A DNA stretch of 44,589 nt from Pseudomonadota bacterium (GTDB taxonomy: Bacteria; Pseudomonadota; Gammaproteobacteria; CALCKW01): NCBI GenBank assembly GCA_039196715.1, contig JBCCUP010000033.1, forward strand, positions 1 through 44,589, read 5' to 3'. The notes beneath the pieces are model-generated. The model saw only the letters and a list, made by a program, of their open reading frames with translations, was not told the origin of the DNA and did not search any database. Below are positions 1 through 44,589 of the stretch, piece after piece (within the stretch, counting starts at the first letter, position 1; every line of letters begins with the position of its first letter). Made by a program: the position numbers and the translations under genes.

Positions 1-12
1 CAGCCTGACAAC

Positions 13-678
13 ATGCACTATTTACTGGTTGAGGACAGTGAGGACATCGGACAGGCGGTGACCGCACGGCTGAGCGAACAGGGCCACGCCGTGGACTGGG
101 CGCGCACCTTGGCCGAGGCCGACGCCGTGCTGGCCGCGAGTGGCGTCGACCTGATCGTGCTCGACATCATGCTGCCCGATGGCGACGGTCGCGACTTCCT
201 CGCCCGGCACCGGGCCCGCGCCGACACCACGCCGGTGTTGGTCCTGACCGCGCGCAGCCGGGTTTCGGACCGTGTCAGTGTGCTCGACCTCGGCGCCGAC
301 GACTACCTGACCAAGCCCTTCGACATCGACGAACTCGACGCGCGCTGTCGTGCCCTGATCCGGCGCAGCAGCGGGGGGGCACGCGAGCACTTCAGGGTCG
401 GCACGCTGGTGTACGACCCGCTCGCCAGCACCGTCACCGTCGACGCCGACGTGCGACCGCTGCGCAACCGGGAAAACCGCCTGCTCGAAGTGTTCTTCCG
501 CGCGAACGGGCGCGTGCTGTCGAAGGCACACCTGCTGGACAGCCTGTTCTCACTCGACGCCGACGTGTCGGAGAACACCATCGAGGTGTACGTCGGCCGC
601 CTGCGCCAGCAACTCAGTGGCAGCGGCGTGCGCATCGAGACCGTCCGCGGCGCGGGCTACCGATTGGCCGGCGCATGA
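13..678 (+). CDS. OmpR-family response regulator (TctD/QseB-like)
   Basis: A 221-residue two-domain transcriptional regulator. The N-terminal receiver begins LLVEDSED; the phospho-acceptor is Asp51 (VLDIMLPDGDG), with Thr79 (LVLTAR) and Lys101 (LTKPFD) completing the conserved set. The C-terminal half, from about residue 125, is an OmpR-type winged helix ending IETVRGAGYRLAGA. Its stop overlaps the next start (ATGA at 675-678), so it is translationally coupled to the kinase at 675-2087, its likely partner. The length is normal for the family. The start near the window edge is the only ATG that gives the full receiver strand. Target genes are not visible. Confidence 0.95.
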   Translation: MHYLLVEDSEDIGQAVTARLSEQGHAVDWARTLAEADAVLAASGVDLIVLDIMLPDGDGRDFLARHRARADTTPVLVLTARSRVSDRVSVLDLGADDYLTKPFDIDELDARCRALIRRSSGGAREHFRVGTLVYDPLASTVTVDADVRPLRNRENRLLEVFFRANGRVLSKAHLLDSLFSLDADVSENTIEVYVGRLRQQLSGSGVRIETVRGAGYRLAGA

Positions 679-2087
679 ACCGCACCGCCGTCGCGCCCGA
701 CGCCGGCCCGTCGCTGCGGTACCGACTGCTGGCGATGCTGCTCGCGGCCTTTCTGCTGCTTGCTCTCGGCCTCTACACGGGCACGCGAGCGATCGCCGAG
801 AACGCCGCCGACCGGGTGCAGGACCACACCCTTGCCGCGTCCTTGAACGCCGTCGCCGAGCAGCTGAGCGTGGTCGACGGCGAAGTCAGCGTCGACCTGC
901 CCTACGCCGCCCTGGCCTTGCTGGGGGCCGCCGGCGACGACCGGGTGTTCTACCGGGTGTCGTTGCAGCCCGGCGGCGAACTGACGGGCTACGCCGACTT
1001 GCCACACGCCGTCACCGAGGCCCGCGACCAGCCGCGTTTTCAGACCCGCGACTACCGCGGGGACCCGGTGCGCATCGCCAGCACACAACGCGCGGTGTTC
1101 AACCGCAACGGCGTGGCAACGGTCACCCTCTCCATCGCCCAGAGCCGCGACAGCCACACCGAGATCATCGACCGCATCTCGCGCAACGCCGCAGCGCTCG
1201 GCGCGGCCTTTCTGCTCTCTGCAGTCGTGCTGGCCTGGTTTGCGATCGGCGGCGCCCTCGCCCCGCTCGGCCGCCTGAGTGACGCGCTCCGCACCCGACG
1301 CGCCCACGACACGGCGCCGCTGGCCCTGCGGGTGCCCCGTGACATTGCCCCCGTTGTCGGGTCATTGAACGGTTTTCTCCAACGCCTGCGCACCACGCTG
1401 AACAACACCGAGACCCTGATCGCCGACGCCGCACACCGGGTTCGCACGCCGCTGACGGCGGTCAAGGCGCAGGCCCAACTGGCGTTACGTCACGCTGAGC
1501 ACCCGGAACAGCGGGACCGCCTGCGCAACCTGCTGCGGGCCGTTGATCAAACGGCGCGATCGACCGATCAGATTCTCGATCACGCGATGGTCACGTTCCG
1601 CAGCGACAGCGTCGACCACGCCACACAGCGCGAGCACAGCGACACGGTGGCCTTGTTGCACAACGCCATCACCGAGTTGCGCTACGCCGCCGAGCAACGT
1701 GATATCGCACTCCAGATCACGGTGCCGCCAGCCCCGCAGACGCTCGAGCTCGACCCGATACTCGTGACCGAGGCGCTGCGGAACGTGATCGACAATGCCA
1801 TCAAGTATTCACCCACCGAGTCGGAAGTCGCGATCAGCTTGACCGCCCATGCCGAGCATCTCGACATCGCCGTCGCCGACCACGGTTGCGGCATTGCCGA
1901 CGCTGACACCGCACGCGTGCGCGAGCGCTTTGTCCGTGGCAGCAACGCCGGCAACGTTGTGGGCTCCGGTCTGGGTCTGACCATCGTCGAGCAGGTCATG
2001 CAGGCCCACGGGGGCAGTCTTGCCATTTCGGCGCGCCACGGCGGTGGCACCGTTGTCACCCTCCGTTTTCCGCGGGCACGTTCATGA
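675..2087 (+). CDS. Sensor histidine kinase (TctE/QseC-like)
   Basis: A 470-residue membrane kinase. One transmembrane segment lies at about 17-37 and a second at about 174-196, flanking a periplasmic sensor region of about 135 residues. The cytoplasmic part has the H-box with His254 in AAHRVRTPLTAVKAQ, the N-box ALRNVIDNAIKYSP, and glycine-rich ATP sites VADHGCGI and GSGLGLTIVEQV. It lies between its response regulator and a periplasmic binding protein, with 4-base ATGA overlaps on both sides, so the three proteins are made together. By architecture it resembles kinases sensing organic acids or other small solutes, but the ligand is not evident. Confidence 0.93.
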   Translation: MNRTAVAPDAGPSLRYRLLAMLLAAFLLLALGLYTGTRAIAENAADRVQDHTLAASLNAVAEQLSVVDGEVSVDLPYAALALLGAAGDDRVFYRVSLQPGGELTGYADLPHAVTEARDQPRFQTRDYRGDPVRIASTQRAVFNRNGVATVTLSIAQSRDSHTEIIDRISRNAAALGAAFLLSAVVLAWFAIGGALAPLGRLSDALRTRRAHDTAPLALRVPRDIAPVVGSLNGFLQRLRTTLNNTETLIADAAHRVRTPLTAVKAQAQLALRHAEHPEQRDRLRNLLRAVDQTARSTDQILDHAMVTFRSDSVDHATQREHSDTVALLHNAITELRYAAEQRDIALQITVPPAPQTLELDPILVTEALRNVIDNAIKYSPTESEVAISLTAHAEHLDIAVADHGCGIADADTARVRERFVRGSNAGNVVGSGLGLTIVEQVMQAHGGSLAISARHGGGTVVTLRFPRARS

Positions 2088-3163
2088 GAGCCACACTGAT
2101 CGCCGTGCTCTGCCTGCTGGTGTGCAGCGTGGCACGCGCAGCCGAACGCGCCGTAGAGAGCCTGCCCTTCGCGGTCGAAGCCCACGCCTACCTGCCCGCA
2201 ACCCCGACCACAGCGGTGTTGGACATTGTCAGCTCGGCCGACCTGGCCCTGTTTGGCACGGTGCTCGACGGGTTTCAGGCGCGGTCACCCGGCGTCGCGA
2301 TCAACTACTTCCAGGTGTCGAGCCTCGAGGCCAACAAGGCCGCCACCGCAAACGCCGGCATCGATCTCGTGATCAGCTCGGCCATGGACCTGCAGACCAA
2401 GCTTGCCAATGACGGTGCGGCGCAGCCCTGGCGCTCGGCCGCAACGACCCGCCTGCCCGCCTGGGCACGCTGGCGCGACCGGGTGATCGCGTTCACCGAG
2501 GAACCGATCGTGATCGTGCTGAGCCACAGTGCGTTCGCGGGCGATCTGCCGCGCACACGCAGCGAGATCATGAACCGCTTGCGCGAGCAGCGGCCGCGGT
2601 TCCGAACGCGGTTGATCACCTACGATCTCGCCGCCAGCGGTCTCGCGTATCTGTTGGCAACACAGGACACCCGGCACGGTGGCACCTTCTGGGGCCTGAC
2701 CGAACTCATGGGTGCGCTGGATTCCCAGTTCGTGTGTTGCTCGGGCCAGATGATCGACGCGATTCTCAGCGGCGAAGCGGACATCGCCTACAACGTGATT
2801 GGCTCGTACGCGCGGCAACGCCTCTCGGCGCTGCCGGCCGATCACCCGGGTTTCGTCATCCTCGAACCCGAGGATTACACCCTGCTGATGCTGCGCAGCG
2901 CGCTGATTCCGATCACCGCCGACGCCGCCGCCGCGGCTGGGCGCTTCATCGACTTTCTGCTGTCCGACACCGGGCGCGTGCACTTGCGCGACGATGCCGG
3001 CCTGCCACCCTTGCCCACGCGACAAGACACGCGTGCGCCGTCGAGCCGTCCGATCAAACTGGGGCCGGGCTTGTTGGTGTTTCTCGATCGTCTGAAGAAA
3101 CGCCGGTTCCTCCAGACCTGGCAGGACGCGACGCAGCGCCAAAACGAGGTGCGTAGCGACTGA
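2084..3163 (+). CDS. Periplasmic substrate-binding protein coupled to a two-component system
   Basis: A 359-residue exported protein with an N-terminal signal peptide (MRATLIAVLCLLVCSVARAA). The rest resembles ABC-type extracellular solute-binding proteins of the iron/putrescine-like class: an opening strand AVLDIVSSADLALFGTVL, a middle EEPIVIVLSHSAF segment, and a C-terminal FIDFLLSDTGRVHLRDDAG helix typical of that fold. No permease or ATPase gene follows; downstream is a decayed gene. Its start overlaps the kinase stop (ATGA, 2084-2087). The arrangement suggests that it presents a ligand to the kinase rather than feeding a transporter. That role is inference; the family assignment is moderately sure. 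Confidence 0.8.
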   Translation: MRATLIAVLCLLVCSVARAAERAVESLPFAVEAHAYLPATPTTAVLDIVSSADLALFGTVLDGFQARSPGVAINYFQVSSLEANKAATANAGIDLVISSAMDLQTKLANDGAAQPWRSAATTRLPAWARWRDRVIAFTEEPIVIVLSHSAFAGDLPRTRSEIMNRLREQRPRFRTRLITYDLAASGLAYLLATQDTRHGGTFWGLTELMGALDSQFVCCSGQMIDAILSGEADIAYNVIGSYARQRLSALPADHPGFVILEPEDYTLLMLRSALIPITADAAAAAGRFIDFLLSDTGRVHLRDDAGLPPLPTRQDTRAPSSRPIKLGPGLLVFLDRLKKRRFLQTWQDATQRQNEVRSD

Positions 3164-3244
3164 ACCATCGCACCCGGCGCAGGGGCACGCGGCGTGGCCT
3201 TGCCGCGCGATGGTGATTTTCCCTCATCTGAATGTCCGGGGTAA

Positions 3245-3689
3245 CCAGGGAACCGCTACGGTGCTCGGTCCGGCGACCTCAAGGTACGTATCTGCAACCT
3301 CGACCCCGCGCACAGCCCCGGTGACAGTGCTGTCTTGCTGCCTGAGAACCGGCTGATGATCAGCGGCGATCTGAGCTCCCACGAGCGGTTATTGCCGGTC
3401 TTCGAGCACACCGACAACAACGGCCTTGAACGGGACAGGGTCGGCGTTTGAGGCGCTCGGCGCCAATAGCGTGATCTCGGGGCACGGTGGGCCGAAAACC
3501 GTCGACGTGGTGCGCCGCCACACCCACGACAACCTGGCCGACTTGCGTCAACGCATTGCCGCGCACCTCGACCAGGGCGGCAACCTCGCCGGTGCCTGCT
3601 GCGTCAACCTGTCGCGGTGGGCGCACCTCGACACCCGGCGCACGCTGACACGCCACAACGCCGGCCGCGTGGTCGAGGCGGTGGAGTTC
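3245..3689 (+). pseudogene. Remnant of a metallo-beta-lactamase-fold hydrolase, truncated and frameshifted
   Basis: Two adjacent reading frames together give the C-terminal part of an MBL-fold metallo-hydrolase. The first frame (about 3245-3451) reads AHSPGDSAVLLPENRLMISG and then stops at 3449-3451. The second (from about 3426) continues with ANSVISGHGGPKTVDVV and the tail HLDQGGNLAGACCVNLSRWA...AGRVVEAVEF, typical of SoxH-like members. The N-terminal half with the HxHxDH zinc motif is absent, and a stop precedes the first frame. Loss of the start and metal site plus a frameshift near 3420-3450 make this a pseudogene. It lies between the binding-protein gene and the deacetylase. Confidence 0.75.
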
Positions 3690-3766
3690 ACGTCGCCACG
3701 CTGCGCGCACGCGCGCAGGCGATTCCCGGTAAGCTCCCCGTCGACACACCAGGCGGGCGCCACACC

Positions 3767-4789
3767 ATGCAAGCCGTTTTCGATCGTCGCCAGCAACAGC
3801 ACGACCCGCAACGCTTTGTGCGATTGGGCCAACTCGGCGAAAGCCCTGAACAACCCGAGCGCGCCGAGCGCTTGCTGGCCGCGCTGGAGCGGGCCACCAT
3901 CCCGGTGCGGGTGCCGGACGACCACGGCATCACACCGATCGCGCAGGTCCACAGCCCGCTCTACCTGCACTTTCTCGAAACCATCCACGCGCGCTGGGTC
4001 GACCTGCCGGGCGCCTCGGACGAAGTGTTGCCCAACGTCCACCCGCGCGATCGCAGCGAGCGCTATCCGGCGTCACCCATCGGGCAAGCGGGCTATCACC
4101 AGGCCGACACCGCCTGCCCGATCGGCGCGCACACGTGGTCGGCGGCCTACTGGTCCGCGCAAACCGCCCTGACCGCCGCCAGCGCATTGCAGCGCAACGC
4201 CGGACCGCAGTACGCGCTGTGCCGCCCACCTGGCCACCACGCCTGCGCCGAGCAAGCGGGCGGGTTCTGTTTCCTCAACAACGCAGCGATAGCGGCACAA
4301 CACCTGTTGCTGCAGGGCGCGCGGCCCGCGGTGTTGGACGTCGATGTCCACCACGGCAACGGCACGCAGCAGATCTTCTACCAGCGCGACGACGTGCTGA
4401 CCGTGTCGCTGCACGCCGACCCGATGCATTTTTACCCGTTTTTCGTCGGCCACCGGAGCGAGACCGGCGCAGGGCGGGGTGTCGGGTACAACATCAACTT
4501 GCCGATGCCGCTCGGCAGCGACGACACCACCTTCATCCAGACGCTCGACGCGGCGTGCGATCACATCGCCCGCTTCGGTGCCGATGTGCTGGTGGTGGCC
4601 TTGGGTCTCGATGCTCACGAGAGCGATCCCTTGCGCGGGCTCGCAGTGACCACATCGGGGTTTTCGCGGATCGGCGCCCGCATCGGCCGCGCAGGCTTGC
4701 CCACGGTCTTCATCCAGGAGGGCGGGTACCTCTCGGAACACCTCAGCGGAAACCTTGAAGCAGTGCTGACCGGGTTCACCAACAGTTAG
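3767..4789 (+). CDS. aphA: Acetylpolyamine amidohydrolase (histone-deacetylase family)
   Basis: A 340-residue zinc hydrolase predicted to remove acetyl groups from acetylated polyamines. The paired histidines His157-His158 are in RPPGHHA. The zinc ligands are Asp193 and His195 (DVDVHHGNG) and Asp282 (LGLDAHESDPL), and the transition-state Tyr321 is in EGGY. These lie two residues from the positions known in the Mycoplana acetylpolyamine amidohydrolase, and the DPMHFYPFFVGHRSETG segment is typical of that subfamily. The ATG at 3767 gives the usual family start MQAVFDRRQQQHDP; upstream in-frame sequence overlaps the pseudogene and is not used. The stop TAG is completed by the first base of a dispersed repeat. 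Confidence 0.9.
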   Translation: MQAVFDRRQQQHDPQRFVRLGQLGESPEQPERAERLLAALERATIPVRVPDDHGITPIAQVHSPLYLHFLETIHARWVDLPGASDEVLPNVHPRDRSERYPASPIGQAGYHQADTACPIGAHTWSAAYWSAQTALTAASALQRNAGPQYALCRPPGHHACAEQAGGFCFLNNAAIAAQHLLLQGARPAVLDVDVHHGNGTQQIFYQRDDVLTVSLHADPMHFYPFFVGHRSETGAGRGVGYNINLPMPLGSDDTTFIQTLDAACDHIARFGADVLVVALGLDAHESDPLRGLAVTTSGFSRIGARIGRAGLPTVFIQEGGYLSEHLSGNLEAVLTGFTNS

Positions 4790-4966
4790 ACGCTGTCGTC
4801 ACGCGTTGACGCATCGAGCGAAAACAGCGCCGGCGTGGAACGGTTTGCAAGAACCGCAGCGCAGTGGACGTATTGGTACAGGCCAGCGGCGCAAGCGCAG
4901 CAAAGCGCCCGACGTACGACGCCCGCGCCGTTTGCAGCCGAGTATCCGGCTCTTGACGACAGTGTC
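4789..4966. repeat. Dispersed inverted-repeat element, copy 1
   Basis: About 178 bp, with related copies at 18900-19054 and 30577-30775. The ends are imperfect inverted repeats: left GACGCTGTCGTCACGCG, right (reverse complement) GACACTGTCGTCAAGAG. Blocks shared with copy 3 include GAGCGAAAACA, GTGGAACGGT, GAACCGCAGCGCAGTG, AAGCGCAGCAAAGCG and GACGTACGACGC. Internal hairpins are CGGTT/AACCG (4841-4856) and AGCCG/CGGCT (about 4936-4951). There is no obvious target-site duplication and no transposase, so it is best described as a MITE-like or structured intergenic element. Its first G (4789) is the last base of the TAG stop of the deacetylase. Confidence 0.85.
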
Positions 4967-5055
4967 CGGAACGCCCACGGGGACCGCTCGGCACACGGCA
5001 CGCGCGGCGTGCAAATTGCAGCCCACCGGTGTTTGTGTGACCTGAGGGTATCGAC

Positions 5056-6030
5056 ATGCGGCCAACTGCACTGGCACTTCTGTTGACACTGGGCCTTGCG
5101 GGCTGCGGCGGTTCGGGCTCGGGGGGCCCATCGAGTGTGTCCTACCCGACTGCCGGCGACTACGCCGAGCTGCGCGTGTCCAATGACAACGCCTCGAGCT
5201 TGTACTCGGGCACCACGACCGCGCTCGCCGACGACACCACCAGCACCCCTGGGGTGTCGTCCGACGCCTTCACACACCGACCGGCGACCGCGTTGAACGC
5301 GTTGAGTCAGGTCACCGAGCTCTATCCGACCTTCACCACGCGTGCGCTGCAACGCGTCTCGACCCGACAGACCAGCGCCTGCGCAGGCGGCGGCAGCATG
5401 ACGGTGACCGGCACCGGCCAGCTGACAGCGGCTGGCGACACGCTCAGCGTGACCTTCGCCAACTGTGTGACGGCAGGCAGCACGGTGAACGGCGGATTCA
5501 GCATGACCAACGTTTCGAGCGGCAGCAGCGCCGGTGCGATTCGTCTGGTCTTCGACAACCTGTTGACCGTCGACGCCACCCAGTCGGTCTACGTCGACGG
5601 CGACCTCAGCACCGAGGTCTCCAGCACCGGCTCCACCACGGTGGTGACCATGACCAGCACGCGGCTGAACGTGAAAGACAGCCTGGCCGGCGACACGGTG
5701 ATGAGCAACCTCCTTATCCGCGGTGAACTCGACACCGGCGGCGCCTCACGTCTGTCGATGGCCTACACCCTGGCGTCCGACGCCATCAACGGCCGGATCA
5801 CGGTCAGCACGCCTATCCAACTCGCCTTCGACGCGAACCAGACCTACCCCAGCACTGGTCAATTGCGGATCACCGGCGAGGGCGGCAGCTACGTCGAGTT
5901 CGACGCCAACACCGGTGACGTCTCCACCGTGTTGGTGACCGTCAGCAGCACCAGCGGCACCACCGCCAACACGGTGAGCTGGACCAGTCTTGGCGGTCAG
6001 ACGTTGACCGGCGTGGTCGACTTCACCTGA
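5056..6030 (+). CDS. Predicted outer-membrane lipoprotein of unknown function
   Basis: A 324-residue protein with a lipoprotein signal: a hydrophobic stretch then LAGC with Cys17 as the lipidation site, followed by a flexible GGSGSGG linker. The Gly at +2 favours the outer membrane. The rest is rich in Thr, Ser, Gly and Asp with alternating polar/hydrophobic strands (for example TVNGGFSMTNVSSGSSAGAI), suggesting a secreted beta-sheet fold. No known domain was recognised. A GAGGGT ribosome-binding site lies just before the ATG. It sits alone between a repeat element and the peptidase gene. Confidence 0.8.
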   Translation: MRPTALALLLTLGLAGCGGSGSGGPSSVSYPTAGDYAELRVSNDNASSLYSGTTTALADDTTSTPGVSSDAFTHRPATALNALSQVTELYPTFTTRALQRVSTRQTSACAGGGSMTVTGTGQLTAAGDTLSVTFANCVTAGSTVNGGFSMTNVSSGSSAGAIRLVFDNLLTVDATQSVYVDGDLSTEVSSTGSTTVVTMTSTRLNVKDSLAGDTVMSNLLIRGELDTGGASRLSMAYTLASDAINGRITVSTPIQLAFDANQTYPSTGQLRITGEGGSYVEFDANTGDVSTVLVTVSSTSGTTANTVSWTSLGGQTLTGVVDFT

Positions 6031-6108
6031 CGACACCGGCCGCCTCACGGGGCACCTCTCATCCGGGGCAGTGGTACCATCGCGCCACGCCCCCGAACCG
6101 GAGTTGCC

Positions 6109-7227
6109 ATGACCGATGCCCGCCTGCAGCCGTTGTTGGACGCGCTGGCAACACACGGGCTCGACGCAGCCGCGTTTGTGCCGGGCCCCAACTTCGTCTC
6201 GCTGTTCGGTCGTGATTTTCACCTGATGGAACGTCCGCTGGTCGTCGTTGTCGCGGCGTCCGGCGAGGCCGTCGCCATCGTGCCGGACCTCGAGATGGGC
6301 AGTTTCGCTGCGCTGGATTTTCCGGGCGAGGTCATCCCCTGGCGCGATCAGGACGGCTACGAGCACGCCTTCGACGCGCTGGCCGACAGCCTGCCGGCAC
6401 TGCACAACACAGACCGCCTCGGCATCGAATCCCAGCGCATGCGCGCCTTTGAACACATGGCTTTGCAACGCGTCTACCCGCAAGCCACGCTGGTGGATGC
6501 GCACGGCGCCATCTCCTCGATGCGGGTGCGCAAGACGGCTGAGCAGATCGAGCATCTGCGCGAGGCGATTCGCCGTTCGGAGCATGCACTGGAGGTCGTG
6601 TTGCGCCACGTGCGCGCGGGCATGACCGAGAAGATGATCGAGTCGATGCTCATCAACGCGCTGGTCGAAGCCGGCTGCGATGGACTGTCCTTCAACCCGA
6701 TCGTCGCCGCGGCCGGCAACGCCGCCGAACCGCACGCACACGCGCGTGACGACTACCGCATTCAGGCCGGCGACCCGTTGCTGATCGATTTCGGTGGCCG
6801 GTACCAGGGCTACAACGCCGACATCACACGCACCTTTTTTGTCGAGCGCGCGAGCGACGAACACCGCGCCATCTACAACGCCGTGCTCAACGCCAACCTC
6901 GCGGGCATCGCTGCGGCCGTACCGGGTGCGACCGCACACGACATCGACGACGCCGCAACAGCGTCACTCGAGGCCACGCCCTACGCCGACCTGATCGTGC
7001 ACAAGACCGGGCACGGCCTCGGGCTCGATGTGCACGAGGCGCCGCAGATCATGCGCGGCAACCACCACACGCTCGAGCCGGGCACGGTGTTCACCGTCGA
7101 GCCGGGCTTGTATCGCACAAATGATGTCGGCGTGCGCATCGAGGACGACGTCGTGATCACCGCGTCGGGTTGCGAGGTGCTGACGCGGTTTCCGAAGACC
7201 CTGCAGATCGTCGGCGCTCCGTCGTGA
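6109..7227 (+). CDS. M24-family metallopeptidase (Xaa-Pro aminopeptidase-like)
   Basis: A 372-residue pita-bread-fold peptidase, likely cleaving an N-terminal residue before proline in small peptides. The N-terminal creatinase-like domain covers about residues 1-130. The catalytic domain carries the metal-binding motifs LLIDFGGRYQGYNADITRTF (two Asp), HKTGHGLGLDVHEAP (His), VFTVEPGLY (Glu) and VGVRIEDDVVIT (Glu). The five ligands of the family are therefore present. The start at 6109 has CGGAG upstream. The stop overlaps a GTG start of csaA (GTGA, 7224-7227), so the two are co-translated. Confidence 0.92.
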   Translation: MTDARLQPLLDALATHGLDAAAFVPGPNFVSLFGRDFHLMERPLVVVVAASGEAVAIVPDLEMGSFAALDFPGEVIPWRDQDGYEHAFDALADSLPALHNTDRLGIESQRMRAFEHMALQRVYPQATLVDAHGAISSMRVRKTAEQIEHLREAIRRSEHALEVVLRHVRAGMTEKMIESMLINALVEAGCDGLSFNPIVAAAGNAAEPHAHARDDYRIQAGDPLLIDFGGRYQGYNADITRTFFVERASDEHRAIYNAVLNANLAGIAAAVPGATAHDIDDAATASLEATPYADLIVHKTGHGLGLDVHEAPQIMRGNHHTLEPGTVFTVEPGLYRTNDVGVRIEDDVVITASGCEVLTRFPKTLQIVGAPS

Positions 7228-7568
7228 GCGACGCACCGCTGCAGTTCGACGAGTTTCTGCGGGTCGAGCTGCGGGTCGGTACCGTCCGGCAGGCAGAGCC
7301 TTTTCCGGAGGCGCGCAAGCCGGCGTTCATCCTGCACGTCGATTTTGGCGAGGCCATCGGCATACGGAAATCGAGTGCCCAGATCACCGACCTCTACATA
7401 CCCGAGGAACTGGTGGGCAAACAAGTGCTCGCGGTGGTCAATTTCCCACCGAAACAGATCGGGCCACTGATGTCGGAATGCCTCGTGACCGGTTTCTACA
7501 ACGCCGACGGCCAGGTGGTGCTGGCGGTGCCGGACCAACCGCTGCAGAACGGCGCGCGCCTCGCCTGA
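7224..7568 (+). CDS. csaA: CsaA-type tRNA-binding-domain protein
   Basis: A 114-residue single-domain OB-fold protein of the EMAP/tRNA-binding family. It opens LQFDEFLRVELRVGTVRQAE and contains FPEARKPAFILHVDFGEAIG, SSAQITDLYIPEELVGKQV and VVNFPPKQIGPLMSECLVTG, all characteristic of CsaA, a dimeric protein with chaperone-like and export-related activity in Bacillus. The GTG at 7224 gives the family length and overlaps the peptidase stop; the longer in-frame extension would run through the peptidase gene. The link with the peptidase is positional only. Confidence 0.92.
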   Translation: MSDAPLQFDEFLRVELRVGTVRQAEPFPEARKPAFILHVDFGEAIGIRKSSAQITDLYIPEELVGKQVLAVVNFPPKQIGPLMSECLVTGFYNADGQVVLAVPDQPLQNGARLA

Positions 7569-7664
7569 CACGGGCCTGCGGTGCGCGGCACGGCCGTCAA
7601 CGCACGCGCCGGGGTGGGCGCGCCGGACCAGACGCCCTCAGACCACAACCCGCCCAGCGACCGA

Positions 7665-8789
7665 TCAGGGCATCAGAACGAAGTTGCCGACAAAGGTCTT
7701 GTCTGCAAACTGCCGCTGTGCCGTTGCGATGTCGGCGAGCGGAAACGTGGCGGCGACCAGGGGTCGGATTTCACCGCGTTCGATGTAGCCGACCAGGTTC
7801 GGGAACACCGGCTCGTCCCACGCGGTGCAGCCGATCAGGTTGAGGTCCTTGAGGTAGAGGTCGCGCATGTCCACGGTCACGAGCGGGCCGGCAATGGCGC
7901 CGCTGGTGGCGTAGCGCCCACCGCGCCGCAACAGCTTGAGGATCGGACCGACACCGTCGCCGGCCACGTTGTCGATTGCTACAGTCACCGACGATTCCCC
8001 CAACGCGGCGACGAGGTCGGTGCCGCGTGCCACGGCCGTGTCGGCACCGAGCTCGCGAACGGCATCGAGCTTGTCCCGGCCGGCCACCGCGATCACCTCG
8101 GCACCCCGCCGTTTGCACAGTTGCACGAGCGCCGAACCGACGCCGCCCGACGCCCCGGTCACCAGCACACGGTCATCGACGCAGACCCCGGCGCGGTGGA
8201 CCATGTTCTCGGCCGTGCCGTAAGCACAGGGAATGGTGGCCAGTTCGGCATCCGACCAGTCACAGTCCACCGCAAAGACTTCACTCGCTGGCACAGTGAC
8301 GAACTCGGCAAAGGCGCCGTCGAAATCCGACGCCATCCAGATGTTCTCCAGTGACCCGTAACCGTCGCGACGCATGCACGCCCGCACCAGCACGCGTTGC
8401 CCCGGCGCGAGGTGCGAGACGCCCTCTCCGAGCTGCACCACGTCCCCACAGCAATCGGTGCCCTGGATCAGCGGAAACGGCGTGCGCTCGTTCCACCCGC
8501 CGTCCTCGACCTCGGGCCGCTCTTCGGCGTCTCTCAAGCCCGCCGTGCTGCCCGTGACCGACGACGAGTACCAGCCGAGCCGGGTGTTGACCTCGGTGTT
8601 GTTCACGCCGGCCGCACGCACCCGGAGAAGCACCTCGCCGGTGCGCGCCTTCGGCATCGGCACCTCGCGGTAGTCAAGCTTGTCATAACCGCCGTTGCCG
8701 GTAGTCACGACCGCACGCATGGTCGGCTCGCCAGCGCGCAGCGTGAAGCGCGCGGGGTCGGTGTGGGTCAGGTAGCTGAGATCGGTCAT
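7665..8789 (-). CDS. Zinc-free quinone-oxidoreductase-type alcohol dehydrogenase (MDR family)
   Basis: A medium-chain dehydrogenase/reductase of 374 residues from the ATG at 8789; an in-frame ATG at 8822 would add 11 residues. It has the GroES-like N-terminal part (MRAVVTTGNGGYDKLDYREV, RAAGVNNTEVNTRLGWYSSS), an NAD(P)-binding fold with TGASGGVGSALVQLCK, and the C-terminal FPLADIATAQRQFADKTFVG typical of quinone oxidoreductase-like members. Substrate unknown. It runs convergent with csaA, and no clear terminator hairpin is seen in the 96-bp gap. Confidence 0.88.
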   Translation of the reverse strand: MTDLSYLTHTDPARFTLRAGEPTMRAVVTTGNGGYDKLDYREVPMPKARTGEVLLRVRAAGVNNTEVNTRLGWYSSSVTGSTAGLRDAEERPEVEDGGWNERTPFPLIQGTDCCGDVVQLGEGVSHLAPGQRVLVRACMRRDGYGSLENIWMASDFDGAFAEFVTVPASEVFAVDCDWSDAELATIPCAYGTAENMVHRAGVCVDDRVLVTGASGGVGSALVQLCKRRGAEVIAVAGRDKLDAVRELGADTAVARGTDLVAALGESSVTVAIDNVAGDGVGPILKLLRRGGRYATSGAIAGPLVTVDMRDLYLKDLNLIGCTAWDEPVFPNLVGYIERGEIRPLVAATFPLADIATAQRQFADKTFVGNFVLMP

Positions 8790-8841
8790 GGGTGTGTCGC
8801 CGAATTCGAAGCGGAGGTGCAAGCGGCTGTGCCCACACCGC

Positions 8842-9165
8842 TCACTTCAGCAACGGTCGAAGGTCCTCGAGTTTGTCAAAAAGGTGCCAGATGTAGTCGC
8901 TGGTGCCGTCGACACGGTGTTGGTGCAAATCCGCCAATGCGGGGTCACTGCAGTAGCCGTGAAAGGCCTCGAGCGAGGCCCACTCGACCACGATCATCAC
9001 CGTGCGCGGCGCGAGATCGCCCTGCGCGCTCTCGCGAAACTTGCCGAGTGCCACCAACGCGCCGCCGTGCGCGCCCACGGCCTCGACCGACCGGCGCGAG
9101 TAAGCCAGGTACTCGTCCTTGTTGGCGACGTTGAACAGGTTGAGCGCGTACACGGGCTGCGACAT
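8842..9165 (-). CDS. DUF1330-like small protein (dimeric alpha/beta barrel type)
   Basis: A 107-residue protein with the pattern of ferredoxin-like dimeric alpha/beta barrels: an opening strand VYALNLFNVANKDEYLAYSR, a GALVALGKF turn, then TVMIVVEWASLEAFHGYCSD. This last block is the usual 'value for the agent, then WpS.eaf..wy.dp' signature of DUF1330/NIPSNAP-like proteins. No function can be assigned. It precedes the alcohol dehydrogenase on the same strand with about 50 bp between, so the two may share a transcript. Confidence 0.7.
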   Translation of the reverse strand: MSQPVYALNLFNVANKDEYLAYSRRSVEAVGAHGGALVALGKFRESAQGDLAPRTVMIVVEWASLEAFHGYCSDPALADLHQHRVDGTSDYIWHLFDKLEDLRPLLK

Positions 9166-9235
9166 GGCTGGGGTTCCGCTCGAAAACGCGCAGTGTGCTG
9201 GTACGCGAGGACGGGGTCAAACGACACAGCCCGCT

Positions 9236-9693
9236 TCAAATCGCCTTGATCATCGTGGTCGAAATGGCCGCGAAGCCGGCGCGCTCGTAGGCCGCAATCG
9301 CCGCGGCGTTCTCGCTGTAGACGCCGAGCTCGACGTGTTCAACACCCTGTGCCCGTGTCCAGTCGCACAGCGCATCAATCACGCGCCGGACCAGACCGTG
9401 GCCGCGCGCTGACGGCACCACGAACAGGAAGCCGATGTAGCCGACGCGGGCGTGGGTGTAGAACGCCTTGGCGTCGCGCAACTGCACGTAGCCGCAGGCG
9501 AGCACGGTCTCGCCCTCCACCGCCACCGCCACCGCCACTTCACTGTCGGCCCCCGCGAGCAACGACTCGAGGTCGTAGTAGCGCACGCCGGCCGCCTTGA
9601 GGTCTCGGTCGAACGCGCGTTCGACGTCGATCAGCTGTTGCTCGAAGCCCCGCAAGGTGTCGAGATCGCTGTCAACGGCAGTTCGAATCGTGA

Positions 9694-9697
<4 letters not shown>
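9236..9697 (-). CDS. GNAT-family N-acetyltransferase
   Basis: A 153-residue single-domain acetyltransferase. The acetyl-CoA-binding region is GYIGFLFVVPSARGHGLVRR (the R/Q-x-x-G-x-G/A loop appears as RGHGLV), followed by VELGVYSENAAAIAAYERAG, the typical C-terminal strand and helix. The ATG at 9697 overlaps the stop of nagA (ATGA), favouring it over the GTG at 9703. The coupling to nagA and the kinase suggests a link to amino-sugar or cell-wall metabolism, but the acceptor is unknown. Confidence 0.88.
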
Positions 9698-10822
<1,125 letters not shown>

Positions 10823-10830
<8 letters not shown>

Positions 10831-11740
10831 CCCGACCTTCGTTCGGCAAAACGGCAGCGTCAGCCGTGTCGGCACGGCAACGCGCAGCATAGTCGCCCGC
10901 GAGCGACAGGGCACCGTCGAGCGGTGTGCCCGCCGGGGCCTGCACACGCGCCCCGAGGTCGCTCTCCAGCGGGGGTTGGTAGTGAGGGCCCAGCCCGCCG
11001 GTCAGCCGAATCGCCAGGCTGTCGTCCCAGCCCATGGCCTCGAGCACCTCGACCGCACCGGCCGCCCCGCGCAACAGGATGTCGACGGCACAGGCGTCGC
11101 CGCGTTCCGCCGCACGGGTCACCTCGGGCGCCAACGCGCCCAAGGCCGTGGGCGTGGCATCACGGGCAAAGCGGACCACGCCGGTCGGCGATCCGAAGCG
11201 TGACAGCAAGTCTTTGGTGAGTTCGGTCGCCGGCACCAGGCCATCGTGGGTGTCGAGCACCGCCGTCAGCGCCTCGCGGCCGACCCACATCGCCGACCCG
11301 TGGTCGCCCAGCACCGCGCCCCAGCCGCCCGCCGAGCGCAGCGCGCCGGCCCGTTGCACGGCGAAAAAGGACCCGGTGCCACAGTGCACCAGCGCTCCGT
11401 CCGCGGTGCCGAGGGCGCCGCGCACGGCAGCCGGTCGATCGTCCTGCACCTGTGCCCGCTGAAACGGCAGCCGGTCAGCGACCGCGCGCGCAACCCCCGA
11501 GTCCGTGACACCGGCGAGGCCGAGGTACACCGGCACGTCGGTCCATCTGGCCAGGTCGGCGTCGAGCGCGTGTGCCAGGCGGTCAGTTGCGGCGATCACA
11601 GCTGCCACGCCACGCTCGAAGTCGGTCGTGATGTTGGCGCCTTCGACATCGACGACGTACCGCTCGCCGGCGACCCACGCGGCCGCCCGGCAGCGCGACC
11701 CGCCGCCGTCCACCGCGATCGCCGCGGGTTCAGTGCGCAC
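10823..11740 (-). CDS. BadF/BadG-family N-acetylglucosamine (or related amino-sugar) kinase
   Basis: A 305-residue ASKHA-fold ATPase. The phosphate-1 loop is AVDGGGSRCRAAAW; phosphate-2 and adenosine regions are LVHCGTGSFFAVQ and RLTGGLGPHY. The GGWGAVLGDHGSAMWVGREAL block is characteristic of GlcNAc kinase-like members. With nagA directly downstream and overlapping, it most likely phosphorylates GlcNAc (or MurNAc-like sugars) so that NagA can deacetylate the 6-phosphate. The substrate is inferred from this context. Confidence 0.88.
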
Positions 11741-11785
11741 GAGGCCGCCCCTGCCGCCGCGCCCGCGCGGTGCCGCTCGCCACGA

Positions 11786-12397
11786 TCAATACAGCGTCCT
11801 CGCCTGGCGTGCCTCGAGCGACGCGTCGTAGCCCGCCCCATCGAAGTCGGACATGACGGACTGGGCCAGCGTGCCGGCGCTCGGCAGCTCGGCGGGGTCG
11901 CGCTGGCTCGACAGGGACCAGAGCTGCGCCCGCTTGAGCGCACGCGCACACTGGAAGTAGAGGGTGTCGACTGACACCACCATGACCGTGGTCGGCGTCT
12001 TGCCGTTGACCTCGAAACGCGCAAGCAGCGCCGGGTCGGTCGACAACGCGGCGCGGCCGTTGACGCGGAGACTCAGGTGGACACCGGGGATCAGGAAGAG
12101 CAGCGCCACGCGGGGGTCCTCAACCAGATTGCGCAGCGTGTCGAGGCGGTTGTTGCCGCGGCGGTCGGGCAGCAGCAACGTGCGTTCGTCGGCGATCTGC
12201 ACGAAGCCCGGCCCGTCGCCGCGCGGCGAACAGTCCAGCCCGCCCGGTCCACTGCTCGCCACGGCGACAAAGGGCGCGGCCTCGAGCAGCTGTTGGTACG
12301 CTGCGTTGATCACCGGCGACTCCTTGTTGACACTGGTGGCGAGCGGCTCGCCGTACAGCGCCGCCAGCTCGTCCAGGCTCTCGACCGTGTATGACAT
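11786..12397 (-). CDS. Pyridoxamine 5'-phosphate oxidase-like flavin-binding protein
   Basis: A 203-residue split-barrel protein. Residues about 25-130 carry the PNPOx-like pattern: FVAVASSGPGGLDCSPRGDG, then DERTLLLPDRRGNNRLDTLR and NLVEDPRVALLFLIPGV. It resembles the MSMEG_1061-type subgroup, in which a flavin or F420-type cofactor binds; the cofactor here is not evident. The ATG at 12397 fits the family start (MSYTVESLDELAALYGEP); the longer frame would enter the flavoprotein gene. It lies 10 bp downstream of that gene and is probably co-transcribed with it. Confidence 0.82.
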   Translation of the reverse strand: MSYTVESLDELAALYGEPLATSVNKESPVINAAYQQLLEAAPFVAVASSGPGGLDCSPRGDGPGFVQIADERTLLLPDRRGNNRLDTLRNLVEDPRVALLFLIPGVHLSLRVNGRAALSTDPALLARFEVNGKTPTTVMVVSVDTLYFQCARALKRAQLWSLSSQRDPAELPSAGTLAQSVMSDFDGAGYDASLEARQARTLY

Positions 12398-12407
12398 CGC
12401 GGTGCCC

Positions 12408-13601
12408 TCAGGTTGACAGTGCCGTGCCCGTGGCGAAACCACTCGCCCAGGCCCACTGGAAATTGTAGCCCCCCAACCAGCCGGTGACGTCGACCACTTC
12501 GCCGATAAAATACAATCCCGGCACATCTTTGACTTCAAGGCTGCGCGACGACAGGCTGTCGGTGTCGACACCACCGAGGGTGACCTCGGCAGTGCGGTAG
12601 CCCTCGGTGCCAGCGGGGCGCAGCGACCACCCGTTGACGCGCGCGCCAATGTCCGCCAGCGCTCGGTCTGGCCAATCCGCGAGCGCGGTGTCCGCGCGCG
12701 CTGGCCACCACCGGCCTTCGAGGCCGCTCACCAGGGCGCGCGGCAGGTGCTCGCTGAGCACGGTGCGCAACACGGCGCGGGGTGCAGTGGCTTTCGCCGA
12801 CAGCGCGAGCGCTGACGCGTCGCGTCCGGGCAGCAGGTCCACGTCAATCGGCTGGCCAAGGTCCCAGTAGTTGGATACCTGCAGCATGGCCGGGCCGCTG
12901 AGCCCCCGGTGAGTGAACAACATGGCCTCGGAAAACGCCGGCCCCTCGGCCTGCGCCGTCACTGACACCGCGTTGCCACTGAGGGCCTCGGTCAGCGATT
13001 GGGTGTCCCCGCTGAACCGAAAGGGCACAAGCCCTGCGCGCTGCGGCCGCAGGGTCAGACCAAACGCCTCCGCCAGGCGGTAGCCAAAGCCGTCGCCGCC
13101 CATGCTCGGGATCGACAGTCCGCCGGTTGCAACCACCACGGAACCGCACTGCCACGCGCCGAGCGAAGTGTCGACCTCGAAGCCCGGCGCGCGGCGGCTG
13201 ACCGCACCGACGTCACAGCGGGTTTCGATGGTCACACCGGCCTGCTCACACTCGGTGAGCAGCAACGTGACGATGTCCTTGGCCGAATCGTCGCAGAACA
13301 ACTGGCCGTGGTCACGCTCGTGCCAGGGTACCCGGTGGCGATCCACGAGCTCAATGAAATGCCAAGGTGTGTACCTGGCGAGGGCACTCTTGACGAAATG
13401 CGGGTTGCCGCAGATGAAGTTTTCGGGCCCGACGTGCAGGTTGGTGAAATTGCAGCGCCCCCCACCCGACATCAGGATCTTCCGCCCGGGCTTGCGGCTT
13501 TTCTCGAGCACTGTGACGCGCAAGCCGCGCTGCGCCGCGGTCAGCGCCGCCATCAGCCCGGCCGCACCCGCGCCAAGCACCAGGGCATCACAGGTTTTCA
13601 C
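12408..13601 (-). CDS. HI0933/YhiN-family FAD-dependent oxidoreductase
   Basis: A 397-residue flavoprotein. The N-terminal dinucleotide-binding motif is VLGAGAAGLMAALTAAQRG, followed by the family-specific RKILMSGGGRCNFTN. The second FAD region is VVVATGGLSIPSMGGDG, and the C-terminal FAD contact is YFIGEVVDVTGWLGGYNFQ. Close relatives are annotated as aminoacetone-oxidase-like flavoproteins, but the physiological substrate is not established. It is transcribed divergently from the DUF4153 gene, with 124 bp between starts. Confidence 0.9.
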   Translation of the reverse strand: MKTCDALVLGAGAAGLMAALTAAQRGLRVTVLEKSRKPGRKILMSGGGRCNFTNLHVGPENFICGNPHFVKSALARYTPWHFIELVDRHRVPWHERDHGQLFCDDSAKDIVTLLLTECEQAGVTIETRCDVGAVSRRAPGFEVDTSLGAWQCGSVVVATGGLSIPSMGGDGFGYRLAEAFGLTLRPQRAGLVPFRFSGDTQSLTEALSGNAVSVTAQAEGPAFSEAMLFTHRGLSGPAMLQVSNYWDLGQPIDVDLLPGRDASALALSAKATAPRAVLRTVLSEHLPRALVSGLEGRWWPARADTALADWPDRALADIGARVNGWSLRPAGTEGYRTAEVTLGGVDTDSLSSRSLEVKDVPGLYFIGEVVDVTGWLGGYNFQWAWASGFATGTALST

Positions 13602-13725
13602 ACACAGGGCAACACTGGGGGCTAAGCGCCCATTCTAACGCGTGCGCAACGGAGGCACGGCGTCCGCGCTGCGCCAACTAGACTCAGTTCGACAACGAGA
13701 CCTGCATCCACGGAGAGCACCGGCC

Positions 13726-15396
13726 ATGACCGCGCTGCCCACCATCCTGGCGGCCCTCGGCGCCGCGATCTGCATCGCCGTCGAACGCCTGGCGGACCGC
13801 ACCTGGGAGGCGGTGTTGAGCCAGGACACACGCATCGCGTTGGCCGCCGCGTTGGCCGCCGCGGGGGTGAGCTTCGCGCTGTGTCTGACGCCACGGCGTC
13901 CGCTGCGGGACACCGGCTTTGCGCTGGTCGGCGGCGCCACGGTCGGCGGCCTGGTGTACGGCCAACTCCACCTCGACACGCTGAACGGGTACAGCGTGAC
14001 GACGGTGTTCATTGCGCTCGGCATCGCCTTGCCCCTCTACCAGGCGAGCGGGCCGCACCCGCGCTCGCTCTACGCCGCATTGCACCGCCACGCCTGGACC
14101 AACATCATCGTGGGCAGCCTGAGCCTGGTGTTTGTGGCCGTGGCGTTCGCCTGCGCATTCTTGCTGGCCGCGCTCTTTGCCCTGGTCGAGATCGACGTGC
14201 TGAAAGACTGGCTTGAGAACGCGACGTTCAACGCAGGGCTTGCGGGCGCGGCTGCGGGCGCCGCCGCCGGCGTGTTGCGGCAACACCACGGTGTCGTCTC
14301 GGCCACCCAGGGCGTGGTCCAGAGCGTGTTGTCCATCCTCGCCGTGCCCGTGGGCATCGGCCTGCCGGTGTTCCTGCTCGCCCTGGGAGGCACCGGGCTG
14401 AGCCCGCTGTGGGACGCAGACTGGAGCGCAACGGTGACCGTTCTCAGCGCGGCGAGTCTGGCGGTGCTGCTGGCCAACAGCGTGTTGCGCAGCAGCGACG
14501 AGGACGTCACCGACAACCCGGTCACGCGGCTCGCCGCCCGCGCACTCGGCCTCTGCGTGCTGCCGTTGACCGCGATCGCCGCTATCGCGCTCGCACTCCG
14601 GGTTGAAGCCCACGGGCTGACACCCGAGCGCATCTGGGGTGGCATCGCGGTCGCCGTCGCGTTGCTCTACGGCCTGGCCTATCTGGTGGCCCTGCTGCCC
14701 GGCCCACTGTGGATGAACCGCGCTCGCCGGGGCAACGTGGTGCTCGCCACGCTGGTCTGCGCCCTGGCACTGATCCTCGCGACGCCAGCACTCGACCTCG
14801 GCGCCATGGCGGCCAGACAACAGCTCGCGCGGGTCAGCGCCGGCGAGGTGACGGTGGATCAGTTCGACGCCGCGGCGCTCGCGCACGATTTCGGACCCGG
14901 GGGACGGCGCGTGCTTGTCGAGCACGACCCAGGCGGCGACGCCGCGCTCAGCGAGCGCATCGCCGTAGCCCTGCAGGAGGATGGCAAACACCAACAGGCG
15001 CTCGGCACGCTGAAGGCGCTGTTGACAGTGCAACCCGCCGGGCGAGCCGCGCCGGACGCGCTGCTCGAGCTGCTGATCTCGCGTCGCGCGTGCGACGGCA
15101 GCTACTGTTATCTCGTGCTGGCACCGACGCACGCCATGACCGTGTCGGACACGTGCTACCGGCGCAATCGCAGCTGCCAGCCCAGCGTCCGTCACTTCAT
15201 TCTGTCCGAGAACGGTTGGGGCCGATACTACGGGCAACACGACCGAATCGAGTCCGGGCAGAACATCGAACTGAACCGCGCCGCCGCCGCCGGCGCCATC
15301 AGCCTGCGCACGGTCACACGCGCGCAGGTCTACATCGGCGACACCCCGGTCGGTCAGCCGTTCAAACCGGGGCCGTTTGCCGAGCTCCTCGAGTGA
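13726..15396 (+). CDS. DUF4153-family polytopic membrane protein
   Basis: A 556-residue protein from the ATG at 13726. The first ~370 residues form about ten hydrophobic segments (for example IIVGSLSLVFVAVAFACAFL and GNVVLATLVCALALILATPA), matching DUF4153 membrane proteins. The C-terminal ~190 residues are soluble and contain a four-cysteine cluster (RRACDGSYCY, DTCYRRNRSCQ), unusual for a cytoplasmic domain and compatible with a periplasmic disulfide-bonded region. Function unknown. The last 35 bp overlap the 3' end of the convergent LysR gene. Confidence 0.72.
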   Translation: MTALPTILAALGAAICIAVERLADRTWEAVLSQDTRIALAAALAAAGVSFALCLTPRRPLRDTGFALVGGATVGGLVYGQLHLDTLNGYSVTTVFIALGIALPLYQASGPHPRSLYAALHRHAWTNIIVGSLSLVFVAVAFACAFLLAALFALVEIDVLKDWLENATFNAGLAGAAAGAAAGVLRQHHGVVSATQGVVQSVLSILAVPVGIGLPVFLLALGGTGLSPLWDADWSATVTVLSAASLAVLLANSVLRSSDEDVTDNPVTRLAARALGLCVLPLTAIAAIALALRVEAHGLTPERIWGGIAVAVALLYGLAYLVALLPGPLWMNRARRGNVVLATLVCALALILATPALDLGAMAARQQLARVSAGEVTVDQFDAAALAHDFGPGGRRVLVEHDPGGDAALSERIAVALQEDGKHQQALGTLKALLTVQPAGRAAPDALLELLISRRACDGSYCYLVLAPTHAMTVSDTCYRRNRSCQPSVRHFILSENGWGRYYGQHDRIESGQNIELNRAAAAGAISLRTVTRAQVYIGDTPVGQPFKPGPFAELLE

Positions 15397-16285
15397 GGCC
15401 GCCGGCCTCGAGCCGTGCCGACAGCACACCGGCCTGTGCGACCACGAGATCGGCGAAGGTCGCCGCAGCCGGGTTCAACTCGCCCTCGGCCAGCAGGTGA
15501 ACCGTGCGGGTGACCGCGTTGTCCGCGAGCGGCAAGGTCGCGACCGAAGCCGACTCGGGCACGGCCAGGGCCGGCAACAGCGTCACGCCGAGCCCGCGTT
15601 CGACGAAACTGATCATCGAGGCCACGTTGTGCACCGTGACGGCCGGGTCGGCAGTCAGTGCGTCCACCTCGGTGCGGCCGATCAGCCCCAGCAGACCGTG
15701 GGCAATGAACCGCTCGCCGGCGAGTGCAGCCCACTGCACGGGCCGACCCGTTTTCACCAACCAGTGGTCGGACGCACACACGACCAGAAACGGTTCGGTC
15801 AGCAGCGTGTGCGCGCGGGTGGTCGGACTGACAGGCGCGCGGCTGGCCAGGCCGATGTCGGCTTCGTTGTCGCGCACGAGCTCGCTGACGGCGAGTGAGT
15901 CGACGTCGCGGATTTCGAGCGCGACGTCGGGTGCCGCCTGCTGAAACGCCGCGACCACGTCCGGCAACAGGTGCGTCGCGATCGACGGCACCGCGGCGAC
16001 CCGCACGCGCCCGATCCGACCGGCGGCGTAATGGCAGACGGCGAGCATCGCCGTGTCGAAATCGGCCACGGCAACCCGCGCGCGCTCGAGCGCGAAGCGC
16101 CCGAGTGCCGTGAGCTGCGATTTGCGCTCACCGTCGAACAGCGGGCCGCCAAAGGTAGCCTCCAGTTGTTTCATGGTGGTCGACACAGCAGAGGGCGTGC
16201 GGTTGAGGCGCTCGGCCGCTGCGGCCAGCGTGCCGCACTCCGCGACGGCGATGAACGCCCGCAAGGCGTCGGGTTTTGGCAACAT
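15362..16285 (-). CDS. LysR-family transcriptional regulator
   Basis: A 307-residue regulator with the LysR winged helix in residues 1-60 (AFIAVAECGTLAAAAERLNR, SAVSTTMKQLEATFGGPLF) and a periplasmic-binding-like effector domain from about 90 to 295. It is divergent from the aldehyde dehydrogenase at 16402, the classic arrangement for a LysR protein and its target. The shared 116-bp region has AT-rich inverted and direct repeats that could be its binding site. It probably responds to a substrate or intermediate of the downstream pathway. Confidence 0.93.
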   Translation of the reverse strand: MLPKPDALRAFIAVAECGTLAAAAERLNRTPSAVSTTMKQLEATFGGPLFDGERKSQLTALGRFALERARVAVADFDTAMLAVCHYAAGRIGRVRVAAVPSIATHLLPDVVAAFQQAAPDVALEIRDVDSLAVSELVRDNEADIGLASRAPVSPTTRAHTLLTEPFLVVCASDHWLVKTGRPVQWAALAGERFIAHGLLGLIGRTEVDALTADPAVTVHNVASMISFVERGLGVTLLPALAVPESASVATLPLADNAVTRTVHLLAEGELNPAAATFADLVVAQAGVLSARLEAGGLTRGARQTAPV

Positions 16286-16293
16286 GGAACTAC

Positions 16294-16329
16294 TTCAATT
16301 TTTTTGAAATTTCGTGTGTAAAATTTCGT
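16294..16329. promoter_or_regulatory. Candidate LysR operator/promoter region
   Basis: An AT-rich patch in otherwise GC-rich DNA, between the divergent LysR and aldehyde dehydrogenase genes. It contains the inverted repeat TTCAA-N5-TTGAA (16294-16308), followed by two copies of AAATTTCGT (16307-16315 and 16321-16329) spaced 14 bp start to start. LysR proteins commonly bind such dyads in the divergent promoter. Binding is inferred. Confidence 0.45.
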
Positions 16330-16401
16330 TTGACTCTAAAGACTACCCCACCCACGCTCTGCCTGTGATGACAAAGCGTTCAGACTGAGGGGACAGCAAC
16401 C

Positions 16402-17850
16402 GTGCGCACACAAAACCACATTGCCGGCGACTGGGTGGCTGGCGCGTCCACCGTGCCCAATCACAACCCGTCGGACCTCAGCGACGTCATTGGCCACTTC
16501 GCCCAAGCCGACACCGCAGACCTGCACCGTGCCATCGACGCGGCAACCGAGGCGCAGCGCGCCTGGGCCAGAACCGGTCTCGAACACCGCCAAGCCGTCT
16601 TGCACCGCATCGGTGAAGCCCTCATGGCACGCGCGACTGAACTCGGTACACTGCTCGCGCGCGAAGAGGGAAAGCCGCTCGCCGAAGGCAAAGGTGAGGT
16701 CTACCGCGCCGGCCAGTTCTTCACCTACTACGCGGCCGAGGTGCTGCGTCAGATCGGCGACACGGCCGACTCCGTGCGACCGGGTGTCGAAGTCACGGTG
16801 CACAGGGAGCCGGTCGGCGTGATCGGCATCGTCTCGCCGTGGAATTTCCCGACCGCCACCGCCGTCTGGAAGATCGCGCCCGCGCTCGCATTCGGCAATG
16901 CCGTCATCTGGAAACCCGCCAACCTCGTGCCCGCGTCCGCCGTCGCGTTGACCGAGATCATCGCCAACCAGACCGAGCTGCCAGCGGGCCTGTTCAACCT
17001 CGTGATGGGCAGCGGTGGTGCCATCGGCCAGGCGCTGGTCGAACACCCCGGAATCGACGCGATCAGCTTCACCGGTTCAGTCGACGTCGGCAAGGGCATC
17101 GCCGCCGCCACGGCACGAAATCTCACCAAGTTGCAGATGGAGATGGGCTCGAAAAACGCCCTCGTCGTGATGGACGACGCGAAGCTCGACACCGCCGTGG
17201 CCGCCGCCGTTGGCGGTGCCTTCGGGGGCACCGGGCAGAAGTGCACGGCCTCTTCGCGCGTGATCGTGCACCGCAAAGTGCACGATGAGTTTGTCGAACG
17301 CTTCGTCGCCGGTGCCAAGGCCCTGACCGTCGACCACGCACTCAAGGACGGCACCCAGATCGGTCCGGTCGTGAGCGAAACCCAACTGCAACAGAACCTC
17401 GACAACGTCGAGCTCGGCAAACGCGAGGGCGCCGAACTCGTCTGCGGCGGCGACCGCGCGACGCGCGAGACCGACGGCTATTACATGAACCCCGGTGTCT
17501 TCATCGGCGGCACCAACGCCATGCAGATCAACCGCGAAGAACTCTTCGCCCCGCTCGCGTGCGTGATCGCGATCGACAGCTACGACGAAGCCCTCGCCAC
17601 CGTCAACGACACCCGCTTCGGCCTGACCTCCGGCATCATCACCGAGTCACTCGCGCGAGCCACACACTTCCGCCGCCACGCGCAAACCGGCTGTGTCATG
17701 GTCAACCTGCCCACCGCCGGCACCGACTACCACGTGCCCTTTGGCGGTCGCGGCGAGTCGAGCTACGGTCCACGCGAACAAGGCCAGTACGCGGCCGAGT
17801 TCTACACCACCGTCAAGACCAGCTATATCGCCGCCGGAGACCCAGTGTGA
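16402..17850 (+). CDS. NAD(P)-dependent aldehyde dehydrogenase
   Basis: A 482-residue member of the ALDH superfamily, near the succinate/alpha-ketoglutarate-semialdehyde dehydrogenases. Visible active-site elements are Asn148 in SPWNFP, the general base Glu247 in QMEMGSKNALVV, and the nucleophile Cys281 in GGTGQKCTASSR. The start is GTG, with GAGGGGA a short distance upstream. The stop overlaps the GTG start of the next gene (GTGA, 17847-17850), so it is coupled to the M19 protein. In this locus it may oxidise an aldehyde released by upstream steps; the substrate is inferred only. Confidence 0.92.
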   Translation: MRTQNHIAGDWVAGASTVPNHNPSDLSDVIGHFAQADTADLHRAIDAATEAQRAWARTGLEHRQAVLHRIGEALMARATELGTLLAREEGKPLAEGKGEVYRAGQFFTYYAAEVLRQIGDTADSVRPGVEVTVHREPVGVIGIVSPWNFPTATAVWKIAPALAFGNAVIWKPANLVPASAVALTEIIANQTELPAGLFNLVMGSGGAIGQALVEHPGIDAISFTGSVDVGKGIAAATARNLTKLQMEMGSKNALVVMDDAKLDTAVAAAVGGAFGGTGQKCTASSRVIVHRKVHDEFVERFVAGAKALTVDHALKDGTQIGPVVSETQLQQNLDNVELGKREGAELVCGGDRATRETDGYYMNPGVFIGGTNAMQINREELFAPLACVIAIDSYDEALATVNDTRFGLTSGIITESLARATHFRRHAQTGCVMVNLPTAGTDYHVPFGGRGESSYGPREQGQYAAEFYTTVKTSYIAAGDPV

Positions 17851-18833
17851 GCGCTGTGCGGATCGACGGCCTGCAATACGCCAACTGGTCGGAGACCATC
17901 TTCCGTGAAATGCGCGCAGGCAAGGTCGACGCGGTGCACGTGACCATCGCTTACCACGAGAACTTCCGCGAGACCGTTGCCAACTTCGAAACCTGGAATC
18001 GCTGGTTCGAGCGGTACCCCGACCTCATTTGCAAGGCGGTCTCCGGCGATGACGTGCGCGCAGCCAAAGTTGCTGGCCGCACCGCGATCGTGTTCGGTTT
18101 CCAGAACCCCTCGCCCATCGAAGACGACATCGGGCTGGTTGAGATCCTGCACGCGCTCGGCGCGCGCTTCATGCAACTCACCTACAACAACCAGTCGCTG
18201 CTGGCGACCGGGTGCTACGAGGCCGAAGACACCGGCATCACCCGCATGGGCCGCGAAGTCATCCGCGAAATGAACCGTGTGGGCCTCGTGATCGACATGA
18301 GTCACTCGGCCGAACGCTCGACACTCGAGGCGGCCGAGATCAGCGAGCGACCGATTGTGGTGAGCCACGCCAACCCCACGAGCTGGCACCCGGCGCTGCG
18401 CAACAAATCAGAGGCCGTGATGCGCGCGCTGGCCGAGAGCGGCGGCATGCTCGGATTCTCGCTCTACCCACACCACCTGAGAGGCGGCTCCGACTGCACA
18501 CTCGAAAGCTTCTGCCAGGCGATGGCGGATGCCGCCGAGGTCATGGGCGTCGACCACCTCGGCATCGGCTCCGACCTCTGCCAGGACCAGCCCGACAGCG
18601 TGGTCGAGTGGATGCGGGTGGGCCGTTGGAGCAAATCGATCGACTACGGCGAGGGCTCGGCCGACAACCCGGGCTTCCCGCCGATGCCGTCCTGGTTCGG
18701 CGGCAACACTGATTTCGACAACATCCAGGCGGGGCTGCGGGCAGTCGGTTTCAGCGCGAGCGATGTCGACGCCCTCATGGGCGAGAACTGGCTGCGGTTC
18801 TTCGACGCCAATTTCAGCCCGAAAGCGACCTGA
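17847..18833 (+). CDS. Divergent M19 (membrane-dipeptidase) family protein
   Basis: A 328-residue TIM-barrel protein from the GTG at 17847. Family features include GARFMQLTYNNQSLLATGCY, GLVIDMSHSAE, PIVVSHANPTSWHPALRNK and DHLGIGSDLCQ. The usual N-terminal metal motif (DGHxD) reads DGLQYAN, and the usual GIEGG metal-ligand site reads GFQNP, so key zinc ligands are not apparent. There is no signal peptide, so it is cytoplasmic. Its position between an ALDH and DUF3726/MttB-type genes suggests a hydrolytic or isomerising step in the same pathway rather than ordinary dipeptide cleavage. Confidence 0.82.
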   Translation: MSAVRIDGLQYANWSETIFREMRAGKVDAVHVTIAYHENFRETVANFETWNRWFERYPDLICKAVSGDDVRAAKVAGRTAIVFGFQNPSPIEDDIGLVEILHALGARFMQLTYNNQSLLATGCYEAEDTGITRMGREVIREMNRVGLVIDMSHSAERSTLEAAEISERPIVVSHANPTSWHPALRNKSEAVMRALAESGGMLGFSLYPHHLRGGSDCTLESFCQAMADAAEVMGVDHLGIGSDLCQDQPDSVVEWMRVGRWSKSIDYGEGSADNPGFPPMPSWFGGNTDFDNIQAGLRAVGFSASDVDALMGENWLRFFDANFSPKAT

Positions 18834-18899
18834 ACCCCACCGGCGACACCGACAGAGGCCACACACTCAGGCTTGAGTCTCCCCAGCCGATGGCATCTG

Positions 18900-19054
18900 G
18901 ATGCTGTCGACACGAGTTGAAGACTTGAGCGAAAACAGTGGTTTGCGAGAACCGTTGCGCAGTGTACGTGTCAGTACATGAGCAGCGGAAGCGTACAATC
19001 CGTTCCACGGCGGCACTGTTTGCAGCCGATAATCCGACCCGTGACGACCGTATC
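18900..19054. repeat. Dispersed inverted-repeat element, copy 2 (most divergent)
   Basis: About 155 bp, in the gap between the M19 gene and the 558-residue unknown. The left end is GATGCTGTCGACACGAG; the right end (reverse complement) is GATACGGTCGTCACGGG. It shares GAGCGAAAACA, TTTGCGAGAACCG, GCGCAGTG and TTTGCAGCCGA with the other copies, but its centre is shorter and changed. The internal GGTT/AACC hairpin is kept; the second hairpin is degraded. The remainder of the 18834-19127 gap shows no gene. Confidence 0.75.
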
Positions 19055-19127
19055 CGACGTATAAACGGGATCAGATACACGGGATCAGACGGGCCACTGC
19101 AGGCCCGCTCAACGCGAGGTCCAGAGC

Positions 19128-20804
19128 ATGCACAGTGACACAGCCTTACGCGATCCGAATGAGGTCACCCACCTCGCGCGACTCGGCAGTGCCCATGCGC
19201 ACCGGCTGTCGTTCATGCGGGTGTTGTTGCGCCGGCTGAAACGCGAGAACTGGCGCTTCAGCCGCCACCGCTTCGAGATCGACGCCAGTGGCGTGGGCCG
19301 TGCTGTCTACCTCGCCGCCGGCCCCGAACGCACCTACGCGCTGGTGGCCTTTGCCCACGATCTGCCCGACGAACTACGTTCCGACCGCGTGATCGCCGAG
19401 GCGTGGGACACCACCTTCTGCTTGCACGACGGTGTCCCAACCGACGCCGACCTCGACCGTCTGGCGGCCAACGTCCCCAAACAGGAAGCCGGCCGCATCA
19501 GCGGACGCGAACTGTCGCTCTCGCGCGCAAACCGGTCCGTGCGCCTGTTCAAAACGGTGATCGACGCCTTGTCGCGGGGCCAGCAGCCCGACGCCGACGA
19601 GCTGATGCGGGTCGGGTACCTGATGCGCACCACCGCCGTGTACGGCTCGGGCAAATTCGGCGCTGCCGACCGCGACGCGATCGCCGGCCGGGCCGAGTTC
19701 ACGAGCCCGTTTCAGGTCGAACTGCTCAACGTCTACCTGATCCGCGCCTTCACAGTCGACCTGGTCGAACACATGGCCATGGCCCGAGGCGGCGACAATG
19801 CGGTCGCGCTGGACCCTGCGCTTCGGCGCACGCTCGGCGTGGGCAATTCGACCGGGCTCGGCATGGCGCCCTTTCTGGTCAACCACCCGCGCCTGACGCA
19901 CGCCTGGCTGCACGCGCGCGAGACCGCGCTGGCCCGGGTGCGGGCGCTGCCAACAGCAACACAGCAAGGCGTCGAGACCTTCGTACAGTTTCTGCGCCGC
20001 GCCCAGCGCAACGCCGACACCTGGCACAGTGAGCACCCGGTTCAACAACCGAAAATCGCGTCACTGGTGGCAGACTTGAACCGCCTGAGCCACCACCTCG
20101 ACAGCTTTGACTGGCAAATAGCGCAACCCTGGAACGCCCTGTGGCGCTGGGCGGAGTCTGCACTCGGGCTCGAAGGCCAGGAACAACTGCTGGCGCTGAT
20201 GCTCGAACCGCACGGCGTGCTCGTCGACGACCTCGCAGACCGCCTCTCGACCGCGGAGCCGTTTCCGGCGCTCGACGCGCGCGGCACCGTGGGCAGCCTG
20301 CAGGCCTTCCTCGACACCCACTACGCTTGGGCGCTGTCCATCGACCACACGTCCGACACCAGCCGCGCACGCTTCTGGTACGTCTCGGAGGAAAAACTCG
20401 AACCGCGTCTCGGCGAACGCTTCGATGAACCCGGTGCCGAGCGCGAGCAACCACTCGGCATCAGCTGGCAAATTCGCCAGCTCGCCGAGGCACTCGCCGC
20501 CTGCGACCCCGATCTGCCACTGGCTGATTTTCTCGCACGCCACCCCGAACACCGGCACACCGTGCGCCGCGCTCAGCTCGCGCCGCAGCACCCCTACATG
20601 GAGGTGCGCGACAACCTGCTCGACGCAACCATGCTGCCGATCGACCTGCTGCGCGTGAAGCTCGCGTTCTTCGGTGCCAACCGCTTTGATCCGCGCTCGG
20701 ACCGCTGGCTGCGCATCACGATGTTCCAACACGCCCCCTACCCGCACGAGCTGCAGGCCGGCGAGGCCGATGACTGGTGCTACCCGCGGGTCGCCAACGC
20801 GTGA
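19128..20804 (+). CDS. Uncharacterised 558-residue protein
   Basis: No known domain was recognised. It is soluble, Arg/Leu/His-rich and largely helical in appearance, with no signal peptide or membrane segment. Distinct blocks that look conserved rather than random are VGYLMRTTAVYGSGKFGAAD, GVGNSTGLGMAPFLVNHPRL and NRFDPRSDRWLRITMFQHAP. The stop overlaps the GTG start of the DUF3726-like gene (GTGA at 20801-20804), suggesting a stoichiometric pair. The ATG at 19128 follows GAGGTCCAGAGC. Its position in a LysR/ALDH/M19/MttB neighbourhood implies a metabolic role, but none can be named. Confidence 0.85.
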   Translation: MHSDTALRDPNEVTHLARLGSAHAHRLSFMRVLLRRLKRENWRFSRHRFEIDASGVGRAVYLAAGPERTYALVAFAHDLPDELRSDRVIAEAWDTTFCLHDGVPTDADLDRLAANVPKQEAGRISGRELSLSRANRSVRLFKTVIDALSRGQQPDADELMRVGYLMRTTAVYGSGKFGAADRDAIAGRAEFTSPFQVELLNVYLIRAFTVDLVEHMAMARGGDNAVALDPALRRTLGVGNSTGLGMAPFLVNHPRLTHAWLHARETALARVRALPTATQQGVETFVQFLRRAQRNADTWHSEHPVQQPKIASLVADLNRLSHHLDSFDWQIAQPWNALWRWAESALGLEGQEQLLALMLEPHGVLVDDLADRLSTAEPFPALDARGTVGSLQAFLDTHYAWALSIDHTSDTSRARFWYVSEEKLEPRLGERFDEPGAEREQPLGISWQIRQLAEALAACDPDLPLADFLARHPEHRHTVRRAQLAPQHPYMEVRDNLLDATMLPIDLLRVKLAFFGANRFDPRSDRWLRITMFQHAPYPHELQAGEADDWCYPRVANA

Positions 20805-21367
20805 TCGTGTCGCTCGGCGAAGTGGAGGCGATGGTGCGCAAGGCCGCGCGCGGCGCTGGCTGGCCGTGGGGCCATGCCGAGGAACTCGGCGCGAGTGCGC
20901 GGGCCTTGTGCGCGGCAGGGTTTCCCGGCGCCGCGCTGGCGGCAGCGCTGCTGGACGCACACGGCGACGACGGTACCTGTCCGATTCGTCAGTCCGCGCA
21001 CTGGTGTGACACCCGGCAGCTGCCTGACGCTTCCGTCACCGTGCGCTGCCCGCTGTTGAGCGTGCCGTTGCTTGCGACGGTGTTCTGTTCTGACAACCGT
21101 GTCCTTCAGGCCCGGTGGGACGGGGCCATGATCACCGCCGATGCTACCGGCCACACCTGCGCAGACGACCCACACCGGGCCGCGACCACCGGCGCCCGCG
21201 GTATCAAGTTCACCGCCGTACACCACACACCCGCCAGCCAGGCGGTTGCGCGCGCCGTCGGCGTCGAGGTGCAAGATGCCAACTGGCACGCGCTCGACCG
21301 CCACGCCCAACACAGCTACGTGCCAGCCAGCGAGCAATCGCGCATGGGCGCCGGGCCAACAGACTGA
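20801..21367 (+). CDS. DUF3726-like protein
   Basis: A 188-residue protein whose N-terminus (VSLGEVEAMVRKAARGAGWP, then WGHAEELGASARAL) matches the pattern of the uncharacterised DUF3726 family. The C-terminal half has no familiar motif. The GTG at 20801 overlaps the preceding stop and removes the extension that would lie inside the upstream gene. It is soluble, with no signal peptide. The tight coupling with the 558-residue protein suggests the two act as one complex. Confidence 0.75.
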   Translation: MIVSLGEVEAMVRKAARGAGWPWGHAEELGASARALCAAGFPGAALAAALLDAHGDDGTCPIRQSAHWCDTRQLPDASVTVRCPLLSVPLLATVFCSDNRVLQARWDGAMITADATGHTCADDPHRAATTGARGIKFTAVHHTPASQAVARAVGVEVQDANWHALDRHAQHSYVPASEQSRMGAGPTD

Positions 21368-21448
21368 CGCCACCGACGTCATCGAGGCCCGGGCAGCATT
21401 CAACGTCTCAACGTGTCTGCCGCTACGTTGACTCTGAACAACAGTTTC

Positions 21449-21454
21449 GGAGGG
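21449..21454 (+). promoter_or_regulatory. Strong ribosome-binding site for the pilin gene
   Basis: GGAGGG lies four bases before the GTG at 21459. It fixes that non-ATG start and indicates efficient translation, as expected for a structural pilin. Confidence 0.7.
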
Positions 21455-21458
21455 TTCC

Positions 21459-21938
21459 GTGCCCAAGCGACAGTCCGGCTTTACCCTAATTGAGTTGATG
21501 ATTGTGATCGCCATCATCGGCATTCTTGCGTCGATCGCTGTGCCGTCCTACCGCGACTACGTGCGCAAGAGCAACGCGGCGGAGGCGCTGGCTTTGCTCA
21601 AGACCATGTCCGACAAGGCGATCCACTTTTACAACGTGAACGGCACCTTCCCGTTTCGGACGTCGACCATCGCAGCGTGGGATTCGAGTGTCTCGGCGAC
21701 AGAAACCGACTACGCAACCGATGTGGTGCACTCAATCCACTTCCGAAACGATGTCGGGCCAGCCAATTCTGGTCAGGTGTGGGTGCGGCTGAACGGCGGC
21801 GTCTTTGGGCCCAGCGGTCGGCGCCATTTGCGTGCTGTGCTGCAAGATCGCGGTGGTATCATCACGGTCGACTGGTGCGATCAAACCGGTGGCTGGCCCA
21901 CTGAGACCGATATCTGGCACTACTTTGACTGCCCATAG
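21459..21938 (+). CDS. Type IV pilin-like protein (PilA/PilE class)
   Basis: A 159-residue prepilin with a short positively charged leader, cleavage expected between Gly7 and Phe8 ([19 protein letters not shown]), Glu12 at mature position 5, and the hydrophobic N-terminal helix. Two cysteines near the C-terminus (VDWCDQTGG and HYFDCP) would close the D-region disulfide loop. It is an isolated single gene: no other pilus assembly gene is nearby, so it may be an accessory or minor pilin using machinery encoded elsewhere. A perfect terminator follows 25 bases after the stop. Confidence 0.93.
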
Positions 21939-21962
21939 CGATCCACGCTGACACACCCAACG

Positions 21963-21989
21963 AAAAGACCGCCACAGAGCGGTCTTTTT
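21963..21989 (+). terminator. Rho-independent terminator after the pilin gene
   Basis: A perfect 10-bp stem, AAAAGACCGC (21963-21972) and GCGGTCTTTT (21979-21988), with a six-base loop CACAGA, running into a T tract. It insulates the pilin transcript from the MttB gene, which must therefore have its own promoter in 21990-22160. Confidence 0.93.
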
Positions 21990-22160
21990 GTTTAGCCGCG
22001 TTGGGAACCTGTGCGGACCCACCGGTCTGGCCATTTCACTCGCCAACTCAAGGTCAACGGCCTGAAAGCGACATCGCGTCGCGCACACCGTCGTTTCCGG
22101 GCTCGCAAGAGGCCAATCGCCAAACGTACAGTGGCTGCTTTGCACCACGCCGCATCAGCC

Positions 22161-23702
22161 ATGTCCGAGCCCAACCGCCGCCGCAGTCGCCAGTCGCGTC
22201 GCACCGCGCGCCTCGATCAACGCACGCCCATGCTGCCCGCCCTGACGCGCCGCTTGCCCTTGACCGAGCCGATGGACGAAGAACAGATCCGCAAAGTGGA
22301 CGACGCCTCAATGTCGATTCTCGAAGAGGTTGGCGTGGTGTTCCGCGATGAGATCGCGCTTGACGACTGGCGCTGCGCCGGTGCGAAGGTGGTCGGCGAG
22401 ACGGTCTACCTCGACCGCGCCCACGTGCGTGAATTGATCGCAAGCATTCCAAGCAGCTTCACCTACCACGCGCGCAACCCGGACAACCATCTACCCTTCG
22501 GCGGTGACCGCGCGATCTTCGTGCCGATGACGGGCGCACCCTACCTGCGCGACCTCGACGACGTTCGACGCGCACCGACGCTCGCGGATCTGGCCAATTT
22601 CCACAAGCTCGCGCACATGCTGCCATCGATGCACAGCTCGGCACACCACATCGTCGAGCCGATGGACCACCCCATCAGCCACCGGCATTTGCGCATCACC
22701 TACTCGTCCATGAAGCACTCGGACAAGACCTTCATGGGCATGACCACGAGCCCGAAGAACGCCGAAGACGTGCTCGACATGGCAGCGATCCTGTTCGGTG
22801 AGGACTACCTCGAAACCCACCCGGTGGTCACCGGCAACTGCAACGGCAATTCACCGCTCGTCTGGGACGAAGTCATGCTCGGCGCCTTGCGCGCCTTCAG
22901 CCGACGCAATCAACCGATCCTGTGCTCGCCTTTCGTGCTCGGCGGCGCGAACACGCCGGCGTCCACAGTGCCCGCAGTGGCCCAACTCAACGCCGAGGCC
23001 CTGAGTTGCCTCGCCTACACCCAGGTGGTGCGCAAGGGCGCCCCCGCGATCTACGGCCACTACCTCAGCACGGTGTCGATGGCCTCGGGCGCGCCAATGG
23101 CGGGCACGCCGGAAATCAGCCTCATGAACTTCATGATCGGGCAGATGGCGCGGTTCTACGGCGTCCCGTGGCGCACCTCGAACACCCTCGGTGGCGCGAA
23201 AACGCTGGATGCACAAGCCGGGTACGAGAGCGCGACCACACTGATGGCGGTGTTGATGGCCGGCGCAAACTACATCTGGCATTCCGCCGGGTGGAACGAG
23301 GCCGGCATGCACTGCTCGATGGCAAAATTCGTTGTCGACGCCGAGCAGTGTGCAGCCGGCTACCGCATGGCCGAGGGGTTGCGTTGGGACGACTTCGACG
23401 CGGCCCTGGCCGCCGTTCGCGACATCGGCCCGGGCGGTCACTACCTCGGCCACGCGCACACCATCGAGAACTTCCAGCGCGCGTTCTTCATGCCGAAGCT
23501 CTTCGACAACAACAGCTACGAGCAGTGGGTTGCCGAAGGCGAGCTCGACACCACCGCGCGTGCGATCACCAAGGTCCGACAGCTGCTCGAAGCCTACGAG
23601 GAGCCGCAGCTCGACCCGGGCACCGACGAGGCGCTGCGCGACTACATCGCACGACGCGAGCGCGAGATCCCCGCTGCTGACGCGCTCAACAACACACACT
23701 GA
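22161..23702 (+). CDS. MttB-family (trimethylamine methyltransferase-like) protein, non-pyrrolysine
   Basis: A 513-residue member of the MttB superfamily from the ATG at 22161, after which the basic N-terminus RRRSRQSRRTARLDQ is typical. Family blocks: ASMSILEEVGVVFRDEIALD, GNCNGNSPLVWDEVMLGALR, LGGANTPASTVPAVAQLNAE, LGGAKTLDAQAGYESATTLM and AGANYIWHSAGWNEAGMHCS. There is no in-frame amber codon, so it belongs to the pyrrolysine-free branch, which demethylates quaternary amines such as glycine betaine. No corrinoid protein or activator is present in the window. Substrate not determined; convergent with the hotdog gene, 9 bp apart. Confidence 0.9.
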   Translation: MSEPNRRRSRQSRRTARLDQRTPMLPALTRRLPLTEPMDEEQIRKVDDASMSILEEVGVVFRDEIALDDWRCAGAKVVGETVYLDRAHVRELIASIPSSFTYHARNPDNHLPFGGDRAIFVPMTGAPYLRDLDDVRRAPTLADLANFHKLAHMLPSMHSSAHHIVEPMDHPISHRHLRITYSSMKHSDKTFMGMTTSPKNAEDVLDMAAILFGEDYLETHPVVTGNCNGNSPLVWDEVMLGALRAFSRRNQPILCSPFVLGGANTPASTVPAVAQLNAEALSCLAYTQVVRKGAPAIYGHYLSTVSMASGAPMAGTPEISLMNFMIGQMARFYGVPWRTSNTLGGAKTLDAQAGYESATTLMAVLMAGANYIWHSAGWNEAGMHCSMAKFVVDAEQCAAGYRMAEGLRWDDFDAALAAVRDIGPGGHYLGHAHTIENFQRAFFMPKLFDNNSYEQWVAEGELDTTARAITKVRQLLEAYEEPQLDPGTDEALRDYIARREREIPAADALNNTH

Positions 23703-23711
23703 GGGCGACGC

Positions 23712-24263
23712 TCACCCCCCCGAACGCGCCCCACTCGCCTCGGACGCACGTCGCTGCTTCTTTGCCTTGTAGTGTGCCTTGGTTGCAATGTAGAGCGTCT
23801 TGTCGATCTCGCAGAACACCGTTTTGCCGCCACGATCGGTGTAGCGTGTGGTCTTGACGTAGACCATCTCGCCCGCCGACTCGACTTCCGAACGGATGGC
23901 CTCAACCTCCTCCGGCGTGTACACGCTCTCGGCAACCACATCCTGGTAGGCCGGCACCTTGAAGCGGATCTCGGCTGACTTGTCCCAGACGATGTACTGG
24001 CTGTCGAGCAGGTTGATCAGCTGCACCATCGGCACCGGGTCAACCGCCGAGAACAGGCTGCCACCGAAAATGGCGCCCACGTAGTTGCGGTTTCGGTAGT
24101 CAATCGGAACTTCGACGACGATGCGCAGCAGGTCATCCGAGACACTCACGACCCGTCCTGTGGTGCGCCGGTACATTGGTGACCAGTTCAGGCCATGTTT
24201 GAAAAGCGAAGAGCGCTTGAAGAATCTAGGGCCGTACTTGGCAATCGATTGGTAGACGGACAT
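23712..24263 (-). CDS. DUF4442-type hotdog-fold protein (thioesterase-like)
   Basis: A 183-residue protein. Its core NRNYVGAIFGGSLFSAVDPV and the following strands (AEIRFKVPAYQDVVAESVYT, GKTVFCEIDKTLYIAT) fit the hotdog fold of DUF4442/PaaI-like acyl-CoA thioesterases. The catalytic acidic residue of true PaaI enzymes is not clear, so activity is uncertain. The C-terminus is a basic tail rich in Lys, Arg and Ser. It stands downstream of the SDR gene on the same strand, 57 bp apart. Confidence 0.75.
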   Translation of the reverse strand: MSVYQSIAKYGPRFFKRSSLFKHGLNWSPMYRRTTGRVVSVSDDLLRIVVEVPIDYRNRNYVGAIFGGSLFSAVDPVPMVQLINLLDSQYIVWDKSAEIRFKVPAYQDVVAESVYTPEEVEAIRSEVESAGEMVYVKTTRYTDRGGKTVFCEIDKTLYIATKAHYKAKKQRRASEASGARSGG

Positions 24264-24320
24264 CGAGATCTTGTTCGTGTGTCAGTTCGCGGGTAGCGGA
24301 TGGGCAAGCCAGGGCATGCA

Positions 24321-25004
24321 TCACCACGGGTGCACACGCCCGTCCCAGGTGTAGAAGGTGCCGCTCTGCTCGAGGGTGAGCGACAGCGCCAGCTTGACGA
24401 TGCCCGCCGCGCTCTCGTCGGGAGAGATATCGGCCGCATCACCGCCCATGTCGGTGCGCACCCAACCGGGGTGAATCGGGCACACGGTGATGTTGTGTTC
24501 GCGCCACTCCTGCGACAGCACGTGCATGACCTTGTTCAGTGCCGCCTTGGAACTGCGGTATGCGACCAGGCCGGTGCCACCGTGCTGCAGTGAGCCCATC
24601 TGACTCGACACCGTGACAACGCGCGGGTTGCCCGACCGTTTTAGCGGGGCAAAGAGCGCCTGACTGACCCACAGCGGCGACAGGGTGTTGATGCGGAAGG
24701 TGTCCAACCAGCGCTCAGCCGTGAGCGGGTCGTCGGCCTCGCGGCCCGGCCCGATGACACCGGCGTTGTTGATCAGGAGGTCGAGCGTCTCGTCAGCCAG
24801 CGCCTCACCCAGTTCGGCCACGGCCTGCTCGTTGACCACGTCGAGGGCGTGCAGTCGCACGCCGTGGCTGTCGACCAGCATGGCGAGCTCGGCGCCCGGT
24901 TCGCCGCGGTGGGTTGCGATCACCGAGAGACCGGCCTCGCAGAAGTGCTTCACCAACGCGAGTCCGATACCGCGCGCCGCTCCCGTCACCAGAACTGTTT
25001 CCAT
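24321..25004 (-). CDS. Short-chain dehydrogenase/reductase
   Basis: A 227-residue classical SDR. The cofactor motif is TGAARGIG (residues 7-14), then LINNAGVIGPG, Ser134 in VTVSSQMGSLQ, and the catalytic pair Tyr149/Lys153 in AYRSSKAALNK. PGWVRTDMGG follows, as in C-factor-like SDRs. The ATG at 25004 starts directly at the nucleotide-binding strand; the longer frame has no family support. Substrate unknown. Confidence 0.9.
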   Translation of the reverse strand: METVLVTGAARGIGLALVKHFCEAGLSVIATHRGEPGAELAMLVDSHGVRLHALDVVNEQAVAELGEALADETLDLLINNAGVIGPGREADDPLTAERWLDTFRINTLSPLWVSQALFAPLKRSGNPRVVTVSSQMGSLQHGGTGLVAYRSSKAALNKVMHVLSQEWREHNITVCPIHPGWVRTDMGGDAADISPDESAAGIVKLALSLTLEQSGTFYTWDGRVHPW

Positions 25005-25086
25005 GACCCTGTCGAATTCGCCAGCCGAGGCGCAGCATGCTACCCGATGCCGTCGGCGGGCAGAAGGTGTCACCGCGCAGCGCGCA

Positions 25087-25494
25087 TCAGGGTGCGTCGT
25101 GTTCGCAGAACGGCAACGGCGACCCGTCGTCACACACCCACGGGGCCCGCGACGCCCAGTGCTCGCGGACCGTTGGCCCGCTTGGCGGCGCGGTGTCGAG
25201 CGCACCCGCAGGCACGACAGCCCAGCGCCCGTCCCGCGTCAGCCGCGGTACCGCGCAGCCACACTGGCTGCAGACCGCCGTCGCGAAGCTGTCGGCACTG
25301 GGCAGGTCCCACCGCCGCACCGCCGACTCACCGGTCAACCAGGTCAGTTGCGCGGGCGCGACGATCAGCACCGCCGCACGGTCGGCGCCGGTCGCCTTCC
25401 GACACCGCAGGCAATAGCAATACGTGAAGGCCTCGATCGGCGTCGCGACCTCGAAGGCGACACTGCCACACAAACAACTGCCTCCGAGTGGCAT
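25087..25494 (-). CDS. GFA/CENP-V-type zinc protein
   Basis: A 135-residue protein with the glutathione-dependent formaldehyde-activating (GFA) fold. Its zinc cysteines lie in SCLCGSVAFEV (Cys7, Cys9), YCYCLRCRKATG (Cys26, Cys28, Cys31) and VCSQCGCAVPRL (Cys75, Cys78, Cys80), the complete family pattern. Most such proteins have no proven reaction; formaldehyde-glutathione chemistry is possible near a demethylating MttB locus, but this is speculative. The ATG at 25494 gives the family start. Confidence 0.87.
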   Translation of the reverse strand: MPLGGSCLCGSVAFEVATPIEAFTYCYCLRCRKATGADRAAVLIVAPAQLTWLTGESAVRRWDLPSADSFATAVCSQCGCAVPRLTRDGRWAVVPAGALDTAPPSGPTVREHWASRAPWVCDDGSPLPFCEHDAP

Positions 25495-25570
25495 GGTCAC
25501 CTCCACGCGCAACACCCTGCTCTTACGTCCACCGCGTTTCCTCGCCATCAGCCCAGTCAGACCCGGTCCA

Positions 25571-26788
25571 TCAAGACACCGAGCTGAACAACACGCTCTG
25601 GTTCAGAAAGTACCGCTCCATCATCACACGGCTGGCACCGCCGAGCACGCGCGCCGTCTGGCCGAGGCTACCGCCGATCACGTCGGGGCTGGTTACCCCC
25701 TTTTGATCGATCTCGGTCAGGCGTTTTTGCACGCGAGCGACCAGGTCAACCTTGACGTCGTCCGGAAAAATGCCATCGATGATTGCCGCCTCGAAGTCGA
25801 CAATCGAACAGGCGGACCCGATCGCAACAGCCAGGTAGTGCGCGACGGTGTCGAGCCAGGGCTCGACGTCGGCGCGGTGCCGCACCCACTGTTCGGGCGC
25901 TTGCCAGTTGACATCACGGCCCTCTGGCGTGTGTTTGGCGACGCGCTGCTCAAGTGACAGCACCGACGCGTGGTGCAGCAATTGGGTTGTGCTGCCATTG
26001 TCGTGGGTGAACACCATGGTGCCCAGCGTTGCCGCGTTGCCGGTTCGCCCCGGGTAGAGGGTGCGGTTGAGCACAATGCCGCCGCCGATGAAGGTGGCGA
26101 CAAAGAAGTACACGAAGTCGTGGTATTGCACACCCTCGCCGAATGCCAACTCGGCGCCGCACGCCGAGGTGCCGTCGTTATAGACAAAAACCACGGTGTC
26201 GGTAGCGTCGGACAGCAGTTCAGCAAAGCGGCTATCGCGCCACGCCTCGAGCCGGGTCTCCGGCACACCGAGTTCGGCCGGCCACTCCCAGATGCGGCCC
26301 GGCATCGCGATGCCAGTGCCAATGACGCGTCGACGCTGCCCTGTCGAAAGCGCGGCAAGCAACTCACGCACACCGGCAATGGCAAACTGCAGAAGTGCCT
26401 CAGGATCGGGCCAGCGGTAGCCCACACTGCGCCGGGCGCGGACTTGCCCGAGGAAATCGACCAACACCACGTCCGCACTTCGCCGGCCAATCGTGACCCC
26501 GACCGCGTAGGCACCGTCTGGGTTGAGCGACAGCGGTATCGAAGGTTGGCCAACCTTGCCCCGCCGCGGCTCCCCTCGGACCAGCAGCTGGTCTTCCTCG
26601 AGCCCGCGAATCAGCACCGTGACCGCTTGCGCAGAGAGGCCACTGAGCCGCGAGACGTCGGCCTTGGCCAGGCTGCCGTGACGGCGCACCAGCGAGAGCA
26701 CGAGCCGCTCGTTGTACGCCTTCACGCGTACCTGGTTGGCGCCACCGCTGCTCAATGCCGGGCGTTCGAAGGTGTGCTGTTCAGCCAA
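25571..26788 (-). CDS. frcR: ROK-family regulator of the frc sugar operon
   Basis: A 405-residue ROK repressor. Residues about 20-80 form a winged helix (ERLVLSLVRRHGSLAKADVS, GLSAQAVTVLIRGLEEDQLL). The sugar-kinase-like domain follows with GVTIGRRSADVVLVDFLG and a glycine loop ATFIGGGIVLNRTLYPGRTG. The cysteine-rich zinc motif of ROK sugar kinases is not visible, as in several ROK regulators. It is divergent from frcB, exactly as in the rhizobial frc locus, and the two palindromes between them are its probable operators. Effector sugar inferred to be fructose or a similar hexose. Confidence 0.88.
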   Translation of the reverse strand: MAEQHTFERPALSSGGANQVRVKAYNERLVLSLVRRHGSLAKADVSRLSGLSAQAVTVLIRGLEEDQLLVRGEPRRGKVGQPSIPLSLNPDGAYAVGVTIGRRSADVVLVDFLGQVRARRSVGYRWPDPEALLQFAIAGVRELLAALSTGQRRRVIGTGIAMPGRIWEWPAELGVPETRLEAWRDSRFAELLSDATDTVVFVYNDGTSACGAELAFGEGVQYHDFVYFFVATFIGGGIVLNRTLYPGRTGNAATLGTMVFTHDNGSTTQLLHHASVLSLEQRVAKHTPEGRDVNWQAPEQWVRHRADVEPWLDTVAHYLAVAIGSACSIVDFEAAIIDGIFPDDVKVDLVARVQKRLTEIDQKGVTSPDVIGGSLGQTARVLGGASRVMMERYFLNQSVLFSSVS

Positions 26789-26842
26789 GCTGTGTTCCAG
26801 ATACCGGGGGTGTTCGGACGAAGAGCACCGTAACAGGCGAAG

Positions 26843-26869
26843 ATAAATAAATCATTTTGATTTATTTAT
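26843..26869. promoter_or_regulatory. Palindromic operator 1 upstream of frcB
   Basis: A perfect inverted repeat with 12-bp arms, ATAAATAAATCA (26843-26854) and TGATTTATTTAT (26858-26869), spacer TTT. It is strikingly AT-rich in GC-rich DNA. Its right edge touches a consensus -35 TTGACA (26869-26874), so a bound repressor would block RNA polymerase. Likely bound by FrcR. Confidence 0.75.
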
Positions 26870-26898
26870 TGACAGCCTTGCGCACCCGGTGCCACGAT
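26869..26898 (+). promoter_or_regulatory. Candidate sigma-70 promoter of frcBCAK
   Basis: A perfect -35 TTGACA at 26869-26874 and a weak -10 CACGAT at 26893-26898 with an 18-bp spacer. It is bracketed by the two palindromes, a typical repressible arrangement. The weak -10 leaves the exact promoter uncertain. Confidence 0.5.
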
Positions 26899-26904
26899 TC
26901 GCAC

Positions 26905-26928
26905 CATATTGCTGTTTGCAGCAATATG
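26905..26928. promoter_or_regulatory. Palindromic operator 2 upstream of frcB
   Basis: A perfect inverted repeat with 10-bp arms, CATATTGCTG and CAGCAATATG, spacer TTTG, just downstream of the candidate -10 and about 54 bp before the frcB start. Its sequence differs from operator 1, so it may bind a different protein or form an mRNA hairpin in the leader. Confidence 0.65.
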
Positions 26929-26981
26929 ACGCACACCGCGACCCTCACACGACACGCTGTCGCATTCCGAAGGAGAGGAAC

Positions 26982-28010
26982 ATGAAAAACGCCCTGATCG
27001 CATCCGTGCTCGGCGCACTGACTCTGGGCCTGATGTCACACGGCGCCCTGGCCGGTGGCCACGGCATCGGCGCCTGCCTGATCACCAAGACCGACACCAA
27101 CCCTTTTTTCGTGAAAATGAAAGAGGGTGCCACGGCCAAGGCCGAGGAACTCGGCATCGAACTCAAGTCCTACGCCGGCAAGATCGACGGTGACCATGAA
27201 ACCCAGGTTGCCGCCATCGAGACCTGCATTGCCGATGGCGCCAAAGGCATCCTGATCACCGCGTCCGACACCAAGGCCATCGTCGGCCCCGTGCAGCAGG
27301 CGCGCGATGCCGGCTTGCTGGTCATCGCACTCGACACCCCGCTCGAGCCGATCGATGCCGCGGATTCCACCTTTGCCACTGACAACTTCCTCGCTGGCGA
27401 GCTGATCGGCAAATGGGCGGCGGCGAGCCTCGGCGACGACGCGGCCACTGCGCGCATTGCCATGCTCGACCTCGCCATCAGCCAGCCCTCGGTGGGCGTG
27501 TTGCGCGATCAGGGTTTCATGCAAGGCTTCGGCATCGACCTCGCCGACCCGAACAAGTGGGGCGACGAGACCGACGAGCGCATCGTCGGCCACGAAGTCA
27601 CCGCCGGCAACGAGGAAGGCGGTCGCAAGGCGATGGAGAGCCTGCTGGTAAAAGACCCGAGCATCAACGTGGTCTACACCATCAACGAGCCGGCCGCAGC
27701 CGGAGCCTACGAGGCGCTCAAGGCCGTCGGTCTTGAAGACGGCGTGCTGATCGTCTCGGTCGATGGCGGTTGCCCGGGCGTGGCCAACGTCAAGGACGGC
27801 GTGATTGGCGCGACCTCGCAGCAATACCCGCTGCTGATGGCCTCACTCGGCGTCGAGGCGATTGCCGCCTGGGCCAAAGACGGCACCAAGCCCGAGAACA
27901 CGCCGGGCAAAGCCTTCTTCGACACGGGCGTCGCCCTGGTGACCGACACGCCCGCGCCGGGCGTCGACAGCATCGACGTCGCTGAAGGCATGGCACGCTG
28001 CTGGGGTTAA
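26982..28010 (+). CDS. frcB: Sugar ABC transporter periplasmic binding protein
   Basis: A 342-residue exported binding protein of the ribose/fructose class. The signal peptide ends near SHGALA. The mature protein opens [20 protein letters not shown] and contains [40 protein letters not shown] and [20 protein letters not shown], which contact the sugar in this family. The start at 26982 has AAGGAG six bases upstream. It leads the operon frcB-frcC-frcA-frcK, whose order and kinase match the rhizobial fructose/mannose/ribose system. A hairpin between frcB and frcC probably keeps its mRNA in excess. Confidence 0.9.
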
Positions 28011-28039
28011 ACTCGGACCCGACCGGTCTAACCCAGCCC

Positions 28040-28069
28040 GCCAGGGCGCCCAGTGCGCCCTGGCTTTCT
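28040..28069 (+). terminator. Intra-operon hairpin between frcB and frcC
   Basis: A perfect 10-bp GC-rich stem, GCCAGGGCGC (28040-28049) and GCGCCCTGGC (28055-28064), five-base loop CCAGT, followed by TTTCTC. The T run is short, so partial termination or 3'-end protection of frcB mRNA is likelier than full termination. This gives more binding protein than permease and ATPase. Confidence 0.75.
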
Positions 28070-28101
28070 CGTTGACTCCCCTACCCTGAACAGCCCGCCC
28101 C

Positions 28102-29172
28102 ATGTCAGACAGCAAAGCGCGCTACGAAGAGGCCACAGAGACCTCACCGACCGACGTTGCGTCCTTCGAGGCCGAGCAGAAAACGGCCGTCCAGCACATC
28201 CAGCACTGGCTGCACCGCACCCCGGCCGCCGTGCCGTTGATCGTCCTGCTGGCCTCGATCGCCTTGTTCGGTGTGTTGCTCGGGTCGAAATTCTTCTCGC
28301 CCTTTGCGATGACGCTGATCCTCCAGCAGGTGCAAATCGTCGGTATCCTCGCTGCTGCGCAAACGCTGGTCATTCTGACCGCCGGCATCGATCTGAGCGT
28401 CGGTGCAATCGCGGTGTTGTGCTCTGTCATCATGGGGCAGTTCACGTTTCGCTACGGCATGCCACCGAGCCTCGCGATCCTCTGCGGACTGATCGCAGGC
28501 ACGGTCATCGGTGCGATCAACGGCTGGCTCGTCGCCAAACCGAAACTGCCGCCCTTCATCGTGACCCTCGGCACCTGGCAGATCGTGCTGGCCGCGAACT
28601 ACATCTACTCGGCGAACGAGACGATTCGGTCCCAGGACGTCGAGTCACAGGCGCCCCTGCTGCAGCTGTTCGGGACCAAATTCAAGATGGCGGGCGCGCA
28701 GGTGACGCTCGGCGTGATCGCCATGTGCGTGCTCGTCGTCGTGTTGGCCTACGCCCTCAGACACACGGCCTGGGGCCGCCACGTGTACGCGGTCGGGGAC
28801 GACCCCGAAGCTGCGGAACTCGCGGGTGTTCAGGTCAACCGCACCCTGATCTCGGTCTATGCCCTGGCCGGCCTGATCTGCGCGCTCGCGGGCTGGGTCA
28901 TGATCGGGCGCTTCGGCAGCGTGTCGCCCTCGCTCTCGACCGGCCAGATCGGCAACATACAAGCCATCACCGCCGTCGTGATCGGCGGCATTTCCCTGTT
29001 CGGCGGACGGGGTTCGATACTCGGCGCCTTCTTCGGCGCGTTGATCGTCGGCGTGTTCGAACTGGGGCTGCGCATGGCGGGCGCAGACGCGCAGTGGACC
29101 TACCTGCTGATCGGCCTGCTGATCATCTCCGCGGTGGCGGTCGACCAATGGATCCGAAAGGTGGCAGGCTGA
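28102..29172 (+). CDS. frcC: Sugar ABC transporter permease
   Basis: A 356-residue inner-membrane permease of the branched-chain/ribose type (BPD_transp_2). After a 45-residue cytoplasmic N-terminus, about ten hydrophobic segments follow. Signature regions are LTAGIDLSVGAIAVLCSVIM, KLPPFIVTLGTWQIVLAANY, GRHVYAVGDDPEAAELAGVQ and ITAVVIGGISLFGGRGSILG (the ATPase-contact loop lies near this part). The stop overlaps the frcA start (TGATG), so permease and ATPase are co-translated. Confidence 0.92.
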   Translation: MSDSKARYEEATETSPTDVASFEAEQKTAVQHIQHWLHRTPAAVPLIVLLASIALFGVLLGSKFFSPFAMTLILQQVQIVGILAAAQTLVILTAGIDLSVGAIAVLCSVIMGQFTFRYGMPPSLAILCGLIAGTVIGAINGWLVAKPKLPPFIVTLGTWQIVLAANYIYSANETIRSQDVESQAPLLQLFGTKFKMAGAQVTLGVIAMCVLVVVLAYALRHTAWGRHVYAVGDDPEAAELAGVQVNRTLISVYALAGLICALAGWVMIGRFGSVSPSLSTGQIGNIQAITAVVIGGISLFGGRGSILGAFFGALIVGVFELGLRMAGADAQWTYLLIGLLIISAVAVDQWIRKVAG

Positions 29173-29948
29173 TGCACGACCCGATTCTCACAACCCGCGG
29201 CCTGGTGAAACGCTACGGGCGCGTGGTCGCACTCGATCACGCCGACTTCGACCTCTACCCGAACGAGGTGTTGGCGGTGATCGGCGACAACGGCGCTGGC
29301 AAATCGACGCTGATCAAGGCGATCTCGGGGGCCATTCAACCCGACGAAGGCGAGATCACGCTCGACGGCAGCCCGGTCCACTTCAGCTCGCCACAGGCCG
29401 CGCAGGAACACGGCATCGAAACGGTCTACCAGAACCTCGCGCTGTCGCCCGCCCTCTCGATCGCCGACAACATGTTCATGGGGCGTGAAATACGCAAGCC
29501 CGGCATTCTCGGCAGCTGGTTTCGAAAGCTCGACCGCACGGAGATGGAACGGCAGGCGCGGCAGAAGCTGTCCGAGCTCGGACTGCTCACGATTCAGAAC
29601 ATCAACCAGGCAGTCGAAACGCTCTCGGGTGGCCAGCGCCAGGGCATCGCCGTGGCGCGTGCTGCGGCCTTCGGCTCCAAAGTGGTGATCATGGATGAGC
29701 CCACGGCCGCACTGGGTGTCAAGGAAAGCCGCAAGGTCCTCGATCTGATCCAGGACGTGAAAGCCCGCGGCCTGCCGATCGTGCTGATCTCACACAACAT
29801 GCCGCATGTGTTTGAAGTCGCCGACCGCATCCACATCCACCGCCTCGGCAAACGGCTGTGTGTGATCAAGCCGCAAGACCACTCGATGTCGGACGCGGTG
29901 GCGTTCATGACTGGCGCTGCCGAGCCGCCGCACGCCGACGCGGCGTGA
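29172..29948 (+). CDS. frcA: Sugar ABC transporter ATP-binding protein
   Basis: A 258-residue single-domain ABC ATPase. Walker A is GDNGAGKST (residues 38-46), the Q-loop is VYQNLALSPALS, the signature LSGGQRQG begins at 151, Walker B is VVIMDEPTAALG (171-182), and the switch His is in LISHNMPHVFEV. Only one ATPase domain is present, unlike the double-domain RbsA type, and this matches the frc system. The start overlaps the frcC stop, and the stop overlaps the frcK GTG (GTGA). Confidence 0.93.
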   Translation: MHDPILTTRGLVKRYGRVVALDHADFDLYPNEVLAVIGDNGAGKSTLIKAISGAIQPDEGEITLDGSPVHFSSPQAAQEHGIETVYQNLALSPALSIADNMFMGREIRKPGILGSWFRKLDRTEMERQARQKLSELGLLTIQNINQAVETLSGGQRQGIAVARAAAFGSKVVIMDEPTAALGVKESRKVLDLIQDVKARGLPIVLISHNMPHVFEVADRIHIHRLGKRLCVIKPQDHSMSDAVAFMTGAAEPPHADAA

Positions 29949-30568
29949 CGGTTCACCCCGAACTCAGAGACGCCGTCGTCGCACGCAGCCGCGACACGGC
30001 GCGGTTGCTGTTGGCCATTGCCGGGCCACCCGGCGCCGGCAAAAGCACCGTCGCCGCGGCCTTGCACGACGGTCTCGCGCAGCAGGGCGTCGCCAGCGTA
30101 GTGGTGCCGATGGACGGTTTTCACCTCGACAACGCCGTGCTCGACCAGCGCGGCCTACGGCACCGCAAGGGCGCGCCGATCACCTTCGACGCTGCCGGTT
30201 TCGTCGAGGTGGTCAAAGCCCTTCGCGACGCCGAGACCGATGTCTCGGTACCGGGTTTCGACCGCGCTGCGGACCGCGTGGTGCCGGACCACTACCGCGT
30301 GGCGCGCGCGGACACGGTGGTGATCGTCGAGGGCAACTATCTGTTGCTGACCTCACCGCCCTGGTGCGAACTGCACGGGCTGTTCGACATCACGGTGTTC
30401 CTCAACCCGGGCATCGACACGCTCGAACGCCGACTGGTGCAGCGCTGGCTCGACCACGGTCACTCGGTCGACGCCGCCCGCGCGCGGGCGAGTGACAACG
30501 ATATCCCGAATGCGCACCTGGTGGTCGAACGCTCCGCCGCAGCCGACTGGGTACTGCGGAACGCCTGA
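29945..30568 (+). CDS. frcK: Fructose-transport-associated P-loop kinase
   Basis: A 207-residue kinase of the uridine-kinase/pantothenate-kinase-like P-loop family. Walker A is AGPPGAGKST (26-35), then VVVPMDGFHLDNAVLDQRGL, PGFDRAADRVVPDHYRV, VVIVEGNYLLL and the lid region FLNPGIDTLERRLVQRWLDH. The GTG at 29945 overlaps the frcA stop. In rhizobial frc operons a kinase of this type is the last gene and probably phosphorylates the imported sugar. A repeat element follows nine bases after the stop. Confidence 0.88.
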   Translation: MTVHPELRDAVVARSRDTARLLLAIAGPPGAGKSTVAAALHDGLAQQGVASVVVPMDGFHLDNAVLDQRGLRHRKGAPITFDAAGFVEVVKALRDAETDVSVPGFDRAADRVVPDHYRVARADTVVIVEGNYLLLTSPPWCELHGLFDITVFLNPGIDTLERRLVQRWLDHGHSVDAARARASDNDIPNAHLVVERSAAADWVLRNA

Positions 30569-30576
30569 GGCGACTG

Positions 30577-30775
30577 GATGCTGTCGTCACGAGTTGACAA
30601 ATCGAGCGAAAACAACGCTCCCGTGGAACGGTGTGCGAGAACCGCAGCGCAGTGCGCGTATTGGTTCAGGCCAGCGGCGTAAGCGCAGCAAAGCGTGCGA
30701 CGACCGACGTACGACGCTCGACGTGCGACGCCCGCACCGTATACAGCCGATTGTCCGGCTCGTGACGACAGCGTC
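30577..30775. repeat. Dispersed inverted-repeat element, copy 3 (longest)
   Basis: About 199 bp between frcK and the convergent CMD gene. Ends: left GATGCTGTCGTCACGAG, right (reverse complement) GACGCTGTCGTCACGAG, identical at all but one base over 17. It shares long blocks with copy 1. It has a 14-bp tandem duplication (30706-30719 and 30720-30733) absent from copy 1, and keeps the AGCCG/CGGCT hairpin. The last base is the G of the TAG stop of the CMD gene on the minus strand. Confidence 0.85.
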
Positions 30776-31152
30776 TAGAGTGCGCCGCGCTCCTCCAACA
30801 CCTTGCGTGCGACCCGAAAACACTCGAGCGACTGCGGCACGCCGCAATAGATGCCGACCACGTGGATGATCGCGCGGATCTCCTCGGTGCTGACACCGTT
30901 GTTGAGGGCGCCGTTGCAGTGGATCTCCCACTCGTGCATTTTGCCCAACGCCCCGATCATCGCGAGGTTCATCATCGAGCGTGTCTTCGCGTCGATCGCG
31001 TCGTCGCCCCAGCCAAAACCCCAACACCAGGCCGTCATCGCCTCCTGGAAGGGGCGCGTGAAATCGTCGGCCGCTGCGAGGTTCTTTTCCACGTACTCGG
31101 CGCCGAGGGTGGCCTTTCGCTGGGCCAGGCCGATGTCGAATTTGTTATCCAC
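30775..31152 (-). CDS. Carboxymuconolactone-decarboxylase-family protein
   Basis: A 125-residue all-helical CMD-fold protein. The diagnostic region is MNLAMIGALGKMHEWEIHCN, followed by GALNNGVSTEEIRAIIHVVG and IYCGVPQSLECFRVARKVLE. It has a single Cys in the active-site area rather than the CxxC of AhpD peroxidases, so a PcaC-like decarboxylase or another lyase-type role is likelier. There is no aromatic-degradation gene nearby. Its TAG stop is completed by the end of the repeat element. Confidence 0.88.
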   Translation of the reverse strand: MDNKFDIGLAQRKATLGAEYVEKNLAAADDFTRPFQEAMTAWCWGFGWGDDAIDAKTRSMMNLAMIGALGKMHEWEIHCNGALNNGVSTEEIRAIIHVVGIYCGVPQSLECFRVARKVLEERGAL

Positions 31153-31375
31153 AGGTCAGTCCTCTGTTGGTGGGCCACCCGGTTATGACAATTCCGGCGC
31201 GGCAGGCGCCCGCCGCGACACTGCTGCGGGCCGGCGCAGAGTGTGGGGCAGCCGCCGGCGAAGCTCAACCGACACCGCCACCTCCCCTGAGACACCGCCC
31301 AGCTGCCTGCGCCTCTGCTACCCTGCGCCGGTGTGACCCCGCCCCCTGTTGACCTGACACGAGAGATGCGAGCGC

Positions 31376-32767
31376 ATGCGACCCGTGATTGACCGACTCC
31401 GCCGCGAGCGCGAACAACCCGAACTCTTGCGGCAAGCCGGTGCCTACGGTGCCGCCTACCTTGAGCAGGTCGACGCCCGGCGTGTCTACCCCGACGACGA
31501 CGCCGTGGCCGCACTGACCGGTTTTCAAGAACCCCTGCCAACCGACGGCACACCCGCCGCGTCTGTGCTCGACGCCCTGCACACGCTCGGCTCACCCGGC
31601 ACGGTGGCCCAACTCGGCGGCCGTTATTTCGGCATGGTCAACGGCGGTGTGCTGCCCGCGGCGCTCGCCGCCCGCGTGCTCGGCGACCACTGGGACCAGA
31701 ACCCGGCCCTCTACGCGCTCTCACCGACCGTTGCAACGCTCGAGGACGTGTGCGAAACCTGGCTGAACACGCTGCTGGACCTGCCCGAAAACACCACACT
31801 CGGCGTGGTCAGCGGCAGCTCGATTGCGATTTTCGCCGCCCTGGCAGCCGCGCGCTGGCGCCTGCTCCAGAACGCGGGGTGGGATATCAACGCCCGTGGC
31901 CTCTGGGGTGCCCCCAGGCTGCGGGTGATCACCAGCAGCCACACGCACGGCACGGTCAAGAAAGCCATCGCGCTGCTCGGCTTCGGCCTCGACGGTGTGG
32001 AATGGGTCGAGGTCGACGCCGAGGGACGCCTCGATCTGGCCCACTTGCCGGAACTCGACGCGCACTGCCTCGTTATTTTGCAAGCCGGGAACGTCAATTC
32101 CGGCGCCTTCGACCCGTTCGACACCGTCTGCGACCGCGCACGCGCCGCGGGCGCCTGGGTGCACATCGACGGTGCCTTCGGGCTCTGGGCGGCGGCCAAT
32201 CCGGCAATGGCGGACCTCACCCGTGGCATGGCGCTGGCGAACAGCTGGTCAGCTGACGGTCACAAAACACTCAATACCCCTTACGACAGCGGGCTGGTTT
32301 TCAGCGCCGATCGCGAGGCCCTGGTCGGCGCGCTTCAGCTGTCGGGTGACTACGTCGTGTGGGGCAGCGCGCGGGACAACATGCTGTACACCCCCGAGAT
32401 GTCGCGGCGCGCCCGCGGCGTGGAACTGTGGGCGGCATTGAAGTCACTGGGCCGCGCGGGTGTCGCCGAACTCGTGCAGTCCCTGCACGAGCGGGCTGTC
32501 CAGTTTGCCGACGCCCTGCCTGCGACGGGGCTGCAGGTGTTGAACGACGTGGTGTTCAATCAGGTGTTGGTGTGCGCCGACTCGGACGCGGAAACCGACG
32601 CGCTGATCGCCGCCCTGCAACGCAGTGGCGAGTGCTGGGTCGGCGGGTCGAGCTGGTTTGGGCGGCGCGTGATGCGCATCAGTGTGTGCAACTGGTGTAC
32701 GACCGCCGAGGATGTCAGCCGTACGGTCGACGCGATGCGCCGCGCGCTGCAGGACCTGCGGTCCTAG
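31376..32767 (+). CDS. Pyridoxal-phosphate-dependent group II decarboxylase
   Basis: A 463-residue fold-type I PLP enzyme of the glutamate/aromatic amino acid decarboxylase group. The PLP lysine is Lys297 in SADGHKTLN, the ring-nitrogen Asp265 is in VHIDGAFGLWA, and the cofactor-stacking histidine is in ITSSHTHGTVKKA. GVVSGSSIAIFAALAAAR is the phosphate-binding region. The substrate cannot be read from sequence; aromatic L-amino acid and 2,4-diaminobutyrate-type members are both possible. The 223-bp upstream gap holds no gene. Confidence 0.9.
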   Translation: MRPVIDRLRREREQPELLRQAGAYGAAYLEQVDARRVYPDDDAVAALTGFQEPLPTDGTPAASVLDALHTLGSPGTVAQLGGRYFGMVNGGVLPAALAARVLGDHWDQNPALYALSPTVATLEDVCETWLNTLLDLPENTTLGVVSGSSIAIFAALAAARWRLLQNAGWDINARGLWGAPRLRVITSSHTHGTVKKAIALLGFGLDGVEWVEVDAEGRLDLAHLPELDAHCLVILQAGNVNSGAFDPFDTVCDRARAAGAWVHIDGAFGLWAAANPAMADLTRGMALANSWSADGHKTLNTPYDSGLVFSADREALVGALQLSGDYVVWGSARDNMLYTPEMSRRARGVELWAALKSLGRAGVAELVQSLHERAVQFADALPATGLQVLNDVVFNQVLVCADSDAETDALIAALQRSGECWVGGSSWFGRRVMRISVCNWCTTAEDVSRTVDAMRRALQDLRS

Positions 32768-32788
32768 GCCCGAGCGCCATCGACCGCG

Positions 32789-33412
32789 TCAGGCGGCCCG
32801 CACCTGCCAGCGCGCACTGACCGCGCGGTACGGGCCGAGCGCGATCAACGCCAGGCCGAGTTTGACACCGAAATCCGCGACGGCGAGCGACACCCAGAGC
32901 GGCGCGACCGGTCCGACGCCGAGCACCGGCAGCATCTCATTGGCCCAACTAACGTCGTTGCCGGGCTCTAGGAAGCTGAACGCCGAGGCAAAGGCGATGC
33001 TGAAGAACAGGGCGGTGTCGAGCGACGAACCCACCAACGTCGACGCCAGCGGCGCGCGCCACCAGGAGCCGTCGCGCAGCCGGTTGAACACGCCGACGTC
33101 GACAAGCTGCGCGGTCAGGAAGGCGAGGCCGGACGCCAGCGCGATGCGCAAAGTCACCAGCGGCCCGAATTCGCCGTGGATCTGACTGCCAACCAGCGAA
33201 CACGCCACACCCACCAGAAAGCCGGCGAAGACCACACGACGCGCAATCGTTGCGCCGAAGCGCCGGTTGGAGAGGTCGGTCACGAGGAAAGCGAACGGAT
33301 ACGTAAACGCGCCCCAGGTGAGCCAGTCACCCAGGAGGTGCTGGACCAGGATGTTCGAGACGACGACCACCGCCGCCATGGCAGCGACGGCAAACAGGAT
33401 GGTTCGGTTCAT
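32789..33412 (-). CDS. VUT-family (queuosine-precursor transporter-like) membrane protein
   Basis: A 207-residue inner-membrane protein with about six hydrophobic segments. The signature regions are SNILVQHLLGDWLTWGAFTY, YPFAFLVTDLSNRRFG and LRIALASGLAFLTAQLVDVG, as in the YhhQ/VUT family that takes up queuosine precursors (preQ0/preQ1). The ATG at 33412 is the family start; the longer frame runs into the divergent gene region. No preQ1 riboswitch was recognised upstream. Confidence 0.88.
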   Translation of the reverse strand: MNRTILFAVAAMAAVVVVSNILVQHLLGDWLTWGAFTYPFAFLVTDLSNRRFGATIARRVVFAGFLVGVACSLVGSQIHGEFGPLVTLRIALASGLAFLTAQLVDVGVFNRLRDGSWWRAPLASTLVGSSLDTALFFSIAFASAFSFLEPGNDVSWANEMLPVLGVGPVAPLWVSLAVADFGVKLGLALIALGPYRAVSARWQVRAA

Positions 33413-33490
33413 GACGCGGGTTTCTTGAGGTGCACAAGCGTAGCCGTACAATTGTACCAAACCACACACCAACGCCGGGACACCCACGCC

Positions 33491-33952
33491 ATGGACATCG
33501 CACAGGACCGCCGTCTCGACGCCGCGGACGTGATTGCCTTGCTCGAGTCACACCTCGAGGACATGCGCGCGATCTCACCGCCCGAGAGCGTGCACGCCCT
33601 CAACCTCGATGCCTTGCGTGCACCCGACATCCGGTTCTGGACGGCGCGGGACGACGCCGGCCAACTCATGGGCTGTGGCGCACTCAAACGGCACGACAGC
33701 ACACTCGGCGAGATCAAGTCCATGCGCACCCACCCCGACCACCGTCGCAAGGGCGTTGCCGCTGCCCTGCTCGTGCACGCTCTCTCGGCGGCGCGGGACG
33801 ACGGCCTGCGCACGGTCAAACTGGAAACCGGATCGACCCAGCACTTCGAACCGGCGCGCGCACTGTACGCCGCGCACGGGTTCGAACCGTGCGGCCCCTT
33901 TGCCGACTACACCGACGAACCGCACAGCGCGTACATGGGAATCAACCTGTAG
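33491..33952 (+). CDS. GNAT-family N-acetyltransferase
   Basis: A 153-residue acetyltransferase. The acetyl-CoA loop is MRTHPDHRRKGVAAALLVHA, followed by VKLETGSTQHFEPARALYAA and HGFEPCGPFADYTDEPHSAY, the pattern of the PhnO/ElaA-related small-molecule acetylases. It is divergent from the VUT gene with 78 bp between starts. Acceptor unknown. Confidence 0.9.
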   Translation: MDIAQDRRLDAADVIALLESHLEDMRAISPPESVHALNLDALRAPDIRFWTARDDAGQLMGCGALKRHDSTLGEIKSMRTHPDHRRKGVAAALLVHALSAARDDGLRTVKLETGSTQHFEPARALYAAHGFEPCGPFADYTDEPHSAYMGINL

Positions 33953-34123
33953 GTCCCGCTCGGGCCGCCGATTCAGACACAGCGGCGGCGGCATGCACTT
34001 CATGCACGAACCAAAATAAACGCGTGTTGGCGGTCGATCGGCACTACACTGCGCAAGGCTTGGCAAGGCACCACGGTGGTCTGACCCATTTGGGCTAGAT
34101 CACTCGCGGTGGGCCAAGGACAC

Positions 34124-34139
34124 GGTTAACGGACTAACC
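34124..34139 (+). promoter_or_regulatory. Small inverted repeat in the leader of the receiver gene
   Basis: GGTTA (34124-34128) and TAACC (34135-34139), spacer ACGGAC, end one base before the ATG at 34141. AAGGA at 34115-34119 is too far from the start unless the hairpin folds and brings it closer. It could affect translation; short enough to be chance. Confidence 0.25.
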
Positions 34140-34140
34140 C

Positions 34141-34518
34141 ATGACTGACCAGACAACCCTGCTGTACGTCGAAGACAACGAAGCCGATGTGTTGATGTTG
34201 AAGCACCTGCTGGCACGCCACCGCACCGCAGCCCACATCACCATCGACGTTGCCACCAGTGCCGCTGATGCCATCGCAACCTTTGACGCCGATCGACACG
34301 CGGCTGTGTTGGTCGATTGGGCGTTGCCCGATGGCACCGGTGCCGACGTCGGTGAGCACGTACGTGCACGCTCTGCGGACACACCGCTCATCTACCTCAG
34401 TGGCATCCAGTCGGCCCGAGCCATCGAAGCATCCCACCGGCTGTCCCGCTGTGCTTTCGTCAAGAAGGGCCACACGACAGACTACGTCGAAGCGATTCTG
34501 GCTCTGCTTCCGCGCTGA
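34141..34518 (+). CDS. Single-domain response regulator (receiver only)
   Basis: A 125-residue CheY/Rcp1-like receiver with no output domain. It opens LLYVEDNEADVLMLKHLL; the phospho-acceptor Asp is in VLVDWALPDG, the switch Ser in IYLSGIQ, and the Lys in AFVKKGH. Such proteins relay phosphate or act by protein contact. It lies about 2 kb from another receiver-only protein and two kinases without output domains, and is a likely phospho-partner of one of them. Confidence 0.9.
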   Translation: MTDQTTLLYVEDNEADVLMLKHLLARHRTAAHITIDVATSAADAIATFDADRHAAVLVDWALPDGTGADVGEHVRARSADTPLIYLSGIQSARAIEASHRLSRCAFVKKGHTTDYVEAILALLPR

Positions 34519-34575
34519 GCCTAAGCAAAAAACACAACTGCGGCCCTACCCGATGCAACGTTTGACTCGACGGGT

Positions 34576-35331
34576 CTAGAGACGCAACGCGTGAGCCACC
34601 AGCGCGTCCTTGCCTTCGAACTGACTGACATCGACACCGCGCGTCTCGAACTCGGCGATCAACTCCGCTTCGCTCAGGGCTTCGATGTCGTCTGATGACA
34701 GGCGGAGAAAGTTCAGCCGACGCCGAAACGGCGCGTTGCGTTCCCCGAAGTCACCGCAATCGGAGAACGCAAACTCCTCGGCGTACTTGCTCATGAAGTG
34801 GCCGAGAAAGCTGTTCAAGGCCGGGCGGACGCGTGGGTCGGAGGTGAGGTCCAATTCGGGGTCGTCCAGCGTCTCGACCATCAGGGCCACCCAGCGCGCG
34901 GCACCGCGGTCGTTGAGCAACTGCAGCGCGTTGTGTTGGTGGTGAAAGCTGAGTCGAAACTCGCCACCGTGGTACGCCGGCCCACCGCCAAAGGCGTCAA
35001 TCCACATCGCCGCCTGCGTCATCACGTGGTGTTCGACATCACCAACGCGTTCGAACACCGACCGGAACCACGCCTCGTCGGCAAACACGCGCTGGTAGAA
35101 CGACCGCACAATGGCGACGATGCGCTCGGGACCGAGCACCGAGAACAACTGCCAGAACTGAATCGGGTGCGCGGCATCGTTGGGTGCCAAGAGTGACACA
35201 ACCGGCGCCATGCGGTGGGCGTTGTCAGGCAGCTCGCCCGACGCGATCGCCTTGGCAATGTACGCAGACCGCACGCGCTCGGTCAGGTAGCCGGGCGCCG
35301 TGTCGAAGTGGGGATAGGAATAGCGGGTCAT
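34576..35331 (-). CDS. Extended truncated-hemoglobin-like globin with N- and C-terminal additions
   Basis: A 251-residue protein whose core (about 60-190) resembles truncated hemoglobins: Tyr79 at the expected B10 position in RSFYQRVFADEAWF, MWIDAFGGGPAYHGGE, the histidine-rich FRLSFHHQHNALQLL with the likely proximal His, and RGAARWVALM. Ordinary members are about 120-140 residues, so about 60 residues at each end are extra. The C-terminus (LSEAELIAEFETRGVDVSQF then EGKDALVAHALRL) looks like a SAP-type helix-turn-helix. A heme/oxygen or NO role is inferred. Confidence 0.78.
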   Translation of the reverse strand: MTRYSYPHFDTAPGYLTERVRSAYIAKAIASGELPDNAHRMAPVVSLLAPNDAAHPIQFWQLFSVLGPERIVAIVRSFYQRVFADEAWFRSVFERVGDVEHHVMTQAAMWIDAFGGGPAYHGGEFRLSFHHQHNALQLLNDRGAARWVALMVETLDDPELDLTSDPRVRPALNSFLGHFMSKYAEEFAFSDCGDFGERNAPFRRRLNFLRLSSDDIEALSEAELIAEFETRGVDVSQFEGKDALVAHALRL

Positions 35332-35334
35332 GGT

Positions 35335-35350
35335 GCAGCAGGTCTGCTGC
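35335..35350 (-). promoter_or_regulatory. Palindrome at the globin translation start
   Basis: GCAGCAG and CTGCTGC separated by two bases form a perfect inverted repeat ending three bases before the globin ATG (35331). No other ribosome-binding site is visible there, so an operator or an mRNA hairpin controlling initiation is possible. Confidence 0.45.
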
Positions 35351-35445
35351 CTCGCTGCCCACAGAACCTGTCCTCGTGTTTCAGATGGGCTCCAAGATGG
35401 GGTGGCCGCTCGCGACTTTCAATCGCGCACCGCCGTGGCAGGGCC

Positions 35446-35901
35446 TCAGACCCAGAGCGCGACAGCCCCGACGGCCAGGCTTGCAGTCGCGCCAGCCGTC
35501 AGCAGTGAGCGCAGTGGGCCAAACCAGGCGGGCAATGCCTCGCTTGCCACGGCGCGCAGGTCGTACCGCCATTGCGCCACGAAGCCGATCACGAGCAACA
35601 GCAACCCCGCGGCCCCACCGAGCAGCACGGCAAACCACGCCCACACGCTCGGCGCCACGCTCAACAACCACGGTATCCAGTCGCCGTCGGCCGTTCGCAA
35701 CGCCACGCCCCACCGTACGCCACCGAGAAAACTCAGTATCACGGCGCCGTACACCAGGAGAGCGGTCTGCGCCACCTGCCACAAGGCCCCATCAAACCAC
35801 CAGAGTGCGCCCGCGCTGGCCACGAAGGGCAGCAACCCCGCCACGCCGAGCAGCTTGGCGGGTTGCGGGCAATCAGACAGGCGAGACAGCGAATTCAGCA
35901 T
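35446..35901 (-). CDS. DUF3429-family membrane protein
   Basis: A 151-residue protein with four to five hydrophobic segments: KLLGVAGLLPFVASAGALWW, ALLVYGAVILSFLGGVRWGV, WFAVLLGGAAGLLLLVIGFV and LLTAGATASLAVGAVALWV. The FLGGVRWG motif is the hallmark of DUF3429. The ATG at 35901 gives the family length. Function unknown; inner membrane. Confidence 0.85.
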   Translation of the reverse strand: MLNSLSRLSDCPQPAKLLGVAGLLPFVASAGALWWFDGALWQVAQTALLVYGAVILSFLGGVRWGVALRTADGDWIPWLLSVAPSVWAWFAVLLGGAAGLLLLVIGFVAQWRYDLRAVASEALPAWFGPLRSLLTAGATASLAVGAVALWV

Positions 35902-36011
35902 CACAGGGGCTCGGTGGCGACGGTGAACAGCACACACCGGGTGTGCGCGCTGCCAGTGTAACCCGCGCCGACTGCCACGCCATCCGCCGGCGGGCGCGTC
36001 GCCGCGCAGCG

Positions 36012-36425
36012 TCAGCGGCAACGCGACCGCGCGTCGCGGACAATCGCCGAGAACTGCGCTTCGCTCAGGGGTTTATCCACGAACCGGTCGATGATGCCAT
36101 GGCGTTTCGCACGCGCACGGTGCGGTGCGCTGAGCGGCGTGGTCAGCATGATGACCACCCGGCCCAACGCCGTCACACCCCACTCCGCAGCCACCCTGTC
36201 GAGGAAATCAAAGCCATCGAGCCGCGGCATGTTGACGTCCAGCAGCGTGAGGTCCACCGGCGCCCGTCCGGGTTCGCGCAGGTGTTCGAGCGCGCGCTCG
36301 GCGCTGTTGCACGCGACCACGGTGTCGGCGAGTCCGGTTCTCGCGATGATGCGCTGGTACACGATCAGGTCGACGTCGCCGTCGTCGACCAACAGCACGT
36401 GTGAGAGCGGTTCGAGGTGGGTCAT
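36012..36425 (-). CDS. Single-domain response regulator (receiver only)
   Basis: A 137-residue receiver. It opens VLLVDDGDVDLIVYQRIIAR; the phospho-acceptor Asp is in LLDVNMPRLDGFD, the switch Thr in IMLTTPLS, and the Lys in FVDKPLSE. There is no effector domain. It is divergent from the TRAP-type binding protein and its kinase (150-bp gap), so it is the best candidate partner of the kinase at 37640-39568. The ATG at 36425 starts the receiver; upstream frame has no domain. Confidence 0.9.
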   Translation of the reverse strand: MTHLEPLSHVLLVDDGDVDLIVYQRIIARTGLADTVVACNSAERALEHLREPGRAPVDLTLLDVNMPRLDGFDFLDRVAAEWGVTALGRVVIMLTTPLSAPHRARAKRHGIIDRFVDKPLSEAQFSAIVRDARSRCR

Positions 36426-36566
36426 GGGTGCTCCTGATGCCGGCCGAGCGGATTCGGGGTTGCGGCAGGTTGAGCCAGTCCGAACGCGGGTTCCGTGGCA
36501 CACAACCTGCGGGTACTGACACGCTTGCAGAACCGTTTCCGCGCAAGGATGGCGCCAGCTCCGGTC

Positions 36567-36572
36567 AGGAGG
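36567..36572 (+). promoter_or_regulatory. Ribosome-binding site of the TRAP binding-protein gene
   Basis: AGGAGG lies four bases before the ATG at 36577, the best Shine-Dalgarno match in this part of the window, and predicts strong expression of the binding protein. Confidence 0.6.
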
Positions 36573-36576
36573 ACCC

Positions 36577-37623
36577 ATGAGACCATCGACACCCCTCGGA
36601 ATGATCGCGCTGTGTGCGCTCCAGTTCACCGTGACTGCGACCGCAGCCGAAACCGCCGTATTGAACGTCGCGGACAGCCTGTCCGTGACCGGCAACATTC
36701 AGCAACACCGGGAAGCGCCGTTCTTTGCCGGCCTGGCCGAGACGGCTGCGATCGAACGTGACGTGCGCTACGCCGCCATTGACACGCTCGAGCTCGACCC
36801 GGCAGAGACCCTCGACCTGCTGCAAAACGGTGTAGTCGACATTGCGTCGATCGGCATCGCCGCAATCGCGAAACGGGACCCGGTGTTCCTCGGCCTCGAC
36901 CTGGTCGGCATGGTCACCGACTACGCGACGGCTCGCACTGCGGCGGAGGCCTATGCCCCGGTGCTCGCTTCGCACCTCGAAGAGCGGTACCAGGTGCACC
37001 TGCTTGGCTTGTGGCCCTTCGGCCCGCAGGTGCTCTTCTGCGACAGCGAGGTCAGCGGCCTCGACGACGTGGCTGGGCGCACCGTGCGCGTGTACGACCC
37101 CAACCTCGGCGCCGCACTCGAACACCTCGGCGCGCACCCGGTGCTGATCAAATTCGCCGAAGTGGAGCGCGCTTTCGAACTCGACCTGATCAACTGCGCG
37201 ATAACCGGTCCGAGCTCGGCGAACACGGCCGGCTGGGTCGCCCATTCGCAAAGCACACTGCCACTGGGTTTTCAGATCGCGTTCAACGCCTACGGCATCA
37301 GCACAGCCGCGTGGGAGGCCTTCACGCCCGGCGAACAACAGCGGTTGAGTGCCACGTTTGACACCTATCTCGACGCCGTGTGGGCCTACTCCGAGAGCCT
37401 GTACGACGACGCGTTGCGCTGCAACGTGGGGGCGTCTCCATGCACCACTGTCCCACGCGCCGATTTGCAGAGCGTGTCGCCGACCGACGCCGACCGCGCC
37501 ACGGTGCACACGCTGGTCACCGACGTGTCCCTGCCCAACTGGCTGGACGACTGCCACGAGACCAAACCGGACTGCGAGTCACTCTGGCGCAACAGCGTCG
37601 GCGCCGCGCTCGGCCTGAACTGA
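36577..37623 (+). CDS. TRAP-type (DctP family) periplasmic binding protein without transporter
   Basis: A 348-residue exported protein; the signal peptide ends near TVTATAA. DctP features are the conserved middle DVAGRTVRVYDPNLGAALEH, then KFAEVERAFELDLINCAITG with the substrate-anchoring region, and FNAYGISTAAWEAFTPGEQQ. The two membrane subunits (DctQ, DctM) are absent. The gene is followed 16 bases later by a sensor kinase, and a receiver gene is divergent, suggesting that it binds a carboxylate-like ligand for signalling. Confidence 0.88.
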   Translation: MRPSTPLGMIALCALQFTVTATAAETAVLNVADSLSVTGNIQQHREAPFFAGLAETAAIERDVRYAAIDTLELDPAETLDLLQNGVVDIASIGIAAIAKRDPVFLGLDLVGMVTDYATARTAAEAYAPVLASHLEERYQVHLLGLWPFGPQVLFCDSEVSGLDDVAGRTVRVYDPNLGAALEHLGAHPVLIKFAEVERAFELDLINCAITGPSSANTAGWVAHSQSTLPLGFQIAFNAYGISTAAWEAFTPGEQQRLSATFDTYLDAVWAYSESLYDDALRCNVGASPCTTVPRADLQSVSPTDADRATVHTLVTDVSLPNWLDDCHETKPDCESLWRNSVGAALGLN

Positions 37624-37639
37624 CCCCGGGCAGCGTCTG

Positions 37640-39568
37640 ATGTACGCCCCACATTCCCTGCGCCGGCAGCTGCGCGGCGCGTATGTCGCGGTGGCCGTGC
37701 TGACGGCCATCTGTGCGGTTGCCGCGGTTGCGACAGCGCTGGTGTCGCAGCGGGTCATCGGCCGTGCCATGGACCACGAGATTCCGCAGCTGCAACGCGT
37801 GCATGCGCTCAGCAACCTCGTTGACAAGGCGATCAGCCACGTCTTCTTCGAGCTGTCAGCCCAGGACCGCGCGGCCTTCGACACCGTCTCGGCACGGTGG
37901 CAGGACATCGCACAGCCGATGACCGCGGTGCTTGCGGCGTTCAACGACGAATACAATGCCGACCTCACCGCGTCGATTCGCGAACGCCTGTCCGAACTTC
38001 AATCGACTCGAAACGCCATCAATTTCGCGGTCAACGAACGACTGCATTTCCAACAGCAGCAGCAGGATGCCGTGCGCTTGCTGGGCCGGACACGGCTGGA
38101 CATCCTGCAAGTGATCGACACACTCGCCGAAATCACCCACGTCGATGCGCACCACAACGCCCAGCATCGGCAACTGGATGAACTCAAACGCATCGTCGAA
38201 TCCTACGCGCCGACGCTGCTCGCGCTCCCCACCGAATCCCGCGTGTTGCAGATCGAATTGGCCCGCGTGCGGACACGCAGTTTCGTGCTCGACGCGACAG
38301 CCACACTGCAGGGCTTACCCGACAAACCGGTGGCCTTCCTGAAACGGGGTTTTCGGGTCATCCAGGACCTCGGCGACGGTGAGGAGGCGATCCCGGCGTT
38401 GCGCCTGGCCGAACTCGATATCAACGCCCGCGCAGCCATCCTGAGAAACAACGCGAGGCACTTGGCCGATCGCATTCAGGCGGACCTTGCCCGGCTGTTG
38501 GCCAGTGCAGATCAGCGCTTGCAGGCCCACGTGGTCGCCAGTGGCAACACCACCTGGCAGCTCGCGGCGCTGGTGAGCGTACTGGCGATTGTGAGCCTGG
38601 TCTCCGTCGCGTGGTTCCAGACCGAGTACCTGGAGAAGCGCCTGGTTCGACCGCTGGCCTCGCTCTCGCAACACATCCAGGCGTTCGAACACGGGGGCAC
38701 CGTGCCGCCCCTGCCGACCTTGCCAGACAATGAGGTGCGCGCACTGGCCCACACCTTTCAAGCGGCCGCCGAGCAGAAGGCCGCGCACGAAGCCAGGCTC
38801 GATGCCCAGAACCGCGAGCTCACCGCGCTCAATGCCCAACTGTCCAACGCCAACCGCGAGCAGTTCGAGTTCAGCTACGCCGTGTCTCACGACCTGAAGT
38901 CGCCAATCAACACCCTGAGCATGCTGCTCAACGAACTGGATGCAATCGACCCGCACACCGAGCCCGCGACCCACGCGCACTTTCTCACCGAGTGCAACAA
39001 CACCCTGGACCGCATGCGGCAACTGATCGAGGGTGTGCTGCGCTACGCGAGCACGGTGGAAAACCGCCAGGCCAGGGAACACGTGGATCTGGACGCCATC
39101 CTGGTGGAAGTGCTGGACGATCTCTCGGCGGACATCCGGTCCGCCGGTGCGCGCATCACGCACGCACCGCTGGGGCAGGTGCAGGGCAATCCCTTTCAAC
39201 TGCGTATGCTGATGCAAAACCTGATTGCAAACGCGGTCAAGTTTCGCCACGCCGAGCGCGCACCCGAGATCGCGGTGCGCGCGGTGCAGCCCGGCACCGA
39301 CGCCGTGGTGTTCGAAGTGGCTGACAACGGCATCGGCATAGACCCGGCACACCACGACACGGTGTTCAGCATGTTTCGCCGACTGCACAGCGAGTCCGAG
39401 TTCGAGGGTAGCGGTCTCGGGCTCGCCGTGTGCAAACGCATTGCGTCAAACCACAACGGCAGCATCTCGGTCGGCGCACGCGCCGCCGGCGGCAGCGTGT
39501 TTCGCGTCAGTTTGCCGGCCCGGCCGCTGTCGAGTATCCCGGACACGGCACCGCGCCGCGCCGCCTGA
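37640..39568 (+). CDS. Transmembrane sensor histidine kinase with periplasmic domain
   Basis: A 642-residue kinase. Transmembrane segments lie at about 13-36 and 306-326, enclosing a 270-residue, mainly helical periplasmic domain; a HAMP-like linker (EYLEKRLVRPLASLSQHIQA) and coiled coil follow. The H-box with His417 is in SYAVSHDLKSPINTLSMLL; the ATP region has LMQNLIANAVKFRH, VADNGIGIDP and GSGLGLAVCKRIASN. The large periplasmic part could dock the DctP protein encoded just upstream. Convergent with the next kinase gene, 23 bp apart. Confidence 0.93.
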   Translation: MYAPHSLRRQLRGAYVAVAVLTAICAVAAVATALVSQRVIGRAMDHEIPQLQRVHALSNLVDKAISHVFFELSAQDRAAFDTVSARWQDIAQPMTAVLAAFNDEYNADLTASIRERLSELQSTRNAINFAVNERLHFQQQQQDAVRLLGRTRLDILQVIDTLAEITHVDAHHNAQHRQLDELKRIVESYAPTLLALPTESRVLQIELARVRTRSFVLDATATLQGLPDKPVAFLKRGFRVIQDLGDGEEAIPALRLAELDINARAAILRNNARHLADRIQADLARLLASADQRLQAHVVASGNTTWQLAALVSVLAIVSLVSVAWFQTEYLEKRLVRPLASLSQHIQAFEHGGTVPPLPTLPDNEVRALAHTFQAAAEQKAAHEARLDAQNRELTALNAQLSNANREQFEFSYAVSHDLKSPINTLSMLLNELDAIDPHTEPATHAHFLTECNNTLDRMRQLIEGVLRYASTVENRQAREHVDLDAILVEVLDDLSADIRSAGARITHAPLGQVQGNPFQLRMLMQNLIANAVKFRHAERAPEIAVRAVQPGTDAVVFEVADNGIGIDPAHHDTVFSMFRRLHSESEFEGSGLGLAVCKRIASNHNGSISVGARAAGGSVFRVSLPARPLSSIPDTAPRRAA

Positions 39569-39591
39569 CGGGGTCGCCCGCCGGGTTGCGA

Positions 39592-40662
39592 TCAGCCCAC
39601 CGCCTGCTCGGGGTAGAACAACACCTGACCCGGCAGGCTGAAACGCGCGTGGCGCCCGCCGTCACCCTGCGCGTTCCCAATGGCGAATTCGCCGTTCCGC
39701 TCCACCACGATGCGCCGGATCGATGACAACCCGTAACCGCCTTTGAGAATGAACTCGGTGTCGTTCTGGTGGTTGATGTCGACATCATCGAAACCGACAC
39801 CCGTGTCGGCGTACACCACCCGAAAGCGCGTGTCGCTGACCGGCTCCACGTGCACCTGCACGGACACGGTAGTGCTCGCGTTGTTCTTGATCACCTGAGA
39901 GAACAGTGTCCGCAGTATCAACTCCAACGCAAGCTTGTCACCGTAGAGCCAACGGTCCTCACAGGACAAGTGGTGTTGACACAGCGGGTCGATCGAGACC
40001 AACACGGCGCGACCCACCTCAGCGAGGTTGAACTCATCGAAGCTGTGGTTCACCGAGCTCGCAGCAGCGTAGGTTACGATGTCGTCGATGTTGTCGTAGG
40101 AGGTCTCGGCGAGGTTCTGCGCCAACGACACCAGCGACCGTTGCTCGGCGCTGGGTTCATCGACCGACTCGGACAGCATGTCGACAATGCTGGTGAAATT
40201 TCGGATCGGCGCACGCAAGTCGTGGGCGGCCAACGCGATAAACTGTTCGGCCTCGTCCAGCACGCAATGGCTTTGATACTGTGAATCGCGTTGCGCGTAA
40301 GCCGAGGACATCTGTTGCGTGGTCCCGAGGATGTTGACCACATCCCCCTCCCGGTTGCGCAAGGGCATCAGCTGGGTATGCAGCAGCAGTGGGCGGCCCG
40401 AGAACGCGACGGCGATGTCATAGGCCGCTGGGAGGCCGGTGCACATCGCCATGACGTGCCGGCCGTACACAGGTTTGCCGTGTTCCTCACCAAACAGACT
40501 CACGGCGGTCTTGCCGACGATGTCATCCTTCGAGGCCGACAGCAGTTCGCAAGCCGCGCGGTTGACACCGGTGTAGATGACCCGATTCGCGTGGTTGGTT
40601 CCCAACACGAACACAGGGGACTGCACGCAATCGAGGACGTCTATGGCTGGAAAGTTGTGCAT
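39592..40662 (-). CDS. PAS-domain sensor histidine kinase, cytoplasmic
   Basis: A 356-residue soluble kinase from the ATG at 40662. Residues about 5-115 form a PAS domain (VFVLGTNHANRVIYTGVNRA, PLRNREGDVVNILGTTQQM). The H-box has His147 in LAAHDLRAPIRNFTSIVDML. The ATP-binding part has VVYADTGVGFDDVD and KGGYGLSSIRRIVVERNG; the N-box region, ELILRTLFSQVIKNNAST, is degenerate. The long frame upstream has no protein-like sequence. It probably joins the neighbouring receiver-only regulators in a branched relay. Confidence 0.85.
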   Translation of the reverse strand: MHNFPAIDVLDCVQSPVFVLGTNHANRVIYTGVNRAACELLSASKDDIVGKTAVSLFGEEHGKPVYGRHVMAMCTGLPAAYDIAVAFSGRPLLLHTQLMPLRNREGDVVNILGTTQQMSSAYAQRDSQYQSHCVLDEAEQFIALAAHDLRAPIRNFTSIVDMLSESVDEPSAEQRSLVSLAQNLAETSYDNIDDIVTYAAASSVNHSFDEFNLAEVGRAVLVSIDPLCQHHLSCEDRWLYGDKLALELILRTLFSQVIKNNASTTVSVQVHVEPVSDTRFRVVYADTGVGFDDVDINHQNDTEFILKGGYGLSSIRRIVVERNGEFAIGNAQGDGGRHARFSLPGQVLFYPEQAVG

Positions 40663-41058
40663 CGTCACCGGGCCCCGGCTCCAGCACCCGATCCGTCGGG
40701 TCTGGTTTCGACCGATCCGCACCAGCAGGCCCTCTGCCGGCGACACTCGGCCCCTGTTAGAGCTGAGAGTGTCTGGGCGACGCGTCTGAGACGAAACGGA
40801 CGCGGTTGCGGCCGGCCCGCAGGCAACCCCAGGCGAACCGTATCGGACCGGGCGCACTGCAGACAGCGCGCGAGTCGACTCACCTCGTGTGACGGCGCGC
40901 GCCAGGTTTCCTTTAGTGCCGGCGGGGACGCCACCCGGCCCGTCGCCGCTGTTCCTGCCCGACGGGTGCGTGGTAGTTTCTGTGACCGGCTGACCGGATA
41001 CCGTCATCTCCGATGCACCACGACCGGTCGTCGACACACGACAGGATTGCCCCGCGCC
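40663..41058. other. Intergenic region without a recognisable gene
   Basis: A 396-bp gap between the divergent PAS kinase and P450 starts. Open frames through it lack codon character or domain similarity and are continuations of flanking frames. It must hold both promoters, but no convincing -35/-10 pair, hairpin or repeat was seen. Confidence 0.6.
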
Positions 41059-42270
41059 ATGACACCGTTGCCAGCCATCGACGATTTCGACCTGCGCGCC
41101 CTGCCCAACGGGTTTTACGAGAACCCTTACCCCTGGTACCGGGCCTTGCAAACCCGGGAGCCGGTGCGGCGGATGCCGGATGGCAGTGTGCTGCTGACCC
41201 GGTACGCAGACGTTCAGGCGGTTTACAAGAACCCGACCGTGTTCAGCTCGGACAAGACCACCGAGTTCAAACCGAAGTTCGGCAATTCCGCGCTCTTTGA
41301 GCACCACACGACCAGCCTGGTGTTCAACGACCCGCCACTGCACTCGCGGGTTCGGCGACTGATTGCCGGCGCCATGCACCCCCGCGCGATCACCGACATG
41401 GCGCCCGGTGTCGTGGCCTGCGTCGACGCCCTGCTCGATGCCCTTGAGGATCGACCTGAGGCGGACCTGATCGCCGATTTCGCGATGCAGATTCCGATCG
41501 AGATCATCGGCAATCTGCTCGGCATCCCGCCGCACGATCGCGGCCCACTGCGCGGCTGGTCGCTCGCCATCCTGGGCGCGCTCGAACCGCGCATCGACGC
41601 AGACACCTTCGACCGCGGCAACCGGGCCGTGACCGACTTCACGGCCTACCTCGACGGACTGACTGCCGAGCGGCGTCGCACACCGGGCGACCCGGAACGC
41701 GACGTGCTGACCCGTCTCATCCAGGGCGAAGCCGGCGACACGCTGAGCCTCTCCGAGCTGCTGCAGAACTGTATCTTCATCCTCAACGCCGGACACGAGA
41801 CCACCACCAACCTGATCGGCAACGGGCTGGTGCTGTTGGCGCAGCACGGCAGCCAACGCGCCCAGTTGCTCGCCGAGCCCGGGTTGCTCTCCGGCACAAT
41901 CGACGAGATCCTGCGGCTGGAGAGTTCGAACCAACTGGGCAACCGCATCAGCACACGCGACACCGAGATCGCCGGCCACACCCTGTGTGCCGGCACACCG
42001 GTCACGCTGTGCATCGGCGCGGCCAACCGCGACCCAGCACAGTTCGCCGACCCCGATCACTTCGACCTGCGCCGCGCGCCCAACCGTCACCTGGCGTTCG
42101 GATCAGGCATTCACCAGTGCGCCGGTATCAACCTCGCCAAGCTGGAGGGCCGCGTCGCCCTCGGGCGTTTTCTGCAGCGCTTTCCGAACTACCGGCTGGA
42201 CGGCCAGCCCACCCGCAGTCTGCGCGCCCGATTCCGCGGCTTCTCGCGCATCCCCTGTCGACTGCGCTGA
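41059..42270 (+). CDS. Cytochrome P450
   Basis: A 403-residue soluble bacterial P450. The I-helix oxygen-binding motif is AGHETTT (244-250), the ExxR pair is EILR (283-286), and the heme-ligand loop is FGSGIHQCAG with Cys354. The N-terminal NGFYENPYPWYRALQ start and HSRVRRLIAGAMHP helix C region are usual for class I bacterial enzymes. A ferredoxin and reductase must come from elsewhere, since none lies nearby. The ATG at 41059 is favoured; the longer frame lies in the intergenic region. Substrate unknown. Confidence 0.93.
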   Translation: MTPLPAIDDFDLRALPNGFYENPYPWYRALQTREPVRRMPDGSVLLTRYADVQAVYKNPTVFSSDKTTEFKPKFGNSALFEHHTTSLVFNDPPLHSRVRRLIAGAMHPRAITDMAPGVVACVDALLDALEDRPEADLIADFAMQIPIEIIGNLLGIPPHDRGPLRGWSLAILGALEPRIDADTFDRGNRAVTDFTAYLDGLTAERRRTPGDPERDVLTRLIQGEAGDTLSLSELLQNCIFILNAGHETTTNLIGNGLVLLAQHGSQRAQLLAEPGLLSGTIDEILRLESSNQLGNRISTRDTEIAGHTLCAGTPVTLCIGAANRDPAQFADPDHFDLRRAPNRHLAFGSGIHQCAGINLAKLEGRVALGRFLQRFPNYRLDGQPTRSLRARFRGFSRIPCRLR

Positions 42271-42469
42271 ACCCCCGACCGGCGACTGGCCAGGGTGCCG
42301 CGCGCGGCTGCAGTGCCAAAAACGTGACGCCCTCCGCATTTCCCTCTGTACCACCTGTGAAACACTGACCCTTCAGCGCTGTGGCTTGGCCGCGCCCGGA
42401 CACAGCACCCATGGACACCGGTGAAAACGAACACCGCGCGCGTAAAAATAATAACGAGAACAAAAGCTT

Positions 42470-43981
42470 ATGCGTACGCTTCGATTTCGACAGGCACTGA
42501 CTGCCGCCCTCACGACCGCCGCCCTCGGCCTGACCGGCCCTGCGGCGGCGACCACCCCAGACGCCGACTGGGCCTTCGAGTCCACCGAGACCGGGAGCAG
42601 CGGTGTGGAAACGCGCATCGTCAACGGCGACCGCTCGGCGGACGGCCAATTCCCCTTCATCGCGGCGCTTCGCTCCGGGATGACCGGGCGCCTGGCCCTG
42701 CCGCTCAACCTGACCGCCACCGGCCCGTTGATGTCGGGGTCCGATCTGCGCAACTTCGAGGGCGAAACCATCGAATGCGGTCGCTTTGCCGACGAAGACG
42801 ACCGCTGCGAGGACGGCGACGCGCGCGGCAAGGTCTGCATCCTCGAATACGATTACCCCCGCGAGGGCCGCACCGCGGAGACGCCGGGGCAACAGGCTGA
42901 CCGCTGTGCCGCCGTCGGTGGCATCGCCGCGGTGTTCGTCGAGACGGCGAGCGGCTCGACCGGTGTGTACAACGTGCGCGACAGCGAGTCGCGCCTGCCC
43001 GCGATCAACGGTGGACGACTGTCCAGCAGCACCTTTGCCCAGTTCATCGTTGCCTACGCCGGCGAAGACATCGCGTTCACGCCCGGCCTGCTCGACTACG
43101 TCTACTGTGGCGGCAGCTACCTGGGCGACCGCTGGGTCGCCACCGCCGCCCACTGTGTCACCGACCTGCTTGGCAACCGACTGTTGCTGCCCAGCGAAAT
43201 GGCGGTCACGGTCGGTGTGAACGACCTCAGCTCCGACCGCTCTCGGTCAGAGGCGGTCGCGGTCGAGCAGATCATCAGCAACCCGGGTTTCCGCGTCGAC
43301 ACCTCGGGCACCATCCGCGGCGACTGGGCGCTGATCCGCCTGTCGGCCACACCCGAGAGCGGCAGCGCCATCCCGATCGCATCGGCCAGCAACCTCAACG
43401 CCGCGAAAGCCGCTGCCGGTGCGGTCACGGTGATCGGTTGGGGCGGCCAGGTCGCCTATGGCCCTGGCACCTCGCAGCCCACACGCCCTTACAACATCAT
43501 GCCGTCGAGCACGCTGCGCCACGCCGTGATCCAGTTGGCCGACACGGACGCCTGCAACGCCGGATTTCTGAACTTCAACACCGTGTACGAGGATGGCGAT
43601 CGCAGCCGCCTGACCGTGGTCGGTGACGAAGAGGTCTGCCACGCCAACCGACAGACTTTCGACGTCAACGTGTGCCACGGTGACAGCGGCGGGCCGAGCG
43701 TGATCGCTGTCGAGGGTGAACTGCAACTCGTCGGCGCCACCAGCTGGGGCCCGGGTCCGGGCTGCGCCTACGGGTTCGACGGTTCCTACGCTGTCTCGGC
43801 CAGTCTCACGCACGTCGCTGGGGAGCTCTCTCGCCTCACCGGACTGTCACTCGAAGACACGAACGGCCTGGTGATCCCGTCGGGCACAACGCGGTCCGGC
43901 GGCGGCGGAAGCCTGTCAGTGCCGGGCTTGTTTTTCATGCTGATGATCGCCGGGCTGCGGGGCCGCAGGCGTTCACACTGA
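42470..43981 (+). CDS. Secreted trypsin-fold serine protease with PA-like insertion and GlyGly-CTERM-like tail
   Basis: A 503-residue exported protease. The signal peptide ends near TGPAAA; a propeptide precedes RIVNGDRSADGQFPFIAAL. The triad is His228 (VATAAHC), Asp285 (GDWALIRL) and Ser406 (CHGDSGGP). About 140 residues (about 70-205) resembling a protease-associated (PA) domain are inserted between the first strand and YCGGSYLGDRWVATAAHC. The residue six before Ser406 is Asn400, not the Asp of trypsin, so cleavage specificity should differ. The C-terminus SGGGGSLSVPGLFFMLMI then RGRRRSH is a GlyGly-CTERM-like sorting signal, normally cut by rhombosortase. Confidence 0.88.
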   Translation: MRTLRFRQALTAALTTAALGLTGPAAATTPDADWAFESTETGSSGVETRIVNGDRSADGQFPFIAALRSGMTGRLALPLNLTATGPLMSGSDLRNFEGETIECGRFADEDDRCEDGDARGKVCILEYDYPREGRTAETPGQQADRCAAVGGIAAVFVETASGSTGVYNVRDSESRLPAINGGRLSSSTFAQFIVAYAGEDIAFTPGLLDYVYCGGSYLGDRWVATAAHCVTDLLGNRLLLPSEMAVTVGVNDLSSDRSRSEAVAVEQIISNPGFRVDTSGTIRGDWALIRLSATPESGSAIPIASASNLNAAKAAAGAVTVIGWGGQVAYGPGTSQPTRPYNIMPSSTLRHAVIQLADTDACNAGFLNFNTVYEDGDRSRLTVVGDEEVCHANRQTFDVNVCHGDSGGPSVIAVEGELQLVGATSWGPGPGCAYGFDGSYAVSASLTHVAGELSRLTGLSLEDTNGLVIPSGTTRSGGGGSLSVPGLFFMLMIAGLRGRRRSH

Positions 43982-44104
43982 CGCCCGTGGCGGCCAGACC
44001 CGGACGCGCCGGTGTGGCACCCGGCGTGGGGTGGACGAGGCACACGGTGGCGCGCGGATGGTGTAGTCTGCCGTGAACAACCGCCAAAGCCCGGACGCAC
44101 CGCC

Positions 44105-44587
44105 ATGCTGAAACGCGCCGCCTGCATCGCCCTTTTTCTGCTGCCTTTCTCGCAATCACACGCATCTGACGCACTGGAGCGCATCGAAGCCATCAGCGAA
44201 GACATGACCTCGCTGATGTTCGACGCCATGCTCACTGAAATGGGCGCCGAGGGTGTCGATACCAGCAAACTCGCAGAGTTGGTGCCGAGCACCGAATGGG
44301 ACGAGCCCATGCGTGACGCGGGCCGTTGCGTGCTCGACCGTTTCACTGCCCGGATCGGCGACGACGGCGTCGACGCCATGCTCGATCAGATGGAGGCCCG
44401 GTTGCCGGAGATTCGGGCCGGCGGCATGCAGGCGATCGATCAGCTCGGCAGCCTGCTGCCCGAAGGCATCAGCGAAGCCGAGGCCGACGCCATCAACAGC
44501 GAATGCGGCATGACCCGCTTGATCCGGGAAAAGATGATGAACCCGGAATTCATGTCGGCCGTGATGTCGCTGATGAGCGAAAACTGA
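44105..44587 (+). CDS. Small secreted protein of unknown function
   Basis: A 160-residue protein with a signal peptide (MLKRAACIALFLLPFSQSHA, cleavage near SHA). The mature part is acidic, Met-rich and helical, with two cysteines (GRCVLDRF and SECGMTRL) that could pair. No known family was recognised. The ATG at 44105 begins the signal; upstream in-frame sequence is not protein-like. It lies 123 bp after the protease gene on the same strand and ends two bases before the window edge. Confidence 0.8.
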   Translation: MLKRAACIALFLLPFSQSHASDALERIEAISEDMTSLMFDAMLTEMGAEGVDTSKLAELVPSTEWDEPMRDAGRCVLDRFTARIGDDGVDAMLDQMEARLPEIRAGGMQAIDQLGSLLPEGISEAEADAINSECGMTRLIREKMMNPEFMSAVMSLMSEN

Positions 44588-44589
44588 CC

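Follow-up and report, generated by a model that had tools for sequence, protein, structure and literature searches.

Two overlapping genes in the window (the whole 44,589-nucleotide stretch of DNA analysed here) appear, on balance, to encode obligate subunits of a single catabolic enzyme, which most likely acts on homarine or a closely related N-methylated ring acid. The first gene (19128..20804, + strand) begins with ATG and encodes a 558-aa protein (hereafter 558), the putative catalytic subunit, with no assigned family. The second (20801..21367, + strand) encodes a 188-aa protein of the DUF3726 family (PF12525), the putative partner subunit, for which a reduced Ldh_2-type fold is modelled. 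The genes share the sequence GTGA (20801..20804, + strand), in which the GTG start codon of the second gene (20801-20803) interlocks with the TGA stop codon of the first (20802-20804); both reading frames and their overlap are as described in the first-pass annotation. The longest mechanically called reading frame for the DUF3726 gene starts at 20777 and spans 196 aa, and use of the GTG start gives the 188-aa product. On the 3' side of the pair are a type IV pilin-like gene (21459-21938), judged by eye to encode a prepilin-like N terminus, and then an MTTB-family (trimethylamine methyltransferase) gene (22113-23699), a relative of which occurs in 1 of 80 related loci.

Operon context and candidate substrate

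The pair sits in a catabolic operon with LysR, ALDH, and M19 genes, often joined by BCCT, Ldh, or RidA genes. In the window, these comprise a divergently oriented LysR-family regulator (15362..16285, - strand; Pfam HTH_1 and LysR_substrate), an aldehyde dehydrogenase (ALDH; 16402..17850, + strand; PF00171), and an M19-family metallohydrolase ('membrane dipeptidase'; 17847..18833, + strand; PF01244), the start of which overlaps the ALDH stop. A total of at least 576 stretches carrying 558 relatives were recovered from a GTDB-based genome collection and 80 loci were kept, labelled mostly as Rhodobacteraceae, with the remainder being MAGs of other proteobacteria and, in a few cases, of other groups. 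Neighbour clusters in these 80 loci included M19 (at least 70), ALDH (at least 61), LysR (at least 50), BCCT transporter (at least 28), Ldh_2 (at least 21), and RidA (at least 21), all of which are lower bounds because many contigs end early; by tblastn, an M19 relative was detected in 74 of the 80 loci, compared with the 70 identified by clustering.

The ALDH and M19 proteins of the window are 71% and 73% identical, respectively, to those of Ruegeria TM1040. The best NCBIfam model for the ALDH is alpha-ketoglutaric semialdehyde dehydrogenase, at 476.5 bits and thus under its cut-off of 770, and the M19 protein matches PF01244 at 245.9 bits (cut-off 26), with 2i5g, an 'amidohydrolase', as its nearest solved relative. 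Classical M19 dipeptidases carry an HxD zinc motif at the N terminus. The N terminus of the window protein reads IDGLQYANW and that of 2i5g likewise has IDGL without HxD, both as read from the unaligned sequences. For the Ldh encoded in the TM1040 operon, the nearest solved relative is delta1-piperideine-2-carboxylate reductase (1wtj, 4.8e-53). Neither an Ldh nor a BCCT gene adjoins the pair in the window, and the nearest Ldh encoded in the genome is 42% identical.

A possible link of the operon to the homarine catabolic pathway comes from Ruegeria TM1040 and Phaeobacter, in which its LysR gene is adjoined by a helix-turn-helix (AraC-type) gene and by genes encoding subunits similar to those of sarcosine oxidase. 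The NCBIfam subfamily-level name of these subunits is sarcosine oxidase. Judged from gene neighbourhood, they are nevertheless probably N-methylglutamate dehydrogenase (Mgd), and the context favouring this assignment is that of a single locus in a Roseibium album genome (L114). That locus encodes proteins 81% (beta), 75% (delta), 70% (alpha), and 41% (gamma) identical to those of TM1040. Next to their genes is an AraC-like gene (28% identical to its TM1040 counterpart), and genes for glutamine synthetase III and glutamate-synthase-like proteins are close by, a set of neighbours that points to the N-methylglutamate pathway. In another locus (L116:11839-13164), a gene for an L-pipecolate-oxidase-like FAD protein (139 bits, cut-off 600) adjoins Mgd-type genes. 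According to one study, the AraC gene tmaR adjoins mgdABCD, Mgd was recently reported to take part in homarine catabolism, and homarine is a ubiquitous marine metabolite (PMC13390433). Fast homarine drawdown by R. pomeroyi is described in another (PMC12817926). Beyond the Mgd statement in PMC13390433, the available parts of PMC9723723, PMC9038784, and PMC12817926 contain no account of homarine genes.

The co-occurrence of Mgd and 558 was evaluated in 198 genomes sampled from the family to which G143 belongs (the Ruegeria meonggei genome that contains locus L080). At an arbitrary cut of at least 704 bits, Mgd type was present in 40 of 92 genomes with a 558 gene versus 21 of 106 without one (odds ratio 3.1, p 4e-4, uncorrected for relatedness), leaving 52 of the 92 without Mgd type at this cut; when all 80 matching genomes were accepted, the corresponding values were 50 of 92 and 30 of 106. 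By coordinates, Mgd-type genes lie within about 12 kb of the 558 gene in 4 of the 40 genomes (G238, G227, G252, and G269). Among the 80 named loci, L016 is the only one whose stretch contains Mgd-type genes of close similarity (77% and 68%). Of ten named genomes, three lack Mgd type and seven carry it, in no case beside the operon within the stretch that was read; neighbours from the N-methylglutamate pathway were looked for in one of these seven, that of L114, and were present there. The genome of the window has no close Mgd copy, the best match being 48%. In a whole-genome search of G000, a sarcosine oxidase alpha subunit had 23 matches, the majority confined to its GcvT-like part, which suggests much demethylation chemistry.

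The pair and operon might instead act on another N-methylated cyclic compound (e.g., stachydrine, homostachydrine, or trigonelline), a reading considered possible but rather unlikely. It would fit the frequency of betaine-type transporters near the pair (BCCT in at least 28 of 80 loci and glycine betaine ABC genes in some), the trimethylamine-methyltransferase-family gene close to the pair in the window and in a Mesorhizobium locus, and the majority of 558-carrying genomes that lack the tested Mgd type. It is opposed by the Mgd-type genes beside the operon, found in few lineages, and by the piperideine-2-carboxylate-reductase-like Ldh, which fits a six-membered 2-carboxylate ring. Homarine is favoured rather than proven as the substrate, which may differ from one lineage to another.

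Pairing of the two genes across genomes

A DUF3726-type gene lies after the 558 gene, or is fused to it, in all 80 kept loci (of at least 576 stretches). These partners were recognised by BLAST clustering in 72 loci and by translation in 5; 2 were fused and 1 was ended by its contig after 61 residues, and the Pfam profile was run on the partners of L045 and L079 alone. Of the 78 unfused pairs, 65 could overlap by 4 nt (59 of the 72 clustered and all 6 translated). Fusions of 558 to DUF3726 were found in L014 and L027 and, in addition, in an annotated 814-aa CDS in Mesorhizobium; the former two are MAGs, where a frameshift artefact is possible, and the latter is carried on the plasmid of an isolate. 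In four loci labelled as Acidimicrobiales MAGs (L021, L060, L078, and L086), the 558 genes are 56-59% identical to that of the window, which could reflect transfer or misbinning.

Among 143 genomes around that of the window (itself included), the same 5 carry both genes, side by side. In the 198-genome sample, DUF3726 was detected in 83 genomes, the 558 gene in 92 (with G260 scored positive from a 72-position 558 fragment), and both in 82. Separate occurrence of the two genes in most genomes, which the first-pass annotation had named as evidence against a complex, is the reverse of what was observed: 85 of 86 DUF3726 places in this sample are directly downstream of a 558 gene. The exception is a DUF3726-like gene in G209 (L152:2299-2895, - strand) that has neither a 558 neighbour nor the tail motif described below. 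Nine of the ten genomes scored as 558-only (all but G250) were inspected. In eight of these, the 558 gene overlaps that of a partner which has a DUF3726-like tail at its end and was missed by the Pfam model, and the ninth encodes a partner of the Sinorhizobium meliloti type. The coupling of 558 and DUF3726 is therefore far from chance.

More distant relatives of 558, at about 28-34% identity, are encoded on pSymB of S. meliloti and in Neorhizobium, Mesorhizobium ciceri, and the haloarchaeon Natrinema, and in each the partner gene is next with a 4-nt overlap. S. meliloti and Neorhizobium have an M19 gene after the pair; in M. ciceri and Natrinema, none is annotated beside it. On a plasmid of Natrinema versiforme (L091:9968-12624), the 558 relative overlaps a 317-aa partner with a BCCT transporter downstream. 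This partner matches PF02615 at 4.8e-9 and 36.2 bits, slightly under the cut-off of 38.8, and ends in a DUF3726-like APxS...GAG tail. The rhizobial partners are only weakly similar to DUF3726, and that of S. meliloti has no DUF3726 match in Pfam. The S. meliloti cluster (L127:7944-17662; the same cluster in strain 2011 is L090) resembles the window in its 558 relative (about 29%), overlapping partner, and subsequent M19 gene, but differs in having an IclR regulator, an ABC transporter, an aminotransferase, and a succinate-semialdehyde dehydrogenase. Since the pair is accompanied there by the latter two enzymes, substrates may differ between lineages, and the S. meliloti cluster may break down a different ring compound, with a GABA-like product.

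The complex that the first-pass annotation considered probable is thereby supported indirectly, by near-perfect adjacency, a retained translational overlap, and the fusions at three loci. A reading in which the two proteins serve the same pathway but form no complex, with the coupling merely tuning expression, could invoke the 4-nt overlaps that join other genes of the operon as well, such as the ALDH and M19 genes of the window. Such a reading is nonetheless quite improbable given the three fusions, the solo occurrence of DUF3726 in just 1 of 86 places, and the retention of the pair in a haloarchaeon and in rhizobia despite different neighbours.

Predicted properties of the two proteins

Assignment of the second protein to DUF3726, as proposed in the first-pass annotation, is borne out by its match to PF12525 at 45.7 bits (gathering cut-off 22.1). 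This was the sole Pfam match; none to Ldh_2 (PF02615) was obtained at E values up to 1, and a PDB sequence search with the DUF3726 alignment returned zero matches. The structural model of the lone chain (pLDDT 91.4) nevertheless aligned best with solved chains of the Ldh_2 type, which account for all 14 entries at Z 9.0-11.0 (rmsd 3.5-3.9, 159-171 residues aligned); the fifteenth entry scored Z 7.9 and the next unrelated one Z 3.7. Foldseek, one of the comparisons suggested in the first-pass annotation, gave a weak result for this model when used by itself (best E 0.064, TM about 0.40). In profile comparison, DUF3726 aligned with the true Ldh proteins of the operon over the N-terminal 42 columns (E 1.4e-4, probability 53%).

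The histidine of the SHG motif has a catalytic role in the Ldh_2 family. Manual extension of the 42-column alignment placed this residue at DUF3726 position 44, which is never histidine in 68 of 68 DUF3726 sequences, and positions 43-46 each contain at most one histidine. DUF3726 proteins have the modelled fold and an N-terminal helical region in common with Ldh_2 (PF02615; YiaK, AllD, and DpkA), along with a C-terminal helix pattern that looks alike, as judged by eye from weak profile alignments. They differ from Ldh_2 in their length (188 aa versus about 335), the lack of the SHG histidine, an additional conserved C-terminal tail, and their nearly invariable pairing with a 558-type protein. 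In the window, this tail (YVPASEQSRMGAG...) is encoded at 21317..21364 (+ strand). Its motif is present in 57 of 68 aligned partners and narrowly missed in 10 more, and L010 lacks the motif. The alignment comprises the window and 67 of 72 loci, and the count therefore excludes the translated partners and L036, L048, L051, L068, and L085, four of which have short partners. Confidence in the lone-chain model drops to 71 and 62 over the final residues. Together, the model and these differences can be read as describing a decayed Ldh_2 dehydrogenase with an added tail, and it is proposed that the tail docks on the 558 protein.

For 558, zero Pfam families were matched at E values up to 1, in agreement with its description as an unknown in the first-pass annotation. 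The sole NCBIfam match, to a VapB model at 13.5 bits (cut-off 60), was also the sole toxin-antitoxin hint. The AlphaFold2 model of 558 scored well (pLDDT 90.9, pTM 0.92), and no solved fold was found for the whole chain with Foldseek (best E 0.55) or VIA-align (best Z 4.8). Searching PDB sequences with the alignment of 558 relatives returned three weak matches to coiled-coil or adhesin fragments (best E 0.61). Faint structure-search rows for START-like proteins and argininosuccinate lyase were too weak to be accepted as the fold.

A total of 33 positions, many of them charged or polar, are invariant across 75 sequences of 558 relatives that reach down to about 28% identity; these include R87, D94, R123, N135, R139, R167, R206, N240, E265, E352, W417, Y418, E425, R427, and R481. 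Five of the 75 sequences come from outside the main 558 alignment, which consists of the window and 69 of 78 unfused loci (the fused L014 and L027 were left out, as were L015, L020, L024, L030, L031, L053, L055, L065, and L068). The alternative that 558 is a scaffold, a transporter accessory, or a regulator would accord with the lack of a solved fold, a family match, or a recognised cofactor motif, but it is very unlikely, since invariant charged and polar positions are what an active site would give. The statement in the first-pass annotation that neither protein has a known activity needs amending in light of the modelled dehydrogenase-type fold of DUF3726 and an operon context suggestive of N-methylated ring catabolism.

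A possible reaction scheme and its implications

In the favoured reading of the pair as one enzyme, 558 would carry the active site, and DUF3726, an Ldh_2 dehydrogenase minus its SHG histidine and almost half its length, would probably dock on or complete that site through its C-terminal tail. The enzyme would act within an operon that supplies LysR, ALDH, and M19 proteins and often a betaine-type transporter and a cyclic-imine-reductase-like Ldh. Homarine is N-methylpicolinate, and N-methylglutamate has one carbon fewer. Cleavage of the ring between carbons 5 and 6 would yield an N-formyl C5-semialdehyde. This opening of the ring would fall to the pair because, judging from gene content, the other steps can be given to the ALDH, M19, and Ldh proteins. 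The ALDH would oxidise the C5 semialdehyde, the M19 hydrolase would cleave the N-acyl bond, possibly N-formyl, and saturation of a C=N or C=C bond by the Ldh would provide N-methylglutamate for Mgd. More tentatively, 558 may represent a new enzyme fold that opens the ring of N-methylpyridinium carboxylates; its obligate partner would be a decayed dehydrogenase contributing a tail to complete the active site, and the module would be common to bacteria and haloarchaea and adapted to several ring substrates.

The terms 'DUF3726' and 'PA5396' were absent from the open literature searched, and neither the reading of DUF3726 as a decayed dehydrogenase, nor the fusions, nor the relatives in archaea and rhizobia came up there in searches not aimed at each of them. 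The abstract of Ferrer-Gonzalez et al. 2026 (Nat Microbiol, doi 10.1038/s41564-026-02313-7), on the homarine catabolic pathway, reportedly mentions homABCDER as an operon of Rhodobacterales and SAR116. The 558/DUF3726 cluster is carried by Rhodobacterales and by the SAR116 loci L054, L063, and L084, and if homABCDER is this cluster, the genes of the pair may already be published. If the proposed function is correct, at least 576 relatives now recorded as a 'hypothetical protein plus DUF3726' would be unified as a single enzyme of two parts whose substrate can be tested, and a protein with no known fold would gain a likely chemistry.
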